A program made the translations under genes and the position numbers. From positions 372,001 through 436,000 of the forward strand of contig JAHBWW010000001.1 in assembly GCA_019636795.1 (NCBI GenBank): DNA of 64,000 nt, read 5' to 3'. The notes under the pieces are model-generated. The model was not told the origin of the DNA. It did no database searches and saw only the letters and a list, made by a program, of their open reading frames with translations. Source of the stretch: Phycisphaeraceae bacterium (lineage in GTDB: Bacteria > Planctomycetota > Phycisphaerae > Phycisphaerales > UBA1924). Shown in pieces: positions 1 through 64,000 of the stretch; the stretch's first letter is position 1; each line of letters starts with the position of its first letter.

Positions 1-2
1 TG

Positions 3-1247
3 AACGCGGTGGCGAGAATCGGCGCGATCGAAGTGGTTGGCGACATCGGCTCTGCCATGAGCCCCGTTAATCTCTCGCTGGCGTATCCTGCAGGTGTCAT
101 CGGTAATGTCTAATGCACGAACTTCTTCGGCGAACTGTTTGGCGGGTTGTCGCTGCGTCGATTTGAAATGTCCGGGACATTTGACGGCACCTTCAGTGTC
201 GTGTCGATCGGCGTGCATACTTCCGGCATCGGCGTCAATGAGCCCGGATTCTTCATTGGCGAAGGGGATCTGAGTGGCGATGTTGCCATCAACTGGTTCC
301 TTGAAGGGGAAATTTCCATACCTGGCGATGTCCCGGATGGTTCTGCTATTTGGCTTACCAGGCTTCCGGTTGATGGGACGATTTTAATCGGTGGACAACT
401 GGATGGTCTCATCTATGTCAGCCACCCCGATGAAGAGCGTGAGTTTGCCGGCCAGATCATCATCAACTCAAACGCTGTGTCGGACCCCGACCGTGAGATG
501 TGGGTGGGCGAGGTCAAAATATGGGATCCGATCGAAGAGGAACTGCTCACGCTCAGTCCTCAGGAATCTCAACCTGATCTGGCTCCGAAATATAATCGAA
601 CGTCTGTGCAGTTCGGCGGCGGTGCGATCGGGCTGGTGCCGTTCGACTTCCACCCGATCGACAGCCTTCCGCATCATAACTCAGTGGTCACCGGACCCGA
701 GCCCGAAACAGTCATCATCCACCACTACGGCCCCATCATTGAAGATGACGATGAGGATCCGGACACGTACCCGGTGCGGGTGTACCAGTCGCCGGTGCAA
801 CTGCCGTGCTGCACGTACACGCATCATCGCGACATCCCGGTGTGCAACACTGCGATCTGGACGGACGTGACGGACGGATTTCTCATCAGCGTCTCGGGCC
901 GCGAGGTCACCATCGAGAGCGACGCCAATACCTTCCATCGCGGGTATGTGTATCAGTTCGTGCCCGAAGCGTTGCTCTGCGACAAGGTGCCGGGCAATCC
1001 GCAGGTCGCGTGGCACTCGAACTGGGCCGGCACGCGAACGGGCACGACGCACACCTGCACCTCGCTGCCATACAGCAACGGCTACGGCTTCGTCATCCCG
1101 ACCGCAATGGACCTGAATTTCAACCTGATGCACGACACCGGCGCTCTCGAACTCTGGCTGCTCGATCCGGTCGATGTCAACGACGACGACGTGATCGACT
1201 TCCTCGACGCAGCCGCCATTATCGACGCGATCGCAGAGCAGGAGTAG
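3..1247 (+). pseudogene. Secreted beta-repeat protein with dockerin-like C-terminus, interrupted by an in-frame TAA
   Basis: A single frame enters from the left edge, meets TAA at 111-113 and continues open to TAG at 1245-1247. The 36 residues before the stop and the segment after it share the same Gly/Ile/Val-rich strand style (GDIGS, GDLSGD, GEISIPGD, GTILIGGQLDG), so they look like parts of one protein. The downstream part has no convincing start: TTG at 147 or ATG at 168 are the first choices, with no ribosome site and no signal peptide. The C-terminus carries one calcium-loop motif, DVNDDDVIDFLDAA, of the kind that ends many planctomycete exported proteins. Binding partner and function are unknown. 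A sequencing error or a new short gene starting after the stop are alternatives. Confidence 0.5.
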
Positions 1248-1264
1248 GCAGCGTACCATTCTCC

Positions 1265-1564
1265 ATGCCGACGTATGTGTACGAAGTTCTCGACAAGAAG
1301 GGCGACGGAACGGGCGAGTTCTTCGAAGTCGTTCAGCCGATCACCGATGATGCGCTGACCAAGCACCCCGAGAGCGGGCAGCCTGTCCGTCGTGTGCCTC
1401 AGGCGTTCAATATTGCGGGCAAGTGGTCGGACATGAAGTCCAAGAGCATGCTGAGCAACAAGAACCTTGAGCAACTCGGATTCACGAAGTATGAGAAGCG
1501 CGGCGACGGGTATATGGAGCGTGTTGCGGGCAAAGAGGGGCCGCCTTCGATCTCGGCCGATTGA
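1265..1564 (+). CDS. FmdB-like small protein lacking all cysteines
   Basis: The 99-residue product opens MPTYVYEVLDKKGDGTGEFF and later has PESGQPVRRV. These align by eye with the FmdB zinc-ribbon family pattern (MPTYEYxCxxCGxxFE, then CPxCGxxxVRRV), but there is no cysteine anywhere in the protein, so a zinc ribbon cannot form. The middle and end (MLSNKNLEQLGFTKYEKRGDG) resemble the tail of some FmdB-like proteins, where a gene-regulation role is only putative. It begins 17 bases after the preceding stop with an ATG and no clear ribosome site. Family placement is by N-terminal resemblance only. I infer a cytoplasmic protein of unknown role. Confidence 0.7.
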   Translation: MPTYVYEVLDKKGDGTGEFFEVVQPITDDALTKHPESGQPVRRVPQAFNIAGKWSDMKSKSMLSNKNLEQLGFTKYEKRGDGYMERVAGKEGPPSISAD

Positions 1565-1584
1565 CTCGGTCGATTGAACAGCGG

Positions 1585-2682
1585 TCAGCCAAGCAACAGT
1601 TTTTCGAGCGCAAGCCCGAGGCGGGCGGGGTCGAGTTCGTAGGCCATGCTTTGGGCCTGCGTGCGGGCTTCCTGCTGCCAGCTTTGGCTTGAGGATTGCG
1701 TGAGCGTGCGGCTCCAGGCTTCGATGGTCGGCTCGTTGAGCACGATGCCCACGCCGGGATAGCGACGAACAAGCTCGGCACCTCCGGCTGCGTGGGTCGT
1801 GAGGATCGGTGTGTGCATGGCCAGAGCGTCGGCGATGAACCGCCCGGTCGATGATTCGCTGCGATGCGTGGACCATGCTGCGGCGACATCGGCAGCTGCA
1901 AAGAAGAGTTCGGGTCGTTCGGTCTGCCCGAGCATGCGGACGGTATCGGCCACGCCTCGGGCGCGCAGTGTGCGGTCGATCAGGGCGGCTTTGCGTCCGA
2001 CGATGAGCAGCACGCCGGGGTGGGCGTGAGTGAAGTGGCGCCAGCCATCGAGAAAGGCGTGCAACCCCGGGCGGTCGGTGTGGGTGCAGCTGATCGCGAC
2101 GACCAGGGCGTTTGGTGCGATGCCCAGAGTGCTGCGGATGTGTGCACGGGCGTCGGGCGCGATCGACTTGGGATCGAGGGCGCTGGTGAATCCGAGAGGG
2201 TGCGCGATGGGGTCTGCGAGGCATCCGAGGCGGGCGAGGCGCGCGTGGGTCTGCTTGCCGATGGTGCGGGCCTTGTGTTGCGCGAGCGCGAGTGGCGGCA
2301 CCCACAGGCGGTGAAGAATTTCCATGGCGAGCGTGGCCGGATTGCGCAGATTCGTGAGCCAGACGATTTCGTCGCGCCACGAACTGTCAAGCGGACACCA
2401 CACCGTGCCGGGCACGAGCGAACTGAGCGAGATGGAGGGCTGTGCGACATGCTTGAGCGCCCAGCGTTGAAAGCGCATCGGGTGACGTTCGAGACGTTTG
2501 CGGTGCGGAGCGCGGACAGTGGCATCATCGGCCCCGACGAGATCGGCGTCGGCCAGACAGTCGGCCACGATGCGGACGTGGTGTCCACGATCGCGCAGGG
2601 CCTGCGTGATGATGTGCGCCCATGGGCCGGGCTGTTGCCAGCGGATTCGTCCAGCGTATTCAATGACCAGTGTGATGTTCAC
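1585..2682 (-). CDS. GT-B type glycosyltransferase (family 4-like)
   Basis: The 365-residue product opens VNITLVIEYAGRIRWQQPGP. Its second half has the GT-B C-terminal pattern: a Rossmann-like stretch ALVVAISCTHTDRPGLHAF, then RSESSTGRFIADALAMHTPI, which corresponds to the donor-sugar-binding region of family 4 enzymes. The usual EGFG-like acidic motif is not obvious, so the donor cannot be guessed. The GTG start is chosen because it forms a GTGA overlap with the stop of the O-antigen ligase gene upstream, which makes translational coupling likely. Together the pair suggests cell-surface glycan or lipopolysaccharide synthesis at the inner membrane. Substrates are unknown. Confidence 0.75.
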   Translation of the reverse strand: MNITLVIEYAGRIRWQQPGPWAHIITQALRDRGHHVRIVADCLADADLVGADDATVRAPHRKRLERHPMRFQRWALKHVAQPSISLSSLVPGTVWCPLDSSWRDEIVWLTNLRNPATLAMEILHRLWVPPLALAQHKARTIGKQTHARLARLGCLADPIAHPLGFTSALDPKSIAPDARAHIRSTLGIAPNALVVAISCTHTDRPGLHAFLDGWRHFTHAHPGVLLIVGRKAALIDRTLRARGVADTVRMLGQTERPELFFAAADVAAAWSTHRSESSTGRFIADALAMHTPILTTHAAGGAELVRRYPGVGIVLNEPTIEAWSRTLTQSSSQSWQQEARTQAQSMAYELDPARLGLALEKLLLG

Positions 2683-4028
2683 GCGCGCGCTCGCGGCGGC
2701 ATGTAGGCCGGGCAGAGGGCAAGCAGGACGCCCAGCAACGCGCCTGTGCGCGAACTGAGATGAATGGTGTCGAATGCACAGACGAGCACAAGCCCGAGCA
2801 GCGCGCATGCCGGCCCGGCAGCGTATGTGCCGCGCGATTCGGGCGGGACAGAATGCCACGCTGCCCAGCCGATGCACGCGACAAGGAGCAGGGCAAGCGT
2901 GATGGCGACAAGCCCGCCGGTGGCTGCGACATGGATCGGGGTCGAGTGGGCCGAGTCGTGGATGGAATACTTGTCTGGATCGAGGCCTTGGTGTTCGATT
3001 TCGTTCATGACCCATGTGCGATAGCCACCCGCGCCGACGCCTTCGATCGGATGCGCAGCGAAGGCACGCAGTCCCCAGACTCCCATCGCGATGCGTGCCC
3101 CGGTGGGCGAAGTGAACTCGTCGCGATCAAGGGCTCCGCGAATCTCGTCGCGGGCTTCGATGACGCGGCTGGTGATCGGGCCACGCAGCGCAAGGCCTGC
3201 GACAAGGGCGAGCAGGCCGAGGAACACACACACGCCGATGATGCGTCGAGGTTGAGTGCGCAGCTCTGAACCCAGAGCAAGCGCGAGGGTGATGATGATG
3301 AGCAAGGCCGATGCGATCCATCCGCCGCGCGAGCCGGTCGCGAGTAGGCCCAGGGCGGTCAGCAGCGCGAGCGAGCATCCGATCAGGCGTGTGCGCCCGC
3401 GCCCGAGAAAGGCAGCGGGGAGGTGAAGCCCGAGCGCAGCGGTCAGCAGCGAGCCAGCGGTGGCGGCTCCCCACCATCCCGGAAAGCGATTGGGCATGTG
3501 GGTAAATGGCAGCCACGCGCTTCCCTGGAAAATCACTTCGACGAACTGCATGAGGTTGCCCAGCAGAAAGCCGGTACACAAAGCTGCAATCAGGAGCCGT
3601 CGCGATTCGATGATCGGCCACAGGGCCGGGATCAGCAACGCGAAGCGAAGATCCGAGAGTTCGAGCAGCCCCGTCTGGGGATCAGGCGACCACGCGAGTG
3701 AAATCGCCAGCCACGCTGCCCACGCCAGAAGCATCAGAAACACCGGCTGTCCCACCGAATGAATCACCATGCGGCGCGTCCACATCAGCCGAAGCACGAA
3801 ATACCCGAGGAGAACCCAGAAGGAGATTTCGACAATGCTCATCGGCCCGGCGATGCCCGCAACGCAGACAGCTGCGATCAAGGCGTGAATACGCAATCGC
3901 CGGGGTGCACTCTCGCGCTGTTCGTCGAACAACCGGTCGATATTGCTGCGACCGATCCAAGGTCCGCTGAAGAACGTCGCCAGACGGGTGATAGGGTTAT
4001 GGGCGGGAATATGATTCGATTGGCTCAC
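2679..4028 (-). CDS. O-antigen ligase / polymerase family membrane protein
   Basis: The 449-residue protein has about ten to twelve hydrophobic segments. The family-defining TGSRGGW block lies near residues 231-237. It is followed by a large extracytoplasmic loop holding HPIEGVGAGGY (about 326-336) and HDSAHSTPIHVAATGG (about 357-372), where family members carry catalytic histidines. Wzy_C proteins either join O-antigen to lipid A core (WaaL) or polymerise glycan repeats (Wzy), and sequence alone does not separate them. The start codon is GTG. It is the first gene of a two-gene minus-strand operon with a glycosyltransferase and is divergent from the coiled-coil protein gene. It fits with kdsA elsewhere in the window as part of lipopolysaccharide assembly. 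Confidence 0.85.
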   Translation of the reverse strand: MSQSNHIPAHNPITRLATFFSGPWIGRSNIDRLFDEQRESAPRRLRIHALIAAVCVAGIAGPMSIVEISFWVLLGYFVLRLMWTRRMVIHSVGQPVFLMLLAWAAWLAISLAWSPDPQTGLLELSDLRFALLIPALWPIIESRRLLIAALCTGFLLGNLMQFVEVIFQGSAWLPFTHMPNRFPGWWGAATAGSLLTAALGLHLPAAFLGRGRTRLIGCSLALLTALGLLATGSRGGWIASALLIIITLALALGSELRTQPRRIIGVCVFLGLLALVAGLALRGPITSRVIEARDEIRGALDRDEFTSPTGARIAMGVWGLRAFAAHPIEGVGAGGYRTWVMNEIEHQGLDPDKYSIHDSAHSTPIHVAATGGLVAITLALLLVACIGWAAWHSVPPESRGTYAAGPACALLGLVLVCAFDTIHLSSRTGALLGVLLALCPAYMPPRARA

Positions 4029-4251
4029 GCTTTTTTGACTCTATCTGGCGTTCGGGGTCAACCTGTGCGGAATGGAGAAGGTATCAAGCCGAGAAAGAAC
4101 GTGTACGAATGCTCGGAACTCGGGTGTCACTGGATCGTATCTTGTTCGGATTACGAACATTTTGGGGTGACTTGGGGTTAGAGATTTCGTAACCTTGTAG
4201 GTTGATCGGGTGTTTGCATGACGGGCCGAGACGTACAGGCGGAGGCAGATG

Positions 4252-6024
4252 ATGCACGAAGTTCAAAAAGTTCTCAATGCTGCGTCGCTGCGACTGATGG
4301 TCGTTGAGGTGCTGCGCACAGGGACGGTGCTGCTGAGTGTTTCGCTCGCGGCGCTGTTCCTGATCAAGGTTGTCGAGAAGCTCACGCCGATCGATTTCCC
4401 CTGGGCTCAGTTGTTTATTGGAGCCGCAGCGTTCACAGTGGTGGGGGCGCTGGTGTGGGCGTATGCGCGTCGTGCGCGAGGCGTAGACCTTGCGCGTGTG
4501 GTCGATGAGCGTGCGGGATTGCGTGAGTCGCTGAGCACCGCGCTGTGTGTCGCGCGGGCTGATGACCCGTGGTCGAAGGCGGTGGTCGAGACAGCTCGCG
4601 ATCGCGCCAGGCGCGTTGTGGTTCGCGACGCGGTGCCGATCCAGGCGCCTCGGCTGTGGCAGGTTCCGATTGTGGCAGCCCTGGCGCTGGCCAGCATGTG
4701 GTTCGTGGGTCGGCATGATCTGACTGGTTATCTGGCCAAGAAGGAACAGGAAGAAGCGATCCGTGACGAGATCCGCCAGGTGATGTCGGAGGTGCAGGTC
4801 GATCAGGAGAAGCTCGACGAACTGCTGCGCAAGGCCGGTATCGAGGATGGCACAGGCGACGAGGCCCCACAGGCCGAGCCGCAGCGACCCGAGCCCAGGA
4901 GCGTCGATGAGATTCGCCGCGAGGCCCTTCGCAATCTGACCAAAATGAGCGAGCAGATTCAGGCCAAGCAGGACGGCGAACAGGCCCGAACGCTTGCAGC
5001 GATCGAACGCAACCTCGAACAACTCAAAGCCCCGGGTCCGGGCCCGATGACAGAGTTCGCCCGAAGCCTGGCCCGCGGCAACTATGCCGACGCGCAGGCC
5101 AAACTGGACGAGATGGCTGAGAAGCTTGCAACCGGGCAGATGAACGAAGCAGAAAAGGAAGCTGCTCAGGAGCAACTTGCCAATCTCAAGGAACAACTCG
5201 ATCAGTTGGCGCAGAACACCGACAAGATCGAACAGGCGTTGCGACAGGCGGGCATGACGGCGGAGCAGGCTTCGAAACTGGCACAGGCAGCGTCCGATCC
5301 GCAGGCGATGAAGGACGCGCTCGAACAGTTGCAGAATCTGAGCGAGCAGCAGAAGCAGCAGTTGATGGACATGGCGCAGGCGCAATGCGAAGCTGGCGAA
5401 GCGTGCCAGGGCATGGCGGGCGCGATAGGTCAGATGGCCCAAGCCATGAGCGAATCGAACAGTTCGGGTGCCATGTCCGAAGCGATGGATTCCATGAGCC
5501 AGCAACTCAGCCAGATGGAGATGGCTCAGCAGGAGATGCAGAACCTTCAGAATGCGATGGCTGAGTGCAACTCACAGATGCAGAAACTCGGTGAGTGCAT
5601 GAGCGATGGCTCATCAGGTCAGTGCTTCGGCGACGGCGCAGGCACGCAAGGCCAATGGGCGGCTGGCGATTCCTCGCTTTCGCAAGGCTCCGGCTCGGGC
5701 GGGCCTGGGCAGGGACAGGGCGGCAGCATGGATGAGGAACGAACTGACTTCATGCTTCAGCGCGAAAAAGTGCAGGTCGCCAATCAGGGCGGACCGATCA
5801 TCGGAGAAACGATCATCTACGGCGCTCAGGTTCGCGGCGAATCGAAGGCTTCATTCCAGGAGACCGTCGCGCAGGCGCGGGCTCAGAGTTCAGAAGCGAT
5901 CGAGTCCAAGGCCGTTCCCAAGCAATACGAGACGGCAATCCAGCACTACTTCGGACGTCTCGAAGCCGTCGCTCGCACACAACGTGCACAGCCAGCCGAG
6001 ACCAAAGAACCCGAGTCAAAGTGA
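4252..6024 (+). CDS. Large membrane protein with long Gln/Ala/Glu-rich coiled coil
   Basis: Of 590 residues, three hydrophobic helices lie near 23-42, 52-70 and 142-158. A roughly 270-residue helical stretch follows, very rich in Gln, Ala, Met and Glu (many EQL, AQAQ and QMQ runs), then a Gly/Ser/Gln-rich linker. The end, KAVPKQYETAIQHYFGRLE, resembles the tail of planctomycete membrane proteins that often sit beside MoxR/DUF58/BatA genes, but none of those is here. Two adjacent ATGs exist. I took the second because GGAGG then lies six bases upstream. Function is not recognised. A scaffold role at the cell envelope is possible but is inference from architecture. Confidence 0.8.
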   Translation: MHEVQKVLNAASLRLMVVEVLRTGTVLLSVSLAALFLIKVVEKLTPIDFPWAQLFIGAAAFTVVGALVWAYARRARGVDLARVVDERAGLRESLSTALCVARADDPWSKAVVETARDRARRVVVRDAVPIQAPRLWQVPIVAALALASMWFVGRHDLTGYLAKKEQEEAIRDEIRQVMSEVQVDQEKLDELLRKAGIEDGTGDEAPQAEPQRPEPRSVDEIRREALRNLTKMSEQIQAKQDGEQARTLAAIERNLEQLKAPGPGPMTEFARSLARGNYADAQAKLDEMAEKLATGQMNEAEKEAAQEQLANLKEQLDQLAQNTDKIEQALRQAGMTAEQASKLAQAASDPQAMKDALEQLQNLSEQQKQQLMDMAQAQCEAGEACQGMAGAIGQMAQAMSESNSSGAMSEAMDSMSQQLSQMEMAQQEMQNLQNAMAECNSQMQKLGECMSDGSSGQCFGDGAGTQGQWAAGDSSLSQGSGSGGPGQGQGGSMDEERTDFMLQREKVQVANQGGPIIGETIIYGAQVRGESKASFQETVAQARAQSSEAIESKAVPKQYETAIQHYFGRLEAVARTQRAQPAETKEPESK

Positions 6025-6085
6025 TCCGTTGACGACTTGTGTGCAATGTTCGATCGCTGCACAGTGTTCCGATATACTCCACGTG

Positions 6086-7147
6086 ATGAAGCATTTCATA
6101 CTCGCGATGATGTTGGCTGCCTGGCTTGGCGGCTGTTCCAAGTCTCCGCAGTCGCCCGACAACAGTCAGGACGGTGCATCGCAGTCGCGCGAAGTCGTGC
6201 TCTACAGCAGTGTCGACGACTTTCTGCTCAACGAAATCGTTGATCTGTATCGGAAGGAAACCGGCGTTCGCCTGCGACTGGTGGGCGACACCGAAGCCAC
6301 CAAGACCACGGGTCTGGTCCAGCGCATCATCGCAGAGCGCGCCCAGCCGCGTGCTGATGTGTGGTGGTCGAGCGAACCCTTCGGCACAATTCAACTCGAC
6401 CGCGAAGGATTGCTCGAACCCTACACAAGCCAAAGTGCCGAAGCCTCGATCGATGGTGGATGGCCGACATCGTTGCGTACCGAATCGTGGTATGGCTTTG
6501 CCCCGCGTGCGCGCGTCATCGCGTACGCGCCGGACCGTGTTCAAAACATCCCGGCCACGCCGCTCGAACTGGTCGATCCGCAATTCAAGGGGCGCGTCGG
6601 CATCGCTCGCCCGCAGTTCGGCACCACACGCGGGCATATGGGCGTGCTGCTCGATCACTGGGGCGAAGAAGGCTTGCGCACCTGGCTCGTTGCGTTGCAG
6701 GTCAATGGCGTGCGCCTCTACGATGGCAACGCGTCAGTCATCCGCGCGATCCGGCAGGGCGAAATCGATATCTGCATGACCGACACCGACGACGTCTGGG
6801 TCGGTCAGGAAAACGGCTGGAACATCGAACTGATCTACGAACCCATCGGCGTCGGACAGGGAGCGCTCAAGTCCACTGGGTCCGTCGTCATGCCCAATAC
6901 GATCGCGCTCGTGCGCGGCGGGCCGAATCCCGATGCCGGTCGCCGACTGATCGATTTTCTGCTCAGTCCGCGCGTCGAGCGGCTGATGGCCGAGAGCGCG
7001 TCTCGCAACATTCCCGTTCACCCGAGCCTGGCAGCCGAGTTTGCCGAACTGATGGTGCCGCAGGCTCCGGATCTTGACCTGGATCAGGCAGCAACGCTCG
7101 TGCCTCAAGCCTTGGCAATCTGCGAAGAAGTGCTGATCGGGGGGTGA
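6086..7147 (+). CDS. ABC-type substrate-binding lipoprotein, Fe3+ (FbpA/AfuA)-like
   Basis: The 353-residue product starts MKHFILAMMLAAWLGGCSKS, a lipoprotein signal with lipobox LGGC. The mature part matches the iron-type extracellular binding fold: VVLYSSVDDFLLNEIVDLY at the N-terminus, VWWSSEPFGTIQL, YGFAPRARVIAYAP in the first hinge region, and TDTDDVWVGQENG near the end of lobe 2. Family members bind ferric iron or small organophosphonates and hand them to an FbpBC-type permease. No permease or ATPase gene is adjacent, so its partner must be encoded elsewhere. It begins 61 bases after the coiled-coil gene. TATACT at 6073-6078 upstream could be a -10 element. The ligand is not determined. 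Confidence 0.85.
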   Translation: MKHFILAMMLAAWLGGCSKSPQSPDNSQDGASQSREVVLYSSVDDFLLNEIVDLYRKETGVRLRLVGDTEATKTTGLVQRIIAERAQPRADVWWSSEPFGTIQLDREGLLEPYTSQSAEASIDGGWPTSLRTESWYGFAPRARVIAYAPDRVQNIPATPLELVDPQFKGRVGIARPQFGTTRGHMGVLLDHWGEEGLRTWLVALQVNGVRLYDGNASVIRAIRQGEIDICMTDTDDVWVGQENGWNIELIYEPIGVGQGALKSTGSVVMPNTIALVRGGPNPDAGRRLIDFLLSPRVERLMAESASRNIPVHPSLAAEFAELMVPQAPDLDLDQAATLVPQALAICEEVLIGG

Positions 7148-7172
7148 ATCTCGTTGTCCTAGAATCGTCGCT

Positions 7173-8420
7173 ATGAGCACCTGTGCGACCGACAAAGTGG
7201 ATCTTGGGCTGATTCGTTCGATCATCAATCAGGAACTTGCCGGGCTCGTGGCCTTTCGCCGCGACCTGCACGCGCATCCGGAACTCGGCTTCGATGAGCA
7301 TCGCACAAGCCGTGCGGTCGCTGACCAACTCGCTGCCCTCGGCATCGAGCACAAGGCCGGCCTCGCGGGTGGAACAGGTGTGCTGGCGTATCTGCCGCCT
7401 TCCAGCAGCAGCACGCAGCGATCCGTCGGGCTTCGCGCCGATATGGACGCCCTGCCCATCGAAGAAGAAACCGGCCTGCCGCACTCCTCGACTCGCCCCG
7501 GTGTCATGCACGCCTGCGGGCACGACGGACATACAGCAATTCTCCTCGGTACTGCCCGCGTTCTCAGCCGCCTCACTACACGCCCGAATCCCGTCACCTT
7601 CGTCTTTCAGCCTGCAGAAGAGGGCGGCGCGGGCGGCGACAAGATGTGCAAAGATGGCTGCCTCAAAGGATCTAGCGGCGGCGGGCTCGGCGTCCCTGTC
7701 GGTCGCATGTTCGGTTTGCACGGTTGGCCACAGATGCCAGCGGGTGTCATTGCCACCAAGCCAGGGCCTCTGCTCGCGTCAACTGACGAGTTCACCGTGA
7801 TCGTCGAGGGCGTTCAGGCCCACGGCGCGTATCCGCACCTTGGGGCCGATCCGATTCTGGCAGCCTCGCATATCGTGACCGCGCTGCAGATGATCGCGTC
7901 GCGCAATGTCTCGCCGCTCGATTCGGTTGTCGTCACAGTCGGCATTTTCCACGCGGGCACCGCCAACAACGTGATTCCCGCGCGCGTTCGCCTCGTCGGC
8001 ACAGTCCGCACGCTCAAGCCCGAGACACGCATCTTCGCAAAGAAGCGACTCTTCGAGATCATCGAGCACACCGCCAAGGCCCACAACTGCAAAGCCGACG
8101 TTCGGTGGGAAGAAGGCTACCCGGTGACACGCAATGACCCTGTGCTTGCCGATCACGTGCTGGCCGTCGCACGCGAGGCGTTCGGCGTCGATCGCGTTCA
8201 GGTTGTGCACGAGCCTTCGATGGGCGGAGAAGACTTCTCGTTCTATGGCCTCGAAGTCCCAGCGTGCTTCTATCTCCTGGGCCTGTGCCCGCCGGGGTCT
8301 GACCCACGGCTCATCCCTCAACTGCACCAGCCCGGGTTTGACTTCAACGACGACACCCTGCCGACAGCCATCGAGATGATGTGCCGCCTCGCGCTTGCAC
8401 CAGATCCGGCGACTTGCTAA
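7173..8420 (+). CDS. M20 family amidohydrolase (hippurate/N-acyl-amino-acid hydrolase type)
   Basis: The 415-residue protein has the M20D/HipO pattern in order: FRRDLHAHPELGFDE near residue 28, GLRADMDALPIEEETGLPH near 90, MHACGHDGHTAILLGTA near 111 (metal-binding His and Asp), FQPAEEGGAGGDKM near 150 (catalytic and metal Glu), the dimerisation domain with the VQAHGAYPHLG histidine, and GGEDFSFY near the end with the last metal ligand. It is likely a cytoplasmic di-zinc enzyme that cleaves N-acyl or N-aryl amides of amino acids. The exact substrate is unknown. The length is normal for the family. It follows the binding lipoprotein by 25 bases and may share its transcript. Confidence 0.9.
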   Translation: MSTCATDKVDLGLIRSIINQELAGLVAFRRDLHAHPELGFDEHRTSRAVADQLAALGIEHKAGLAGGTGVLAYLPPSSSSTQRSVGLRADMDALPIEEETGLPHSSTRPGVMHACGHDGHTAILLGTARVLSRLTTRPNPVTFVFQPAEEGGAGGDKMCKDGCLKGSSGGGLGVPVGRMFGLHGWPQMPAGVIATKPGPLLASTDEFTVIVEGVQAHGAYPHLGADPILAASHIVTALQMIASRNVSPLDSVVVTVGIFHAGTANNVIPARVRLVGTVRTLKPETRIFAKKRLFEIIEHTAKAHNCKADVRWEEGYPVTRNDPVLADHVLAVAREAFGVDRVQVVHEPSMGGEDFSFYGLEVPACFYLLGLCPPGSDPRLIPQLHQPGFDFNDDTLPTAIEMMCRLALAPDPATC

Positions 8421-8487
8421 CCGCCCGCCGATCTGTCATGATGTGAGCGATGGGCCATCACGCCCGCAGCGTCGAAAGGAAGACATC

Positions 8488-9111
8488 ATGCGCATCGTCC
8501 TGGCAGCGATTCTCGGCGGCATCGCGCTCTTCATGTGGGGGTTTGTCTATTGGGTCGTCATCTCTCCGAATTTCTCGGCCATCAGTTCAATGAGCGTCGA
8601 TCGCGAGCGCGCCATCACTGCCTCGCTCAACGAAAACATGCCGGCCGACGGCGTGTACTTCTTCCCCGGATTTGAAGACCACGGCAAGGCGGTCTCAGAA
8701 GAGGATAAAAAGCGCCTGGATGAAGAGTGGAGGGTCCGCCATCAGGAAGGCCCCATCGGGATGATCGTCTACCGTCGCGCAGGCTCCGAGCCTCAGCAAC
8801 CGGGCCAGTTCCTCGGAGGGTTTCTCATCAATATCGCCAGCGCGTTCTTCGTCGCCTGCCTGATCGCGATCAGCGGTGCTGCTGGGTTTGTGCGGCGTTT
8901 CGCGATGGTCTTGTTCTTCGGTCTTGCAGCCTCCTTCGCAACACATGGACTTCAATGGAACTGGTTCCGATTCCCCACTCCTTACACCATCTTCCAGATG
9001 ATCGATGTCATCGGAGGCTGGACAGTCGCAGGCGTGGTCATTGGTGCGATTGCCGGTCATGGCACGCACACATCCAGGCCTGTCGCTGCGCCTGTGCACC
9101 CCACGGAATAA
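8488..9111 (+). CDS. Uncharacterised membrane protein
   Basis: The 207-residue protein has an N-terminal hydrophobic helix (ILGGIALFMWGFVYWVVIS), an extracytoplasmic stretch of about 90 residues including MPADGVYFFPGFEDHGKA, and three further helices (FLINIASAFFVACLIAISG, MVLFFGLAASFATHGL, GGWTVAGVVIGAIAG). The ATG has AAAGGAAG upstream as ribosome site. I do not recognise a named family. It lies immediately before uvrC, with 8 bases between its stop and the uvrC GTG, so the two are probably co-transcribed, although nothing links it to DNA repair. Confidence 0.75.
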   Translation: MRIVLAAILGGIALFMWGFVYWVVISPNFSAISSMSVDRERAITASLNENMPADGVYFFPGFEDHGKAVSEEDKKRLDEEWRVRHQEGPIGMIVYRRAGSEPQQPGQFLGGFLINIASAFFVACLIAISGAAGFVRRFAMVLFFGLAASFATHGLQWNWFRFPTPYTIFQMIDVIGGWTVAGVVIGAIAGHGTHTSRPVAAPVHPTE

Positions 9112-9119
9112 GATCATGC

Positions 9120-10571
9120 GTGCCTGATGATCCAGATCCGTATCGACCCGGCGACCTGGACGCGGAGGGGTTTCTCCCCGCCGACGCGCCGCCGCCCTGG
9201 GGCACGGAATCCCGCGATGAGCGACTGCTCCGGCTCAACCGTGCCGCACGCAACCTCCCGCCAGCGCCGGGCGTGTATCTGATGAAGGACGCTACGGGCG
9301 TTGTCATTTACATCGGCAAAGCAACACGCCTCTGCGATCGCGTTTCGAGTTACTTTCTTCAATCGACCGAGCTCGGCCCGCGCAAAAACCCCATGCTCGA
9401 CACGGTTCACTCGTTCGATACTCTCATCTGCGAAACCGAGTGGGAAGCCCTGCTCGCCGAAAGTCGCCTGATCAAAGACGTCAAACCGAAGTTCAACGAA
9501 CGGCAGACCGACGATAAGACATTCCCGTATCTCGTCGTCACGCAACGAGAGGATTTTCCGCGAGTCTTCATCACGCGCAACCCCGCCGGCATCGACGACA
9601 AAACCGGCGCGCAACTGCCCGAGTTCAAGGGAGCGCGCGTCTTTGGTCCATTTACAAATTCTCAGGCCTTGCGCGAGGCCATTCATTACTTGCAGCAGGT
9701 CTTCAAATTTCGTACATGCTCGCTCGACATCAAGGCGGGCGACCCAAAGAACCACTTCTTTCGCCCTTGCCTGCTGCACGCCATCGGGCAGTGTACAGCG
9801 CCATGCAACGATTCAATATCGCCCGATGCCTATGGCGCAGACATCGACCGCTTCATCCGCTTCCTCGGCTCGCGACGCAGCGTCATGCTCCGCGAGTTGC
9901 GACAGGAAATGACCGATGCAGCCGCGACAATGAACTATGAAAAGGCCGCCACCTTGCGCGATCAGATCTCGGCAATCGAAAAACTCGATCAACGCGCCAG
10001 TCTCAACGATCAATGGCAGCCCGAAGCCGAAATCGGCTACATCGAGCCCGAAAAGGCACTCCGAAGCCTCGCCAAAACCCTCGCCCTCGATCGCCCCATC
10101 CGCTGCATCGAGGGCATCGACATCGCCCACCTGCAGGGCGGCGAAACCGTCGGAAGCAAAGTATGTTTCATCGACGCCCGCCCGTTCCGCGATCAGTACC
10201 GCCGCTATCGCATCCGCAGCGTCGAAGGCGGCAACGACGACTACGCCAGCATCCGCGAGGTCGTCAGCCGCCGCTATCGCGAAGCCGGCGCAGGCCACGA
10301 ACTCTACCCCGATCTCATTCTCATCGACGGCGGCCTCGGTCAGTTGCACGCCGCACTCGAAGCGTTTGCAACATTGCAAATCCCACCGCCGATGGTCATC
10401 AGCCTCGCCAAGAAAGAAGAACTGATTTACACACAGCAGCGCTCCGCCCCGATCCGCCTCGGCCGCAACAACCCGGGCCTGAGGTTGTGCCAGCAGATCC
10501 GCGACGAAGCCCACCGCTTCGCCCAGCACTACCACCACATTCTCAGACGGAAGAAGTCGCTGGAAGAGTGA
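9120..10571 (+). CDS. uvrC: UvrC-like excinuclease subunit lacking the C-terminal HhH domain
   Basis: The 483-residue protein has a GIY-YIG nuclease domain (GVYLMKDATGVVIYIGKATR, about 51-70). Four cysteines at about 200, 217, 225 and 229 are spaced like the UvrC iron-sulfur ligands (FRTC, RPCL, GQCTAPC). A UVR helix pair lies near 255-290 (MNYEKAATLRDQI). An RNase H-like nuclease domain has GIDIAHLQGGETVGSKV near 332 and LILIDGGLGQLHAALE near 399. The chain stops just after RDEAHRFAQHYHHILRRKK, exactly where standard UvrC (about 600 residues) continues into the tandem helix-hairpin-helix DNA-binding domain. GTG is the only reasonable start. In nucleotide excision repair UvrC makes both incisions with UvrA and UvrB. 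A Cho-like or specialised paralogue is the alternative. Confidence 0.88.
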   Translation: MPDDPDPYRPGDLDAEGFLPADAPPPWGTESRDERLLRLNRAARNLPPAPGVYLMKDATGVVIYIGKATRLCDRVSSYFLQSTELGPRKNPMLDTVHSFDTLICETEWEALLAESRLIKDVKPKFNERQTDDKTFPYLVVTQREDFPRVFITRNPAGIDDKTGAQLPEFKGARVFGPFTNSQALREAIHYLQQVFKFRTCSLDIKAGDPKNHFFRPCLLHAIGQCTAPCNDSISPDAYGADIDRFIRFLGSRRSVMLRELRQEMTDAAATMNYEKAATLRDQISAIEKLDQRASLNDQWQPEAEIGYIEPEKALRSLAKTLALDRPIRCIEGIDIAHLQGGETVGSKVCFIDARPFRDQYRRYRIRSVEGGNDDYASIREVVSRRYREAGAGHELYPDLILIDGGLGQLHAALEAFATLQIPPPMVISLAKKEELIYTQQRSAPIRLGRNNPGLRLCQQIRDEAHRFAQHYHHILRRKKSLEE

Positions 10572-10612
10572 CGGCCACACGAGACACCCAAAGAGGGGGT
10601 ATTACTAAAATT

Positions 10613-10627
10613 TTCTTCTTCTTCTTC
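10613..10627. repeat. (TTC)5 microsatellite in intergenic region
   Basis: Five perfect TTC units, preceded by TTTT and followed by TTG, sit about 40 bases upstream of the first gene of the lower-GC cluster. Such simple repeats are rare in this GC-rich sequence. Slippage could alter promoter spacing, but no promoter can be placed confidently around it. Confidence 0.6.
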
Positions 10628-10667
10628 TTGGTTGCAGGGGGGCGTATGACTCGTTAGACTTTCAAAC

Positions 10668-11819
10668 ATGGCCATGCGGCACCGCATTCTACTCGGGGTG
10701 TGTTTTCTGACACTTGGGCTCTCTGCGCAGACGGCGAACGGCGAGGATGTCGGGTCTCGCGAGTGGTTTGAACGCGCTCGGAAGCAAGCGATGCAAATCG
10801 AACGACCGTTCAACGATGGGACATTCATAAGTTTACGAAGGACCGTTGGTGCCAAAGGCAATGAACAAACGCTTCGCAGGTTGAGGGCCGAAGTGGCCGG
10901 TAAGCCCGAGCATCCCCTCTGGCAGGAACTCAACACACTTGAGCGCACACTTTCCAAAGGTCCCGACACCACCGATAGTCTTTACTGGTTTTTCAACAAG
11001 GACCATTGGCGTGTATCACAGGACGAAGGGTGGAGAAGCACTTCGCCTTGGGTTGATACGGTGTTGCGAGGGCGCGACGCATGGCGGTTAGTTCCGCAAA
11101 CCCTGACCGTTGGTCGTGCGGGGAGCAATACATTGCCGCCCCAAAGCAACCCCGCAGGCCCCATCGAAACATATGTACGAATTCTGCTGACATGTGGCAT
11201 TGGCGGCTCCCCAGATCGCGCTGTAGACGATGTACGCCGCGATGGCGACCGATGGGTTGCTCGATTGGCAAATCAATCCAGAACGGAGATTTCAGAGTTG
11301 ACGGGCCGCATTGAAGAAGGCGAACTCGTTGTTGAAACCGTTGTGACGCTTAAGCACTCAGATGCGAAGTGGATTGGCTACACCTATTCCTTCGTGCCGG
11401 ATAGCGATCGTCTCCTTCCCAGATTGATCGAGGGTATTCGGCCATCAAAAGGGTTGCGTATTTCTGGTCAGGTTGAACATGTGTCGCCCGCCACGATCGA
11501 GTTAATCGAGTTGCGAGACTTACACCCCGAAGAATCGATCACGACACATTTGCGCACCCCGAGTCTCGAAGCCGGGGATTCAGTTCGTAGTTTGAATCAA
11601 CTGACGGGAATCATCGATCACAACTCCGGGACGGTGAATTCAGTCACCGATGGATTGGTGCTTCCCAACGAGGTACTTCGGCTCTCGCCATCGGCGGGCC
11701 AAAGCCGGTGGGTATCTCTCGTTCAGAATAGTCTAGTTGTCGTTGTTCTTGGTGCGATCGTGGCACTGATCCTCAAAGTCCGAAAAAAAGGCAGTTCTCG
11801 AGGAGTAAACCATGCTTGA
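10668..11819 (+). CDS. Exported protein with C-terminal membrane anchor, unknown family
   Basis: The 383-residue product has a signal peptide (MRHRILLGVCFLTLGLSAQT) and one C-terminal transmembrane helix (SLVVVVLGAIVALILKVRKK) followed by a short basic tail, so most of it should face the periplasm. I recognise no domain. The composition is mixed alpha/beta with several Trp residues (SLYWFFNKDHWRVSQDEGW). Its last codons overlap the ATG of the next gene by 8 bases, making it the first member of a tightly coupled four-gene run with a six-Cys secreted protein, a MauE-like protein and a prepilin. A sample 60-base line in the gene (11401-11460) is 50 percent GC against 67 percent in acnA (47401-47460). 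Confidence 0.75.
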   Translation: MAMRHRILLGVCFLTLGLSAQTANGEDVGSREWFERARKQAMQIERPFNDGTFISLRRTVGAKGNEQTLRRLRAEVAGKPEHPLWQELNTLERTLSKGPDTTDSLYWFFNKDHWRVSQDEGWRSTSPWVDTVLRGRDAWRLVPQTLTVGRAGSNTLPPQSNPAGPIETYVRILLTCGIGGSPDRAVDDVRRDGDRWVARLANQSRTEISELTGRIEEGELVVETVVTLKHSDAKWIGYTYSFVPDSDRLLPRLIEGIRPSKGLRISGQVEHVSPATIELIELRDLHPEESITTHLRTPSLEAGDSVRSLNQLTGIIDHNSGTVNSVTDGLVLPNEVLRLSPSAGQSRWVSLVQNSLVVVVLGAIVALILKVRKKGSSRGVNHA

Positions 11820-12168
11820 GCGGAATTGTGTAACCTTGGCGCTGGCAGGGATGTTAGTGACCGTTGCATCAGCACAGATGCTTCCCTGCTGGGGGACAGT
11901 CAATACGGGGACGGAAGCCTGCAACTTTTGGCAGTGGCCGTCGGGATTGTGTGATGTGACGTATAACATCTCGATGCAATTGTATCGGGCCGACCCGGCT
12001 TCTATGGGCTTCAAGGAGCCGGTTGTACATTACGCCGAGTGCTCTGGGACCTACTACACCCGTGATGGGGAAAATGAGTGTACTGTGGCAAATCCGTTCT
12101 TTTGGCAGACTACAGGCACTCAGGGTGGTAACGGAGGCTGCCCATCACCTCCGGGCGGCGGCAATTGA
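11812..12168 (+). CDS. Small secreted six-cysteine protein with glycine-rich tail
   Basis: The 118-residue product has a signal peptide ending near VTVASAQ. The mature chain holds six cysteines (MLPC, TEAC, SGLC, YAEC, ENEC, GGC), enough for three disulfides, several Trp residues (NFWQWPSGLC, NPFFWQ) and a flexible tail TQGGNGGCPSPPGGGN. No known family is recognised. It overlaps the preceding exported protein gene by 8 bases and is followed within 2 bases by a MauE-like gene. MauE is known from methylamine dehydrogenase maturation, where it helps form the many disulfides of a small secreted subunit. I infer a similar client-and-helper relation here, but this is not demonstrated. Confidence 0.7.
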   Translation: MLERNCVTLALAGMLVTVASAQMLPCWGTVNTGTEACNFWQWPSGLCDVTYNISMQLYRADPASMGFKEPVVHYAECSGTYYTRDGENECTVANPFFWQTTGTQGGNGGCPSPPGGGN

Positions 12169-12170
12169 GC

Positions 12171-12692
12171 ATGGCGGAGGCGCCGGGCAAGCACTGGCAG
12201 TCAGCGCTTGGATTTGCATGTTGTGCGGTCGGCATGATGACCATCGGTGCCGCAGGAATTCTCAAAATTTTGGATCTCGAACAATTTGAGGTCACCCTTC
12301 GCGAGCATTGGGGATTTCCCATTTGGGCGCGTGTCATTATCGCGACAAGCCTTCCTCCCTTTGAGGTCGCCTTGGCAGTTCTCTGGCTGGCTGGCGTGCG
12401 AAGGCACCTTCAAGAGTTCCTGGGCCTTGGGTTGCTTGTCGTGCTGACAGCGGCATTTTGCTGGTTGTGGTTGCAGGGTCGTCCCCCACAGTGTGCTTGC
12501 TTCGGTCGGATCCGAGCATACGCACAGATGCAAAACGATGCTGCCTGGGTGGTTGTACGCAACGGCCTTCTTGTATTCATACTTACTTTGGGAATGCTCC
12601 TTCGCTGTGGCAGTGGCTGTAATCGTCGCCAGCGGCCCGGGCCTCCCGCAGTGTGTGGGCTCCACATCTCGCGCTGGGGTGTCACTGCTTGA
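12171..12692 (+). CDS. MauE/DoxX-like membrane protein with CxC motif
   Basis: The 173-residue protein has four hydrophobic helices and the motif GRPPQCACFGRI (Cys 108 and 110) in the position where MauE and related membrane proteins carry a CxCFG redox pair. MauE supports periplasmic redox folding during methylamine dehydrogenase assembly. No mau genes are here. ATG at 12171 is three bases after the upstream stop. TTG at 12165 would overlap that stop and is also possible. The C-terminal tail (NRRQRPGPPAVCGLHISRW) overlaps the start of the prepilin gene in another frame. I infer a thiol-redox role for the neighbouring six-Cys protein. Confidence 0.75.
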   Translation: MAEAPGKHWQSALGFACCAVGMMTIGAAGILKILDLEQFEVTLREHWGFPIWARVIIATSLPPFEVALAVLWLAGVRRHLQEFLGLGLLVVLTAAFCWLWLQGRPPQCACFGRIRAYAQMQNDAAWVVVRNGLLVFILTLGMLLRCGSGCNRRQRPGPPAVCGLHISRWGVTA

Positions 12693-13392
12693 AATGATCG
12701 TCGTTATTGCTGTAACCGCGATCCTCGCATTGCTTGTGCTGCCGGTCCTCGCAAGGGCTCGGCTTGCCGCTCAGGATGTTGTCTCCGTTTCCAATCTTCG
12801 AACTCACGCGCAAATTTTCATGGCATATGCAGGGGACTGGCAGGATTACTTTCCGTATATCACGCGCCCGGACGCAACGACTTCGATCATACGTGGATGT
12901 GGCGGCTGGGGATACTCGTCGTATTTCGGGGCCGCCGTTGTATGGCCTATTCCATTGGCCGATGCCTATTACGATGGAGCATGCACAGGGGCTGTGTTCC
13001 ACCATCCTGCGTACCGAGGCGATGGTTTCAATAACTACATGCTCTCGACCTCAACGCTCGCAGAGCCTGCGTACTGGGATCTGACCACCCGTACCGGGCC
13101 GAATCAGTGGGCACCACAGCGACTGCCCAAGGTCCAATTTCCCGCCGCCAAGGCCATTCTGGTCGAGATTCATCCTGTCCATGACATGCCATACCAGTCG
13201 CATAGGCAAACGGAGGGCATGCCACCTGTCGGCATGGCCGCAGTCGATGGCTCGGTCGGCCGGTGGAAGCGAGAAGACCTCATTCCCGGCGTGACCAGCG
13301 GTGAGGGAATCTACGACGGCATCTACCTCGGCCAAGGTGTCTTCGGCATGCACACCATCAACGGCGTCCTCGGGCGCGACATCAACCGCTAA
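12655..13392 (+). CDS. Prepilin-type (type II secretion pseudopilin-like) protein
   Basis: The 245-residue product has a class III signal: SRAGVSLLEMIVVIAVTAIL, with cleavage expected after the Gly and Glu at mature position 5, followed by a hydrophobic helix and LPVLARARLAAQDVVSVSNL. This N-terminus is processed by PilD-type peptidases and is shared by type IV pilins and secretion pseudopilins. The C-terminal part ends with a DGSV block (MAAVDGSVGRWKRED) typical of the abundant planctomycete prepilin-like proteins. The start is uncertain: GTG at 12655 gives a short leader, while GTG at 12607 would give a longer hydrophobic one. The gene overlaps the MauE-like gene by 38 bases and closes the cluster. 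Confidence 0.8.
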   Translation: MGSTSRAGVSLLEMIVVIAVTAILALLVLPVLARARLAAQDVVSVSNLRTHAQIFMAYAGDWQDYFPYITRPDATTSIIRGCGGWGYSSYFGAAVVWPIPLADAYYDGACTGAVFHHPAYRGDGFNNYMLSTSTLAEPAYWDLTTRTGPNQWAPQRLPKVQFPAAKAILVEIHPVHDMPYQSHRQTEGMPPVGMAAVDGSVGRWKREDLIPGVTSGEGIYDGIYLGQGVFGMHTINGVLGRDINR

Positions 13393-13413
13393 GACCTTCG
13401 CGCCAACCCCTCT

Positions 13414-14061
13414 TCACCCCGTCCCATACAACCGATCGCCCGCATCTCCCAGTCCCGGCAGAATGAACCCGCGCTCGTCGAGCCTTTCATCCAGAGCCGC
13501 GGTATAGATCCGCACATCCGGATCGATCGCCAGCAGCCGCGCCACGCCTTCGGGCGCCGCAACCAGACAAATCATCCGCAGATCGCGCGCCCCAGCCTTG
13601 CGCAGCATCTCGATCGCCGACGCTGCCGATCCGCCCGTCGCCAGCATCGGATCGACCAGCACCACCGGCCCCGCGTCCAGATCGCTGGGCAACTTGTTCA
13701 GATAGGCCTTGGGTTCGAGCGTTCGCTCATCGCGAGCCAGCCCCAGATGCCCGACCCTCGCTTCAGGCATCACCTCCAGCACACCGTGCGCCATCCCAAG
13801 CCCCGCCCGCAGCACCGGCACAACCGTGATCGTCTGCGCCAGCCGCCGCCCCGTTGTCTGCTGCATCGGCGTCTCAACGACGACGTCCACCACTTCAAAC
13901 GACCGTGTCACCTCATAGACCATCAGCCCGGCAATCTGAGCGAGCAACGCCCGGAAGGCTCGAAAACTGGTGGTCTTGTCGCGCATCCACGTCAGCTTGT
14001 GCTGAATCAGCGGGTGCTCGAAGACAATAAGGTTGGGAAAGACAGGATTGTGTGCCGCCAT
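13414..14061 (-). CDS. upp: Uracil phosphoribosyltransferase
   Basis: The 215-residue protein has family-typical length. Seen are MRDKTTSFRAFRALLAQIAG at the N-terminus, VVPVLRAGLGMAHGVLEVMP, the PRPP-binding loop VLVDPMLATGGSA near residue 130, and the uracil-binding end DERLDERGFILPGLGDAGDR. It makes UMP from uracil and PRPP in the cytoplasm. It is divergent from a cytosine deaminase gene, with 47 bases between the two starts. The two enzymes act in sequence: cytosine to uracil, then uracil to UMP. The short spacer must hold both promoters. Confidence 0.97.
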   Translation of the reverse strand: MAAHNPVFPNLIVFEHPLIQHKLTWMRDKTTSFRAFRALLAQIAGLMVYEVTRSFEVVDVVVETPMQQTTGRRLAQTITVVPVLRAGLGMAHGVLEVMPEARVGHLGLARDERTLEPKAYLNKLPSDLDAGPVVLVDPMLATGGSAASAIEMLRKAGARDLRMICLVAAPEGVARLLAIDPDVRIYTAALDERLDERGFILPGLGDAGDRLYGTG

Positions 14062-14108
14062 GCCCTCGATTCTAATACACTGGCGCTCCCCGCGTACGGA
14101 GACGAATC

Positions 14109-14591
14109 ATGCCTGCCCTGGATCAGCCGACCCTCGACCGCCTCGCACTCGAAGCCGCCCTTGCCCAGGCCCTCAAATCCCGCGATGAAGGCGGCATCCC
14201 CATCGGAGCCGCTCTGCTCGATCCGCACGGGACCGTCCTCGCCCTGGGCCACAACCAGCGCGTCCAGCACAGCGACCCCACCGCACACGCCGAAATGGTC
14301 TGCATCCGTAGCGCCGGCCGACGCCGCGACTGGCACACCCTGACCATGGCAACCACCCTCAGCCCGTGCGCCATGTGTTCCGGATGTGCCGTCCTTCACC
14401 GCATCCCACGCATCGTCATCGGCGAAAGCAAAACATTCGTCGGGCGCGAAGACTGGCTCGAACAGGCCGGAACACAACTGATCCGCCTGAACGATCCCCG
14501 CTGCATCGCCCTCATGGAGCGGTTCATCGCCGATCATCCGGACCTCTGGAACGAAGACATCGCCATCCCTCCCGGGCGTGGCGATGTCTGA
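14109..14591 (+). CDS. Cytosine deaminase, yeast (FCY1) type
   Basis: The 160-residue protein is of the small CDA/tRNA-A34-deaminase fold. It has HAEMVCIRSAG with zinc His and catalytic Glu, and LSPCAMCSGCAVL with the two zinc cysteines. The C-terminal half (RIVIGESKTFVGREDWLEQ, then MERFIADHPDLWNEDIA) closely follows fungal cytosine deaminase, which ends MKQFIDERPQDWFEDI, rather than guanine deaminase or TadA. It deaminates cytosine to uracil and ammonia, unlike the unrelated E. coli CodA fold. Pairing with upp supports a pyrimidine salvage role. TACACT at 14079-14084 could be its -10 element. Substrate choice is inferred. Confidence 0.85.
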   Translation: MPALDQPTLDRLALEAALAQALKSRDEGGIPIGAALLDPHGTVLALGHNQRVQHSDPTAHAEMVCIRSAGRRRDWHTLTMATTLSPCAMCSGCAVLHRIPRIVIGESKTFVGREDWLEQAGTQLIRLNDPRCIALMERFIADHPDLWNEDIAIPPGRGDV

Positions 14592-14592
14592 G

Positions 14593-14676
14593 TGCGGGTG
14601 ACAGGAATCGAACCTGCAAAGCCTTTCGGCCACGGGAACCTAAATCCCGCGCGTCTGCCAGTTCCGCCACACCCGC
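14593..14676 (-). tRNA. tRNA-Leu (anticodon UAG)
   Basis: Read on the minus strand, the acceptor stem GCGGGTG pairs with CACCCGC, followed by discriminator A. The anticodon stem CGGGA/TCCCG encloses the loop TTTAGGT, giving anticodon TAG for CUA codons. A class II long variable arm (GTGGCCGAAAGGCTTT) and T-arm GCAGGTTCGATTCCTGT are present. Length is 84 bases and the CCA end is not encoded. It lies antisense, between the cytosine deaminase and DoxX genes. Confidence 0.95.
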
Positions 14677-14765
14677 ATCCTGACACCGAACTTTATGCGG
14701 CCGATTCCGCGTAGTTTGGGCAGCGAAGCCTCGCTTCGCCGATACCATCACTGTTGGAGGTGCTT

Positions 14766-15476
14766 ATGCGCAAACGCGATGCTCTCGGTCTCAGCCTCGG
14801 CCCGGTCTTTCTTCGCCTCATCCTCGCCATCACGTTCATCTGGGCTGGTGCAGGCAAGTTCCTGATGGAAATCCCCGTTTCCCCACCGCCCCCCGCGCAG
14901 GTACAAAATACCCCGAACGGCGAAACCCCCGACGCCGGCACGAGCAACAGCACTGCGCCGACCGAAGCGAGTCCCACAACCCAAAAGGCATACCACGCCA
15001 TCGCCGGCCTCATCACTCACGCTGCCAATCCCGGCTTTGATTCCAATGGCGATGAACTTCGCCCAATCTGGCCCGCCCAACTCGCCCAAGGTCATTGGCC
15101 CAATACTCTCGCACTCACTGCCTCGCTCTCCGAACTCATTGCCGGATTCCTGATCCTCATCGGCTTGTTCACACGCTTCAGCAGCTTGGTCACTCTCGGC
15201 GTCATGGCAGTCGCCATCTGGCTCACGCAAATCGGGCCCGCAATACAAACTGGAGACGCACTCCTTGGCTTCCTCCCCAACCGCGGGGCGTTCGATCTCG
15301 ATGCCGCTGGCATGTCTGTCTGGTTCACCCTCCTGTGGCAATTCTCGCTGCTCTGCATATCGGCCGCATTGATGTTCCTCGGTGCTGGCACGCTCAGCCT
15401 CGATCGACTTGTCTTCGGCGGGCCTTCACGCGCCACTCGATCCAAGTCGCGTGAGACCAAGGAGTCCACCACTTGA
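14766..15476 (+). CDS. DoxX family membrane protein
   Basis: The 236-residue protein opens with FLRLILAITFIWAGAGKFLM, the characteristic first helix of DoxX proteins. A Pro/Thr/Ser-rich loop follows (about residues 40-75), then helices LSELIAGFLILIGLFTRFSS, LVTLGVMAVAIWLTQIG and WQFSLLCISAALMFLGAG. TTGGAGG lies seven bases before the ATG. DoxX proteins are four-helix membrane proteins whose roles include quinone redox and thiosulfate oxidation; none can be assigned here. The stop overlaps the TTG start of the von Willebrand-like gene (TTGA), so this is the first gene of a four-gene operon with tmk and plsY. Confidence 0.8.
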   Translation: MRKRDALGLSLGPVFLRLILAITFIWAGAGKFLMEIPVSPPPPAQVQNTPNGETPDAGTSNSTAPTEASPTTQKAYHAIAGLITHAANPGFDSNGDELRPIWPAQLAQGHWPNTLALTASLSELIAGFLILIGLFTRFSSLVTLGVMAVAIWLTQIGPAIQTGDALLGFLPNRGAFDLDAAGMSVWFTLLWQFSLLCISAALMFLGAGTLSLDRLVFGGPSRATRSKSRETKESTT

Positions 15477-18028
15477 ACACGTCGCGGTCGTTCATGTCAC
15501 GCTTGTTCGTGCCGTCGGCCGCGTCGATCGTTGTTCACGCCCTCCTGCTCGCCATCATCCTCGCCGCCACCATCACCGTCACAAGGCGTGAAAACCCGCG
15601 ACCCACCCTGACAGATGTCGTGATCGCTGCCGCACCGCCCCCAGCCGCTCTCCCCGACACCAGCGTCGAGCCCCAACCTCGCAACGCTGTCCCGACAGCC
15701 GGTGCCTCTACGCTCGCCCTGCCAACCGAGCCGCTTGCGAGCTTCGCTCACGCTGCCGATCTTTCCAATGCGCCCGCGCCTTTGGTGCCATCCGCATCGC
15801 GAGCCTTGCTCGATGCCTCGGTCGATCAGCCTCAACACGCGGTTTCCTTCGCAGGTCTTTCTGGCAAGGCAGCCCAGCGCGTCGTCTACGTCGTTGACGC
15901 CTCCGGAGGAATGGTCTCCAGTTTCGCATTCATCCGCGCCAAGCTCGCCCATTCGATCGCAGGTCTCAGTCCCACTCAGCACTTCCAGATTCTCATCACC
16001 CGCCAGCAGGCTTCGACCGAAACCGTCGTACGTTTCCAGCATCCTGAACCTTCTCGCGACGATCTCGTGCGCGCCTTGCCCGCCAATCGCAACGCCGCAA
16101 TCTCGTGGCTCAAGAGCCTCATCGTCGGCGGAAAGTCCGACCCTCTCGAAGGGCTCAAAGCCGCCCTCGCACTCGAACCCGCGCCCGACCTGGTTTTCTT
16201 CCTCTCACGCGGATTCATTCGAGCAAACGCCGATTCGGCCTGGAGCCTCGAGACCGTGCTCGCCGAACTCGACCGCCTGAACCCGCGCAGTCGCCGCACT
16301 GGCCAGCGGCCCGTCGTCATCAAGACCATCCAGTTCCTCGACGACGACCCCACAGGCCTCATGCAGGCCATTGCCGACGTTCACGGCGACGGCCTGGGTT
16401 CCTTCCGCGTCCTGACCATCGACGATCTGGCCGATCAGGGCGCACAGGACGACGCCATCGCGGCCGAACGCGACTCGCGCCTCGATGCAGCCTTGCGCGA
16501 CGTGCGAGCGATCCTCGTCGCGGTCGAAACCGACGCGCGGCACCTTGCTTGTGGCCTTCCCCTTCAGATCGAGCGCGAGCGCGTCGCCGAAGCCGTGCGC
16601 GATGCCGAACGCCTGCTTGGCCCGCGAATCGGCGATCTCATGACACCCGATGCTCCGCTGCGGGCGCGCGTCGCCTCGCTTCGTGCACTGATCGAAGATG
16701 ACAGCGTGATGAATGATCGCGCCACTGCCCTGCTCGACGAACTCTTTCTCGTTGATGCCGACGCCGATGCAGCCCGGCGCATTGCGCTCCTGATCGCACT
16801 GGCTCGTAGCGGACGCTTCGACGACGCACAACACATCGCCGCATCGCTCGAATCGGATATCGCCTTGCTCTCGCTTCCCGATCGACTCGCGGGCGAACTC
16901 GCGCTGGCGTGCGCTCGCTTCGGCCTGTCCTTGTCCCTGCGACCCGGCGCCGCGTGGCGGTCTCTGCTCATCGAAGCCCGCGCCGCCCACGTCTGGTCTC
17001 TTGGGCAAAGCGACGCTTTCGAGTCCCTGCTCGCCTTTGCTACCCAGGAACCAGCCCATCAGCGCGACATCTGGGCTCGTGTCGATGCCGCAACCACCAA
17101 TGTTCCAAGCGATCGACTCTCCAGCGAGGTCTTGTTCGCTCGGGCGATGCTCCGAGCCAGCCATGTGCCTGAGGACGCCGTCGAACTCCTGCTCATGCTG
17201 GCCGAGCGCGAGCCAGGTTCGGGCCGTTCGTGCGATGCGTTCTGGGAAGCCTCGGTCCTGCTCCAGTCGATCGATCGCGCGTTGGCTGCCGATGTTCTCG
17301 AACGCTTCACCCAGGCTTGTGCCGATGATGAGCGCACAGCGCCAGCGCTTCGGGCCGCTGTCGCGTGGACCTCCGAAGGCAACGATGCCGTCCTCGCACG
17401 TCGACTGCGAGCAGCCCTCAATCACCTGCCGACTGATCCACTCGCCGATGTCTGGCGCACACGATGCGCAGCCCTCGTCAACCCGCCCGAAGCCTGGCCT
17501 CTGCTCGAAACAATCGCTCCACGCTCTCCCGTCGCGCCGGTCGCGATGGAACTGGCCCTAAAAATTGTGCAAACCGAAGATGACGCTGCTGCGCTCGATC
17601 GTGCCCTTCGACTCGCCGAACGATTCGAGAGCGAGCACGCGTTACCACTGCGCGTGCGCCTCGTCAAGGCGATGCTCGCTGCTCACGACTCAACCGCCCT
17701 CGCTCACGCACGCCGGCTCGATCTGGCCCATCCCACCCACCTCCTGCTCCTCGCCCGGGCCTGCCTCATGACCGATCGTGCCGACGAAGCCCTCGAACAC
17801 CTCGACCACCTCACACGCCTCGCGCCCACCCGCTCACCCGAATGGTGGGAGTCGTGGACGCTCCTGCTTGAAACCCTCGACGAGCGCACAGCCGGAGCCC
17901 AAGCCGACCTCATCCAGGCACACCTCTACCGCCTCACGCTGATCGATCCCCAACTCGGCGGCCCTCCGTGGAAGAACCGGCTCGACGCGATCCGCACTTC
18001 CACACCCGGCTACACTGGCAAGCCGTGA
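15473..18028 (+). CDS. Membrane-anchored von Willebrand A-like protein with helical repeat C-terminus
   Basis: The 851-residue protein has an N-terminal anchor (IVVHALLLAIILAATITV), a Pro/Ala-rich linker to about residue 125, then a von Willebrand A-like domain. That domain has VVYVVDASGGMVSSFAFIRA, IVGGKSDPLEGLKAAL and APDLVFFLSRGF. The MIDAS motif is DASGG rather than DxSxS, so metal binding may be weakened. From about residue 350 to the end it is alpha-helical with Ala/Leu/Arg/Asp-rich repeats, possibly TPR-like. TTG is the start because AAGGAG sits eight bases upstream and the codon overlaps the DoxX stop. ATG at 15494 is the alternative. It ends in a GTGA overlap with tmk. Function is unknown. 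Confidence 0.8.
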   Translation: MNTSRSFMSRLFVPSAASIVVHALLLAIILAATITVTRRENPRPTLTDVVIAAAPPPAALPDTSVEPQPRNAVPTAGASTLALPTEPLASFAHAADLSNAPAPLVPSASRALLDASVDQPQHAVSFAGLSGKAAQRVVYVVDASGGMVSSFAFIRAKLAHSIAGLSPTQHFQILITRQQASTETVVRFQHPEPSRDDLVRALPANRNAAISWLKSLIVGGKSDPLEGLKAALALEPAPDLVFFLSRGFIRANADSAWSLETVLAELDRLNPRSRRTGQRPVVIKTIQFLDDDPTGLMQAIADVHGDGLGSFRVLTIDDLADQGAQDDAIAAERDSRLDAALRDVRAILVAVETDARHLACGLPLQIERERVAEAVRDAERLLGPRIGDLMTPDAPLRARVASLRALIEDDSVMNDRATALLDELFLVDADADAARRIALLIALARSGRFDDAQHIAASLESDIALLSLPDRLAGELALACARFGLSLSLRPGAAWRSLLIEARAAHVWSLGQSDAFESLLAFATQEPAHQRDIWARVDAATTNVPSDRLSSEVLFARAMLRASHVPEDAVELLLMLAEREPGSGRSCDAFWEASVLLQSIDRALAADVLERFTQACADDERTAPALRAAVAWTSEGNDAVLARRLRAALNHLPTDPLADVWRTRCAALVNPPEAWPLLETIAPRSPVAPVAMELALKIVQTEDDAAALDRALRLAERFESEHALPLRVRLVKAMLAAHDSTALAHARRLDLAHPTHLLLLARACLMTDRADEALEHLDHLTRLAPTRSPEWWESWTLLLETLDERTAGAQADLIQAHLYRLTLIDPQLGGPPWKNRLDAIRTSTPGYTGKP

Positions 18029-18693
18029 CGTTTCACACGCCCACCATCGCGTCTCTCATTCCGCATTTACGCGGGCGTTTCATTGTCCTCGACGGCCCCG
18101 ACGGTTCGGGCAAAACAACGCAGTTTCGTCGTCTCGTCAGCGAGGTCCGCAAGGCCGGCCTCCAACTGTGCGAAGTACGCGAGCCAGGCGGCACAACCAT
18201 CGGCGAACACATCCGCCAGGTTCTGCTCAGCCACCACGACGAACCCATGAGCACCCGTTGCGAGATGCTCCTCTACATGGCCAGCCGTGCCCAACTCGTT
18301 GAACGTCGCATCGCCCCCGCTCTCGCTGCAGGTCATCTCGTCCTCGCCGATCGCTTCGTCAGCTCCACCATCGCCTATCAGGGCTACGCCGGAGGCCTGC
18401 CAATTTCGGAAATCCATCAGGCAGCCGCCATCGCAACCGGAGGCCTGACCCCCAATCTGGTCGTCATCTTCGATGTCGACGAAGATACGGCTGCGACAAG
18501 GCTCAATCCGCTTCTCGACCGCATGGAAGCAAAGGGCCGAGCGTTCCACGCGCTCGTCCGCCAAGGCTACCTCACCGAAGCTCGCAACCATCCCGATCAA
18601 TACGCCGTCATCGATGCCTCGCCCGCCGAAGAAATAGTCTGGTCCAGCCTCCTGCATCTGTTTGCAGACAGGCTCGGAGCAACCTCACCATGA
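18025..18693 (+). CDS. tmk: Thymidylate kinase
   Basis: The 222-residue protein has P-loop LDGPDGSGKTTQ near residues 22-33, the dTMP-binding signature EVREPGGTTIGEHIRQ near 52, ADRFVSSTIAYQGYAGG near 112 with the DR(F/Y) motif, and a LID region near RMEAKGRAFH. It phosphorylates dTMP to dTDP in the cytoplasm. The GTG start overlaps the preceding stop as GTGA, and the gene ends in an ATGA overlap with plsY. It is therefore translationally embedded in an operon with envelope genes, an arrangement with no obvious functional logic. Confidence 0.95.
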   Translation: MTFHTPTIASLIPHLRGRFIVLDGPDGSGKTTQFRRLVSEVRKAGLQLCEVREPGGTTIGEHIRQVLLSHHDEPMSTRCEMLLYMASRAQLVERRIAPALAAGHLVLADRFVSSTIAYQGYAGGLPISEIHQAAAIATGGLTPNLVVIFDVDEDTAATRLNPLLDRMEAKGRAFHALVRQGYLTEARNHPDQYAVIDASPAEEIVWSSLLHLFADRLGATSP

Positions 18694-19364
18694 TCTTCCT
18701 GCTCGGCATCGCTGTCGGCTTCATGTGCGGGTCCATCCCGTTCGGGCTCATCATCGCACGCTCGAAGGGTATCGACCTGCGCGCACACGGCTCGGGCAAT
18801 ATCGGGGCGACCAACGTCGGCCGCGTTTTCGGGCTCAAAGGCTTCATCGTCTGCTTCCTCCTCGACATGTCCAAAGGATTTGTGCCCACGCTCGCCTTTG
18901 GGATGCTCTCGGGTCTCCTCGGTTCACTCCTCATGCCCAACGCCCAGGCGATTGGACTCATGGCCGTCGCGGCTGCCCCAGTGCTCGGGCACATGTACTC
19001 CCCCTTTGCCGGGTTCAAGGGCGGCAAAGGAGTCGCCACAGCTGTCGGCTCCCTTATGGCTGTTTTCCCGGCAATGACAATCCCCGCAGTAGGGGGTTTG
19101 ATCGTGTTCATTCTGGTCCTCGCCCTCTGGCGCATGGTCAGTGCAGCCTCCTGCGCTGCTGCCGCCTCCATTCCCCTTTGGGTCTGGTTCGAGTTCTCAG
19201 TCGCCCAGCGACAAGGGTTTATCGCCAGCTGGGTTCGCGACGGGTGGCCATTCATCGCGACCGGGGTCGCACTGGCAGCCCTCGTTATCTGGCGCCACCG
19301 GACCAACCTGGCCCGCGTCATGGCCGGCACAGAACCCCGCCTCGGACGTTCCAAAACCCCATGA
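18690..19364 (+). CDS. plsY: Acyl-phosphate:glycerol-3-phosphate acyltransferase
   Basis: The 224-residue multi-helix membrane protein has the three PlsY motifs: CGSIPFGLIIARSKGIDLR with GSGNIGATNVGR close after it, GHMYSPFAGFKGGKGVATAV in the middle, and a C-terminal RHRTNLARVMAGTEPRLG. It acylates glycerol-3-phosphate from acyl-phosphate, the first step of phospholipid synthesis, at the inner membrane. ATG overlaps the tmk stop (ATGA). Length is near the usual 195-220. It is the last clear gene of the DoxX, vWA, tmk, plsY operon. Confidence 0.95.
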   Translation: MIFLLGIAVGFMCGSIPFGLIIARSKGIDLRAHGSGNIGATNVGRVFGLKGFIVCFLLDMSKGFVPTLAFGMLSGLLGSLLMPNAQAIGLMAVAAAPVLGHMYSPFAGFKGGKGVATAVGSLMAVFPAMTIPAVGGLIVFILVLALWRMVSAASCAAAASIPLWVWFEFSVAQRQGFIASWVRDGWPFIATGVALAALVIWRHRTNLARVMAGTEPRLGRSKTP

Positions 19365-19579
19365 GCGCACCTTTCGCCGGTCCGCGCGCGCACACACACA
19401 GCAATTCAATCGGACCTTCGCAACCGCCGATATCCACCTCGACGACTTGTTCATATCCGGCACGGACGCCAAAGACCGCACAATCGGACCGCATCGGCAT
19501 CTCCGATCGGATACCCGAGTGAGCAACGCACCGTGTCGGGACGACAAGAGAGATGATCTCTTACCGCGGGAGGCCGACC

Positions 19580-19810
19580 ATGCGTTATCCGAGGCTGACA
19601 GAAACAGGCAACGAAACGGACGCACCAGCCACATATCGGTTCCCACGATCTGCTCCGGGTCGAGGGGCAGCCGGGAGGGATCGAACCCCCCACCAGGCCG
19701 AGTCGGCAGTCGAACGAGTCCAGCAATGTCTCGATCGGCTCGACGCCATGATGGACACCCTGCCCTTTGAGCGATTCGATTCGGACGACGAAGGCCCTCG
19801 GGCAGCGTGA
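19580..19810 (+). CDS. Small hypothetical protein
   Basis: The 76-residue product, MRYPRLTETGNETDAPATYR at its start, has a basic Arg/Gly/Pro-rich first half and an amphipathic helix QCLDRLDAMMDTLPFERFD with acidic tail. GGGAGG lies six bases before the ATG, which is the main reason for calling it. No family is recognised. It stands about 215 bases after plsY, and that gap holds no convincing gene. A hairpin follows its stop. It could instead be chance coding in GC-rich DNA. Confidence 0.45.
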   Translation: MRYPRLTETGNETDAPATYRFPRSAPGRGAAGRDRTPHQAESAVERVQQCLDRLDAMMDTLPFERFDSDDEGPRAA

Positions 19811-19831
19811 ACTGGAACTGACAAAACATGA

Positions 19832-19861
19832 AACGGGTCGACCTTCAGAGGCCGACCCGTT
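19832..19861. terminator. Hairpin between convergent genes, likely bidirectional terminator
   Basis: AACGGGTCG and CGACCCGTT pair, extended by CCT/AGG with one mismatch and a TCAG loop. Only a broken T run (TGTTTC) follows on the plus strand. It lies between the small hypothetical gene and the convergent PEP-CTERM gene and could serve both. Confidence 0.5.
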
Positions 19862-19895
19862 GTTTCATTGGTGGACGCTCGAATCCCCTGCCCGA

Positions 19896-20498
19896 TCAGG
19901 CGCGGCGCCGACGTGCCAGCCCGGCAAGGCCCAGCCCGAGAACGGCAAGAGCTCCCGGGGCAGGAATGAGGGTGACGTTGTCAAGCCATAAGTCACTGCT
20001 GCTGCCAGAGTTCGCGTTTCCGAAGCGGACCCAGACATTGCGACCAATTTCGTCGCTGCCGTCATCAACAGTGTGTGAGACGCCCGCGGTCTGGATCCAC
20101 ATGCCCAGCCCAGTCAGTTCGTATGTCTCGACCGCGAGGCGGATGAAGTTACCCAGGCCGTCGTCGTACCCGATCTCATAGCTGACGACGCCGGTGTCGT
20201 TACCGCCACCAGTTGCCCAGCTTGAAAACGTGTAGGTGTTCCCAGCCTGATAAATCAGGTTCGAGACCTGCCCCATGGTTTCCGCGGCTCCACCAGAGTA
20301 GAAGGCGAAGTACAGCCCGAGGCTGGCGTTGCCCGGGCGAGCAAACGAAGCGTGGTCGGCCCACCCTCCATTGGGGGTCCAGAAGTCCGGCCTCCCAAAC
20401 ATATTGGTCGTGTTGTTCTCGAAGTCGGCATTCTGGAGTTGGGCAACAGCGCCACCCGCAGCCAACACCATCACACAGGACATCACTAATTTCCGCAT
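19896..20498 (-). CDS. PEP-CTERM-like sorted exported protein
   Basis: The 200-residue product has a signal peptide MRKLVMSCVMVLAAGGAVAQ. The mature body is beta-rich (LQNADFENNTTNMFGRPDFW, then GVVSYEIGYDDGLGNFIRL), like a carbohydrate-binding jelly roll with a WLDNVTLIP strand near the end. The C-terminus PAPGALAVLGLGLAGLARRR is the planctomycete form of the PEP-CTERM sorting signal: a PAP motif, a hydrophobic helix and an Arg cluster. Such proteins are thought to be cut by exosortase-type enzymes and released or linked to surface glycan. No exosortase gene is in the window. TTGGAGGTG upstream is a good ribosome site. The exact role is unknown. Confidence 0.85.
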   Translation of the reverse strand: MRKLVMSCVMVLAAGGAVAQLQNADFENNTTNMFGRPDFWTPNGGWADHASFARPGNASLGLYFAFYSGGAAETMGQVSNLIYQAGNTYTFSSWATGGGNDTGVVSYEIGYDDGLGNFIRLAVETYELTGLGMWIQTAGVSHTVDDGSDEIGRNVWVRFGNANSGSSSDLWLDNVTLIPAPGALAVLGLGLAGLARRRRA

Positions 20499-20705
20499 AT
20501 TCGCACCTCCAAATGGTTTAAACCTGACCCCACGTCCGGCACATTGAAACCTACAACCGGATCGCCGATGTGCCAGTCGTTCCGGAGAAAAATGAGCAAA
20601 CCATGCTCGAACAACCATTATCGGACTACTTTTGCAGCCCGTACAGACATCTCCAGCATCTGGACTGAACACTGTCCGCCAGTGTCTTTGGCATACGCTT
20701 GAGCC

Positions 20706-21560
20706 ATGAGCGGTACATGCATGGTGGGCGACATTCGGATCGGGGCAGGCCGGCCTCTGGCGATCATTGCGGGCCCTTGCACGCTCGAATCACTCGAGCT
20801 CGGGCTCGAAGTCGGTCGCGCGATCCGCGACGCATGTGCCCAGGCAGGCCTGCCATACATCTTCAAGGCGTCCTTCGACAAGGCCAACCGCACAAGCATC
20901 ACTTCGAAACGAGGGCCCGGGATCAAGGAGGGCCTTGAGAGCCTCGCCGCAATCCGCGAAAACCTCGGCGTGCCCATCACAACCGATTTGCACGCGCCCG
21001 AACAGGCTGATGTCGTGGCATCAGTGGTGGACCTGTTGCAGATCCCTGCCTTCCTCTGCCGCCAGACCGACTTGCTGGCTGCGGCTGGCGAGGCGGCTGC
21101 TCGACACGCTCGTGCTGTCAACGTCAAGAAAGGCCAGTTCCTTTCGCCGCGCGAAATGGCCGGACCCGTTCGCAAACTTCACGAAGCCGGGTGCGACAAC
21201 GTCATGCTCACCGAGCGTGGCACCTTCTTCGGGTATCACCGCCTCATCAACGATTTTCTTGGCGTCGGCGATCTGATGGAACTCGACTGTTCCGCATTCG
21301 GGCGTTCAAGCCAGCCTCCGGTGTGCTTTGATGTCACACACTCGACTCAGTTGCCGGGCTCGGGCGAACAAACCGGCGGTAGACCCGAGCGAGCACCCTT
21401 GCTGGCCAGAGCCGCTGTCGCTGCGGGAGTGCACGCACTCTTCCTTGAGGCTCATCCCGAACCGAGCCAGGCTGCGAGTGACGGCGCAACACAACTGCCG
21501 ATCGATGCCGCAATCGCGATCATCCGCCAGGCCGCTCAGATACGCTCGGCCCTTGCGTAA
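20706..21560 (+). CDS. kdsA: 3-deoxy-8-phosphooctulonate (KDO-8-P) synthase
   Basis: The 284-residue protein has IIAGPCTLES at the N-terminus. Its Cys marks the metal-dependent class, as in Aquifex; the metal-free E. coli class has Asn there. Also seen are FKASFDKANRTSITSKRGPG (PEP and phosphate binding), ITTDLHAPEQAD, PAFLCRQTDLL, NVKKGQFLSPREM and CFDVTHSTQLPG. It condenses arabinose-5-phosphate with phosphoenolpyruvate in the KDO pathway for the lipopolysaccharide inner core. It is monocistronic here. With the O-antigen ligase it supports a lipopolysaccharide-bearing outer membrane. Confidence 0.95.
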   Translation: MSGTCMVGDIRIGAGRPLAIIAGPCTLESLELGLEVGRAIRDACAQAGLPYIFKASFDKANRTSITSKRGPGIKEGLESLAAIRENLGVPITTDLHAPEQADVVASVVDLLQIPAFLCRQTDLLAAAGEAAARHARAVNVKKGQFLSPREMAGPVRKLHEAGCDNVMLTERGTFFGYHRLINDFLGVGDLMELDCSAFGRSSQPPVCFDVTHSTQLPGSGEQTGGRPERAPLLARAAVAAGVHALFLEAHPEPSQAASDGATQLPIDAAIAIIRQAAQIRSALA

Positions 21561-21659
21561 CACAAGCGGTTCCTCACCCTGTCACGAGTGGATCGAGACG
21601 CAACCGCACGCGTTGAAATCGGGTACATTCGGTTGTGCACCATCGCACAGAGGCGGGTC

Positions 21660-22610
21660 ATGCTGAAGAAGCACTCACGTTTGCCAGACTCCGCCAGCCA
21701 CGCATGCCCGCGCTGCAACTACGACCAGAGTGGCCTGATCGCCACATGGGCTGACACGTGCCCGCTTCAAGGCCTGTGCAGCGAATGCGGCTACACCTTT
21801 GCATGGTCCGACGTGATGAATCCGAAACGCCGCATCCTGAGGGGGTTTTTCGAACATGCTTCGGGCAAGTGGGGCTCCTGGGTTGCTGCCTTTCGAACTC
21901 TGCTCTGGACGCTGTGGCCCGGATGGTTCTGGTCGAAGGTCAAGATGCACCACGAGCCCCGGTTGAAAATGCTCTGGTGGCTCCCAGTCTGGTTCATTAC
22001 GCTCTGGGCACTGGTGTGTGCGGTGCGTCTGGCCACGGCTCTGGTCTGGGCATCACAAGGCATGCTCAGCGGAGTCGCGCTCAAGGCGGAGATCATCAAC
22101 GCATTCATCCATCCGGTCGCCGACTGCTACGGGCAGCGACTCGCGGGTCAATCACGCCTGAGTCTGGATTTCTGGGTCACCGACTGGAGCCCGGGATTGC
22201 TGGGTCTCATGAGCCAGTCACTCCTCTTTCCTGTGCTCTTGCTGGTGCTGCCCGAGACCCGACGACGCGCCAAGGTTCGTCCCATTCATATCGTCCGCGC
22301 GACGGTCTATGGGCATGCGTGGATCGTGTGCATCCCGATCATCCATCTGGCCATGGCGACCGAGGCTCTCGTTGGTGCTGCGACGGTCTCGTGGCCGTAC
22401 CGGATCTACGAGTTCATCGCGGACTACTACCCCTTCATCATTCTGCTGGTCGCAGTTTGGATCGGCATCTGGTGGTGGATGGTGCTCAGGCGATGTTTCA
22501 ATGTGGCCCAACCCGTGTTTCACTGGTTCGTGCTGATGGTGCCCGCAGTGCTGCTGGTCATGATCTCCATGTTGTTCGACAGTACTTTCATCTGGCAATA
22601 CATCAAGTGA
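21660..22610 (+). CDS. Zinc-ribbon multi-pass membrane protein
   Basis: The 316-residue protein has an N-terminal zinc ribbon with two Cys pairs, CPRCNYDQSGL and CSECGYTFAW, 27 residues apart. About six transmembrane helices follow, e.g. WWLPVWFITLWALVCAVRLA, SQSLLFPVLLLVLP and FIILLVAVWIGIWWWMVLRR. This ribbon-plus-membrane layout is common in Phycisphaerae and has no assigned function. ATG at 21660 gives a short tail before the ribbon. The frame is open further upstream, but that part looks non-coding. It is convergent with the following minus-strand lipoprotein. Confidence 0.75.
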   Translation: MLKKHSRLPDSASHACPRCNYDQSGLIATWADTCPLQGLCSECGYTFAWSDVMNPKRRILRGFFEHASGKWGSWVAAFRTLLWTLWPGWFWSKVKMHHEPRLKMLWWLPVWFITLWALVCAVRLATALVWASQGMLSGVALKAEIINAFIHPVADCYGQRLAGQSRLSLDFWVTDWSPGLLGLMSQSLLFPVLLLVLPETRRRAKVRPIHIVRATVYGHAWIVCIPIIHLAMATEALVGAATVSWPYRIYEFIADYYPFIILLVAVWIGIWWWMVLRRCFNVAQPVFHWFVLMVPAVLLVMISMLFDSTFIWQYIK

Positions 22611-22624
22611 TACAGGCCGGCCGA

Positions 22625-23218
22625 TCATGGAGTCCCTTGCTGCACCATCGGCGTACTGATGTCACGCCCCATCGCCGCCTGAATGCGGGCCGAAAGCCGC
22701 TCGGCGAGCTTGTCATCGCGTTTGACAGGCTGAGCGAAACGTCCCGGCGAGCCTTGCGATTGCGCGATCGGATCGCGCGAGAATGAACTCCGGCTGATCG
22801 TCTCCGTTTCAATCTTCCACCCCGAAGTACGAATCCGGTAAATCACGACATCCACCCGAGCTGCAATGGGCTCAGTTGTAAGGCGAAGATCCGCATCCGG
22901 ATTATCGCTGGCGAACGTGATCGTCACCGATCGATGCTGCTGATTGAGCAGGTCCGACGTTTCCTGCCCCAGCGTTGATTGCTCGCCGTCCCAGGGTGTC
23001 GCGAAACCGGCAGTGGGCTTGAGAAGCGTTGTGATGATTCCGGCCTCGGCATCGACGCGATCAATCTCGAACCCCGCATCACGCAGAACACTTCGCGAAG
23101 CGCCAATCGCGCTCTCGTACGCATCAGCGTCAAGAACAAAGACCACACCCGCCCGCGGCCCCGCGCACCCCTGCATCAGCAAGACAACCACTCCCAGCAT
23201 CGCAAGGGCAAATTTCAT
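22625..23218 (-). CDS. Uncharacterised lipoprotein
   Basis: The 197-residue product starts MKFALAMLGVVVLLMQGCAG, a lipoprotein signal with lipobox MQGC. The mature domain begins AGVVFVLDADAYESAIGASR and includes VTITFASDNPDADLRLTTEP and VVIYRIRTSGWKIETETISR, a repeated beta-alpha pattern. No named family is recognised. ATG overlaps the upstream stop by one base (TGATG), so it is coupled to the FG-GAP/UnbV protein gene and probably acts in the same envelope compartment. Confidence 0.75.
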   Translation of the reverse strand: MKFALAMLGVVVLLMQGCAGPRAGVVFVLDADAYESAIGASRSVLRDAGFEIDRVDAEAGIITTLLKPTAGFATPWDGEQSTLGQETSDLLNQQHRSVTITFASDNPDADLRLTTEPIAARVDVVIYRIRTSGWKIETETISRSSFSRDPIAQSQGSPGRFAQPVKRDDKLAERLSARIQAAMGRDISTPMVQQGTP

Positions 23219-24960
23219 CACGGGTTCTCCTCCGCATTGGTTCCATGGTGTTCGATCGCGCGGATGTGATGCCGCCCCATCGTCACGTCGCTCAGCACCG
23301 TCCGGAGCGGCGGCAGCGTGTTCCATTCGATGACCACCCGCTCGGCACGAGTCGCGCGACCAATCCCAAAATGCAACTCGAAGGCGTGCTGTTTGCCGGC
23401 ATGTCCGCCTATGCCGATGAGTTGACGCACCTGCCTCACAACAGTCCCCGATCCATCAGGATCCGCCTCGACACTCACCATCGCGCCGAGCGCATCACCA
23501 GCAATCGCCAGATCCGAATGACCCTCCAGCGTCAGCATCAGCGAGTTTCCGCTGTTGCGCTCGATGGCCTGATTCAAGTAGACCTTCAGCCTCGGCTCAC
23601 GCCCCGCCTTCTTGGCCTCCGGATACCGATTGAACGACTGCCCAACCACGATATCGAGGTCTCCGTCCAGATCGAGATCACCGATCGCGATCTGCTGGCT
23701 GCCGTCGTGATCGATCCCCGACCAATCCGTCACATCCACGAACGAGCCGTCATGTTGCTGCCTGAAGGCACGCAGCCTCTGATTGTCAGGATAATCGCCC
23801 GACGAAATCAGCAGGTCCAGCCGCCCGTCGTGATCAAAGTCCGCGAGTTCGCAGAACAAGTCGCCCTGATTCCAGTTGAGCACGCCGATATCTTTCGGCA
23901 CGCGATCGGCATTCAAGTTACGGTCCGTCCAAAAAGTCGGCCCTTCGCGCCCGGGGGATGTCAGCACAAACCGCGAACGATCCGAACTCTCGCCCGCCCA
24001 GCCGTGTGTGATCTCGGCAAGAAAAAAGTCGAACGATCCATCCGCATTGACGTCCCCGATCGCTGCGTCGAATGTGTTGCCGTGCGACCGAAAGAATTTT
24101 TCATCCGGGCGATCGAACCTCGCATCGGTTTTCGCGCGTTCCTTGAGCCACAGCGGGTATCGGCCATGCGTGATCGCATCGCCCGCAAGTTCGGTTGCCG
24201 CCGCCGCATCAACGAATCGCTCGTCGATGACGGTCCAGAGTCGATTGGCTCGCCTCCCATAGTTGAGTTCCAGCAGAGCAGGCTGAGGCCGATCGTGCGC
24301 AAGCGAGCGCAGCATCATCACACCATATGTTGGCCGCCCGGCCGCATCATCCTCTTCGTTGAACCGGGCCTCATCCTCTGGGAGCGCGACCCGCTCGAAG
24401 GTGATGTCCTCTCCGCGTCGTGGACGCTGGATCAACAGATCATTGGCAAACGCCTCGACGTTTTCGCCGTAAGCCGAATACCAGTTGCCCAAGTACACAT
24501 CGAGCAAGCCATCGGCATTGAAGTCGCCAACCGCCACCGCGCTCGTTGTGCGTAACTCTGCCTCAATCGTTCTGGGCGGCTCGAACGAACCATCGCCGCG
24601 ACCCTTCGACCACGACATCGGCAACATCAGGTCCGTCGTTCGCGTGACATGCCGAGTCACGAGCGCGTCTGCCAGTCCATCTCCGTCCAGATCCGCAAAA
24701 ACGACACAATCGCCGGGGCCGATTTCCGGCAACCCCGTCTCTGCAACGCGCACGAATGTCGGCGTGCCGTCTTCATCTGCAAGGTTCAGAAAAATCGTTC
24801 TCCCGCCGACAATCAGGTCGGGCCTCCGATCGCCGTTCACGTCGGCCAGCACCACGCGCGTCGCGGCGATCGCGCCAAGCCCGAGTCGTTCGGTGGCATC
24901 GACAAACTGGATCTGCGCTGAGGCGAGCATCGCGCCAGCAGCAACGAGCAGGATCGACAT
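23218..24960 (-). CDS. FG-GAP/VCBS repeat protein with ASPIC/UnbV C-terminus (CRTAC1-like)
   Basis: The 580-residue product has a signal peptide (MSILLVAAGAMLASAQ) and a beta-propeller built from repeats with calcium loops of the form DxDxDGxxD. Examples are LADVNGDRRPDLIVG, FADLDGDGLADALV, VGDFNADGLLDVYLGN, LADFDHDGRLDLLISS and IGDLDLDGDLDIVVG. The C-terminus (GIGGHAGKQHAFELHFGIG, then VVIEWNTLPPLRTVL) is the ASPIC/UnbV domain. Such proteins are exported and thought to bind surfaces or partners; they are very common in planctomycetes. The start is set by the signal peptide. It is followed by a coupled lipoprotein gene. Confidence 0.88.
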   Translation of the reverse strand: MSILLVAAGAMLASAQIQFVDATERLGLGAIAATRVVLADVNGDRRPDLIVGGRTIFLNLADEDGTPTFVRVAETGLPEIGPGDCVVFADLDGDGLADALVTRHVTRTTDLMLPMSWSKGRGDGSFEPPRTIEAELRTTSAVAVGDFNADGLLDVYLGNWYSAYGENVEAFANDLLIQRPRRGEDITFERVALPEDEARFNEEDDAAGRPTYGVMMLRSLAHDRPQPALLELNYGRRANRLWTVIDERFVDAAAATELAGDAITHGRYPLWLKERAKTDARFDRPDEKFFRSHGNTFDAAIGDVNADGSFDFFLAEITHGWAGESSDRSRFVLTSPGREGPTFWTDRNLNADRVPKDIGVLNWNQGDLFCELADFDHDGRLDLLISSGDYPDNQRLRAFRQQHDGSFVDVTDWSGIDHDGSQQIAIGDLDLDGDLDIVVGQSFNRYPEAKKAGREPRLKVYLNQAIERNSGNSLMLTLEGHSDLAIAGDALGAMVSVEADPDGSGTVVRQVRQLIGIGGHAGKQHAFELHFGIGRATRAERVVIEWNTLPPLRTVLSDVTMGRHHIRAIEHHGTNAEENP

Positions 24961-25010
24961 GCCCCAAGCGTACACGGACCCACGACGATTCGCTCGCAGC
25001 GGGCAAGCAT

Positions 25011-25042
25011 AAAAAAGGGAACGGTCCTTTCGAACCGTTCCC
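25011..25042 (-). terminator. Rho-independent terminator of the haloperoxidase-like gene
   Basis: GGGAACGGT and ACCGTTCCC form a nine-base-pair stem with an eight-base loop. On the minus strand the stem is followed directly by six T. It lies 33 bases beyond the stop of the haloperoxidase-like gene. Confidence 0.85.
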
Positions 25043-25075
25043 GAGTCAAGCAAAGCGGAAAAATCCCATTGATTC

Positions 25076-27226
25076 TTACGGACAGCCCTTGCTGTAGGCC
25101 GTCAGGAATGCCTGCACGTCGGCGATATCATGCACGCCAAATGGTGCAGCGATGTCGGCTTCAGCGCTTTGCTGGCTGAACGCCCTGAGGAACGACTGAA
25201 GATCGAAGAAATCGAGCCTGCGGTATGGAGCCGCGAAGTCGGCCGGGCATGACACGCGACCATTGAACAGCATGTTCGCATAGTTAAAGGCGCGAGGCCC
25301 GATGCGGCTTCCCATCCACCGGCCCGGCAAGTCATCGATCGCCGGGTGAATGCCGCCCCAGATTCGCGACAGCGAGCACTGGTCCGACGCATCGCGATAC
25401 TTGGCCCATTGCAGCGTCACATCAACGCTGGGACCGAACTCGTGAATCAGCGAACCGTTGGCCTCATAGTGGAACTCGCCCATCCCGCCAGGGAAGAACT
25501 CATTGCCCGTGATCAACGTCATCGTTTCAGCACTCGCACGGCTGAACGTGCTGTGGCCCGAAACGTAACCCGCGAACGGCGGCGTCACGAATGTCGCACG
25601 CTGATACGACCACCAGTTCCCGGCCAGAATCCAGCCCACGCCTGCTGCGTCGGTCGTCGGATCGGACAGGTAAGGAGGTCCACGCCATGCAAGGATTGCA
25701 ATCTTGCCCTCTTCGCCGAAGAGGTGTTCGTGCTTCTCTCCAAACGCGGTCGTTTCGGACGTGATGACCTCAACAAAGCCGGGGTGCAGCGTGATGCCAT
25801 CCGGGTGGAATGAAGCCTGATTCGGATCGGAGCACTGGCCGCGATCCGCCAAGGCCCGAATCGCAGAGATCGGCCTGATGTAGTCGTAGTACCCCTTAAG
25901 CCCCCATGCCGACACCGCGACGTCATGCACCGTCCCACCCAGCGCCATGTATGACTTCACGTCATATTCCAGCGCATCCATGATCGGCCCGGTGCCACCA
26001 AACCGACGCTCGTGCTGCGGATGGTCCACCACATAGTTGAAGATGTCGTACCAGTGCCCCGGAGGAGTATGCGACTGTGGACCGTCGGCCCAGAACTCCG
26101 CCAGCACACGCGTGTAGTCGCCACGAGGGACAATCTGAGGCTCGTAAGGCAGCCCCGTCGCCGGGTTCAGGGCATGGCCGTTAACGCTTCCTTCTTCACC
26201 GGTGTACATGTCGTACCACGACGGATACAGCGTGAAATCCAGAAGGTCTGCGGGATAGATCGCGTCGCCGATTCTGCCCGGAGACACATCCCACATCACG
26301 CCGTCGTTCGGATCGAGATGGCTGCTCCATGTCGACACCATCTCAAAACCCCAACGGTACACGTGGTCATTGGCGCCACCGTACTGAGGTGGTGTGCCAG
26401 GATCATGGAACAATGGCCAATCGTGCCCATCGCGCTGCGCCAGGACCATGTCCGACTCGTGCAGCGCAAACGCATCAACATTGCCCCACTCGGGGCTCAG
26501 GAACGGCGGGAAGCCGCCGATGATCACGTTCCCGCCCTGGTCCACGAAGAAATCGAGTGCCAGAGGCTGCCACCGATTCATGTCCACGAGATCCGGGTTG
26601 CCCTCGAGCGCCACCACCAGCGGCGGATTGATCGGGGCATAGTACTGATTGGCGTACCCCGCACCTTCGTTCGACCCGTCCGTCAATCCCCATGCGATGA
26701 TCGTCGCTGCCACGCGGTTGCCCAGCGCAGCTGGCGTATCACCTTCGGTCGAAGTGAAATCGATGTCGTACCCGAGAGTGTTCATCAGGTTGTCGAAATA
26801 CGCCCGGGACGCATTGCCCCCCGGCGACGTCGCAAAACGATGCCGCAGCAGGCGATACATCGCGTAACTGATCGCTTCACTCCGGGCAGCCCCAACATCG
26901 GCCGCGGTGGCGCGTTCGTGATGCTTGAACTGATCGGCGATTGTGTCGTACGCAGCCCACACGTCATACATCGCCACCGACGTATGGAACAGGTTGCGCG
27001 CGTGAATCGTCGGGCGGGCAAAGTCACGCTCGATCGCATACAGCAACGCCTCGTTCCACATGCGGGCGGTGCTGTGATTCGAGCTGCGCTCCACCCGATT
27101 GCCCAGCGCGTCCCGGTAGACCCATTCACCCTGCCCACAGGCAACTGGTGCTCCGCACGCAAGTGCGACGAGGGCCGCACTCGCCCCCGGGCCCCACTTC
27201 CCAAAACGACGACTCCACGTAGACAT
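25076..27226 (-). CDS. Vanadium-dependent haloperoxidase-like protein with GC-type dockerin tail
   Basis: The 716-residue product has an N-terminal signal (ASAALVALACGAPVACGQ). The PAP2/vanadium haloperoxidase motifs are in order: KGYYDYIRP (Lys444, Arg451), GYVSGHSTFSRASAE (556-559 SGHS) and RIWGGIHPAIDDLPGR (Arg621, His627). These are the vanadate or phosphate ligands of the family. Known relatives oxidise halides with peroxide, or act as phosphatases. The last 57 residues (CPADFAAPYRRLDFFDLQSF, then FGVHDIADVQAFLTAYSKGC) are two degenerate calcium-loop repeats ending GCP, the planctomycete GC-type dockerin. I infer an exported, surface-targeted enzyme. Halide specificity cannot be read from sequence. 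Confidence 0.87.
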   Translation of the reverse strand: MSTWSRRFGKWGPGASAALVALACGAPVACGQGEWVYRDALGNRVERSSNHSTARMWNEALLYAIERDFARPTIHARNLFHTSVAMYDVWAAYDTIADQFKHHERATAADVGAARSEAISYAMYRLLRHRFATSPGGNASRAYFDNLMNTLGYDIDFTSTEGDTPAALGNRVAATIIAWGLTDGSNEGAGYANQYYAPINPPLVVALEGNPDLVDMNRWQPLALDFFVDQGGNVIIGGFPPFLSPEWGNVDAFALHESDMVLAQRDGHDWPLFHDPGTPPQYGGANDHVYRWGFEMVSTWSSHLDPNDGVMWDVSPGRIGDAIYPADLLDFTLYPSWYDMYTGEEGSVNGHALNPATGLPYEPQIVPRGDYTRVLAEFWADGPQSHTPPGHWYDIFNYVVDHPQHERRFGGTGPIMDALEYDVKSYMALGGTVHDVAVSAWGLKGYYDYIRPISAIRALADRGQCSDPNQASFHPDGITLHPGFVEVITSETTAFGEKHEHLFGEEGKIAILAWRGPPYLSDPTTDAAGVGWILAGNWWSYQRATFVTPPFAGYVSGHSTFSRASAETMTLITGNEFFPGGMGEFHYEANGSLIHEFGPSVDVTLQWAKYRDASDQCSLSRIWGGIHPAIDDLPGRWMGSRIGPRAFNYANMLFNGRVSCPADFAAPYRRLDFFDLQSFLRAFSQQSAEADIAAPFGVHDIADVQAFLTAYSKGCP

Positions 27227-27436
27227 ATTTGTACCCCATTCTTCCTGTGTGTGTCTTCACCAAAGGATCGAGTGATCCTCGCTTCCAGAACCGGAGTCTA
27301 CTCGGAGGTTCCCCAAACACAAAGAGTTTTTTTCAAATTGTGCGACACCTCGTCGCACGCTCGCGCAAGTTCATGACGGTTCACAAAGTGTTCGTATAAA
27401 ACCCGCCAGCCCCCCGCCCGGGATGGAACCCGCCAA

Positions 27437-28645
27437 TCAGAGAATCCGCTTGGAACGGGGGAAACTGCCAAGCACGATCAGTTCGCGGCAGTGCTGGCTC
27501 GCCTCCGCCAGGGCCTCGGCCACCACCGGGTCGTCCTGATGCCCCTGCGCATCCACAAAGAACGTGTACTGCCAGTTGTCACGACCGCTCGGACGCTTGT
27601 CAATATGGGTCAGGTTGATCTTTGCACGGTCAAACACGCTCAGTACCGACACCAGCGCCCCAGGCTTGTCGATGGTGTTGAACATGACGCTCGTTTTGTC
27701 ATCGCCCGAACGTTTGGCCCGCTGCTGGCTCAGGATATAGAACCGCGTAATGTTGTTCGGATTGTCCTCGATCTCTTCAAAAAGCACGTTGAGCCCATAC
27801 AACTGCCCCGCCAGAGTCGAGCCCACCGCCGCCGAACCCGGGGGGGCCCCCATGATCGCATCACTTCGATTCTCGTCCACCGCCGTTTGCGCCGCACGGC
27901 TCGAACTCGGAGCCGCGATCAGTTCAGCAGCCGGAAACTGCGTCGCCAGCCACATCCGGCACTGTTCCAGCACTTCCGGCTTGGAGTGAATCCTGCGAAT
28001 CTGGCTCGGCTCACAGTTGGCCAGCAACGCATGGTGAATCGCGATCTGCACTTCCGCGTACACATAAACATGCCCCGCATGCTCCTGCAGAGCGGTCATC
28101 GTTTCCGTAATGCCTCCGCCGGTCGAGTTCTCAATCGGCACCAGCCCATAGTTCACATGCCCACGCCGCACCTCCGTCACCACACCCGCGATCGTGTGCA
28201 GATCTTCGGGCGAGACCGTTGAGCCAAACTGCTTGATCGCAGCAATGTGCGAGTACGACCCCGGAGGCCCAAGGTACCCGATGCGCAGCGGATGCTCCAG
28301 CGCAAACGACCCGCTCATGAGTTCACGAAACACCCCCTCAATCGTCCGATCCGAAAGCGGGCCCGCATTGGCATCGAGAGCACGCTGAAGTACCTCCGCT
28401 TCGCGGTGGGGGGCGTAGATCGGCGTCCCCGAACGCTGCTTGGCTTTGCCGACTTCCACAACCAGACCAGCACGCTCATTGAGCAGCGCAACCAGTTTCG
28501 CATCAAGTTGGTCGATACGCTGACGAAGGTCGTTGAGCGCTCGGGTCTGGTCGGGGGTTTCCGAAGCCGACAAACTCCCCCCGGGCACCTCGACCTTGTC
28601 CAGGTGGTTCGGCGACTTTGATCGGGGTGTCGGTTTACGGGCCAT
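27437..28645 (-). CDS. pheA: Bifunctional chorismate mutase / prephenate dehydratase
   Basis: The 402-residue protein has an N-terminal AroQ chorismate mutase helix set (LNDLRQRIDQLDAKLVALLN with the catalytic Arg, then GKAKQRSGTPIYAPHREAEV). The prephenate dehydratase domain starts RIGYLGPPGSYSHIAAIKQF and has YGLVPIENSTGGGITETMTA and the catalytic NNITRFYIL. A C-terminal ACT domain follows (SVMFNTIDKPGALVSVLSVF, then LTHIDKRPS) for feedback by phenylalanine. It converts chorismate to phenylpyruvate in phenylalanine synthesis. About 30 residues at the N-terminus are a disordered basic leader. The order AroQ-PDT-ACT is standard. Confidence 0.97.
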   Translation of the reverse strand: MARKPTPRSKSPNHLDKVEVPGGSLSASETPDQTRALNDLRQRIDQLDAKLVALLNERAGLVVEVGKAKQRSGTPIYAPHREAEVLQRALDANAGPLSDRTIEGVFRELMSGSFALEHPLRIGYLGPPGSYSHIAAIKQFGSTVSPEDLHTIAGVVTEVRRGHVNYGLVPIENSTGGGITETMTALQEHAGHVYVYAEVQIAIHHALLANCEPSQIRRIHSKPEVLEQCRMWLATQFPAAELIAAPSSSRAAQTAVDENRSDAIMGAPPGSAAVGSTLAGQLYGLNVLFEEIEDNPNNITRFYILSQQRAKRSGDDKTSVMFNTIDKPGALVSVLSVFDRAKINLTHIDKRPSGRDNWQYTFFVDAQGHQDDPVVAEALAEASQHCRELIVLGSFPRSKRIL

Positions 28646-28777
28646 GCTCTGGTTCCTTGGTGTCCGTCGTCGAACACACCTGTTCCGGGATTCGTCTGCT
28701 ATCGTTAGAGGCTCATCGTTGCCCTGGGCCACATTTCATCGAGCAATCCGACCCCCACGCTTCCGAAAGATTATCGT

Positions 28778-29656
28778 ATGAACCCCGATCCCTCAGGATT
28801 TCTCCAGCAGATCTCCTCGTTCGACCCCGCAACGAGTCAGGTGCCCGTCCTCGGCCTGATCGTTCTCGGGCTGGCGTGCGGGGTCATTCTGTGGCTGTTC
28901 GGGCACAAAGTTCTTGGCCCGGTCGTCTTCATCCTTGGCGGGGCGATTGGTGCCGCTGCTGGCATCATCGCGCCTCAACATCTCGAAATCACCACCATCG
29001 CCGGCTATCCAGCGTCGCTGATCGGGCTCGTGCTCGGCGCGATTCTCGGCGCACTCTTGGCCGGAGCGCTCTATCGCACCGCAATCACCCTCGGGTCCGG
29101 GTTGGTCTTTGCTGTGGCCGGATTGATTACAGGTTTGGCAACACTCGGGCCGGCCGGCGAACCATCTGCCGCAGAGCTTCCGCCAGCAGTACCAGTCGTT
29201 GACACGACCATCGTGCAAAACACGACTTCGGACCAGGCGGTTCCGCCCACCGAGTCAAGCCTCATTACCGCAACCGAGCGAGCCACCACCTTTGTGAGCG
29301 CGAGCATGGGTGATGTCAGGCAGCGATGGGACGCGCTCGACGAAGGCGGGCGACTTCGCGTCGCAGCGATGACCTTCGGCGGGCTCACACTCGGCCTGCT
29401 CATCGGGCTTATCGCGCATCAGCGCGCCAGCGCCGTCGTGACAGCGTCGCTCGGGTCCGGCGTCTCGCTCTACAGCCTCGCATGGTTGGGCACACAATCG
29501 CCAATGCCATGGACCGACGTTGTCGCGGGTTTCGGGCCACGAGAGTGGGTCATCGCGTGGGGTGCAGCCGCCATCATCGGCATCATCTTCCAAGGCCTAT
29601 TCATCAAGCCTCGCGCCGCGCCGCGCCCCGCTCCTTCACCCAAGCCCGAAGAGTGA
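28778..29656 (+). CDS. Uncharacterised membrane protein
   Basis: The 292-residue protein has about seven to nine Gly/Ala/Leu-rich helices (LGLIVLGLACGVILWLFG, FILGGAIGAAAGIIA, LIGLVLGAILGALLAGALY). They are split into two halves by a Pro/Thr/Val-rich loop near residues 125-165 (PSAAELPPAVPVVDTTIV). The last helices (VIAWGAAAIIGIIFQGLFI) precede a Pro-rich tail. The layout resembles TMEM198/DUF4203-like proteins, but that is only a resemblance. It is convergent with the ABC ATPase gene, 4 bases apart, and divergent from pheA. Confidence 0.7.
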   Translation: MNPDPSGFLQQISSFDPATSQVPVLGLIVLGLACGVILWLFGHKVLGPVVFILGGAIGAAAGIIAPQHLEITTIAGYPASLIGLVLGAILGALLAGALYRTAITLGSGLVFAVAGLITGLATLGPAGEPSAAELPPAVPVVDTTIVQNTTSDQAVPPTESSLITATERATTFVSASMGDVRQRWDALDEGGRLRVAAMTFGGLTLGLLIGLIAHQRASAVVTASLGSGVSLYSLAWLGTQSPMPWTDVVAGFGPREWVIAWGAAAIIGIIFQGLFIKPRAAPRPAPSPKPEE

Positions 29657-29660
29657 TGCT

Positions 29661-30404
29661 TCAGCCCTTGCTGACGAGGCGGTCATACTCGACAAGCCCG
29701 TCACGCAGACGAATGACGCGCTTGCACCGTTCCGCCACATCGTCGTCGTGCGTGACCATGAGAATGGTCATGCCTTCGTCGTGCAGGCGTTCGAAGAGTT
29801 GCAGAATCGCTTCGCCGGTCTTCGAGTCGAGGTTTCCTGTGGGTTCGTCGGCCATCAGCACAACCGGGCGAGTCACAAGTGCCCGCGCGATGGCCACGCG
29901 CTGCTGCTGTCCGCCCGAAAGTTCGCGCGGCTTGTGCCCGAGCCGATCGCCCAGACCGACCGCGTCGAGCGATTCAATCGCTCTCGCAAGCCTCTCGCGC
30001 TTGGGAACATCCTGATAAAACAACGGCACCGAAACATTCTCTTCGACCGTCAACTGTGGAATCAGGTTGAACGCCTGAAACACGAATCCAATTTTCACGC
30101 CACGAAAACGCGAAAGATCCTCGTCGGACAGTTCCGACGCGGGCACGCCATCGAGCAGATACGTGCCCTCCGATGGGCGGTCAAGACACCCGAGAATGTT
30201 CATCAGCGTTGACTTGCCCGAGCCCGATGAGCCCATGATCGCGACGTATTCGCCCGAACCGATCACGATGTCCAGGCCTCGCAGCGCCTCGACCATGATC
30301 GTGCCGTCAGGCTTGTAGTATGTCTTGCGAACATTGCGCAACTCCGCAACGGGATGCTCGCCACCCTTCGTCGGCTTGACCGGTGTTGTCGCAATCGCAC
30401 TCAT
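29661..30404 (-). CDS. ABC transporter ATP-binding protein, MacB/LolD type
   Basis: The 247-residue protein has Walker A MGSSGSGKSTLMNILGCLD, Q-loop GFVFQAFNLIPQLTVEENV, signature LSGGQQQRVAIARAL, Walker B VVLMADEPTGNLDSKTG and H-loop VTHDDD. The LDRPSEG and PTGNLDS wording is typical of the MacB/LolD class, which uses ATP for mechanotransmission in lipoprotein release or export across the envelope. No permease gene is next to it; the upstream neighbour is a GH2 enzyme on the same strand, 27 bases away. The transported substrate is unknown. Confidence 0.92.
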   Translation of the reverse strand: MSAIATTPVKPTKGGEHPVAELRNVRKTYYKPDGTIMVEALRGLDIVIGSGEYVAIMGSSGSGKSTLMNILGCLDRPSEGTYLLDGVPASELSDEDLSRFRGVKIGFVFQAFNLIPQLTVEENVSVPLFYQDVPKRERLARAIESLDAVGLGDRLGHKPRELSGGQQQRVAIARALVTRPVVLMADEPTGNLDSKTGEAILQLFERLHDEGMTILMVTHDDDVAERCKRVIRLRDGLVEYDRLVSKG

Positions 30405-30431
30405 AGGACCACTCTAGGGAGCATCGAAACG

Positions 30432-33158
30432 CTACGCAGTCGCCGGATGCACGCTCGCATCGGCCAGCAGATGCCCTTTGAGCGTTTCGATGTCCAGTTG
30501 ATGAGACATGCTTTGGCCGGTTCGCGTATCGAGCCAGTTGAGCACCTCGGCCAGCAGCACACGCCCCGGATCATCGTGCAGGTCGCACGAGCAGATCGCC
30601 AGCACTCCTTGCCCCACGCGCGTCGCGCTGAGCATGTCGATCTCGCGGATCTTGTCGGCCATGTCGTGCGTGTAGAGAAGCCTGATGAAAGGCTCGAAGG
30701 CGTCCACAAGCCCCAGGTCGCTCACACACACGCCGCGAGTCCAAAGACGCATCAGATCGTACTCGAGCAGATCCTCGATCCACTCGCGGCCGAAACGCGC
30801 CAGCGGCCCAACCGGGCGGATCCAGGGCACCTGCCCAAACCCCGTGACCGTCGTCGTCGGAAGGCTCCCTCGTGCCTTGGAAGGAAGATGCAGTACGCGC
30901 GCCCCCGCCTCGAGCGCTTCAAGAATCTCCGGCGTCAATCGATGCGTCACGATCAGCGCTTCGGCTGCAACCTCAGTTGATGCCAAGTCAAACCCCGGCG
31001 CATGTGGCAGTAGCGCCTGCGGGTCCGGCTGGCGCGGCGACCAAGTGGCGACGGGCAGCCCCCACCCCGAAGAGTACTTGCGCTCTTCAAACCCGAACGC
31101 GATTTCTTCATCCTCGAACGGCACACCGCGCAGAATCGAAACGTGTGGCAACGCCGCCACACGAGGAAGTGCCCAGAGCGTCCAGGTGTTGCGCACACCA
31201 CCGATCGACGCCTGGATCGGCACCGGCGTCGGACGATCAACAACAGGCAGTTCGATCGACAGTGCGAAAAACGGGCTTTGGCCAGGTGCCGCACAAACCC
31301 GGAGCGACTGCTCGGCCTCTTGTGTTGTGAGCGTGCGCACCACAATGTCGCCTTCGATCGTCGCAGTCGAGAAGTTCGACAGGCCGATCTCGGCATGCAC
31401 GCTTGAACCTCCCGCAAACCCAGAGCGATACTCGGGCGCCAAAATCAGCAGCACCGCATCGCCCATGAACGCGCGCACATCGTCGAAGTCGAATCGCCAC
31501 CTGCCAAAGTCGTCGAGAAACCCGCAAGGACAGATCGCCACATCGCGGATGCTGTTGGCCACCATCCCGGAGTGCTGCGGGTTCATGCGGAAGAGTTCGG
31601 TCTGGAATTTGCGCAAGGCCAGGTTGCTGCGATCGCTCACCGCGACCAGGCCTCGCGCTGCGCCTTCGCCATCGAGCGCGTTGACGCGCTGCTCGAGGGC
31701 GCGGGCCTTGTCGAGCGCCGGGGGCATCCACCACGGCGAGTCGCCGATCGCGTCATATCGCGCAACATCGGGCCATCCCACCCCAAGCACACTCTCGCCC
31801 ATGACGATCGGCTTGGCGGGGCGCGCCTCGAGCGCGGCATCGAGGTCGCGCAGATAAAACGCCCAGCGCCCCGACCCTTCGTACGTGTGCTCGTCATACA
31901 GATCCGTCTTCTCCAGGTCGGTCCACGCGAGGAACGCGGTCTGAATCTGAATGAGTCGATCCGACAATTGTCGCTGTGCTTCAGCCCACCACCATGTCGC
32001 AAGTTTCGGATTGAACGCTTCGTGCTCGCACGCGCCGCTGACGATCGCCACCGAAGGATGGTTGCGGTCCATTCTGAAGAACTCTTCAAACTGTTCCTTG
32101 TACTCCTCGATGCGCTCATCGCTCATGTCGCTTTTCCAGACGGGGTGTTCCTGCCAGATCAGGATGCCCATCTCGTCAGCAAGGTCATAAAACGCCCGCG
32201 GCGGATACCACATGCAGATGCAGATGCAGTTGAATCCCATGCTGCGCAGAGCGCCAAAACGCTCGCGAAGTTCGGCTTCGGTCGGGGCTGGCGAGATCCG
32301 GTGCGGCTCATGCCCCCAGTCGAGAATTCCGCTGATGAAGATCGGCGAGTCGTTGAGCAGAATCTGCTTGCCATCATCCGAGACATGCACACGCCGAAAT
32401 CCGAAGCGCTCGCGGATCGTGTGTGAGGGAGCGCTGTCCATCAACGAGACGACGGCTGCATACAGCGTCGGCGTGTCGGGCGACCACTTCTGTGGATTCT
32501 CGACCTTTATCACGACTGACGCTGTGTTTGTGCCCGCAGTGATGGGCGCATCACCATTGCCGATGGGGTTGCCGTGCGGGTCGAGCAGCGTCACGCTGAG
32601 CGTCCCACCCGTGTGGTCAGTGGTCGCAAGTTCGCAGTGAATGCTCACCATATCGCCATCGGTCGAGATCCACGCGCCGTTGGGTCTCACGCACATCGAA
32701 CGGGTGCGCACGAGCGAGACATCCTGCCAGAGACCCGCGTGCTGAGCACTGAGCACATCGTGAAACCCCTTGGTGATGTGGCCCGACTGCTGAGGGTGCC
32801 CGTTGACTTCGCGCACAGGCCCCGGGCGGAGGCGATCCACCGTCACCTCGATCTCCAGCCTCGATGCCGCCTGACTTGTGATCTCGAACTGAAACGGAAT
32901 CCAGTCCCCGACGTGCGAACCGACGTCCTGGCCATTGACGCGCACGCTGACAGAAGTAGCGACAGCCTCGAACCGCAGCCAAAGCCGCTCACCTGGTTGC
33001 AGCGGCTCGGTGTCAACACTCTTCCGATAGGTCACGACGTCCACGCCCGGGGTATCCGGATAGACCCATTGCCACGCATCAGGAACAGGCGCACTGCGCG
33101 CAGGCAGGTCGGCGTCAGGCTTGAGTTCCCAGAGTCCAGCGAGCGAAGTTGTTGTCAT
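30432..33158 (-). CDS. Glycoside hydrolase family 2 protein
   Basis: The 908-residue protein has an N-terminal sugar-binding jelly roll (LWLRFEAVATSVSVRVNGQD near 59-78), an immunoglobulin-like domain to about 255 (FGFRRVHVSDDGKQILLNDS at its end), then a TIM barrel. The barrel has GFNCICICMWYP, RNHPSVAIVSGACE with Glu378 where the acid/base lies, and PIVMGES with Glu455 as likely nucleophile. The usual SLGNE before the acid/base reads SGACE, so the Asn that contacts the 2-hydroxyl is Cys. No signal peptide is seen, so it is cytoplasmic. Beta-mannosidase, galactosidase or glucuronidase are all possible. The C-terminal domain (from about 600) is not recognised. Confidence 0.85.
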   Translation of the reverse strand: MTTTSLAGLWELKPDADLPARSAPVPDAWQWVYPDTPGVDVVTYRKSVDTEPLQPGERLWLRFEAVATSVSVRVNGQDVGSHVGDWIPFQFEITSQAASRLEIEVTVDRLRPGPVREVNGHPQQSGHITKGFHDVLSAQHAGLWQDVSLVRTRSMCVRPNGAWISTDGDMVSIHCELATTDHTGGTLSVTLLDPHGNPIGNGDAPITAGTNTASVVIKVENPQKWSPDTPTLYAAVVSLMDSAPSHTIRERFGFRRVHVSDDGKQILLNDSPIFISGILDWGHEPHRISPAPTEAELRERFGALRSMGFNCICICMWYPPRAFYDLADEMGILIWQEHPVWKSDMSDERIEEYKEQFEEFFRMDRNHPSVAIVSGACEHEAFNPKLATWWWAEAQRQLSDRLIQIQTAFLAWTDLEKTDLYDEHTYEGSGRWAFYLRDLDAALEARPAKPIVMGESVLGVGWPDVARYDAIGDSPWWMPPALDKARALEQRVNALDGEGAARGLVAVSDRSNLALRKFQTELFRMNPQHSGMVANSIRDVAICPCGFLDDFGRWRFDFDDVRAFMGDAVLLILAPEYRSGFAGGSSVHAEIGLSNFSTATIEGDIVVRTLTTQEAEQSLRVCAAPGQSPFFALSIELPVVDRPTPVPIQASIGGVRNTWTLWALPRVAALPHVSILRGVPFEDEEIAFGFEERKYSSGWGLPVATWSPRQPDPQALLPHAPGFDLASTEVAAEALIVTHRLTPEILEALEAGARVLHLPSKARGSLPTTTVTGFGQVPWIRPVGPLARFGREWIEDLLEYDLMRLWTRGVCVSDLGLVDAFEPFIRLLYTHDMADKIREIDMLSATRVGQGVLAICSCDLHDDPGRVLLAEVLNWLDTRTGQSMSHQLDIETLKGHLLADASVHPATA

Positions 33159-33211
33159 GCCCGGATTATGGCCTCAATCTCGTGCCCGGCATCACGCACA
33201 CGTCAAGGCAA

Positions 33212-33724
33212 TCACCCCGAAACAACGATCAATCCCGCGAGCCACACCACAACCATCGCATACGCGCCAGCCGCGATGTCATCAAGCAGCACGCCCCAGC
33301 CTGAAGGAAGCCTCTGAAGTGAGTTGGCTGGTTCAACTTTGGCGATGTCAAAGAGTCGAAACGCGAAGAACGACACGCCGAGCAAAAACAGCACCGCTTG
33401 CGGGCTCTGCGCGTGGGCCGAGATAAGCATCAGAGGCAGGCACTGGCCAGCGGTTTCGTCCGCCACAACTTCCGACGGATCACTCCCCCATCGCGCTTCA
33501 GCCTCGTCCCCACGAATGATGCACGCCGCACTGAACACCACCAAAATGAGGGAAAGCAACCCAAAATACACAATCGGCATCGCACCCGGGCCCGCCCCGA
33601 GCGCGATGAGCGCGCCAGCCACCACAACCGGGGGAAGAGATCCCCACGTCCCGCTCGCGGGTCGCATGTGACCCAGCCCGAAAGTAGTGATAAGGCGCCA
33701 CGACAAACCTGGATACTTGTTCAT
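33212..33724 (-). CDS. pgpA: Phosphatidylglycerophosphatase A
   Basis: The 170-residue membrane protein has the PgpA pattern: FGLGHMRPASGTWGSLPPVV near the N-terminus, DPSEVVADETAGQCLPLM near residue 93 with the acidic metal-binding cluster, FRLFDIAKVEPANSLQRLPS, and GVLLDDIAAGAYAMVVVWL. It removes phosphate from phosphatidylglycerophosphate to give phosphatidylglycerol. ATG overlaps the pgsA stop (ATGA). The two genes encode consecutive steps and are translationally coupled. Confidence 0.95.
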   Translation of the reverse strand: MNKYPGLSWRLITTFGLGHMRPASGTWGSLPPVVVAGALIALGAGPGAMPIVYFGLLSLILVVFSAACIIRGDEAEARWGSDPSEVVADETAGQCLPLMLISAHAQSPQAVLFLLGVSFFAFRLFDIAKVEPANSLQRLPSGWGVLLDDIAAGAYAMVVVWLAGLIVVSG

Positions 33725-34392
33725 GGGACTTTGTTTCCCAATTTGCCAGACGATCGGATCGCGCGGCTTACATATGGAATGCCTGACCACACAGTCACCG
33801 CAAGAGTAATCCAGACCAAGCCAAGAATGAAGGTTCGCGCTGTCGAGCCGGGGAGAGCGGGGAAGAACGCGAGGATGAGGAAGATCGCCGGGATCGCGGC
33901 ACACTGGAGGATCATTTTCCATTTTCCCGCCCTGTTTGCGGAAAAATCGACACCCGCCGCCTCATATACCCCCCTGATCGTGGTGACGAGAAGTTCACGG
34001 GCGAGAATGACAATGGCGATCCACGGCGTAACACCGGAAATGGTGACGCCTTGGGCGGTGTGAAAATCATGTCCGGCAAGGCAGATGAACGAGCCGAGGA
34101 TGAGGATCTTGTCGGCAAATGGGTCCATGACTCGGCCCAGAGGCGAGACGACATGCCATCGGCGTGCGAAGTAGCCATCAAGCGCATCGGTGAGGGCGGC
34201 TATAGAGAAGATACCGGTGGCCAGAAACAGCCATCGGGCGTCGTGCGTGAGTCCCGCCAATGCGTCGGGGGGGCCGATGGCGAGGGTGATGATCGCAAAG
34301 AGGGCGGCTGCGAGCGCGACGCGCACAAGGGTGAGCGCGTTGGGGAGGTGGGTCTTCCACGCGGGCAGGCGGGTTGTCGCAGGGTCGGGCAT
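33721..34392 (-). CDS. pgsA: CDP-diacylglycerol--glycerol-3-phosphate 3-phosphatidyltransferase
   Basis: The 223-residue protein has the CDP-alcohol phosphotransferase signature DALDGYFARRWHVVSPLGR followed by VMDPFADK, with the conserved acidic residues of the form DxxDGxxAR(x8)GxxxDxxxD. An N-terminal LPNALTLVRVALAAALFAI and four to five membrane helices are present. It makes phosphatidylglycerophosphate from CDP-diacylglycerol at the inner membrane, the step before PgpA in the same operon. Confidence 0.95.
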   Translation of the reverse strand: MPDPATTRLPAWKTHLPNALTLVRVALAAALFAIITLAIGPPDALAGLTHDARWLFLATGIFSIAALTDALDGYFARRWHVVSPLGRVMDPFADKILILGSFICLAGHDFHTAQGVTISGVTPWIAIVILARELLVTTIRGVYEAAGVDFSANRAGKWKMILQCAAIPAIFLILAFFPALPGSTARTFILGLVWITLAVTVWSGIPYVSRAIRSSGKLGNKVP

Positions 34393-34447
34393 TGCGTGCG
34401 GATGCTAGCAAAGTGGCACAGGGCAGGGCGCGTTGGGCTAGGCGCGG

Positions 34448-34476
34448 TTGAAGGATGGCGCGAGTGGCTCTATCCT
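34448..34476 (+). promoter_or_regulatory. Candidate promoter of the nuoJKLMN operon
   Basis: TTGAAG, a 17-base spacer and TATCCT fit a sigma-70-type -35/-10 pair. The sequence TCTATCCTCTC around the -10 recurs upstream of rpsA. The site is 95 bases upstream of the nuoJ GTG. It is based on pattern only. Confidence 0.35.
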
Positions 34477-34570
34477 CTCGCCCCACTGTGCAGAAGTGTT
34501 CTGCCCGGTGTTCGGCGAGAGGATCCGATACACTCCCGCCTGACACGACTTTCGAGGACCGGATCCGACT

Positions 34571-35509
34571 GTGAACGAGTTTTTGCTCCCGATTCTGCTG
34601 TATGGGGCGTGTGCCGCCGGGGCTGTGGGGGTGGCGCTCGCGTTGCCGCGTCGTCAGCCGGGGCTTTCGCTGATCGGTGCGCTGGTCGCGCTGGGTGGCG
34701 GCGGGCTCGGGCTGTTGATGTTGTTCCTGGCAGCCGGGGACGTGGTTCGACTGCCGAATCTTTTTTTCTATGTCTTCGCGCTGCTGAGTGTGGGCAGTGC
34801 GGTGCGGATGATCACGCATCCGAGGCCGGTCTATTCGGCGTTGTATTTCATTCTGACCGTGATCGCCTCGGCAGGGCTCTTTGTCCTTCTGTCGGCCGAG
34901 TTCATGGCTTTTGCACTCATCATCATCTACGCGGGTGCGATTCTGATCACATACCTGTTCGTCATCATGCTGGCGACACAGGCCCCGACCGAGGGTGACA
35001 CGGATCGTCTCGAGGGGTACGACGCAGTGGCGCGCGAACCGATCTGGGCGGCTGCGGTCGGGTTCGTCCTTCTGGCGGCGCTCACGACGATGCTGTTCCG
35101 AGGCGTGGATCAACTTCCCGCGCCTCGACTTGCGGGTGCGGATCGTGCCCTGATCGCGGACATGCCGCGAAAGCTCGAGCGCAACCTGCGCGAAGCCGGC
35201 GTGATCGAGAAGGGGCAGACGCTGGTGGTCGAAGGCGGGCGCGCCCAGTTTGATCCGGCGAGCGGGCAGGTGATGACATCGGCAGGGCCCAGGCAGGTGC
35301 CCGAAGACCTGCGGGCGTCGAACATCGAACAACTCGGGTTCAATCTTCTGGCCGACCATCCGATGACGCTTGAGATCGCGGGCGTGATCCTGCTGATGGC
35401 AATGCTGGGCGCGACCGTGCTGGCGCGCAAGCAGGTGGATCTGGAAGAGGAAGCCAAGGCCCGGCAGGCCCGCAGACTGGCGCTGGGAGAGGGGCGTGAT
35501 GATGCTTGA
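34571..35509 (+). CDS. nuoJ: NADH-quinone oxidoreductase subunit J (long form)
   Basis: The 312-residue protein has five membrane helices of NuoJ type: LFFYVFALLSVGSAVRMITH, SALYFILTVIASAGLFVLLS, and FALIIIYAGAILITYLFVIM containing the conserved YAGAI turn of the third helix. The last helix is IAGVILLMAMLGATVLARKQ. Between helices four and five there is an added hydrophilic stretch of about 85 residues (from LERNLREAGVIEKGQTLVVE to RASNIEQLG), which explains the length against the usual 165-200. Start is GTG. It is part of the proton-translocating membrane arm and first gene of nuoJKLMN here. The nuoK start overlaps its last codons. Confidence 0.92.
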   Translation: MNEFLLPILLYGACAAGAVGVALALPRRQPGLSLIGALVALGGGGLGLLMLFLAAGDVVRLPNLFFYVFALLSVGSAVRMITHPRPVYSALYFILTVIASAGLFVLLSAEFMAFALIIIYAGAILITYLFVIMLATQAPTEGDTDRLEGYDAVAREPIWAAAVGFVLLAALTTMLFRGVDQLPAPRLAGADRALIADMPRKLERNLREAGVIEKGQTLVVEGGRAQFDPASGQVMTSAGPRQVPEDLRASNIEQLGFNLLADHPMTLEIAGVILLMAMLGATVLARKQVDLEEEAKARQARRLALGEGRDDA

Positions 35510-35849
35510 GCTCTTCGCGCAAGCCGGATATCCGGCCCAGATGGACGAGATCACGCTGGCGCACTACGTCTTGCTGTCGGCGGCGATGTTCGTGATCGGA
35601 GTCATCGGGTTTATCACGCGGCGGAACATGATCATCATGTTCCTGTGTACCGAACTGATGTTTCAGGCGGCCGGCCTGGCACTGATCGCCTACGGCCGAT
35701 ACCACCTGAACTTTGACGGGCAGACGTTCGTGATCTTTGTGCTGACCGTGGCTGCAGCAGAGGCCGCGATGGCGCTGGCTCTGGTGGTGCTGCTGTTCAG
35801 GAAGCGTGAATCGCTGAACGCGGATGAGTGGAGTGAACTTCACGGCTGA
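35502..35849 (+). CDS. nuoK: NADH-quinone oxidoreductase subunit K
   Basis: The 115-residue protein has three membrane helices. LAHYVLLSAAMFVIGVIGFI and NMIIMFLCTELMFQAAGLAL contain the conserved membrane Glu of the proton channel, and FVIFVLTVAAAEAAMALALV holds the second Glu. GTG 35496, ATG 35499 and ATG 35502 are in frame. GGGAGAGGGG is best spaced from the last. It overlaps the end of nuoJ by 8 bases. Its extra N-terminal residues compared with the usual ~100 are the MLELFAQAGYPAQ segment. Confidence 0.95.
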   Translation: MLELFAQAGYPAQMDEITLAHYVLLSAAMFVIGVIGFITRRNMIIMFLCTELMFQAAGLALIAYGRYHLNFDGQTFVIFVLTVAAAEAAMALALVVLLFRKRESLNADEWSELHG

Positions 35850-35869
35850 ATGCTGTGCGGGAGTGATGG

Positions 35870-38074
35870 GTGCCAGGATTCAATGACATGGCGATGACTC
35901 TCGGGGCTGCGGATGTTGCAGCAGCAGGCAGTGCGCCGGCGTGGGTGATGCTGATCCCCGCAATGCCGATGCTCGGCGTCATCCTCTGCACGCTCATGGC
36001 GATCATGGGGGTGCGGTCAAAGCTCCCGGCGTTTGCGACGGTCGCGTGTCTCGCGGTGTCGTTTGTGCTGACGGTGGCCATGTTCGCCGGGCACGAGGGA
36101 CACGGGCCGACGGTCGTGCACGCGTGGGACTGGATCAGCATCGCCTGGGGCAATGAGCCCGGGCAGCAGTTCACGTCGTCGTTCGGGTTCTACGTCGACA
36201 AGTTGACGATCCTGTGGATGCTGTTCGTGACGGGGCTTGCGACGTTGATCGCCTTGTACGCCAGCGAATACATGAGCCACGATGTGGGCGCTGGGTACTG
36301 CCGATTCTTCGCAGCGTTCAACCTGTTCGTGTTCTCGATGGCGTGCCTCGTGATGGGTGCAAACCTCGTCATGCTCTACCTCGGGTGGGAGGGCGTCGGG
36401 CTGTGTTCATACCTGCTGATCGGGTACTTCTACAAAAAACCCTCCGCAGTGGCGGCTGCCAAGAAGGCGTTCATCGTCAATCGCGTGGGCGACCTCGGGC
36501 TGGCGCTCGGGCTGTATCTGACTTTCGTGCACTTTGGAACAATCGAGTACGCGAACCTCTTTGCCAGCGACAAACTGGCGCACTATCTGGCTCTGGCGCG
36601 CGAGGGCAACTTCGATCAGATTCCGATGACCGCGCAGTGGATCGCCCTGCTGCTCATGGTCGGCGCATTTGGTAAGAGTGCCCAGCTGCCGCTGTATGTC
36701 TGGTTGCCCGACGCGATGGAAGGCCCGACGCCGGTGTCGGCCCTCATTCACGCAGCCACGATGGTCACGGCGGGCGTGTATCTGATCGCACGGGCGTATC
36801 CGCTGTTCGTGGCCAGCGAGTTCGCGCTGCCGATCGTGGCGTGGGTCGGTGCTCTGACAGCCTTGCTCGCAGCGACCATCGGCATGGCGCAGTTCGACAT
36901 CAAACGCATCATGGCGTATTCGACCGTGTCGCAACTCGGGTACATGTTCGCAGGCCTCGGCGTCATGTCCAGCGTCGGGGCAGCGTTCCATGTGCTGACT
37001 CACGCATTTTTCAAGGCCCTGCTCTTCCTGGCGTGCGGTGCGGTGATGCACGGGTTTGCGGGCCAACTCGACTTGCGCAAACTCAGCGGCGTGTCGAAGA
37101 TGAAAGGTTGGGGAATCGTCTCGATCGGCATGCTCATCGGGTGCCTGAATCTCTCTGGCTTCCCGCTTACAGCCGGGTTCTTCAGCAAGGACATGATCCT
37201 GGCAGAAAGCTTCGTCACGCCGGGGTTCGGGCTCTTGGGCTGGATCCTGCTGCTGACAGCGGGGCTCACGGCGTACTACACCTTCCGCGTGTTTTTCCGT
37301 GTGTTTCTTGGCCCGGTTGAATATGAGCCGGGCGATGAAGTGCACGCTCACGACGATCATGGGCATGACGGACACGACGGACACGGCGACCACGGTTCGC
37401 ATACCGCTGCACATGTCGCGCACGCAGGGCACGCAGAGGCCGGCGATCAAGATCATCACGGCCAGTTCCACCCACACGCGCCGGGTTGGGCGATCAACCT
37501 CGTGCTGGCGACGCTGGCGGGGCTTTCGATCGTGGCTGCGGGGCTGTACTTCATCGGCGATCATGGCTGGGTCTCGGGCATGATTCACGATTCGACCGCG
37601 CACGTTGATCTCGGGCATGAGGGCGATCACGCGCACGGGTCGGCAGCACTGCTCGGGCTTGATCCGCACAAGGCGATGTACTTCATCTCGGCAGGCATCG
37701 GGCTGATCGGGATTGCGATTGCCTATCTGCTTCACTTGCGCGGGCGCACTTCGGCGGGCTTTGCGCCCGGGGCCGAGACCGCAAAGAAGGCCGTGGGCAG
37801 AGTGCAGGTCTGGGCTGAGAACAAGTGGTACGTCGATGAGTTCTATGACCTCATCGTCCGCAGACCTCTGCTGCTGTTCTCGCAGATCTTCAGGTACGTT
37901 GACATGTTGCTGGTCGATGGCCTGGTGAATGTGGCCGGATGGTTGCCTTCGGCTTTGGGCGGCAGGCTGCGCCGCGGGCAGACGGGCGTGTTGCAGAGTT
38001 ATGCCGGGAGCATGGCGGGCGGGCTGGCGCTGTTCGTCGTGATTGTCCTCTTGATCGTGAGCAGGCAGGGATAA
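35870..38074 (+). CDS. nuoL: NADH-quinone oxidoreductase subunit L with His-rich loop
   Basis: The 734-residue antiporter-like subunit has LVMLYLGWEGVGLCSYLLIG (conserved channel Glu), AFGKSAQLPLYVWLPDAMEG with PTPVSALIHAATMVTAGVYL (channel Lys and TM7 region), and STVSQLGYMF. The C-terminal part is the lateral helix with AENKWYVDEFYDLIV. Between helices a loop at about 491-536 holds 15 histidines among Asp and Gly. It pumps protons at the far end of the membrane arm. GTG start with GGGAG ahead. It lies 20 bases after nuoK and 47 bases before nuoM. Confidence 0.95.
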   Translation: MPGFNDMAMTLGAADVAAAGSAPAWVMLIPAMPMLGVILCTLMAIMGVRSKLPAFATVACLAVSFVLTVAMFAGHEGHGPTVVHAWDWISIAWGNEPGQQFTSSFGFYVDKLTILWMLFVTGLATLIALYASEYMSHDVGAGYCRFFAAFNLFVFSMACLVMGANLVMLYLGWEGVGLCSYLLIGYFYKKPSAVAAAKKAFIVNRVGDLGLALGLYLTFVHFGTIEYANLFASDKLAHYLALAREGNFDQIPMTAQWIALLLMVGAFGKSAQLPLYVWLPDAMEGPTPVSALIHAATMVTAGVYLIARAYPLFVASEFALPIVAWVGALTALLAATIGMAQFDIKRIMAYSTVSQLGYMFAGLGVMSSVGAAFHVLTHAFFKALLFLACGAVMHGFAGQLDLRKLSGVSKMKGWGIVSIGMLIGCLNLSGFPLTAGFFSKDMILAESFVTPGFGLLGWILLLTAGLTAYYTFRVFFRVFLGPVEYEPGDEVHAHDDHGHDGHDGHGDHGSHTAAHVAHAGHAEAGDQDHHGQFHPHAPGWAINLVLATLAGLSIVAAGLYFIGDHGWVSGMIHDSTAHVDLGHEGDHAHGSAALLGLDPHKAMYFISAGIGLIGIAIAYLLHLRGRTSAGFAPGAETAKKAVGRVQVWAENKWYVDEFYDLIVRRPLLLFSQIFRYVDMLLVDGLVNVAGWLPSALGGRLRRGQTGVLQSYAGSMAGGLALFVVIVLLIVSRQG

Positions 38075-38121
38075 ATGGCGCGACCACTGAATCATTCTGG
38101 GTTAGGTGCGGGGGTGTGGGC

Positions 38122-39741
38122 ATGAACAGCGTGCTGATTCCTGCTGCGCTGCTTGTGCCCCTGATCTTCGCAGCGATGGTCGCGTGGATGCCCGCTGCCA
38201 AAGCCCGCAGCACTGCGCTCCTGGGCACGCTGGTCGCCGTCGTGCCGGTCCTCATGATGCTCTTTTCGTTCAACTATGCCAGTGCAGCATCCTTCCAGTT
38301 CGCCGGGCGCGTGGATTGGCTGCCGGCCTTCGGGCTGTCGCTCTCGGTCGGGGTCGATTCGATTTCTCTCCTGCTCATCGCCCTCACTGCTTTGCTCGGG
38401 CCTTTGTGTGTGCTCGGGTCGTGGACAGCAATCGTCGAACGCCAGCGCATGTTCTATGTCTGGCTTCTGGTGCTTCAGACAGCCATGATCGGGGTGTTCT
38501 GCGCCCGCGACCTGGTTGTCTTCTACATCTGTTTCGAGTTCACGCTGCTGCCGATGTTCATTCTGATCGGTGTGTTCGGCTCGACCAATCGCAAGGTCGC
38601 GTCGATCAAGTTCTTTCTGTACACCTTTACCGGTTCGCTGATTGCCCTTGCAGGTCTTGTCTATGTTGCGTTTCATGCCTCGCAGCACTACGGCGTCTGG
38701 ACGCTTGACATCGGCGAACTGGCGGTTGCTGCACAGACCATGAGCCCGCGGGCACAAGGGTGGGTGCTGGCGGCGATGCTGGCGGGGTTTGCGGTCAAGG
38801 TTCCACTCTTCCCGGTTCACACTTGGCTTCCCCTGGCGCACACCGAAGCGCCGACCGCCGGGTCAGTCATCCTGGCGGGCGTGCTGCTCAAACTCGGGAC
38901 GTACGGAATCTATCGTTTCGTGCTCGGATTCGTGCCTCTGGCGGTCATGGAGTACGCCCCGATGCTCGCGATGCTGAGCATTGTCGGCATCATCTACGCG
39001 GGACTGATCTGCTGGGTGCAGACCGACGTCAAGAAACTCGTTGCGTATTCATCGGTCAGTCACCTCGGGTTCTGTGTCCTCGGGCTCGTGGCGGTGAATG
39101 CCATGGGCGTTTCAGGAAGCGTGCTGTACATGATCAGCCACGGCCTGAGCACGGGGGCGCTCTTCCTCCTGATCGGATTCATGTATGAACGCTATCACAC
39201 GCGCGACATGGGCCAGATCGGCGGGCTTGCTGCCAAGATGCCGGTATGGTCGACGTTCATGGTGTTCTTCGTCATGGCTTCGGTCGGCTTGCCGGGCTTG
39301 AACGGGTTCGTCAGCGAGTTCCTCTGTCTGATCGGGACGTTCCAGTCATCGTCGGCGCTCGCAGCGACCGAACCGGGCGCGACGAGCGGTTCGCTCGGGC
39401 CTTGGTTTGCAGTCGCAGCCGGGTTTGGCATGGTCGTCGGTGCCATCTATCTGCTCTACATGGTCGGGCGGGTTGTCTTTGGGCCATTGATCGAACCTGC
39501 GGATCATCATGACGGCCACGGCCCGCTGCCTCGTGACTTGTGCCCGCGCGAGATCGTGGCGCTGCTGCCGCTGGCGTTGGGGTGTCTCGTGTTCGGGTTG
39601 TATCCCAAGCCACTGCTGAGTGCGATCGAGCAGCCGGTGAACATCTCGATCCAGAACTACCAGTTCGACGCGAGTCCCCGGTCAATGATTGACGCTGGCG
39701 TGGTCTCGCGGACCGAACAGTTGGCGGAGGTGAAGCCGTGA
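38122..39741 (+). CDS. nuoM: NADH-quinone oxidoreductase subunit M
   Basis: The 539-residue antiporter-like subunit has FYICFEFTLLPMFILIGVFG (channel Glu), FAVKVPLFPVHTWLPLAHTE (channel Lys), APTAGSVILAGVLLKLGTYG and AYSSVSHLGFCVLGLVAVNA. The fourteen helices and the length are standard. ATG is preceded by GGTGCGGGGGTGTGGGC, a GC-rich leader without a sharp ribosome site. The gene ends in a GTGA overlap with nuoN. Confidence 0.96.
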   Translation: MNSVLIPAALLVPLIFAAMVAWMPAAKARSTALLGTLVAVVPVLMMLFSFNYASAASFQFAGRVDWLPAFGLSLSVGVDSISLLLIALTALLGPLCVLGSWTAIVERQRMFYVWLLVLQTAMIGVFCARDLVVFYICFEFTLLPMFILIGVFGSTNRKVASIKFFLYTFTGSLIALAGLVYVAFHASQHYGVWTLDIGELAVAAQTMSPRAQGWVLAAMLAGFAVKVPLFPVHTWLPLAHTEAPTAGSVILAGVLLKLGTYGIYRFVLGFVPLAVMEYAPMLAMLSIVGIIYAGLICWVQTDVKKLVAYSSVSHLGFCVLGLVAVNAMGVSGSVLYMISHGLSTGALFLLIGFMYERYHTRDMGQIGGLAAKMPVWSTFMVFFVMASVGLPGLNGFVSEFLCLIGTFQSSSALAATEPGATSGSLGPWFAVAAGFGMVVGAIYLLYMVGRVVFGPLIEPADHHDGHGPLPRDLCPREIVALLPLALGCLVFGLYPKPLLSAIEQPVNISIQNYQFDASPRSMIDAGVVSRTEQLAEVKP

Positions 39742-41315
39742 TCGACAGACTCGCGCTTCTTTGGCCTGAACTGTCGCTGTTCCTGACAACGTGCGTCGTG
39801 ATGGTGCTCGGGCTCAGCCCGGCAGCCGAAGTGCGCCGCATGTGTTCGTTCGTGTGCGCGGTGGGGCTGATCGTGGCAGCAGGGCTCGCGGCCAACGCGC
39901 CCAGCGATCCATACGCCGTCCTTCCCAACCTGATGCCGTTCGCCAAGGTGGTCATCGCAGCGGTGGGGCTGCTGCTCCTGCTGCTGTTGGCAGGCACAGT
40001 CGATCGCGACTACGAGGCGTCGATCAAGACGGGAGCCGAGAAGTTCAACCCGCTGAGATCGAATCGGGCAGAGTTCTACTCATTCTTCATGTTCAGCCTG
40101 ACGGGGCTGATGCTGTGCACGAGTGCCGAAAGCCTGATCTGGCTGTTTCTGGCGCTCGAGCTGACGAGCCTCCCGACATACGTAATGGTGACCATTTCGA
40201 CACGCGGCACACGCAGTCACGAGGCTGGAGTCAAATACTTCTTCCTCGGCGCGCTGGGGGCCGCATTCTTCCTCTACGGCTTCGCGCTCATCTTCGGCGG
40301 GTCGGGCGCGACGCACTTCATCGACATCGCGCACGTCGTCGCACGCGATGGCATGAATCCGACACTCACACTTGGCGTTCTGATCTCGATCGTCGGCATC
40401 GCATTCAAGATTGCCGCAGTGCCGATGCATTTCTACACGCCTGACGTGTATCAGGGCGCATCCTCCTCGGTGTCGGCCATGCTGGCCTTCGTGCCCAAGA
40501 TGGCCGGGTTCGTCGCCATCATGATGCTGTGTGCCGCCATCGGCTGGAACTTTGGCGACCGCGGCAGCGCACTGCCCGAACCCATCCGCGACCTCCTCTG
40601 GATCATGGCTGCACTCACCATGACCGTCGGCAACACCCTCGCCCTGCGGCAGCGATCGATCAAACGCATCCTGGCGTATTCATCCATCGCGCACTCGGGA
40701 TACATGCTCGTCGGCATCATCGCCGGGCCGGGCAGCGAATCGGGCGTCTTCACGACCAATGGCCTCGCCGCTGTCCTGTTCTACCTGCTGTGCTACGGCT
40801 TCATGAACGTGGGCACCTTCGCGGTGCTCGCGTCGATCCGCCGTGCCGATGGCCGCGAAGCCGACGACATCGACGACATTCGCGGGTTGTGCTGGACTCA
40901 TCCTGTGCTCGGCTGGAGCATGGTCTTGTGCAGCCTGAGCCTGCTGGGCATGCCACCGCTGCTCGGGTTCGTGGGCAAACTTGGCTTGTTCACGTCCGCG
41001 ATCAGTGCTGGCGAAATCGCGCTCGTGGTGGTGCTGGGCATCAACTCGGCCATCGCTGCCTGCTACTACCTGAGGCTGATTGTGACGCCCTACCTCGAAA
41101 AGCCAAACACAAACGATCGGCAGAAAGTCGAATCGGCCGGCATCATCACACGGCCCATCGTCGCGGCAATCTCGGCAGCCTCCGTCGTGGCGCTGATGCT
41201 TGTGGCGCAACCTCTGCTCGAGGAGTCCGCCCAGGCTGGTGCTGTCAGGGGGCCGACACCCGCCAGCCAGGCCGCAACGACACCCGTTGAAGCCATCGTT
41301 CTTCCCGAGTCCTGA
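39738..41315 (+). CDS. nuoN: NADH-quinone oxidoreductase subunit N
   Basis: The 525-residue antiporter-like subunit has SLIWLFLALELTSLPTYVMV (channel Glu), EAGVKYFFLGALGAAFFLYG, FKIAAVPMHFYTPDVYQGAS (channel Lys region) and RILAYSSIAHSGYMLVGIIA. The C-terminal tail (PTPASQAATTPVEAIVLPES) is slightly extended. The GTG start overlaps the nuoM stop. It is the last gene of the set. nuoA-I are not in the window, so the peripheral arm and NuoH must be encoded elsewhere. Confidence 0.95.
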   Translation: MIDRLALLWPELSLFLTTCVVMVLGLSPAAEVRRMCSFVCAVGLIVAAGLAANAPSDPYAVLPNLMPFAKVVIAAVGLLLLLLLAGTVDRDYEASIKTGAEKFNPLRSNRAEFYSFFMFSLTGLMLCTSAESLIWLFLALELTSLPTYVMVTISTRGTRSHEAGVKYFFLGALGAAFFLYGFALIFGGSGATHFIDIAHVVARDGMNPTLTLGVLISIVGIAFKIAAVPMHFYTPDVYQGASSSVSAMLAFVPKMAGFVAIMMLCAAIGWNFGDRGSALPEPIRDLLWIMAALTMTVGNTLALRQRSIKRILAYSSIAHSGYMLVGIIAGPGSESGVFTTNGLAAVLFYLLCYGFMNVGTFAVLASIRRADGREADDIDDIRGLCWTHPVLGWSMVLCSLSLLGMPPLLGFVGKLGLFTSAISAGEIALVVVLGINSAIAACYYLRLIVTPYLEKPNTNDRQKVESAGIITRPIVAAISAASVVALMLVAQPLLEESAQAGAVRGPTPASQAATTPVEAIVLPES

Positions 41316-41433
41316 AACGCTCCGGCGGCCATGAAATGGCAGAATTCGCGTCGCGAGCGGCCTTCCGCGCGAGCCGTTGCCCCTCTACCATATCGACCTG
41401 CCTCATCCTGTGCAGTTTTTGGGAGACCCGCCG

Positions 41434-42816
41434 ATGTCCGAGTTGTTTCACTGGGAGCCTCAGCCCCGCGCGTTCGCCCTCGTCAAGCAGCTCGTCGCCG
41501 AGTTCCTCTCGCGCTGTTCACGCTCGCGCACGCTGGCCGAGCGCATGCACAGCCAGACCGCAACCCGCTTCATCGACTGGATCGACTTCATTCGCGTCCC
41601 CGAGACCGAAGAGATGATCGAGCAACTCACCTCAGTCGGCTTTTCACATCATCCCGCCCCCGGCGCGAGCCAGCGCTACATCCATACCGGCGGCGTGTTC
41701 CCCGCCATCGTCCTCGGCGACGGCCAACTCATGCGCATCGGCATCAAAGTCGATTGGGTCAGCGACTTCCTCGCAGCCTGGGGCGTGCCGAACGATTCGC
41801 CGATCACCGGCGAACCTCTCACCGAACTGCGCCGGGCCGTCGCCTTCCGCGGCGACAACACCGAACTCGTCGTCGTCGAACGCCACGGTTCCATCGGCCT
41901 GATCGAAAAACAGGCCGACCCGCGGCGATCAGTCGCAGCCCTGCGCCACATGGAGACTTTCCGCAGGCGTCGCCGCGACTGGCCTAACGATGATCAGGGC
42001 TTCACCCATGTGCACGCTCTGGTCGATGCCGCCATCGACGAACTGAGCACCGGCGGACACACTGGCGTCGACTTTGTGTGCGATCTGTTCTTCCGGGCCG
42101 AACGCGATTTCTGGGAACGCCGCAACACCGCCGCACGCTGGCAGAAAGCCCGACAGGATCACCTCGGTCTGGGCTGGGCTAACCACGACCACCACACCTT
42201 CCGCTGCTCGCGCGCACACTTCACGAGCCTCATCGCGCTGCTCGAAAAACTCGGGTTCAAGTGCCGCGAACGGTTCTACGCCGGCCACGAAGCCGGGTGG
42301 GGCGCACAAGTGCTCGAACAACCCGTCACCGGCTTCGTCGTCTTTGCCGATGTCGATCTCTCGCCCGATGAACTCGCTGGCGACTTTGCACACACGCCCC
42401 TCTCTCCACGCGCCGAACTGGGCACCATCGGCCTCTGGACCGCGCTCCATGGCGAGAGCGTGCTCCAGGCCGGCATGCACCACCTCGAATGTCAGTTCGA
42501 CTACGACGCCCTCACAACCCAGCTCCAGTCCGGCGGGCTCAAGGTCATGGATCCCTTCACCAACATGACCTACCTGCGTCAAGCCTTCACCGAGGGCGAA
42601 CGTTGGCCCGTCAGCGAACGCCGCATCAAGCGACTGCTCGACGCGGGACAGATCACGTCCGCAGATGCCGATCGCTTCCGCGCCAATGGTGCCGTCGGCT
42701 CGCACCTCGAAAACCTCGAACGCAACGATGGATACAAAGGCTTCAACCAGAAGGGCGTCAGCGACATCATCAATCGCACCGACGCAAGGCTCGTGACCTA
42801 CGAAGCATTGGCCTGA
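41434..42816 (+). CDS. DUF1338-like (VOC-fold) protein
   Basis: The 460-residue cytoplasmic protein has NHDHHTFRCSRAHFTSLIAL followed by LGFKCRERFYAGHEAGWGA and FADVDLSPDEL. These resemble the metal-binding HxxFR and following blocks of DUF1338 proteins (2-oxoadipate dioxygenase/decarboxylase HglS and relatives). A first half with FIDWIDFIRVPETEEMIEQL and VFPAIVLGDGQLMRIGIKVD may be a second related domain. The C-terminus ends NRTDARLVTYEALA. GGGAG sits eight bases before the ATG. It stands alone after nuoN. If the family call is right it would be an iron-dependent oxygenase, with substrate unknown. Confidence 0.6.
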   Translation: MSELFHWEPQPRAFALVKQLVAEFLSRCSRSRTLAERMHSQTATRFIDWIDFIRVPETEEMIEQLTSVGFSHHPAPGASQRYIHTGGVFPAIVLGDGQLMRIGIKVDWVSDFLAAWGVPNDSPITGEPLTELRRAVAFRGDNTELVVVERHGSIGLIEKQADPRRSVAALRHMETFRRRRRDWPNDDQGFTHVHALVDAAIDELSTGGHTGVDFVCDLFFRAERDFWERRNTAARWQKARQDHLGLGWANHDHHTFRCSRAHFTSLIALLEKLGFKCRERFYAGHEAGWGAQVLEQPVTGFVVFADVDLSPDELAGDFAHTPLSPRAELGTIGLWTALHGESVLQAGMHHLECQFDYDALTTQLQSGGLKVMDPFTNMTYLRQAFTEGERWPVSERRIKRLLDAGQITSADADRFRANGAVGSHLENLERNDGYKGFNQKGVSDIINRTDARLVTYEALA

Positions 42817-42847
42817 GGCCAAGCGCGCCGGCAACCCCGATTTTTTT
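42808..42847 (+). terminator. Candidate terminator between convergent genes
   Basis: A perfect TTGGCC-TGA-GGCCAA hairpin spans the stop codon of the DUF1338-like gene, and a run of seven T follows 18 bases later. The distance from stem to T run is long, so activity is uncertain. Confidence 0.3.
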
Positions 42848-43490
42848 AAGGCGCAAGTCCACTGTCGCGCGCCGGATTGCGGCTATACGCTGCCATGCCC
42901 CCGAGCACCGCACCAATGCCATTGCACACAAGATCCCATCCGGTGTTGACATATCCCCCGACGCCGTGATCTTCGACGAAGAGAGTCACCGCAAACTCCA
43001 GCACCTCATTCACCGCGCCCAGCCCCATGCTCATCAGCGCGACACCGAAGCACACGCCAGCGGAAAGTACCGCACGTTTGCCGCGCCCAAAAGCCGCCGC
43101 CAGCGATTCCGCGCACGCCAGCGCCGCAACGAAAAACCCGAAAACATGCACGAACTGGTCGTACCTCGGCACCCAAGACACCAGCCTCAGGGCATAGAGC
43201 ACGTTCTTGTCGCCGTCAGTGAGCGCGTCGGGAATCTTGACCGTGCCCCCAGCCATATGCAACAGGCCCCAGGTCGCAAGCAGCCAGAGCGTCAGCCGCG
43301 TGAAGCGCACACGCGAGTCAACAAAAAGTATGAACCCGATGAACACGCCCATCACGATCGTATAGAACACGAACTCGAGATTGCCTTGCCAACCCGCGAC
43401 AATCCCCAGCCCGAGCGTGTACAAAGCAACGAACGCAGTCAAACGAGGCTTGGTCGCAATGGTGCGCGGAACAGTGCGCGGAATGCCCAT
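42846..43490 (-). CDS. YjdF/DUF2238-like (VanZ-related) membrane protein
   Basis: The 214-residue protein has about six helices. YDQFVHVFGFFVAALACAES and GAVNEVLEFAVTLFVEDHGV, then GGYVNTGWDLVCNGIGAVLG, match the conserved His, Glu and Asp positions of YjdF/DUF2238 proteins. A basic N-terminus (GIPRTVPRTIATKPRLTAF) precedes the first helix. Function is unknown in the family. It is on the same strand as dut, 61 bases downstream of its stop, and may be co-transcribed. Confidence 0.75.
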   Translation of the reverse strand: MGIPRTVPRTIATKPRLTAFVALYTLGLGIVAGWQGNLEFVFYTIVMGVFIGFILFVDSRVRFTRLTLWLLATWGLLHMAGGTVKIPDALTDGDKNVLYALRLVSWVPRYDQFVHVFGFFVAALACAESLAAAFGRGKRAVLSAGVCFGVALMSMGLGAVNEVLEFAVTLFVEDHGVGGYVNTGWDLVCNGIGAVLGGMAAYSRNPARDSGLAP

Positions 43491-43551
43491 GTACGTGTAT
43501 CGGCTTGATCGCTCGCGCCGGTCGAGCCCAACCGCTGCCAAGCCGCTACCC

Positions 43552-44019
43552 CTACCGCAATCCCGTCGAGCCGAACCCGCCCGAGCCGCGATCGGTCGCA
43601 TCGAGTTCCTCAACTTCAACAATCGTCACGCTCACAACGGGCGCGATGACCAGTTGCGCGATACGGTCGCCGTGATGCACCGTGTAAGACTCACGTCCGA
43701 GATTGATCAAAGCCACAAACATCTCGCCGCGGTAGTCAGCATCAACCGTCCCAGGAGCGTTGGGCAGGGTGATCCCGTGCTTGGTCGCCAGGCCCGACCG
43801 AGGCCGAACCTGCCCCTCATAACCCGCCGCAATCGCCACTGAAAACCCAAGCGGAATCTTCACGATCTCGCCCGGCGCAATGGTGACACAATCGGCATCA
43901 TGTTCACCTCGCGGCAGGCACGCGACCAGATCCAGTCCCGCCGCCAGCGCCGAATGAGCGCGTGGCAGGGTCGAGCGAGGGTCAAGACGGCGTACGCGAA
44001 GTTGTGTGGTGTCGGGCAT
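43552..44019 (-). CDS. dut: dUTP diphosphatase
   Basis: The 155-residue trimeric-type dUTPase has all motifs: ALAAGLDLVA (1), RPRSGLATKHGITL (2), NAPGTVDADYRGEMFVALIN (3, catalytic Asp in VDADY), HHGDRIAQLVIAP (4) and RGSGGFGSTG (5, C-terminal arm). It hydrolyses dUTP to dUMP and pyrophosphate, protecting DNA from uracil and feeding dTMP synthesis. Length is standard. It is separated by 11 bases from the coiled-coil gene on its other side. Confidence 0.97.
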   Translation of the reverse strand: MPDTTQLRVRRLDPRSTLPRAHSALAAGLDLVACLPRGEHDADCVTIAPGEIVKIPLGFSVAIAAGYEGQVRPRSGLATKHGITLPNAPGTVDADYRGEMFVALINLGRESYTVHHGDRIAQLVIAPVVSVTIVEVEELDATDRGSGGFGSTGLR

Positions 44020-44030
44020 GCGCCCGAATC

Positions 44031-44333
44031 TTATGAGACCGAAGGCGCCGGACGCTCAATGTCGCCCAGCATCGCCAGATCTTCTTCATCCAGTTCGTCG
44101 CGCAACTGATCCAGCACCCGGTTGAACGAGTCAATCAGCCTCTGCGTGCTCGCAATGGCGTTATCCATCGAACTGGCGCCCGTGACCTTCTTGAGCAGGT
44201 CCGTCTGGTTCAGACGAGTCAGGTTCTCTTCAGACCGCGTCTTGGCCTGGCGCAGGGCGTCGAGCAGTTTCAGGGCCCGGTCACGCTGGGTCTGGGTTTC
44301 GACCATCATCTTTGATCTCTGTGTCATGGTCAT
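44031..44333 (-). CDS. Small coiled-coil protein, unknown
   Basis: The 100-residue protein is hydrophilic and almost entirely helical: QTQRDRALKLLDALRQAKTR, NLTRLNQTDLLKKVTG and STQRLIDSFNRVLDQLRDEL, ending acidic (DEEDLAMLGDIERPAP). No signal peptide or membrane segment is seen. Start choice among several Met codons is uncertain. GAGGACGAG precedes the one chosen. It shares a strand with dut, just downstream. No family is recognised. Confidence 0.65.
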   Translation of the reverse strand: MTMTQRSKMMVETQTQRDRALKLLDALRQAKTRSEENLTRLNQTDLLKKVTGASSMDNAIASTQRLIDSFNRVLDQLRDELDEEDLAMLGDIERPAPSVS

Positions 44334-44587
44334 GCACTCGTCCTCCACGCATTGTGGTCGGACGAGCAGGGGGGCTTGGTCGAGCACTGGGCACTCGCCT
44401 CGTGCATTCCTGATTCTCACGATGGTTGTCACCGAATCAAGTTCGCCAGGCCGTTTGATCGACACGGGCGACCAAATCCGTATGAAGTGTACAGCCGTAA
44501 CTCTTGTTGTGACAACAGGAAAGCCCCTATTGCCGCCATACGCACTATTTCGGACTCTCAGGCCGACGATTCCGACAATCACGCCGA

Positions 44588-46078
44588 TTATGCCGCAGCA
44601 CGCGTCCTCGTCAGGTGCGGGATGAACCGCGCAATTGCAGTCACCACCTCGCGACTGTCACCCGACCGCCTCGCCCGCCCAAGGTGTTCGACCATCGCCG
44701 CCAGCATCGCCGGGTCCGGAGCCCGAGCGTCCGCTAGCGCGAAAATACCGGTATGACTGGTCCGCCGAAGCCCCTCTTCGTGGTATGACAATTCCTCATG
44801 AATCTTCTCGCCTGGACGGGCACCCGTGAACGTGATTGCGATCTCGTCCCACGCTCGATCCGAATTCGCGTCCGTTTGTACGACAGGCCTGAACCCGTGT
44901 GCCGCAATGAACCGCTGCGCGAGATCGACAATCGGGATCGGTTTGCCCATGTCCAGAACAAAGACCTCCGCCTCATCAGCCCTTCCAAGACTCGCCGCGT
45001 GCACCACCAGCCCCGCTGCCTCCGGGATCGTCATGAAATACCGCGTCATGCGCTCGTCCGTCACCGTCACAGGACCACCCTCAGCGATCTGCGACTCCCA
45101 GATCGGAAGCACGCTGCACGCCGAACCGAGCACATTTCCAAAGCGGACCATGCTCAACCGCGTCCGCATCGAGCCGCCATGCGCCAGCCCCTGAATGTAC
45201 ATCTCCGCGAGGCGCTTGGTCGCGCCCATCACCGAAGACGGATTCACCGCCTTATCGGATGAGATCAGCACGAACCGCTCAACCCCGTGTGCCACCGCCG
45301 CATCCGCGATCGAGCGTGTCCCGAAAAAGTTGTTGATCAGTGCGTGGGCTGGATGATCTTCCATCAGAGGCACGTGCTTATGGGCCGCTGCGTGAAAGAT
45401 CAGATCGGGCCTGGTCTCGCCCACCAGCCGAAGCGTTGCCGCCTCATCCACGACATCATGCATGATCGCCAGCCGCGAAACTTTCGCACGCCCGCGCCCC
45501 AGCGATCGGTCAATCTCGAACAGCGCATTCTCGGATCGATCGACCAGCACCAGCTGGGCCAGGTCAAACGAAGCGCACAGACGCGCAATTTCCGACCCGA
45601 TCGACCCTCCCGCTCCAGTGATTAGCACCCGCGCATTGCGCAGGAGCCTCGACAACTGCTCACGCTCGACCCGGTGAGGCTCGCGCGACACCAGCGACGC
45701 CAGATCGATCGCCTGCCCGAGCCGAGCCCGCACCAGCATCGGCTCGCGGGCCATCAGTTCGGTCAGCATCGGCACCACCCGCACCCGCACGCCCGCCCGC
45801 CCAAGCCTCTGCCTCACACGCGACTCCACCCCCGCCAGAGCCCCAGGCAGCGACACCACCGCAAGATCAATCGCGTGCGCACGACAGATCTCCGCAATCT
45901 CAGCCTCATCTCCCAGATTCAACACCACCGGCTCACAGCCCTCATCCTCTGCCGGATTCACATGCACCGCACCAATGACCACAGGTGGACAATCCAGCAG
46001 GTCCAGCTGCCGCCGGGCCAAAGCCACGCTGGCAGGAGTCCCGACAAGCAGGCATCGTTCTGAAGTGTTCTTGGTCAC
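44588..46078 (-). CDS. CapD/FlaA1-like nucleotide-sugar dehydratase without membrane domain
   Basis: The roughly 496-residue protein has an N-terminal Rossmann-like domain (LLVGTPASVALARRQLDLLD), then the SDR extended domain. That domain has VLITGAGGSIGSEIARLCAS near 151, FHAAAHKHVPLMEDHPAHAL near 228, ISSDKAVNPSSVMGATKRLA near 272 and FTGARPGEKIHEELSYHEEG toward the end. These are the marks of the PglF/WbpM/FlaA1 group, which dehydrates UDP-GlcNAc-type sugars for surface glycans. The usual four N-terminal membrane helices are absent. Start is uncertain: GTG 46078 or GTG 46120. It is divergent from ruvA. Confidence 0.87.
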   Translation of the reverse strand: MTKNTSERCLLVGTPASVALARRQLDLLDCPPVVIGAVHVNPAEDEGCEPVVLNLGDEAEIAEICRAHAIDLAVVSLPGALAGVESRVRQRLGRAGVRVRVVPMLTELMAREPMLVRARLGQAIDLASLVSREPHRVEREQLSRLLRNARVLITGAGGSIGSEIARLCASFDLAQLVLVDRSENALFEIDRSLGRGRAKVSRLAIMHDVVDEAATLRLVGETRPDLIFHAAAHKHVPLMEDHPAHALINNFFGTRSIADAAVAHGVERFVLISSDKAVNPSSVMGATKRLAEMYIQGLAHGGSMRTRLSMVRFGNVLGSACSVLPIWESQIAEGGPVTVTDERMTRYFMTIPEAAGLVVHAASLGRADEAEVFVLDMGKPIPIVDLAQRFIAAHGFRPVVQTDANSDRAWDEIAITFTGARPGEKIHEELSYHEEGLRRTSHTGIFALADARAPDPAMLAAMVEHLGRARRSGDSREVVTAIARFIPHLTRTRAAA

Positions 46079-46144
46079 GAAGCGGGTATCGGTCCATCGC
46101 CGCCCCGGTCGGCAAGTCACGGGCAGGTGCGGTACAGTGTCGGC

Positions 46145-46798
46145 ATGATCTGCGCGATCGAAGGCGAACTCCTCCATGTCCGCGACAGCGTCGCCACCCT
46201 CAGGCCCGCCGGTTCGGGGCTGACCTATGAAATCCTCCTGCCTGTCTACATCATCGAACGCCTCTCCTCCCAGATCGGACAGACCATCCGCCTCGATCTG
46301 CGGCATTACTTCGAAGCCCAATCACAGGGTGCAATCCTCATCCCCCGCCTGATCGGTTTTGGTTCGCACGATGAACGGGCTTTCTTCGAACTGTTCACCA
46401 CAGTCAAAGGCCTCGGACCCCGCCGAGCACTTCGCGCACTCGCCAAGCCCCCCGCCGAAATCGCCATCGCCATCGCCAGCCGCGACCTCCGCACGTTGCA
46501 AACCCTCCCCGAAATCGGAAAAAAACTCGCGGAAACCATCGCCCTCGAACTGGCCGAAAAAGTCCAGCGATTTGTGATCTTTTCGGGCCACGAGGTCGAG
46601 ACCAAGCCCCGCCCCTCGCGTTCCCGCGCCGCCGACGAAGCCGCCGCCGCCCTCGTCGCTCTCGGCCAGTCCCCCGTCGAAGCCTCGCGCCTCGTGGAAC
46701 GTGCCCTCGCCGACGCCGCCGCTCGCGACCAGACCCTCTCAACCGCCGACGCCATCATCACCGCATCACTCTCAGGCTTGGGCCGCTCGCGCGCGTAG
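46145..46798 (+). CDS. ruvA: Holliday junction branch migration protein RuvA
   Basis: The 217-residue protein opens MICAIEGELLHVRDSVATLR, the OB-fold domain I start of RuvA. Domain II follows with two helix-hairpin-helix motifs (FTTVKGLGPRRALRALAK and LQTLPEIGKKLAETIALELA). A linker leads to domain III (DEAAAALVALGQSPVEASRL), which contacts RuvB. It binds Holliday junctions and directs the RuvB motor. ruvB and ruvC are not adjacent. The ATG at the domain start is chosen over an upstream GTG. Confidence 0.95.
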   Translation: MICAIEGELLHVRDSVATLRPAGSGLTYEILLPVYIIERLSSQIGQTIRLDLRHYFEAQSQGAILIPRLIGFGSHDERAFFELFTTVKGLGPRRALRALAKPPAEIAIAIASRDLRTLQTLPEIGKKLAETIALELAEKVQRFVIFSGHEVETKPRPSRSRAADEAAAALVALGQSPVEASRLVERALADAAARDQTLSTADAIITASLSGLGRSRA

Positions 46799-46904
46799 AC
46801 CCCGCCCACACCAAACTTGCGCTCCCGGCGCACACCCACGCACACTTTGTCCTTTAAGCCTCTCTGCGTACGATGAATCATCGCATCAGTATCAAGGAGA
46901 TCCC

Positions 46905-49757
46905 ATGGCCCGCGCCAACCCGTATAGCGCCCGCACAACCCTTCGCACCTCATTCGGCGAATACACCTATTACGACCTCGCCGCCCTCGACCGCGCAGGC
47001 ATCGGCGTCGGCATCGCCAAGCTCCCATTCTCCATTCGAGTCCTCCTCGAATCCATGCTCCGCAACATCGACGGATTCTCCGTCACTCAGGACGACGTCG
47101 CAGGCCTCGCCAACTACAACGCCACCACCATCGACGCCACCGAAATTCCCTTCATGCCCGGGCGCGTTGTGCTTCAAGACTTCACCGGCGTTCCATGTGT
47201 CGTCGATCTCGCAGCCATGCGCGACGCCATGAAAAACCTCGGAGGCGATCCCGCCGCCATCAACCCCGCCGTGCCTTGCGACCTCGTGATCGACCACTCC
47301 GTTCAAGTGGACGATTTCGCCACACGCGTCGCCCTCACCATCAATGCCGAGCGCGAGTTCGAGCGCAACAACGAACGATACCGCTTCCTCAAGTGGGGCC
47401 AGCAGAGCCTCGACAACTTCCGCGTCGTCCCGCCCGCCACCGGCATCGTTCACCAGGTCAACCTCGAATATCTCGCACGCGGGTGCCTCGTCAAAAACAT
47501 CGATGGCCAGAACGTCGTCTACCCCGACTCGCTCGTCGGCACCGACAGCCACACCACCATGATCAACGCCCTCGGCGTCCTCGGCTGGGGCGTCGGAGGC
47601 ATCGAAGCCGAAGCCGTCATGCTCGGCCAAGCCGTCTACATGCTCACCCCCGAAGTCGTCGGCTTCCGCCTCAAGGGCCGCCTGCGCGAGGGCGTCACCG
47701 CAACCGACCTCGTTCTCACCGTCACGCAGATGTTGCGTGCCCACGGCGTCGTCGAAAAATTCGTCGAGTTCTTCGGCGACGGCATGGCCGAACTGAGCAT
47801 CCCCGATCGCGCCACCATCGCCAACATGGCGCCCGAATACGGCGCAACCTGTGGCTTCTTTCCCATCGATATCAAGACCATCGACTTCCTGCGCTTCACC
47901 GCAAAATCTCCCGCCGAAGCCGAACTCGCCGAAGCCTACGCCAAGGCCAACCACCTCTGGTGGGATCGTTCCACCCCCGAGCCCGAGTTCTCTTCTGTCC
48001 TCGAACTCAATCTCGCCGAAGTCGTTCCATCCCTCGCCGGCCCCAAGCGCCCTCAGGACCGCATCGCCCTGTCCTCCATGAAACCAAACTGGCGCAAGGA
48101 TCTTGTCGATTCTTTCGGCAAGCCCGCTGCGAGTGAAAAGAACAAAGTCGGCACCTGGGCAGCAGAAGGCGGCAACGGTGCCGGCGCAGCCGTCAACACC
48201 GACGTATGCGTCGCACCGGCAGAGCAGGGACAAGTCGAAGTCACGCTCACCGACGCCAGCCACCCTCACACGCCCAACCAGAAGATCACGCTCCGCCACG
48301 GCTCGGTCGTCATCGCCGCCATCACCAGCTGCACCAACACCAGCAACCCCGATGTCATGATCGCAGCCGGCCTCGTCGCACGCAAGGCCCGCGCCCTCGG
48401 TCTCAAGCGTCAGCCATGGGTCAAAACCAGCCTCGCGCCCGGCTCCAAAGTCGTCACCGAATACTTCGACAAAGCCGGACTCACCGAAGACCTCGATGCC
48501 CTCGGCTTCGCGACCGTCGGCTACGGCTGCACCACATGCATCGGAAACTCCGGCCCCCTCCCGCCCGAGATCGAAGCCGCCATCAAACAGTCAGACCTCG
48601 TCTGCGCCAGCGTCCTCAGCGGCAACCGCAACTTCGAAGGCCGCGTGCATCCCGCCGTCAAGGCCAACTACCTCGCCAGCCCGCCGCTCGTCGTCGCATA
48701 CGCCATTGCCGGCACGGTCGATATTGACCTTCAGAACGAACCCATCGCAATCGCGCCCGGCGGCCGCGAAGTCTTCCTCAAAGACATCTGGCCCACCAAC
48801 GCCGAGATCCGCGCTGTCGTCGAGTCCAGCCTCTCGCCCGAACAGTTCGAGCGCAAGTACAGCCGCGTCTACGAAGAAAGCGAATCCTGGAACCAGATCC
48901 CCGTCTCACAGAGCGAGTTGTACCCCTGGGATGAATCCTCGACCTACATCCAGAATCCGCCGTTCTTTGAAGGCATGACCGAAACCACGCCAGGCATCAC
49001 CTCCGTGCGCGGCGCACGCGTTCTGGCCATCCTCGGCGACAGCGTCACCACCGACCACATCTCGCCCGCAGGTCGCATCGAGCCCGAAACACCCGCCGGC
49101 CAGTACCTCCTCCGCAGCGGCGTCACCAAGCACGACTTCAACAGTTACGGCAGTCGCCGCGGCAACGATCGCGTCATGACGCGCGGCACCTTCGCCAACG
49201 TTCGCGTCCGCAATCGCCTCGCCACCGACGCAACCGGCAAAATTCTCGAAGGCGGCTGGACACGCGACTTCACACGCGGACGCACCCTCGCCGACGCGCC
49301 CGTCGCCTACATCTTCGACGCCAGCGAAAACTACCGCGCCGCTGGCGTGCCGCTCGTCGTCATCGCCGGCAAGGACTACGGCATGGGCTCAAGCCGCGAC
49401 TGGGCAGCCAAGGGCGCATACCTCCTGGGCGTCAAAGCCGTCATCGCCGAAAGTTTTGAACGAATCCATCGTTCCAACCTCGTCTTCATGGGCGTTTTGC
49501 CGCTGGTCTTCAAGGACGGCCAATCCGCCTCCTCGCTGGGCATCAAGGGCGACGAAACCTTCAGCATCGACGTGCCCCAGAATGTCTCGCCGCGTCAGAT
49601 GGTTGCTGTCCATGCAACCCGAACCGATGGCTCCGCCTTCTCCTTCGAGTGCATGCTCCGCCTCGATACCCCCGTCGAGATCGAATACTCCCGCAACGGC
49701 GGCATCCTCCACACCGTCATCCGCAAGAAACTCAACGAAGCCCGCCAACTCGTCTGA
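46905..49757 (+). CDS. acnA: Aconitate hydratase A
   Basis: The 950-residue protein is of AcnA/IRP type. The iron-sulfur cysteines are Cys476 in SCTNTSNPDVM and Cys542 and Cys545 in GYGCTTCIGNSGPLP. Also seen are FRVVPPATGIVHQVNLEYLA, VGTDSHTTMINALGVLGWGV, the swivel domain SVTTDHISPAGRI and IAGKDYGMGSSRDWAAKGAY. AAGGAGATCCC precedes the ATG. It interconverts citrate and isocitrate in the TCA cycle. Upstream, TTTGTC and TACGAT 17 bases apart may be the promoter, with a small CGATG-AAT-CATCG inverted repeat over it. A dispersed repeat begins three bases after the stop. Confidence 0.98.
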   Translation: MARANPYSARTTLRTSFGEYTYYDLAALDRAGIGVGIAKLPFSIRVLLESMLRNIDGFSVTQDDVAGLANYNATTIDATEIPFMPGRVVLQDFTGVPCVVDLAAMRDAMKNLGGDPAAINPAVPCDLVIDHSVQVDDFATRVALTINAEREFERNNERYRFLKWGQQSLDNFRVVPPATGIVHQVNLEYLARGCLVKNIDGQNVVYPDSLVGTDSHTTMINALGVLGWGVGGIEAEAVMLGQAVYMLTPEVVGFRLKGRLREGVTATDLVLTVTQMLRAHGVVEKFVEFFGDGMAELSIPDRATIANMAPEYGATCGFFPIDIKTIDFLRFTAKSPAEAELAEAYAKANHLWWDRSTPEPEFSSVLELNLAEVVPSLAGPKRPQDRIALSSMKPNWRKDLVDSFGKPAASEKNKVGTWAAEGGNGAGAAVNTDVCVAPAEQGQVEVTLTDASHPHTPNQKITLRHGSVVIAAITSCTNTSNPDVMIAAGLVARKARALGLKRQPWVKTSLAPGSKVVTEYFDKAGLTEDLDALGFATVGYGCTTCIGNSGPLPPEIEAAIKQSDLVCASVLSGNRNFEGRVHPAVKANYLASPPLVVAYAIAGTVDIDLQNEPIAIAPGGREVFLKDIWPTNAEIRAVVESSLSPEQFERKYSRVYEESESWNQIPVSQSELYPWDESSTYIQNPPFFEGMTETTPGITSVRGARVLAILGDSVTTDHISPAGRIEPETPAGQYLLRSGVTKHDFNSYGSRRGNDRVMTRGTFANVRVRNRLATDATGKILEGGWTRDFTRGRTLADAPVAYIFDASENYRAAGVPLVVIAGKDYGMGSSRDWAAKGAYLLGVKAVIAESFERIHRSNLVFMGVLPLVFKDGQSASSLGIKGDETFSIDVPQNVSPRQMVAVHATRTDGSAFSFECMLRLDTPVEIEYSRNGGILHTVIRKKLNEARQLV

Positions 49758-49760
49758 CCA

Positions 49761-49785
49761 AAAGAGGCCCGAGCGCAAGCGAGGG
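49761..49785 (+). repeat. Dispersed repeat copy 1 (AAAGAGGCCC element)
   Basis: The 25-base core AAAGAGGCCC-GAGCGCAAGC-GAGGG matches a second copy after the thuA-like gene at 23 of 25 positions. It lies three bases after the acnA stop in the same sense as the gene. The centre AGCGCAAGCG could fold into a small stem. Function is unknown. Confidence 0.6.
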
Positions 49786-49843
49786 GACTTTCTTCTCTCC
49801 CTCTCCCGATTTTGGTATGATGATCTCCTCAGGAGACCCATCC

Positions 49844-51127
49844 ATGCCCATCACGCGCCGAGAGTTCGTCAAATCCGCCGGCCTCGCCACCGCAGCCGGC
49901 GCCATCGCCCCAACAATTCTCACCAGCGGCAAGGCCGTCGCACGAAGCACACGCGCAAACGAAAAAATCGCGATCGGTGTCATCGGCCTCGGCATCCAGG
50001 GCCGCTACACCACCAGCCGCTACTTCCTCAAAAACGCACGCACACGCGTCGTCGCGCTCTGCGACGTCGACACCACACGCCGCGAACACACCCGCGCCGA
50101 AGTCAACAAAACCTACGACGACCAAGGCTGCGCAGCCTACATCGATTACCGCGAACTCCTCGCACGTCCCGACATCGACGCGGTCGTCATCATGACCCCC
50201 GATCACTGGCACGCAACCCAGTGCATGCACGCCGCCGCCGCAGGCAAGGACATCTACTGCGAAAAGCCGCTCACACACACCCTCGAAGAAAACCGCCGCC
50301 TCATCGAGTGCGTCCGCAAGCACAGCCGCGTTTTCCAGACCGGCAGTCAGCAGCGCACCGAATACGACCATCGCTTCGTTCAGGCTTGCGACTACGTTCG
50401 CAACGGCCGCATCGGCAAACTTCTCAACGTCAGCGTCGGCGTGGGCGACCCGCCCAAAGCCTGCGATCTGCCCGAAGAAGAAATGGAATCCGGCCTCGAT
50501 TGGGACCTCTGGCTCGGGCCAGCGCCCAGCCGCCCCTATCACTCCGTCCTCAGCCCGCGAGGCATCAATAACTTCTACCCCGCATGGCGCGCGTACTGGG
50601 ATTATTGTGGCGGATACCTCGCCGACATGGGCACACACCACTATGACATCGCTCAGTGGGGCATGGATGCCGACGCCACCGGACCCATCGAAGCCGTGCC
50701 CGCAATCGACGGCGACCGTATGCGAGGCGTCGCACTCAAATACGCCACCGGCGTCACCGTTACCCACGGCGGACCCAGCGGCACAACCTTCATCGGCACC
50801 AATGGCCTCATCCACGTCGATCGGGGCCGACTCCACAGCGTCCCGGGCGATCTCTTCGACAAACCCCTCGAAGATGACGCCTCGCGCCTCCCTCGCCACG
50901 TCAACCACGGCGAGAACTGGATCGACTGCATCTATTCACGCGAAAAACCCATCTGCGATGTCGAGGTCGGTGCGCGCACCGCCGCGATGTGCCAACTCGT
51001 CAACGTCGTCTACCGTCATAACACAGCCGTGCAGTGGGATCCGAAAACATGGCGCTTCGTCGGTTCGTCAAAGCCCGAGTGGATGGACTACCAGCGCCGC
51101 AGCCAGTTCGCACTCCCTCAGGCGTGA
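49844..51127 (+). CDS. Gfo/Idh/MocA family oxidoreductase with Tat signal
   Basis: The 427-residue product begins PITRREFVKSAGLATAAG, a twin-arginine signal. The Rossmann domain follows (IAIGVIGLGIQGRYTTSRYF), then MTPDHWHATQCMHAAAAGKD and IYCEKPLTHTLEENRRLIEC with the EKP motif. The C-terminal substrate domain has YCGGYLADMGTHHYDIAQWG. The NAD(P)-dependent family oxidises or reduces sugars, and exported versions are abundant in planctomycetes. AGGAGACCCATCC precedes the ATG. Substrate is unknown. It is separated from acnA by 86 bases that include the dispersed repeat. Confidence 0.92.
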   Translation: MPITRREFVKSAGLATAAGAIAPTILTSGKAVARSTRANEKIAIGVIGLGIQGRYTTSRYFLKNARTRVVALCDVDTTRREHTRAEVNKTYDDQGCAAYIDYRELLARPDIDAVVIMTPDHWHATQCMHAAAAGKDIYCEKPLTHTLEENRRLIECVRKHSRVFQTGSQQRTEYDHRFVQACDYVRNGRIGKLLNVSVGVGDPPKACDLPEEEMESGLDWDLWLGPAPSRPYHSVLSPRGINNFYPAWRAYWDYCGGYLADMGTHHYDIAQWGMDADATGPIEAVPAIDGDRMRGVALKYATGVTVTHGGPSGTTFIGTNGLIHVDRGRLHSVPGDLFDKPLEDDASRLPRHVNHGENWIDCIYSREKPICDVEVGARTAAMCQLVNVVYRHNTAVQWDPKTWRFVGSSKPEWMDYQRRSQFALPQA

Positions 51128-51167
51128 ACCGCGCATCTGTTGCCCTGAACTTGCTCGTACCCACGAC

Positions 51168-52205
51168 TTATCGCACCAGTATCGCCGGACGACCGTTTTC
51201 CTCCGGCCAATTGCCCGTCCGCGTCACCACCTCCTGCCCGTGTGCACGCACCAGCAGGGTGTCTTCGCTCTTCGTCCCTGTAATCGACGGGTTCCACCCC
51301 ACCAGTTGATCCACTTGCACCTGCCTCGTCTCCGTCGGCGTCGCCTTGAAGTCGCGCGCCTCATACCCCATCGGCCCGCCCTGATGGTGCAAACGCCACT
51401 CTTCGCCGAACCCCGTGCGTTCATACGCCGCAATGCCGCTCGCCAGCACCACGTTCCACGCCGCGCCGGGCAGCGTCGCCTCGTGCAGTGCCCGATCCAC
51501 CTCGATCACCGCCTCGTGCCGCCGCCGCAGATCATCGCTCATCGCCCCGAAATGCACCAGCCGCGTCAGCGACACAATCAACCCATGCCGCTGTGCGCAC
51601 ACCGCCACCATCGCGCACCGCTCGATCGCCTTTCCCGTCGGAATCGGATGCCGATACCGCGCGATCCGCTCGTCCGCCGCCACCAGCACAACGTGACCAA
51701 AAATCCCTCGATCACGCAACCAACCCGCCACAGCACCGCCCAGGTGATACTCCGTCATCCCCGGCTTGACATCGTCGCGCATCAACCGCTCGACAACCTC
51801 CGCAGCGTCGCGCCCCAGCGCACGCACACGCTCGATCTCAACTGGCATCAGGCTCGCACGCACCCCTTGCAGCCGATCCTCCGGCACATCACTCTCGAAC
51901 GCCCCGTTGCACAGGTAGTCTTCGATGCGCCTGTCGGCCTCCCACCAGTCAATCGCTTCAATCTCCCAGCCATGTGCAATCAGCGGCTCCTCCGCCCGCA
52001 GTCGCGGAGCCTCGATCGTGTCGGTCAGACACACCTTGCGCGTCGGCGTCCACACCAGTGTCGCAACGCCGAACGTCGATGACGTGTCACAGTGAAAGTC
52101 CGCGCCACCACTGGCCCAGGCCATATTGCTGCGCCGTCGCAGAATGACACCTGTCAGATGGTGAGCGCTGCAATAGTCAGCAAGACGTTGGTCGATCGTG
52201 CTCAT
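51168..52205 (-). CDS. M24-like (pita-bread fold) protein, probably without metal site
   Basis: The 345-residue protein has an N-terminal creatinase-like domain (MSTIDQRLADYCSAHHLTGV) and a C-terminal pita-bread domain. Present are RYRHPIPTGKAIERCAMVAV, SLTRLVHFGAMSDDLRRRHE and RLHHQGGPMGYEARDF. In active M24 peptidases two Asp residues lie in the DxxxxYxxYxSDxTRT stretch; here the corresponding stretch (VCAQRHGLIVSLTRLVHFG) has none. It may thus be a non-peptidase such as a creatinase-like or binding protein. It overlaps the stop of the symporter gene upstream (ATGA), so the two are coupled. Confidence 0.75.
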   Translation of the reverse strand: MSTIDQRLADYCSAHHLTGVILRRRSNMAWASGGADFHCDTSSTFGVATLVWTPTRKVCLTDTIEAPRLRAEEPLIAHGWEIEAIDWWEADRRIEDYLCNGAFESDVPEDRLQGVRASLMPVEIERVRALGRDAAEVVERLMRDDVKPGMTEYHLGGAVAGWLRDRGIFGHVVLVAADERIARYRHPIPTGKAIERCAMVAVCAQRHGLIVSLTRLVHFGAMSDDLRRRHEAVIEVDRALHEATLPGAAWNVVLASGIAAYERTGFGEEWRLHHQGGPMGYEARDFKATPTETRQVQVDQLVGWNPSITGTKSEDTLLVRAHGQEVVTRTGNWPEENGRPAILVR

Positions 52206-53752
52206 GACACGAGTGTACCCGTTTGTGCGCGCGCTTGTGGTCGTGTTCCACGTGGAACACTACACACCACCAGCGCCGCGCCAGTCGCGATCACCAGTTT
52301 CCACACAAACGCAAGGTCCATCCGCTCCATCGCCAGCACAGCAAGAAACCCCACCGCCAGCGCCGCGATCACGCTCGACGAGTTCCCCCGACGGGTGAAC
52401 AACGCAGTGATGAACACCGCGATCAGACCCGCATAGGCAAACGTCATGACCCGCAGGGCAAAGTCAAGCAGGCCCGTCTGTTTGCCCGCCAGTTCGGCGC
52501 TGTGCTGCCAGTACACGCAAAAGCATGCGAACGCAGAGAGCAGAACCCCCCAGGCCACAACCCCGAGACGGCCGATGAACAAATAGTGTCTTTCGCTGCG
52601 ATCGCGCACAAGTTTGCGGTAATGGTCGTTGACGAAGGCTGAACTCATGGCGTTGATGGCGCTGTTGAGGCTCGAAAGCCCGGCAGCGAAGAGGCCCGCG
52701 AGCATGAGCCCGCTCAGACCCGGCGGCATGTACTCAATGATGAACGAGAGAAACACGCGACGGGTGTCCTGTGGTGCGTCGTGCGCGAGTCCGGTCAGAT
52801 CCGGACGGTTGTAGAAGACCCATAGCAACAGCCCGACGACAAGGAAGATCGCAACCGATGGGATGACGAGCAGGATGCCGGCGATGGCAGAGGCGGCTCC
52901 TTTGCGTGCGCTGCGGCAGGTGAGCATGCGCTGCACAAGATCGTGATCGACGCCATAGGAACCGATCCCGAGCAGGGCGAACCCGATGATGCAGGCGGGG
53001 AGGCTGAACTGCGATGCGAAGTCGAATCCGGTGGAGGTGATGGCGGGATCGAGCAGGCGGAGTTTGCTTGAGCCGCCTTCGCCTCCTGTAGCCAGCGCAC
53101 TCCAGACTTCAGCCAAAGGGGCGTTGATGTGCCCGGCGATGATGAAGATGGCAGCGACGCACGCGCCGACGAGGACAACGAGTTGAATGGCGTCGGTCCA
53201 GATGACGCTGGCGACGCCGCCGACCAGTGTGTAGGTGATTCCGACGACGCCGAGGACTGCGATCGCAGCGACGAGGTGGTGTGGTTCGAGGTCGCCGAAG
53301 AGGACGATGGAGGCGGGAATGGCACCGATATAGATGCGTGCACCGGCGGACATGGCGCGGCCGACGAGGAACATGGCGCTCGAGGCACTTCCTGCCGATG
53401 AGCCGAAGCGCGTGCCGATGAGTTCGTAGATGGTCTGAACGCGGGCAGCGTAGAAGCGTGGGATAAAGAAGACAGCGACAATGATCGCGGCGATGATCAT
53501 GCCGAGGTTGGTGGCGAGGTAGGTCAGATTGCCGTTGTAGCTGCTTTGTGGCACGCCGATGAAGGATGCTGCTGAGAGCGAGGTCGCGACGACGGAGAGG
53601 GAGACGGTCCAGACGGGCATGCGGCGGCTGCCGAGGAAGTAGCCTTCGGTATCGGTGGGGCGTCTGCGGCTGAACCAGAGGCTCGAAACGATGAGGAGCA
53701 GCCCGTAGAGCGCCAGGACAATCCAGTCAGCAGCAGCAAGTCCGGTGGGCAT
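52202..53752 (-). CDS. Sodium:solute symporter (SSS family)
   Basis: The 516-residue protein has about 13 helices. Family marks are WFSRRRPTDTEGYFLGSRRM, VSLSVVATSLSAASFIGVPQ (first unwound helix), RFGSSAGSASSAMFLVGRAM, TYTLVGGVASVIWTDAIQLV, and LFAAGLSSLNSAINAMSSAF with the sodium-site Ser residues. Members take up sugars, sialic acid, amino acids or pantothenate with sodium. The C-terminal tail (VVCSVPRGTRPQARAQTGTL) is encoded partly by a perfect 18-base palindrome resembling parS. The M24-like gene follows with overlap. The ROK kinase gene lies 120 bases upstream. Confidence 0.92.
   Translation of the reverse strand: MPTGLAAADWIVLALYGLLLIVSSLWFSRRRPTDTEGYFLGSRRMPVWTVSLSVVATSLSAASFIGVPQSSYNGNLTYLATNLGMIIAAIIVAVFFIPRFYAARVQTIYELIGTRFGSSAGSASSAMFLVGRAMSAGARIYIGAIPASIVLFGDLEPHHLVAAIAVLGVVGITYTLVGGVASVIWTDAIQLVVLVGACVAAIFIIAGHINAPLAEVWSALATGGEGGSSKLRLLDPAITSTGFDFASQFSLPACIIGFALLGIGSYGVDHDLVQRMLTCRSARKGAASAIAGILLVIPSVAIFLVVGLLLWVFYNRPDLTGLAHDAPQDTRRVFLSFIIEYMPPGLSGLMLAGLFAAGLSSLNSAINAMSSAFVNDHYRKLVRDRSERHYLFIGRLGVVAWGVLLSAFACFCVYWQHSAELAGKQTGLLDFALRVMTFAYAGLIAVFITALFTRRGNSSSVIAALAVGFLAVLAMERMDLAFVWKLVIATGAALVVCSVPRGTRPQARAQTGTLVS
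52243..52260. other. parS-like centromere palindrome
   Basis: GTGTTCCAC-GTGGAACAC is a perfect 18-base palindrome. Its inner 16 bases TGTTCCACGTGGAACA match the ParB-binding parS consensus TGTTTCACGTGAAACA except for the symmetrical T-to-C change known from other bacteria. It sits inside the 3' end of the symporter gene, where it encodes VPRGT. No parA, parB or dnaA is in the window. Confidence 0.7.
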
Positions 53753-53872
53753 GGAGCGAGGATATCAGACTCGGCCCATGGTTGGCAGGCGACCCGGACC
53801 TTCGGGCGTTGATGTGCAAGGAAGTTTGGCAGCAAGGGTGCGCCCGAAGATCCGGCGTCGGGTGGGCGGAGT

Positions 53873-54730
53873 TCAGGCTGATGCGAGTCGCGCGGCACCG
53901 ATGGCGGCGTGGTGCGAGGATTCGGCGGTGTGGAGCGACCAGGCAGGGTCGGCGATGCAGGTGAGGTGCTCATCGACCGCGGCTTTGATGGCGTCGCGAT
54001 GCGGCGCGAGTTGCAGGCCGAGGCCTCCGAGAAGGGCGATGTGCTGCGGGCGGTAGATGGCGTGCGCGATGCGCAGCGCGCGGACAAGGGCGCGGAGGGG
54101 CGGATCGGCAGCGGTGAGCGTCGTGAGGTGACCAGCGAGGGCCGAGCCATAGCGGGCGTGCAGCGCGGGGAGGCCGATGTAGGCTTCGAGGGAGTTGTGC
54201 CCGCCGTCGGGCCCGATGGGTTGAGGGTCGTCGCAGGGACCGACGTCGATTTGCCCGAAGTGGCCGGAGGAGCGAGCGGTGACGAGGAGTTGTTGGCCGT
54301 TGTCGAGGACGCAGGCTCCGACGCCGGTGCCGAGCGAGAGGGCGAAGAGTCGGTCGGGGAGTGGGTGTTCGGACCAGTAGCCGAAGGCGGCGGCGTGGGC
54401 GTCGGTGAAGATGCGGCGGGGTGCGGGCGATGTGGTCACGTGTGCGATGAGATCGGGCAGGTTGGTACCCTGCAGGGCGGGGAGGTTGACGGAGCGCTCG
54501 ATGCGGATGCCGTCGGGCGCCATGATGCCGGGGAGGCAGATGCCGATGGCGGTGATGTCGGGGGGGATGGGGAGCCGAGTTGCTGCGCGGGCGAGGTGGG
54601 CTGTGAGTTGGTCGGGGGAGGGCTGGTTGTAGTGGTCGCTGGCAGCGATGGTGATGGGTGCGTGGTGATCGATGAGCGCGAGTTTGATGGAAGAGCCACC
54701 GATGTCGATACCGAGGGCGGGCACGTTCAA
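53873..54730 (-). CDS. ROK family sugar kinase-like protein
   Basis: The 285-residue protein has LGIDIGGSSIKLALIDHHAP (phosphate-1), an adenosine-side LSLGTGVGACVLDNGQQL (phosphate-2) and FTDAHAAAFGYW near the catalytic Asp position (usually ND). The ROK signature histidine region appears as SSGHFGQIDVGPC, but the zinc motif CxCGxxGCxE is replaced by GPDGGHNSLEAYIG. ROK members phosphorylate glucose, N-acetylglucosamine, N-acetylmannosamine or related sugars. TTG is chosen because it overlaps the GHL10 gene stop (TTGA); GTG two codons later is possible. Substrate is unknown. Confidence 0.8.
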   Translation of the reverse strand: MNVPALGIDIGGSSIKLALIDHHAPITIAASDHYNQPSPDQLTAHLARAATRLPIPPDITAIGICLPGIMAPDGIRIERSVNLPALQGTNLPDLIAHVTTSPAPRRIFTDAHAAAFGYWSEHPLPDRLFALSLGTGVGACVLDNGQQLLVTARSSGHFGQIDVGPCDDPQPIGPDGGHNSLEAYIGLPALHARYGSALAGHLTTLTAADPPLRALVRALRIAHAIYRPQHIALLGGLGLQLAPHRDAIKAAVDEHLTCIADPAWSLHTAESSHHAAIGAARLASA

Positions 54731-56004
54731 GGCCTTGCGGCGTCCTGCCGCATGAATTGGCCGAGCGCCTGGCGTCGGACCTGTCGCTTTGCGCGTGCTT
54801 CGGGGGTCATGTATTCGAGCGGGTTGGCGCTGTCGAAGAGTGAGGCGTAGGCGAAGATGGCGTAGCCCGCGGGGCTGGCGGCGATGCGGATCTGACGGAT
54901 GGTCTGCTGCGGGTCATCGTGCATGTAGGCACCGAGGCCTGGGATGAGCGCTGCCGAACCGACCGCCTGGCGCCATGCGTTCATGTCTTCGCGGAACTGC
55001 TGGTCGTTGGTGGAGTAGATCATGGGCATGGCGATGTCGATGGTGCCTTCGCGGAGCCAGAGTGCGGCGTCTTGAAGATACTCGACCTGAGCGATCGTCG
55101 GGTCGCGCCAGACAGCGGCGGAGTAGATGAGGCCGGGCTTGCGTGAGAGGGCGTCGGTCTTGATGCGGCGGACGAGTTCGGTGATTTTGTTTCGTTTCCA
55201 TGCGCGGAAGGCGCGGAGATCGTCGTCGGTTTTGAGTTCGCGGCGGCCGCTGTCTTTGGCGAAGAGGCCGAGGGAACGGGGGTCGGAGGGGTAGATGCTG
55301 GTTTTGTCGACGGATTCGGAGACGAAGCGGATGTAGTCGAGGTGGATGCCATCGATGGCGTAGCGATCGACGATGTCTGCGATGATGCGGACGATGTGGT
55401 TTTGAACTTCGGGCAGGACGGGGTTGACGATGACGTAGTGCTCGTTGAGGGCCTGTTGTTTGCCGTTGCGGTCGGTGAGGCGCCACTCGGGTTGGGTGTG
55501 GTAGAGGTGGCGTGAGGACTTTGGGGGTGTGGTGCCTCGCCAGAGGGGCATGACATTGACCCATGCGTGGATGCGCATGCCTCGGCTTTTGGATTGGATG
55601 ATGGCCAGGGCGAGGGGGTCGAACCCGGGTTCGGTGGAGCCGGGGGGGAGATCGGCGAGGAGTTCTTCGCCCCAAGGCTCGAAGGGGCTGGCGTAGAAGG
55701 CGTCGCCCTGGCCTCGGACTTGCCAGAAGATGTCGGTGACGCCGAGGGAAGCGGCGCGTTCGATGGCTTCGGTGACGTCGCGCGGGGTGCGGAAGTCCCA
55801 GCGGGTGATCCAGAGGCCTTTCATGGGACCTGCGGGGGCGCGAGGCGTGGCGCGTGGCGCGGGTTCGGACGGCGGGCGCGGCGTGGTGGCAACCGGGTCG
55901 CTGTGGCGATAGGGGACGAATGGCTCGTTGCTTGCTTCGCAAGCCATCAGGAGCAGGGCGGCAAGGACGACCATCATGAGAGAAGTCTGTTTCATCACTC
56001 CCAT
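54727..56004 (-). CDS. Family 10-like (GHL10/DUF187) glycosyl hydrolase lipoprotein
   Basis: The 425-residue product has lipoprotein signal MKQTSLMMVVLAALLLMACE with lipobox LMAC, then a Pro-rich linker. A TIM barrel follows with GLWITRWDFRTPRDVTEAIE, IFWQVRGQGDAFYASPFEPW, MRIHAWVNVMPLWRG, NPVLPEVQNHIVRIIADIVD and IDGIHLDYIRF. This is the YngK/DUF187 pattern, placed in GHL10 and thought to act on glycans, possibly wall-derived. Two ATGs nine bases apart (56004 and 55995) are possible starts. It is first in a minus-strand group with a ROK kinase (overlapping) and then the symporter. Confidence 0.85.
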   Translation of the reverse strand: MGVMKQTSLMMVVLAALLLMACEASNEPFVPYRHSDPVATTPRPPSEPAPRATPRAPAGPMKGLWITRWDFRTPRDVTEAIERAASLGVTDIFWQVRGQGDAFYASPFEPWGEELLADLPPGSTEPGFDPLALAIIQSKSRGMRIHAWVNVMPLWRGTTPPKSSRHLYHTQPEWRLTDRNGKQQALNEHYVIVNPVLPEVQNHIVRIIADIVDRYAIDGIHLDYIRFVSESVDKTSIYPSDPRSLGLFAKDSGRRELKTDDDLRAFRAWKRNKITELVRRIKTDALSRKPGLIYSAAVWRDPTIAQVEYLQDAALWLREGTIDIAMPMIYSTNDQQFREDMNAWRQAVGSAALIPGLGAYMHDDPQQTIRQIRIAASPAGYAIFAYASLFDSANPLEYMTPEARAKRQVRRQALGQFMRQDAARP

Positions 56005-56119
56005 AGATCGGCATGGTAGAGCGCGGGAGAAGAGGGGAACAAAAAACTCGGGCGCGGCGGCATGTGAGGAGGAATTTTGGGAAGCGGAAGAATGGGGGTT
56101 GACAGCAGCGGCGGGATAT

Positions 56120-56137
56120 GGTAACCTTTTAGTTACC
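56120..56137. promoter_or_regulatory. Inverted-repeat operator upstream of the ArsR-type gene
   Basis: GGTAAC and GTTACC flank a six-base spacer CTTTTA, in an AT-rich patch that ends two bases before the first ATG of the regulator gene. The position and symmetry suit autoregulation by the winged-helix dimer encoded next. It is inferred from pattern. Confidence 0.5.
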
Positions 56138-56138
56138 T

Positions 56139-56489
56139 ATGGATGCTGAGCAGATGGATCAGGTTTTTTCAGCCCTGTCGCACCGGGCGCGGCGGCGGAT
56201 GCTCGATTTGTTGATGGAGGGGCCGGGGATGACAGTGCGGGCGCTGGCGTCGCATTTTGAAATCTCGCGGATCATGGTGCTCAAACACCTGGCGATGCTC
56301 GAAGGTGCGGGGCTTGTGGTCTCGCAGAAGGCGGGTCGGGAGCGCAGGCTCTATTTCAACCCGGTGCCGATTCAGGTGATCTATGACCGCTGGACGACGG
56401 CGTACACAGCGTTCTGGGCGTCGCGGATGGTGGACATGAAAAGCCGCGTTGAAGAGCGCGCGCAGAAGAAGGGGATTCGTCGTGCCTGA
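56139..56489 (+). CDS. ArsR-family winged-helix transcriptional regulator
   Basis: The 116-residue protein has the ArsR/HTH_20 pattern: VFSALSHRARRRMLDLLMEG, VRALASHFEISRIMVLKHLA (helix-turn-helix), LEGAGLVVSQKAGRERRLYF (wing) and a C-terminal dimer helix. No metal-binding ELCVCDL motif is present, so it is the non-metal type often paired with SRPBCC genes. The first ATG touches the inverted repeat; ATG at 56154 is an alternative. Its 3' end overlaps the SRPBCC gene by 8 bases. It probably represses this three-gene operon. Confidence 0.9.
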   Translation: MDAEQMDQVFSALSHRARRRMLDLLMEGPGMTVRALASHFEISRIMVLKHLAMLEGAGLVVSQKAGRERRLYFNPVPIQVIYDRWTTAYTAFWASRMVDMKSRVEERAQKKGIRRA

Positions 56490-57036
56490 GGTGCAGAACG
56501 TGTTTCGGGTTGTGATTCGCGCATCGGTCGAAGACGTGTGGCATGAAATCACGCGGACCGACGCGCCGATCCTGGCGTTCTTCAACTCGCGGATGGATGC
56601 TGGCGGGCTCGTGCCGGGGGCGACGATTGCGATGCGCACGCCCAATGGCAAGTACACCGGCGTCGTGGGCGAGATTCTGGAGTTTGATCCGCCTCGGCGA
56701 TTTGTGCACACGTTTCGGTTCACAGCGTATGACGATCCGCCTTGCACAGTGGCGTATGACCTCAAGGAAACAGCCGAGGGCGTGGAGTTCACGTTGACGA
56801 TTCTGGATTTGCCTGTGGGCACGAAGACCGCCAAGCAGATGGTGCAGGGCGGGTCGATGATCGTCAAGACGCTCAAGGCGGTGATGGAAACGGGCAAGCC
56901 ACCGATGGGGATCCGGATGCTCTATGTGCTGTTCGCGGTGATGGGGCCGATGACGCCAAAGAAGTGTCTGAGTGAACGGTGGCCGGTGCGCGGGGCTCGC
57001 AACGGTGCGGCGCACGAGCAGATAGGAGGACATTAA
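56482..57036 (+). CDS. SRPBCC (AHSA1-like) domain protein
   Basis: The 184-residue protein begins VPEVQNVFRVVIRASVEDVW, the first strand and helix of the START/SRPBCC fold. Later stretches are GEILEFDPPRRFVHTFRFTA, GVEFTLTILDLPVGTKTAKQ and a final helix VQGGSMIVKTLKAVMETGKP typical of AHSA1-type proteins. A further roughly 45-residue tail (GIRMLYVLFAVMGPMTPKK) is hydrophobic and unexplained. GTG start overlaps the ArsR gene. ArsR-SRPBCC pairs are frequent; the SRPBCC partner may bind a small hydrophobic ligand. Confidence 0.88.
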   Translation: MPEVQNVFRVVIRASVEDVWHEITRTDAPILAFFNSRMDAGGLVPGATIAMRTPNGKYTGVVGEILEFDPPRRFVHTFRFTAYDDPPCTVAYDLKETAEGVEFTLTILDLPVGTKTAKQMVQGGSMIVKTLKAVMETGKPPMGIRMLYVLFAVMGPMTPKKCLSERWPVRGARNGAAHEQIGGH

Positions 57037-57037
57037 T

Positions 57038-57430
57038 ATGGTGCGCGCAATACTTGGGGTTTCTCTCGGGTTTGTCGTATGGAGCATCATCTGGGTCGGC
57101 GGGTACGCGGGGCTCTCAGCAGCGATGCCCGAGCGATTTCCGCCTGAAGGTCCGCTTCGCGATGTCGCAGGGTTGCTGACGATTCTGGGTGTGAGCGTGG
57201 TGTGCTCGCTGTCGGCGGGTGCGGCTGCAGGGAGCATCGCCCGATCGAGCAAGGCAATCTTGGTGCTTGCTGCGCTGTTGCTCCTCGTTGGGATCGCTGT
57301 GCAGGCCAGCGTGTGGTCGCTCATGCCGGTGTGGTATCACGCGGCGTTTCTGGGGTTGATTGCGCCGACGACGATCGTTGGCGGGAGGATGACGAGCGAG
57401 CGAAGAGGTGGAGCGACGGGCGCGAAGTGA
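57038..57430 (+). CDS. Small four-helix membrane protein
   Basis: The 130-residue protein has helices at AILGVSLGFVVWSIIWVGGY, LLTILGVSVVCSLSAGAAAG, AILVLAALLLLVGIAVQASV and WYHAAFLGLIAPTTIVGG. AGGAGG lies close before the ATG. It starts one base after the SRPBCC stop and is the third gene of the ArsR operon. No family is recognised. A membrane partner of the SRPBCC protein is plausible but unproven. Confidence 0.78.
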   Translation: MVRAILGVSLGFVVWSIIWVGGYAGLSAAMPERFPPEGPLRDVAGLLTILGVSVVCSLSAGAAAGSIARSSKAILVLAALLLLVGIAVQASVWSLMPVWYHAAFLGLIAPTTIVGGRMTSERRGGATGAK

Positions 57431-57467
57431 GTGCGGTTGTGGCGCGGGTTGGGACTAAGAACTTGCG

Positions 57468-57492
57468 CCCGCGCTTGCGCTTGGGCCTCTTT
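57468..57492 (-). repeat. Dispersed repeat copy 2 (AAAGAGGCCC element)
   Basis: Read on the minus strand, AAAGAGGCCC-AAGCGCAAGC-GCGGG begins within the TAA stop of the ThuA-like gene, in gene sense, as copy 1 does after acnA. The two cores differ at 2 of 25 positions. Confidence 0.6.
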
Positions 57493-58213
57493 AGGATTCG
57501 GGCATTTGTTTGACGTTTGGGCACTGGTCGATCCAGCGTTCGGCGCGTGGTCTGGCCCAGCGGACGGCGTTTGCGATGACGCGCTGAACCTGCGGGTGGT
57601 GGTAGGTCGGATAGGTTTCGTGTCCGGGGCGGAAGTAGAAGATGCGTCCTGCGCCTCGTTCGTAGCAGACGCCGGAGCGGAAGACTTCGCCGCCTTTGAA
57701 CCAGCTGATGAAGACGGTCTGCTCGGGCTCGGGAATACCGAAAGGTTCGCCGTACATTTCTTCATGCTCGATGACGAAGGAGCCGTCGATGCCTGCTGCG
57801 ATAGGATGGCTTGGGTTGACGACCCAGATGCGTTCGCGCTCGCCGGCTTCGCGCCATGAGAGCGAGCAGGTTGTGCCCATGAGGCGTTTGAAGACCTTGG
57901 AGTGGTGCCCCGAGTGCAACACGACGAGGCCCATGCCTTCGAGGACGCGTTTCTGCACACGATCGACGATCGCATCGGACACGCGATCGTGGGCCATGTG
58001 CCCCCACCAGATGAGGACGTCGGTGTCGTCGAGACGTGACTGGGGCAGGCCATGGTCGGGCTGATCGAGTGTTGCGGTCGAGGCGGCGATATCGGGCTCG
58101 CGGCTCAGCGCAGCAGCGATGCAGGCGTGCATGCCTTCGGGGTAGATGGCAGCGATGTCGGCGTGCTCGCGCTCGTGGATGAACTCATTCCAGACGATGG
58201 TGCGGATGCTCAT
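57491..58213 (-). CDS. ThuA domain protein (trehalose utilisation-like)
   Basis: The 240-residue protein has the class I glutamine amidotransferase-like fold of ThuA. Visible are [60 protein letters not shown], a metal-site-like [20 protein letters not shown], and [20 protein letters not shown] at the end. ThuA proteins act in disaccharide use, with oxidoreductase partners such as ThuB; the Tat oxidoreductase in the window is far away. It is monocistronic. ATG is preferred over a TTG two codons upstream. Exact reaction unknown. Confidence 0.9.
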
Positions 58214-58260
58214 GCACAAAGGGTAGGGGTAGAGCCGTGCAGATTGGTGAACTGAATTAT

Positions 58261-58289
58261 AAAAGCCCAGGCATGGAATGCCTGGGCTT
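58261..58289 (-). terminator. Rho-independent terminator of gdhA
   Basis: AAGCCCAGGCAT and ATGCCTGGGCTT form a 12-base-pair stem with a three-base loop. On the minus strand it is followed by TTATAATTC. It lies 42 bases downstream of the gdhA stop. Confidence 0.85.
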
Positions 58290-58331
58290 GGGTGACATGC
58301 AGACTTTTACGTATGTGCCGAGCGGATTTCT

Positions 58332-59669
58332 TTACGGGAAGATTCCGCGGACGCGGTAGACACTGCCGATGTGATCGAGGGCTGCGGCGAAGGAAGCGGT
58401 CCGCAGGTCGCACTTGTATTGTTCGCGGTATGCGAGTGTGCGACGTGCAGCGAGCACCATGTGCCGGTTGAGTTCGCGATCGACCTGCTCGGCGCTCCAG
58501 ACGACGGATGACTTGTTCTGGAGCCATTCGAAGTATGAGACCGTGACGCCGCCGGCGTTGGCGAGAATTGCGGGGATGATCTCGACGCCCTTGCTGACCA
58601 GAACGCGGTCGCCTCCGGGTGTGGAGGGGGCGTTTGCGCCCTCAGCCATGACTTTGCAATCGAGCCATTCGGCCTTTTCGGGGGTGATCATCTGTTCGAG
58701 GGCACCAGGAACAAAGACATCGACGGGCGTGCGGTAGAACTGTTCTTCGGTGACTGCGGTGGCGCTGGTGAAGCCTTTGACGCCGCCGTGCTTTTCGCAA
58801 TGGGTTGCGAGTTCGAAACAGTCGATTCCCTTGTCTTCGCGGATGAACCCGGTGTGGTCGCCGACCGCGACGATGATGGCGCCCATGTCCTGAAGGATGC
58901 GTCCGCCCCAGCTGTTGACGTTGCCGAAGCCGAGGAGACTGACCTTCATGCCCTGGACCGGAATACCGATGCCGGGGAGCATTTCGGCCAGAACGTCGGC
59001 GACGCCCTGTCCGGTGGCTTTTTCGCGTCCGACCGATCCGCCGAACTCGACGGGCTTGCCGGTGACGACGCGGATGGCGTCGGAAGCGTCCTTGCCTTCC
59101 TTGCTCATCATGTAGGTGTCGGCGAACCATGCCATGATCTGGGCGTTGGTGCCGACGTCGGGAGCGGGGATGTCGTAGTCGGGTCCGATTTCGTTTGCGA
59201 TGGCCGAGGCGTAGCGACGGGTCACGCGTTCGATCTCACCGGCGCTGAGTTCGCGCGGGTTGCATTTGACGCCGCCCTTGCCGCCGCCGTAAGGGATGCG
59301 AACGAGCGCGGACTTCATGGTCATGAGGAGGGCCAGACTCTTGACGTCGTCGAGGTGCACGTCGGGGTGGAAGCGGAATCCGCCTTTGTATGGCCCGAGG
59401 GCGTTGTTGTGTTGGATGCGATAGCCCTTGAAGAGTTTGTGGTGCCCGTCATCCATGCGGACGGGGAAGTGGACCATGATCTCGTTCTTGGGCTGAGCAA
59501 GGATGATCTTGACGCGGTGCTTGAGGTCGATCAGGTCGGCAGCCTTGAGCATGACCTCGACGGTCTGCAAATACAGATTGTCCGGGTCGGTGGGGAACCC
59601 GAGTTCATCGAAGATTGGGTTGCGGGTGCTGGGGGCGACGTTTGCATTCGCGCTGGTGACCGTTGTCAT
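58332..59669 (-). CDS. gdhA: Glutamate dehydrogenase (Glu/Leu/Phe/Val family)
   Basis: The 445-residue protein has GYRIQHNNALGPYKGGFRFH, the catalytic-Lys block RIPYGGGKGGVKCNP, DIPAPDVGTNAQIMAWFAD, a Rossmann-fold motif LGFGNVNSWGGRILQDMGA and NAGGVTVSYFEWLQNKSSVV. It links 2-oxoglutarate and ammonia to glutamate. Cofactor (NAD or NADP) is not decided here. The length matches hexameric bacterial enzymes. It is a single gene with its own terminator; 263 bases of upstream DNA to the next gene hold no clear regulator site that I can see. Confidence 0.95.
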   Translation of the reverse strand: MTTVTSANANVAPSTRNPIFDELGFPTDPDNLYLQTVEVMLKAADLIDLKHRVKIILAQPKNEIMVHFPVRMDDGHHKLFKGYRIQHNNALGPYKGGFRFHPDVHLDDVKSLALLMTMKSALVRIPYGGGKGGVKCNPRELSAGEIERVTRRYASAIANEIGPDYDIPAPDVGTNAQIMAWFADTYMMSKEGKDASDAIRVVTGKPVEFGGSVGREKATGQGVADVLAEMLPGIGIPVQGMKVSLLGFGNVNSWGGRILQDMGAIIVAVGDHTGFIREDKGIDCFELATHCEKHGGVKGFTSATAVTEEQFYRTPVDVFVPGALEQMITPEKAEWLDCKVMAEGANAPSTPGGDRVLVSKGVEIIPAILANAGGVTVSYFEWLQNKSSVVWSAEQVDRELNRHMVLAARRTLAYREQYKCDLRTASFAAALDHIGSVYRVRGIFP

Positions 59670-59932
59670 GTTCGCTGCTTTCTGAGAACTGTTGAAGAGG
59701 TGGATGAAACCGATGGAACTACGCTCGACCCGTCGAACCGTTCACCCACGACACGGAACAACACGCAGGGCCGAGACGAAACGGAAATGCGACCCCACCC
59801 TCCTGGGGGGCACCCCTTGTCAGAACGAAGGGATCCCCTATTCTTCGCCACCAAGTGGACAAGACTCCAGTTGGACGGGCAGATTTGTAGAGGAATCGGG
59901 GTCAGGACCGAGAACTCGGGAAGGGGTTTGCG

Positions 59933-60292
59933 GTGATCGGATATGTGGCGAGCGATCTGGTTTGGGCATCACGGATCAAGGCCGAGGCCGATGCCAAGGG
60001 GCTTTCCAGTCGCCGGGTGACTTCGGTGGATCGCCTGCGGGAAGTGCTTTTGACCGATGCGGAGGCCCTGATTCTGATCGATCTGGAGTCCGAAGACGCC
60101 GATGTGATCATTGATGCGTTGCGTGGAGCGGGGGCGATCGAGGGGGCTGCGAGTGCCCGAACGGTGGCGTGGGGGCCTCATGTGATAACCGAGCGTTTGC
60201 AGGAAGCCAAGGATCGCGGCATCGACCTGGTTCTGCCACGAGGGGCCTTCGCCACGCGGCTACCCACCTTGTTGGGGGAGTCTGCGGGCTGA
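59933..60292 (+). CDS. Receiver-like (CheY-fold) short protein
   Basis: The 119-residue protein begins MIGYVASDLVWASRIKAEAD and has ALILIDLESEDADVIIDALR, where the Asp of LIDLES sits at the phospho-acceptor position of receiver domains. ARTVAWGPHVITERLQEAKD and a final IDLVLPRGAFATRL fit strands four and five. The conserved Lys of active receivers appears as Arg or is missing, so phosphorylation is doubtful. AAGGGG precedes the GTG. It is not next to a kinase gene. It lies 230 bases upstream of the rpsA-associated region. Confidence 0.65.
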   Translation: MIGYVASDLVWASRIKAEADAKGLSSRRVTSVDRLREVLLTDAEALILIDLESEDADVIIDALRGAGAIEGAASARTVAWGPHVITERLQEAKDRGIDLVLPRGAFATRLPTLLGESAG

Positions 60293-60338
60293 AGGCGTGC
60301 GGGGGGGTTGAGGCCAGCGAATGCGGCGTGGGCTGGCT

Positions 60339-60367
60339 TTGCATTTGCTTGGGAGGTGTTCTATCCT
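60339..60367 (+). promoter_or_regulatory. Candidate promoter of rpsA
   Basis: TTGCAT, a 17-base spacer and TATCCT form a -35/-10 pair. TCTATCCTCTC around the -10 matches the candidate nuo promoter. The roughly 190-base stretch that follows up to the rpsA start holds a small GCCCT/AGGGC hairpin (60440-60451) and no gene I can support. Confidence 0.35.
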
Positions 60368-60552
60368 CTCATCCTGTCTTTGGGAGGCCGTTCCGTGCGT
60401 TGCGTGTGCAGCGGCGGACCAGAAGTTGTGTTTGTTAGCGCCCTTTAGGGCTCACGGTGCATCAATCGGATGCGCGGTGAAGGCGATGTTCTCGACGACC
60501 CGCATCGGCCTGGGGTCTGATCGTGAATGTGAGCCGTCAGGAATACAGGTAC

Positions 60553-62304
60553 ATGATCGACGAAACCCTTATTGCTTCTCTTGGACTGTTGGATGACGAA
60601 GCGCAGGCGATGCTCAATGCAGCGTTTGGCGGCTCGGGCGCGGACATGGAGGCTCTGCTCGGCAAGCAGGTCAGTGACTTGCAGGCGGGCAAGCTCATCA
60701 AGGGGCGTGTCATCGGGTTCAGCGGCGACGATGTCGTTGTGGAGGTCGGGCTCAAGAGCGAAGGTCTGATCCCGCGTGAAGAGTTCTCAAACCTGACCGA
60801 CCTGCGCATTGGCGACAATGTTGATGTGCTGCTCGAATCGGTCGAGGGTGACGGCGGGTTGATCCAACTCTCGAAGCGCAAGGCGGACCGCCAGATCGCG
60901 TGGCAGCGCATTGTCGAATCGACCAAGGAAGGCGATGATGTCGAAGGCACGGTCATGCGGAAGATCAAGGGCGGGCTGCTGGTCGATATCGGGGTGCCGG
61001 TGTTTCTGCCGGCATCGCAGGTTGACGTGCGCAGGCCTCACGAGATCGGGGATTTCATCGGGCGCAAGGTGCGGGCGCGGATTCTGAAGATTGACACTGA
61101 ACGCCGCAACATCGTCATCAGCCGGCGCAAACTCATCGAGGAAGAGCGTGACGGGGCCAAGCGTCGTCTGCTCGGGACGCTGAGCGAAGGGCAGATGGTC
61201 ACGGGAACGGTCAAGAACATTGCCGATTTCGGTGCGTTCATTGATCTGGGCGGAATCGACGGCCTGCTGCACATCACGGACATGTCGTGGGGCCGCATCA
61301 ACCACCCGAGCGATCTGCTGCGGGTCGATCAGAAGATCGAAGTCAAGGTGCTCAATGTGGATCGCGACAAGGAGAAGATCGCGCTGGGGCTCAAGCAGAA
61401 GGAAGACAGCCCGTGGGAGCAGATCGAGGCGAGGTATCCGGTCGGGTCGCGCATCAACGGCGAGATCGTCAACATCATGTCGTACGGCGCGTTCGTGCGG
61501 CTTGAGGACGGGATCGAAGGCCTGGTGCACATCTCTGAAATGAGCTGGACGCGGCGGATCAATCACCCGTCGGAAGTGGTCAACCCCGGCGACACGGTCG
61601 AAGTCGTGATACTTGATATCGACAAGCACAAGCAGGAAATCAGCCTCGGGATGAAGCAGGTGGATGTCAACCCGTGGGAACTCGTCAGCGAGCGCTATCC
61701 CCCGGGGACGATCATCGAGGGTGCGGTGCGCAACCTTGCCAACTACGGCGCGTTCATCGAGATCGAGCCGGGCATCGATGGCCTGCTGCACATTTCTGAC
61801 ATGTCGTGGACCAAGAAGGTCACGCACCCGAACGAACTCTACAAGAAGGGCGACATGGTGCGGTGTGTGGTGCTGGAAGTCGAGCAGGACAAGCAGCGCG
61901 TGAGCCTTGGCGTCAAGCAGTTGACGGAGGATCCGTGGATCCACGCGATCCCGGACGCCTACAAGCCCGGCATGGTTGTGCGCGGGCATGTGACGAAGAT
62001 CACGAACTTCGGCGTGTTTGTTGAGCTCGAAGACGATCTGGAAGGTCTGCTCCACATTTCGGAGTTGGCCGACCACAAGGTCGAAAACCCGCAGGATGTG
62101 GTCAAGAGCGGCGAAGAGATCGACGTCAAGATTCTCCGGGTGGATATCTCCGATCGCAAGATCGGGCTGAGCCTCAAGCGGGCCCAGTGGGGCGACACGG
62201 GCGGCACGGAAGGCGACGCGGACTTCGGTGGCCGGCCGGACCTGCCCTCGCGCGGCGGGATGGACGATCACGACGCGATGGGTACGGACAAGATCAAGTT
62301 CTGA
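60553..62304 (+). CDS. rpsA: 30S ribosomal protein S1
   Basis: The 583-residue protein has six S1 OB-fold domains in tandem, each with the pattern GxVxxIxxFGAFVxLxxGxxGLxHISE. Clear copies are VTGTVKNIADFGAFIDLGGI, INGEIVNIMSYGAFVRLEDG, IEGAVRNLANYGAFIEIEPG and VRGHVTKITNFGVFVELEDD, with two diverged copies before them. It binds mRNA on the small ribosomal subunit for translation initiation. ATG is chosen with AGGA ten bases upstream; an in-frame GTG at 60523 is possible. A Gly/Asp-rich tail ends the protein. A strong terminator follows. Confidence 0.96.
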   Translation: MIDETLIASLGLLDDEAQAMLNAAFGGSGADMEALLGKQVSDLQAGKLIKGRVIGFSGDDVVVEVGLKSEGLIPREEFSNLTDLRIGDNVDVLLESVEGDGGLIQLSKRKADRQIAWQRIVESTKEGDDVEGTVMRKIKGGLLVDIGVPVFLPASQVDVRRPHEIGDFIGRKVRARILKIDTERRNIVISRRKLIEEERDGAKRRLLGTLSEGQMVTGTVKNIADFGAFIDLGGIDGLLHITDMSWGRINHPSDLLRVDQKIEVKVLNVDRDKEKIALGLKQKEDSPWEQIEARYPVGSRINGEIVNIMSYGAFVRLEDGIEGLVHISEMSWTRRINHPSEVVNPGDTVEVVILDIDKHKQEISLGMKQVDVNPWELVSERYPPGTIIEGAVRNLANYGAFIEIEPGIDGLLHISDMSWTKKVTHPNELYKKGDMVRCVVLEVEQDKQRVSLGVKQLTEDPWIHAIPDAYKPGMVVRGHVTKITNFGVFVELEDDLEGLLHISELADHKVENPQDVVKSGEEIDVKILRVDISDRKIGLSLKRAQWGDTGGTEGDADFGGRPDLPSRGGMDDHDAMGTDKIKF

Positions 62305-62345
62305 ACCGCGGGTAGTGGTTCGAGAATGTGCGGTACATAATTGCA

Positions 62346-62374
62346 GCGCCCCGAGAAGTTCTCGGGGCGCTTTT
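62346..62374 (+). terminator. Rho-independent terminator of rpsA
   Basis: GCGCCCCGAG and CTCGGGGCGC form a ten-base-pair stem with an AAGTT loop, followed by four T. It lies 41 bases beyond the rpsA stop. Confidence 0.92.
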
Positions 62375-62412
62375 GTGCGCGCATTGGTGCAAGGCGCGAC
62401 AAAGGAGTGTGT

Positions 62413-62514
62413 ATGGATAAAATGACTTGGGCTCGGCTGGCGGGATATCGTGGACGAGCACGACAACCCCCCAAGCTGAGCGATGAACCGGAACCCACCC
62501 GGCGACGAACCTGA
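62413..62514 (+). CDS. Possible 33-residue small protein
   Basis: The short frame starts MDKMTWARLAGYRGRARQPP and ends with RRRT. Its support is AAGGAG six bases before the ATG, an unusually good ribosome site here. The product is strongly basic with no signal or membrane helix. It lies just after the rpsA terminator in a 323-base gap; the rest of the gap (62515-62627) shows nothing further. Chance is a real alternative. Confidence 0.3.
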   Translation: MDKMTWARLAGYRGRARQPPKLSDEPEPTRRRT

Positions 62515-62627
62515 TTGATGCGAATCGACTGACCCGAGAACTCGTTGGTCAGCACATCGCGATAAAGGTCAGCAGCGAGAGCACTGCAACCCGACGACCG
62601 ACGAACGACAGACTGAAGAGAGATTTC

Positions 62628-64000
62628 ATGGCACACTCCGGATCTTGGTTTTTCAGAGTCATTCAACTGGTGTGCCAAGGGAAGTTCCGAAAGGTGCATC
62701 GCGGCTTTCGGGGCCAAGAATGCGGTTTGCGGCCGATTTTCGGACTCAAGGTGGCCCGGTGCCTGTTGCCGGTGTGCAACAGGCTTTGCATTCTGGCAAC
62801 GTGGTTTGTGGCGTGGAGTTGCGTGGCTGGGGTTGCGGTTGGGCAGGTGCCGCGGGTTCCTTCGCCTCAGGACGCGATTGCCTGCAGCGAGACGGTGGTG
62901 CGATGGGTCCGAGAATGGCAAGTGACCGACGATGCGCCTGAATGCGATGGCGTTGCGATCATTCTTCGCCTGCATGGGCAGGTGATTGCTCAGGCCACCG
63001 CGACGCATGATCGGACGAGGAACCTGTCGCTGGCAACTCGCACGGCGCTTTTGCGGGCGGGGCGCAGGCTTCCGACGGACCGCGATGCGGTGTGGGAGGA
63101 GCAGGTCGCGAGCATTGCGGTGAGTGTGGAGTTGGCCGGGCCACTGGTACCGATCGCTGTGCGCACGGAGTCGGACCTTGCGGCTGCGTTTTCGCCGGGG
63201 ATCGACGGGGTGGGTGTGAGGCTCGGAGAGCAAGTGAGGATGCGGTTTCCGAGCCAGATGCTCCCGAGCGGCGAGGATGGGCTGCGGGCGGCGCGTGCGC
63301 TGGTGTCAGAGATTTCGGGAGATCCGGTGCGCGGTTTAGCGACGATCGAGGAACTGCTCGAAGCGGGGTATGTGTTCTATCGATTTCGCACAACGCACAT
63401 GGCCCAGGTTGACCCTTTGCTCGGGCCTGTGTTTTTGCATCGCGGCGGGAGGATTATCGCGCAGCCTGAGATCAATACGGCGAGCCTGATGCGTCTGGCC
63501 GATGGCATGGCGAGTCATCTGCTTCGGCGGCAGTGGCCGGGGACCGAGCCATATGGCATGATGGGGACGCTGAACCCGGTCCACGGAACAGCGGATTCGT
63601 CGTATGCCGATCCGATGTCGCAGGCCCTTGTGGTTTCGGCGTTGTGGTCGTATGCGACGCTGGAGCGCGTGCAGGCCGACCGGGCAAAGGCGGCGGGTGA
63701 TGCAGCGCGATCGCTCCTGCGCAGTCTGGCGCATGTAGCGGAGAGCGAGCGCGGGCCTTGGGAGTCGGCTGGGGATGCGGCGGCCTGTGTGATTGCGCTG
63801 AGCGATGTGATGGCGGAGAGTCAGGATCTCGATGTCGAACTGCATCAACTGCGAAACAAGTGCGCAGCGCGGCTTGCATTGGCGTTCGACGTGTCGGGCG
63901 GGCAGTTTGCGTCCGATGTGCCGCGATCGGCGTACGGCATGGTTGCGCTTGCCTATGTGCGACTCTCAAAGGACCAGAGCGGGGCGATCTCGCGTGCGTC
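62628..64000 (+). CDS. Exported protein of unknown function, cut by window end
   Basis: An open frame runs to the window edge without a stop (457 codons seen). From the ATG, preceded by GAAGAGAG, there is a basic leader and then a hydrophobic signal-like stretch CILATWFVAWSCVAGVAVGQ ending about residue 73. GTG at 62751 would start nearer the signal. The exported part has VAIILRLHGQVIAQATATHD, MAQVDPLLGPVFLHRGGRII, NTASLMRLADGMASHLLRRQ and MMGTLNPVHGTADSSYADPM, then a helical stretch. I do not recognise the family. A carbohydrate-active alpha/alpha toroid is possible, as inference only. Confidence 0.7.
   Translation, partial: MAHSGSWFFRVIQLVCQGKFRKVHRGFRGQECGLRPIFGLKVARCLLPVCNRLCILATWFVAWSCVAGVAVGQVPRVPSPQDAIACSETVVRWVREWQVTDDAPECDGVAIILRLHGQVIAQATATHDRTRNLSLATRTALLRAGRRLPTDRDAVWEEQVASIAVSVELAGPLVPIAVRTESDLAAAFSPGIDGVGVRLGEQVRMRFPSQMLPSGEDGLRAARALVSEISGDPVRGLATIEELLEAGYVFYRFRTTHMAQVDPLLGPVFLHRGGRIIAQPEINTASLMRLADGMASHLLRRQWPGTEPYGMMGTLNPVHGTADSSYADPMSQALVVSALWSYATLERVQADRAKAAGDAARSLLRSLAHVAESERGPWESAGDAAACVIALSDVMAESQDLDVELHQLRNKCAARLALAFDVSGGQFASDVPRSAYGMVALAYVRLSKDQSGAISRA

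Follow-up and report, generated by a model that had tools for sequence, protein, structure and literature searches.

The D. radiodurans UvrC model described by Seck et al. in 2023 reportedly contains a central inactive RNase H platform, which is said to be the basis of the idea of a closed state. As of PMC7835731 (2021) and PMC9426483 (2022), going by the accessible parts of both, no full-length structure of UvrC existed. The four-cysteine segment of UvrC is assigned an iron-sulfur (Fe-S) role in the literature, the accessible text of PMC9426483 included, and both the Fe-S loop and the RNase H surface are described in that text as contacting DNA. For the C-terminal helix-hairpin-helix (HhH) region, the same text reports that E. 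coli does not survive UV unless both HhH motifs of its UvrC are in place, a result that speaks against HhH being dispensable in general. H. pylori UvrC starts from one HhH motif only, and deletion of this single hairpin is reported there to have caused no marked rise in UV sensitivity, whereas mutants in the catalytic sites lost UV tolerance. A sequence-only reading of the locus studied here had started from the premise that dual incision depends on HhH; this agrees with the E. coli data but not with the hairpin deletion in H. pylori (as given in the accessible text of PMC9426483), and the premise is therefore weaker than stated.

The window analyzed here is a stretch of 64,000 nucleotides from a Phycisphaeraceae bacterium, and its positions 9120..10571 (+ strand) encode a minimal form of UvrC, the sole UvrC found in a 97%-complete genome. 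The frame is open up to a stop codon at 10569-10571, and with GTG 9120 as its plausible, putative start it would encode 483 aa; it is also open upstream as far as 8727, and the conserved part of aligned UvrC starts only near residue 36, thus leaving the start codon uncertain. In the 484-codon frame from 9117, which is used for residue numbers below, Pfam placed the GIY-YIG nuclease domain (PF01541) at residues 51-127 (9267..9497; matching 1yd6/1ycz), the UvrB-binding UVR motif (PF02151, 3.8e-11) at 257-289 (9885..9983) and the catalytic UvrC_RNaseH_dom (PF08459, 2.3e-46; 2nrt at 5.1e-33 by sequence) at 320-469 (10074..10523), the latter carrying D335, D375, D404 and H466. Four cysteines, C201, C218, C226 and C230, sit between GIY-YIG and UVR in a segment at 9717..9806, and these cysteines are invariant in 32/32 aligned minimal UvrC. 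All of these parts are intact, as had been noticed from the letters alone, and the Pfam scan found no HhH and no further family up to E 1. The protein scored 355.5 bits against the NCBIfam uvrC equivalog TIGR00194, above the cut-off of 285.45, with the match split into two stretches, which is a pointer to a second missing part. It stayed below the cut-off of NF001824 (328.9 vs 451) and of the other listed UvrC models. It is not a Cho protein, as the RNase H domain is present and the score with the Cho model PRK10545 (37.2 bits) falls short of its cut-off, 367. In terms of features, it has GIY-YIG with the active-site residues, the Cys4 segment, the UVR motif and the catalytic RNase H, but lacks the C-terminal HhH of 'orthodox' UvrC, as defined in Table 1 of the accessible part of PMC1564403, and the central RNase H-like domain of PF22920-bearing UvrC.

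The window UvrC is thus without both the tandem HhH and the central RNase H-like platform. It ends 15 residues past the Pfam RNase H domain and 4 past our RNase H profile, and the end of the last helix and the stop (10524..10571) occupy the site where tandem HhH begins in full-length UvrC, in agreement with the sequence-only reading. An HhH-region profile searched against six frames of the 3.4-kb locus gave nothing below E 0.001 and hence no indication that an HhH had been lost to a frameshift. Upstream of the catalytic RNase H, a short linker and the RNase H lead-in (9984..10073) take the place of the platform: the gap from UVR to RNase H is 22 residues between profiles, whereas 30 full-length UvrC from the same phylum have a median gap of 131. 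When aligned with a full-length protein of the same phylum (L032), approximately 120 residues between UVR and RNase H, plus the C-terminal HhH, have no counterpart in the window protein. Pfam assigns the central region of full-length proteins to PF22920, 'UvrC Ribonuclease H-like domain', which we equate with the inactive RNase H platform at the centre of the D. radiodurans model. The loss of HhH had been recognized correctly by the earlier reading, but that of the central domain (22 vs ~131 residues) had been overlooked, and the observation was understated.

The double loss of platform and HhH is fixed in the clade. The full-length UvrC of the phylum with the 30 highest scores (L031-L060) served to build five profiles, which they match by construction. 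The profiles were searched against the reading frames of loci, with matches counted below E 0.001. The 139 order/class loci comprised those of all 116 class genomes with a match (120 searched) and 23 from a set of 61 genomes, of which 26 further genomes (open frames 447-875 aa) stand outside the 139 loci. GIY/Fe-S, UVR and RNase H were present in 139/139 of these loci, and platform and HhH each in 0/139; in short loci from other families of the phylum, the three modules were likewise found in 31/31, the platform in 0/31 and HhH in 0/31. The truncation suspected at the single locus is thus conserved. The linker between UVR and RNase H spans 20-34 residues across the 139 loci and 18-52 in the 31 short loci (L349 alone being over 45). 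A stretch of 20-34 residues is too short for an RNase H fold, so the loss of the platform is evident independently of the PF22920 model. The RNase H frame closes with a stop inside the locus in 138/139 order/class loci; L268 is cut by a contig end, and L072 has an in-frame TAA inside the RNase H domain. A compact set of 84 loci was taken from the first 88 plus 30, leaving out the 30 full-length ones, L072 (which is included among the 139) and L089-L091 (full-length type or fragment).

In an independent Pfam check at E 0.001, PF22920 was found in 7/7 full-length and 0/32 minimal proteins, and so was HHH_5 (7/7 and 0/32), with GIY-YIG reaching this threshold in 28 of the 32 minimal proteins scanned. 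Among 27 full-length controls from other phyla, which belong to the best 80 of at least 574 loci, 26 carried platform and HhH in one frame, and one (L185) had them spread over two frames. No separate platform gene (PF22920) was detected in 120 class genomes (0/120), compared with 11/14 control genomes. The control genome of Thermotoga maritima gave a PF08459 match and none to PF22920, its central domain being diverged or absent, which indicates that the PF22920 model can miss diverged copies. The genome of the window holds one RNase H_dom match, as does each of the 61 genomes (own included), so neither a full-length uvrC elsewhere in this genome nor the second, specialized UvrC that had been proposed was found. 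Taken with the empty six-frame search, the absence of HhH from all 139 loci and of the platform from the class genomes, this makes it scarcely conceivable, within the limits of a 97%-complete genome, that the short gene is an artefact of a frameshift or of misassembly, or that it is a minor paralogue accompanying a full-length uvrC.

The partners of UvrC are encoded as well. UvrA (1234.7 bits, single copy) adjoins UvrB (966.6 bits, single copy, profile matched to position 654 of 658) on contig 5 of the same genome, and UvrB was matched in 58/59 genomes tested, with a fragment only in G100. Since uvrC is the sole copy and UvrA and UvrB are present, the UvrABC pathway is encoded with the minimal UvrC as its nuclease, and ordinary UvrABC repair by the window UvrC is likely. 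Other GIY-YIG genes in the genome were represented by two matches, both below cut-off. One of the two, a 155-aa GIY-YIG frame on contig 4 (L127), has no NCBIfam match, and its adjoining frames read like phage genes.

Given the reported need for HhH in E. coli UvrC (accessible text of PMC9426483), loss of HhH could be compensated by a separate protein supplying the missing DNA binding in trans, which was one of the two options offered by the sequence-only reading. However, the PF14520 and PF12826 matches in the genome (E up to 0.1) came from five proteins that all bear known names according to NCBIfam, namely RuvA, DprA, PolX, Pol I and LigA, of which Pol I was read as a part and lies below the NCBIfam cut-offs. 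A stand-alone HhH partner was not found with PF14520 or PF12826, the two HhH families used in this search. Moreover, disruption of HhH is tolerated by H. pylori according to the same accessible text. Another candidate for compensation, an insertion in UvrB, was also considered. UvrB of this genome (L218:3940-6273, minus strand) carries an insertion of approximately 33 residues just before the DESHVT motif, and the corresponding break in the profile match appeared only in G000 and G023, which belong to one family, among 59 genomes. It was rejected as compensation, because an insertion present in just 2/17 order/class genomes tested does not track the loss of HhH. A partner acting in trans is thus unsupported so far, and we regard it as improbable, although a DNA-binding protein that has no recognized HhH might act in this way.

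The residues of both nucleases are conserved. Among 170 minimal rows of the phylum, the GIY-YIG residues (tyrosines, R, E, N) are kept in 169-170, the four cysteines in 169-170, with a single substitution of Cys to Thr in L109, and the RNase H D/D/D/H in 167-170; the exceptions to residue conservation are alignment gaps in L266, L268, L347 and L072. These data indicate that both active sites are maintained, which bears on whether the minimal UvrC might cut efficiently on one side only and leave completion to another nuclease or an exonuclease. Such a division of labour would fit the view that E. coli UvrC depends on HhH for the 5' cut, the 3' cut or both (accessible text of PMC9426483) and the existence of Cho, a single-cut relative (accessible part of PMC1564403). 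A one-cut enzyme, however, would not be expected to preserve both active sites, and this explanation is improbable in our judgement. In the 33 rows of set A3, the first of the Fe-S cysteines is absent in 6 and the last in 4; L162, L166, L167, L172, L174 and L175, of the Patescibacteria-type minimal UvrC or its neighbour, are short of one or two of them. C-terminal to the RNase H profile, 89/170 minimal rows have at most 10 residues, and 64/170 carry a tail of at least 20 (up to 112). Of these 64 tails, 56 have a net positive charge; the window UvrC is tail-less. L063, L075, L076, L077 and other class loci carry basic, low-complexity tails after RNase H. From their composition, such basic tails are a possible substitute for HhH, and some members may bind DNA by them.

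AlphaFold2 prediction based on 33 aligned minimal proteins gave a model with a mean pLDDT of 84.9 and a pTM of 0.49, in which residues 292-306, between the UVR helices and RNase H, have pLDDT under 50 and are disordered. The first Foldseek matches were C-terminal halves of UvrC (2nrt, 8b0q) and GIY-YIG domains (1yd6), with 2nrt as the top fold match. As modelled, the minimal UvrC appears to consist of two rigid, confidently predicted modules on a tether, whose relative position the model does not give. Overall, we consider it quite probable that the window UvrC is the ordinary and only UvrC of the cell, a minimal dual nuclease that is recruited by UvrB and dispenses with HhH and platform. UvrB on damaged DNA would recruit it via UVR-UVR contact, GIY-YIG would make the 3' cut, and RNase H, free on its tether, would make the 5' cut; we infer dual incision by the minimal UvrC from its sequence. 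In place of HhH, the RNase H surface and the Fe-S segment would hold the DNA together with UvrB. As the platform is absent, there would be no platform-held closed state, and activity would be set mainly by recruitment through UvrB. Loss of the platform may possibly be what renders HhH dispensable.

The same minimal form is present in some Omnitrophota, Elusimicrobiota and Patescibacteria. In a scan of genome contigs, the best 80 of at least 574 confirmed loci were taken for architecture typing, a sample that was chosen by similarity to the minimal form and thus gives no frequencies. Of these best 80, 35 have the minimal form (19 Planctomycetota, 5 Omnitrophota, 1 Elusimicrobiota, 8 Patescibacteria and 2 others), 18 lack the platform but have HhH (13 Verrucomicrobiota, 2 Omnitrophota, Anaerovibrio, Synergistaceae and 1 other) and 27 are full-length. 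The UVR match of L186 is weak (E 0.008), and the MAG names Kuenenia and Isosphaera in the sample appear mislabelled. The Verrucomicrobiota loci represent an intermediate form, in which the platform is absent and HhH is kept. L147, from Anaerovibrio slackiae, also has HhH and no platform and stands beside a full-length Selenomonas UvrC in the tree; judging from this placement, its platform loss is seemingly recent and in a cultured genus. In 13 of the long loci the 3' match is incomplete; of these, 4 have HhH, 7 run off the sequence end and 2, L249 (G079) and L251 (G065), are closed by a stop with the platform kept and HhH absent. Loss of HhH is therefore not confined to platform-less forms. 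These two loci contradict a strict order in which HhH can go only once the platform has gone, and they argue against the strict version of the hypothesis that platform loss frees HhH; Helicobacter may provide further exceptions to the platform-first order.

In a quick tree, 44 minimal planctomycete rows group together (98) and 11 full-length planctomycete rows lie elsewhere, and a branch with support 90 (not starred) has all platform-less rows save L147 and L158 on the same side. The architecture states are clustered, with 7 changes vs a shuffled mean of 38.5. In AU tests, neither the grouping of every planctomycete UvrC of the set into a single clade (p 0.39) nor such a grouping of every minimal form (p 0.35) was rejected. 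A broader reading, to which we give an even chance, is that several lineages run UvrABC with a tethered dual nuclease lacking both an autoinhibitory platform and a DNA-binding domain of its own, so that the place and timing of both cuts would be set by UvrB alone; HhH and platform would then be regulatory parts outside the core incision machine that can be lost stepwise, usually the platform first.

UvrC is hard to study, and the minimal form is a good candidate for a structure of UvrB, UvrC and DNA. With both active sites kept and two extra domains shed, it offers a natural test of the parts that dual incision requires, and it puts in question the rule that HhH is essential to UvrC function. 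We treat it as a new UvrC variant, which lacks the 'orthodox' HhH feature but exceeds one curated cut-off and has all catalytic features. The single steps are not new, as losses of HhH and of the middle region are both known in Helicobacter (accessible text of PMC9426483). In the literature searched, where most subscription papers were beyond reach, we saw no HhH-less or platform-less UvrC outside Helicobacter and no account of an entire class whose only UvrC lacks the two domains.

Compared with canonical UvrC (E. coli, T. maritima, D. radiodurans; 1ycz, 2nrt, 8b0q), the minimal form shares GIY-YIG, Cys4, UVR, the catalytic RNase H and the active-site residues, but the central PF22920 domain and the tandem HhH of the canonical proteins are both absent from it. 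The platform-less UvrC with HhH (13 Verrucomicrobiota, 2 Omnitrophota, L147, L158 and L170, among the best 80 of at least 574 loci) have the same short linker and lack of a platform match but, in contrast, keep the tandem HhH. Cho and Cho-like proteins, according to the accessible part of PMC1564403, likewise have GIY-YIG and Cys-rich parts and no HhH, but have no EndoV/RNase H-like domain and make the 3' cut only, whereas the window protein retains RNase H and is the only UvrC of its genome. Helicobacter UvrC, compared by its description in the accessible text of PMC9426483, comes closest in its losses: the species in the alignment of that paper have a single HhH motif or none, the middle region is absent in H. 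felis and H. suis, and the catalytic sites of H. pylori UvrC are intact and needed for UV tolerance. That case concerns one genus, and its HhH loss is read there as a loss of purifying selection, whereas both losses described here are class-wide and occur in several phyla.
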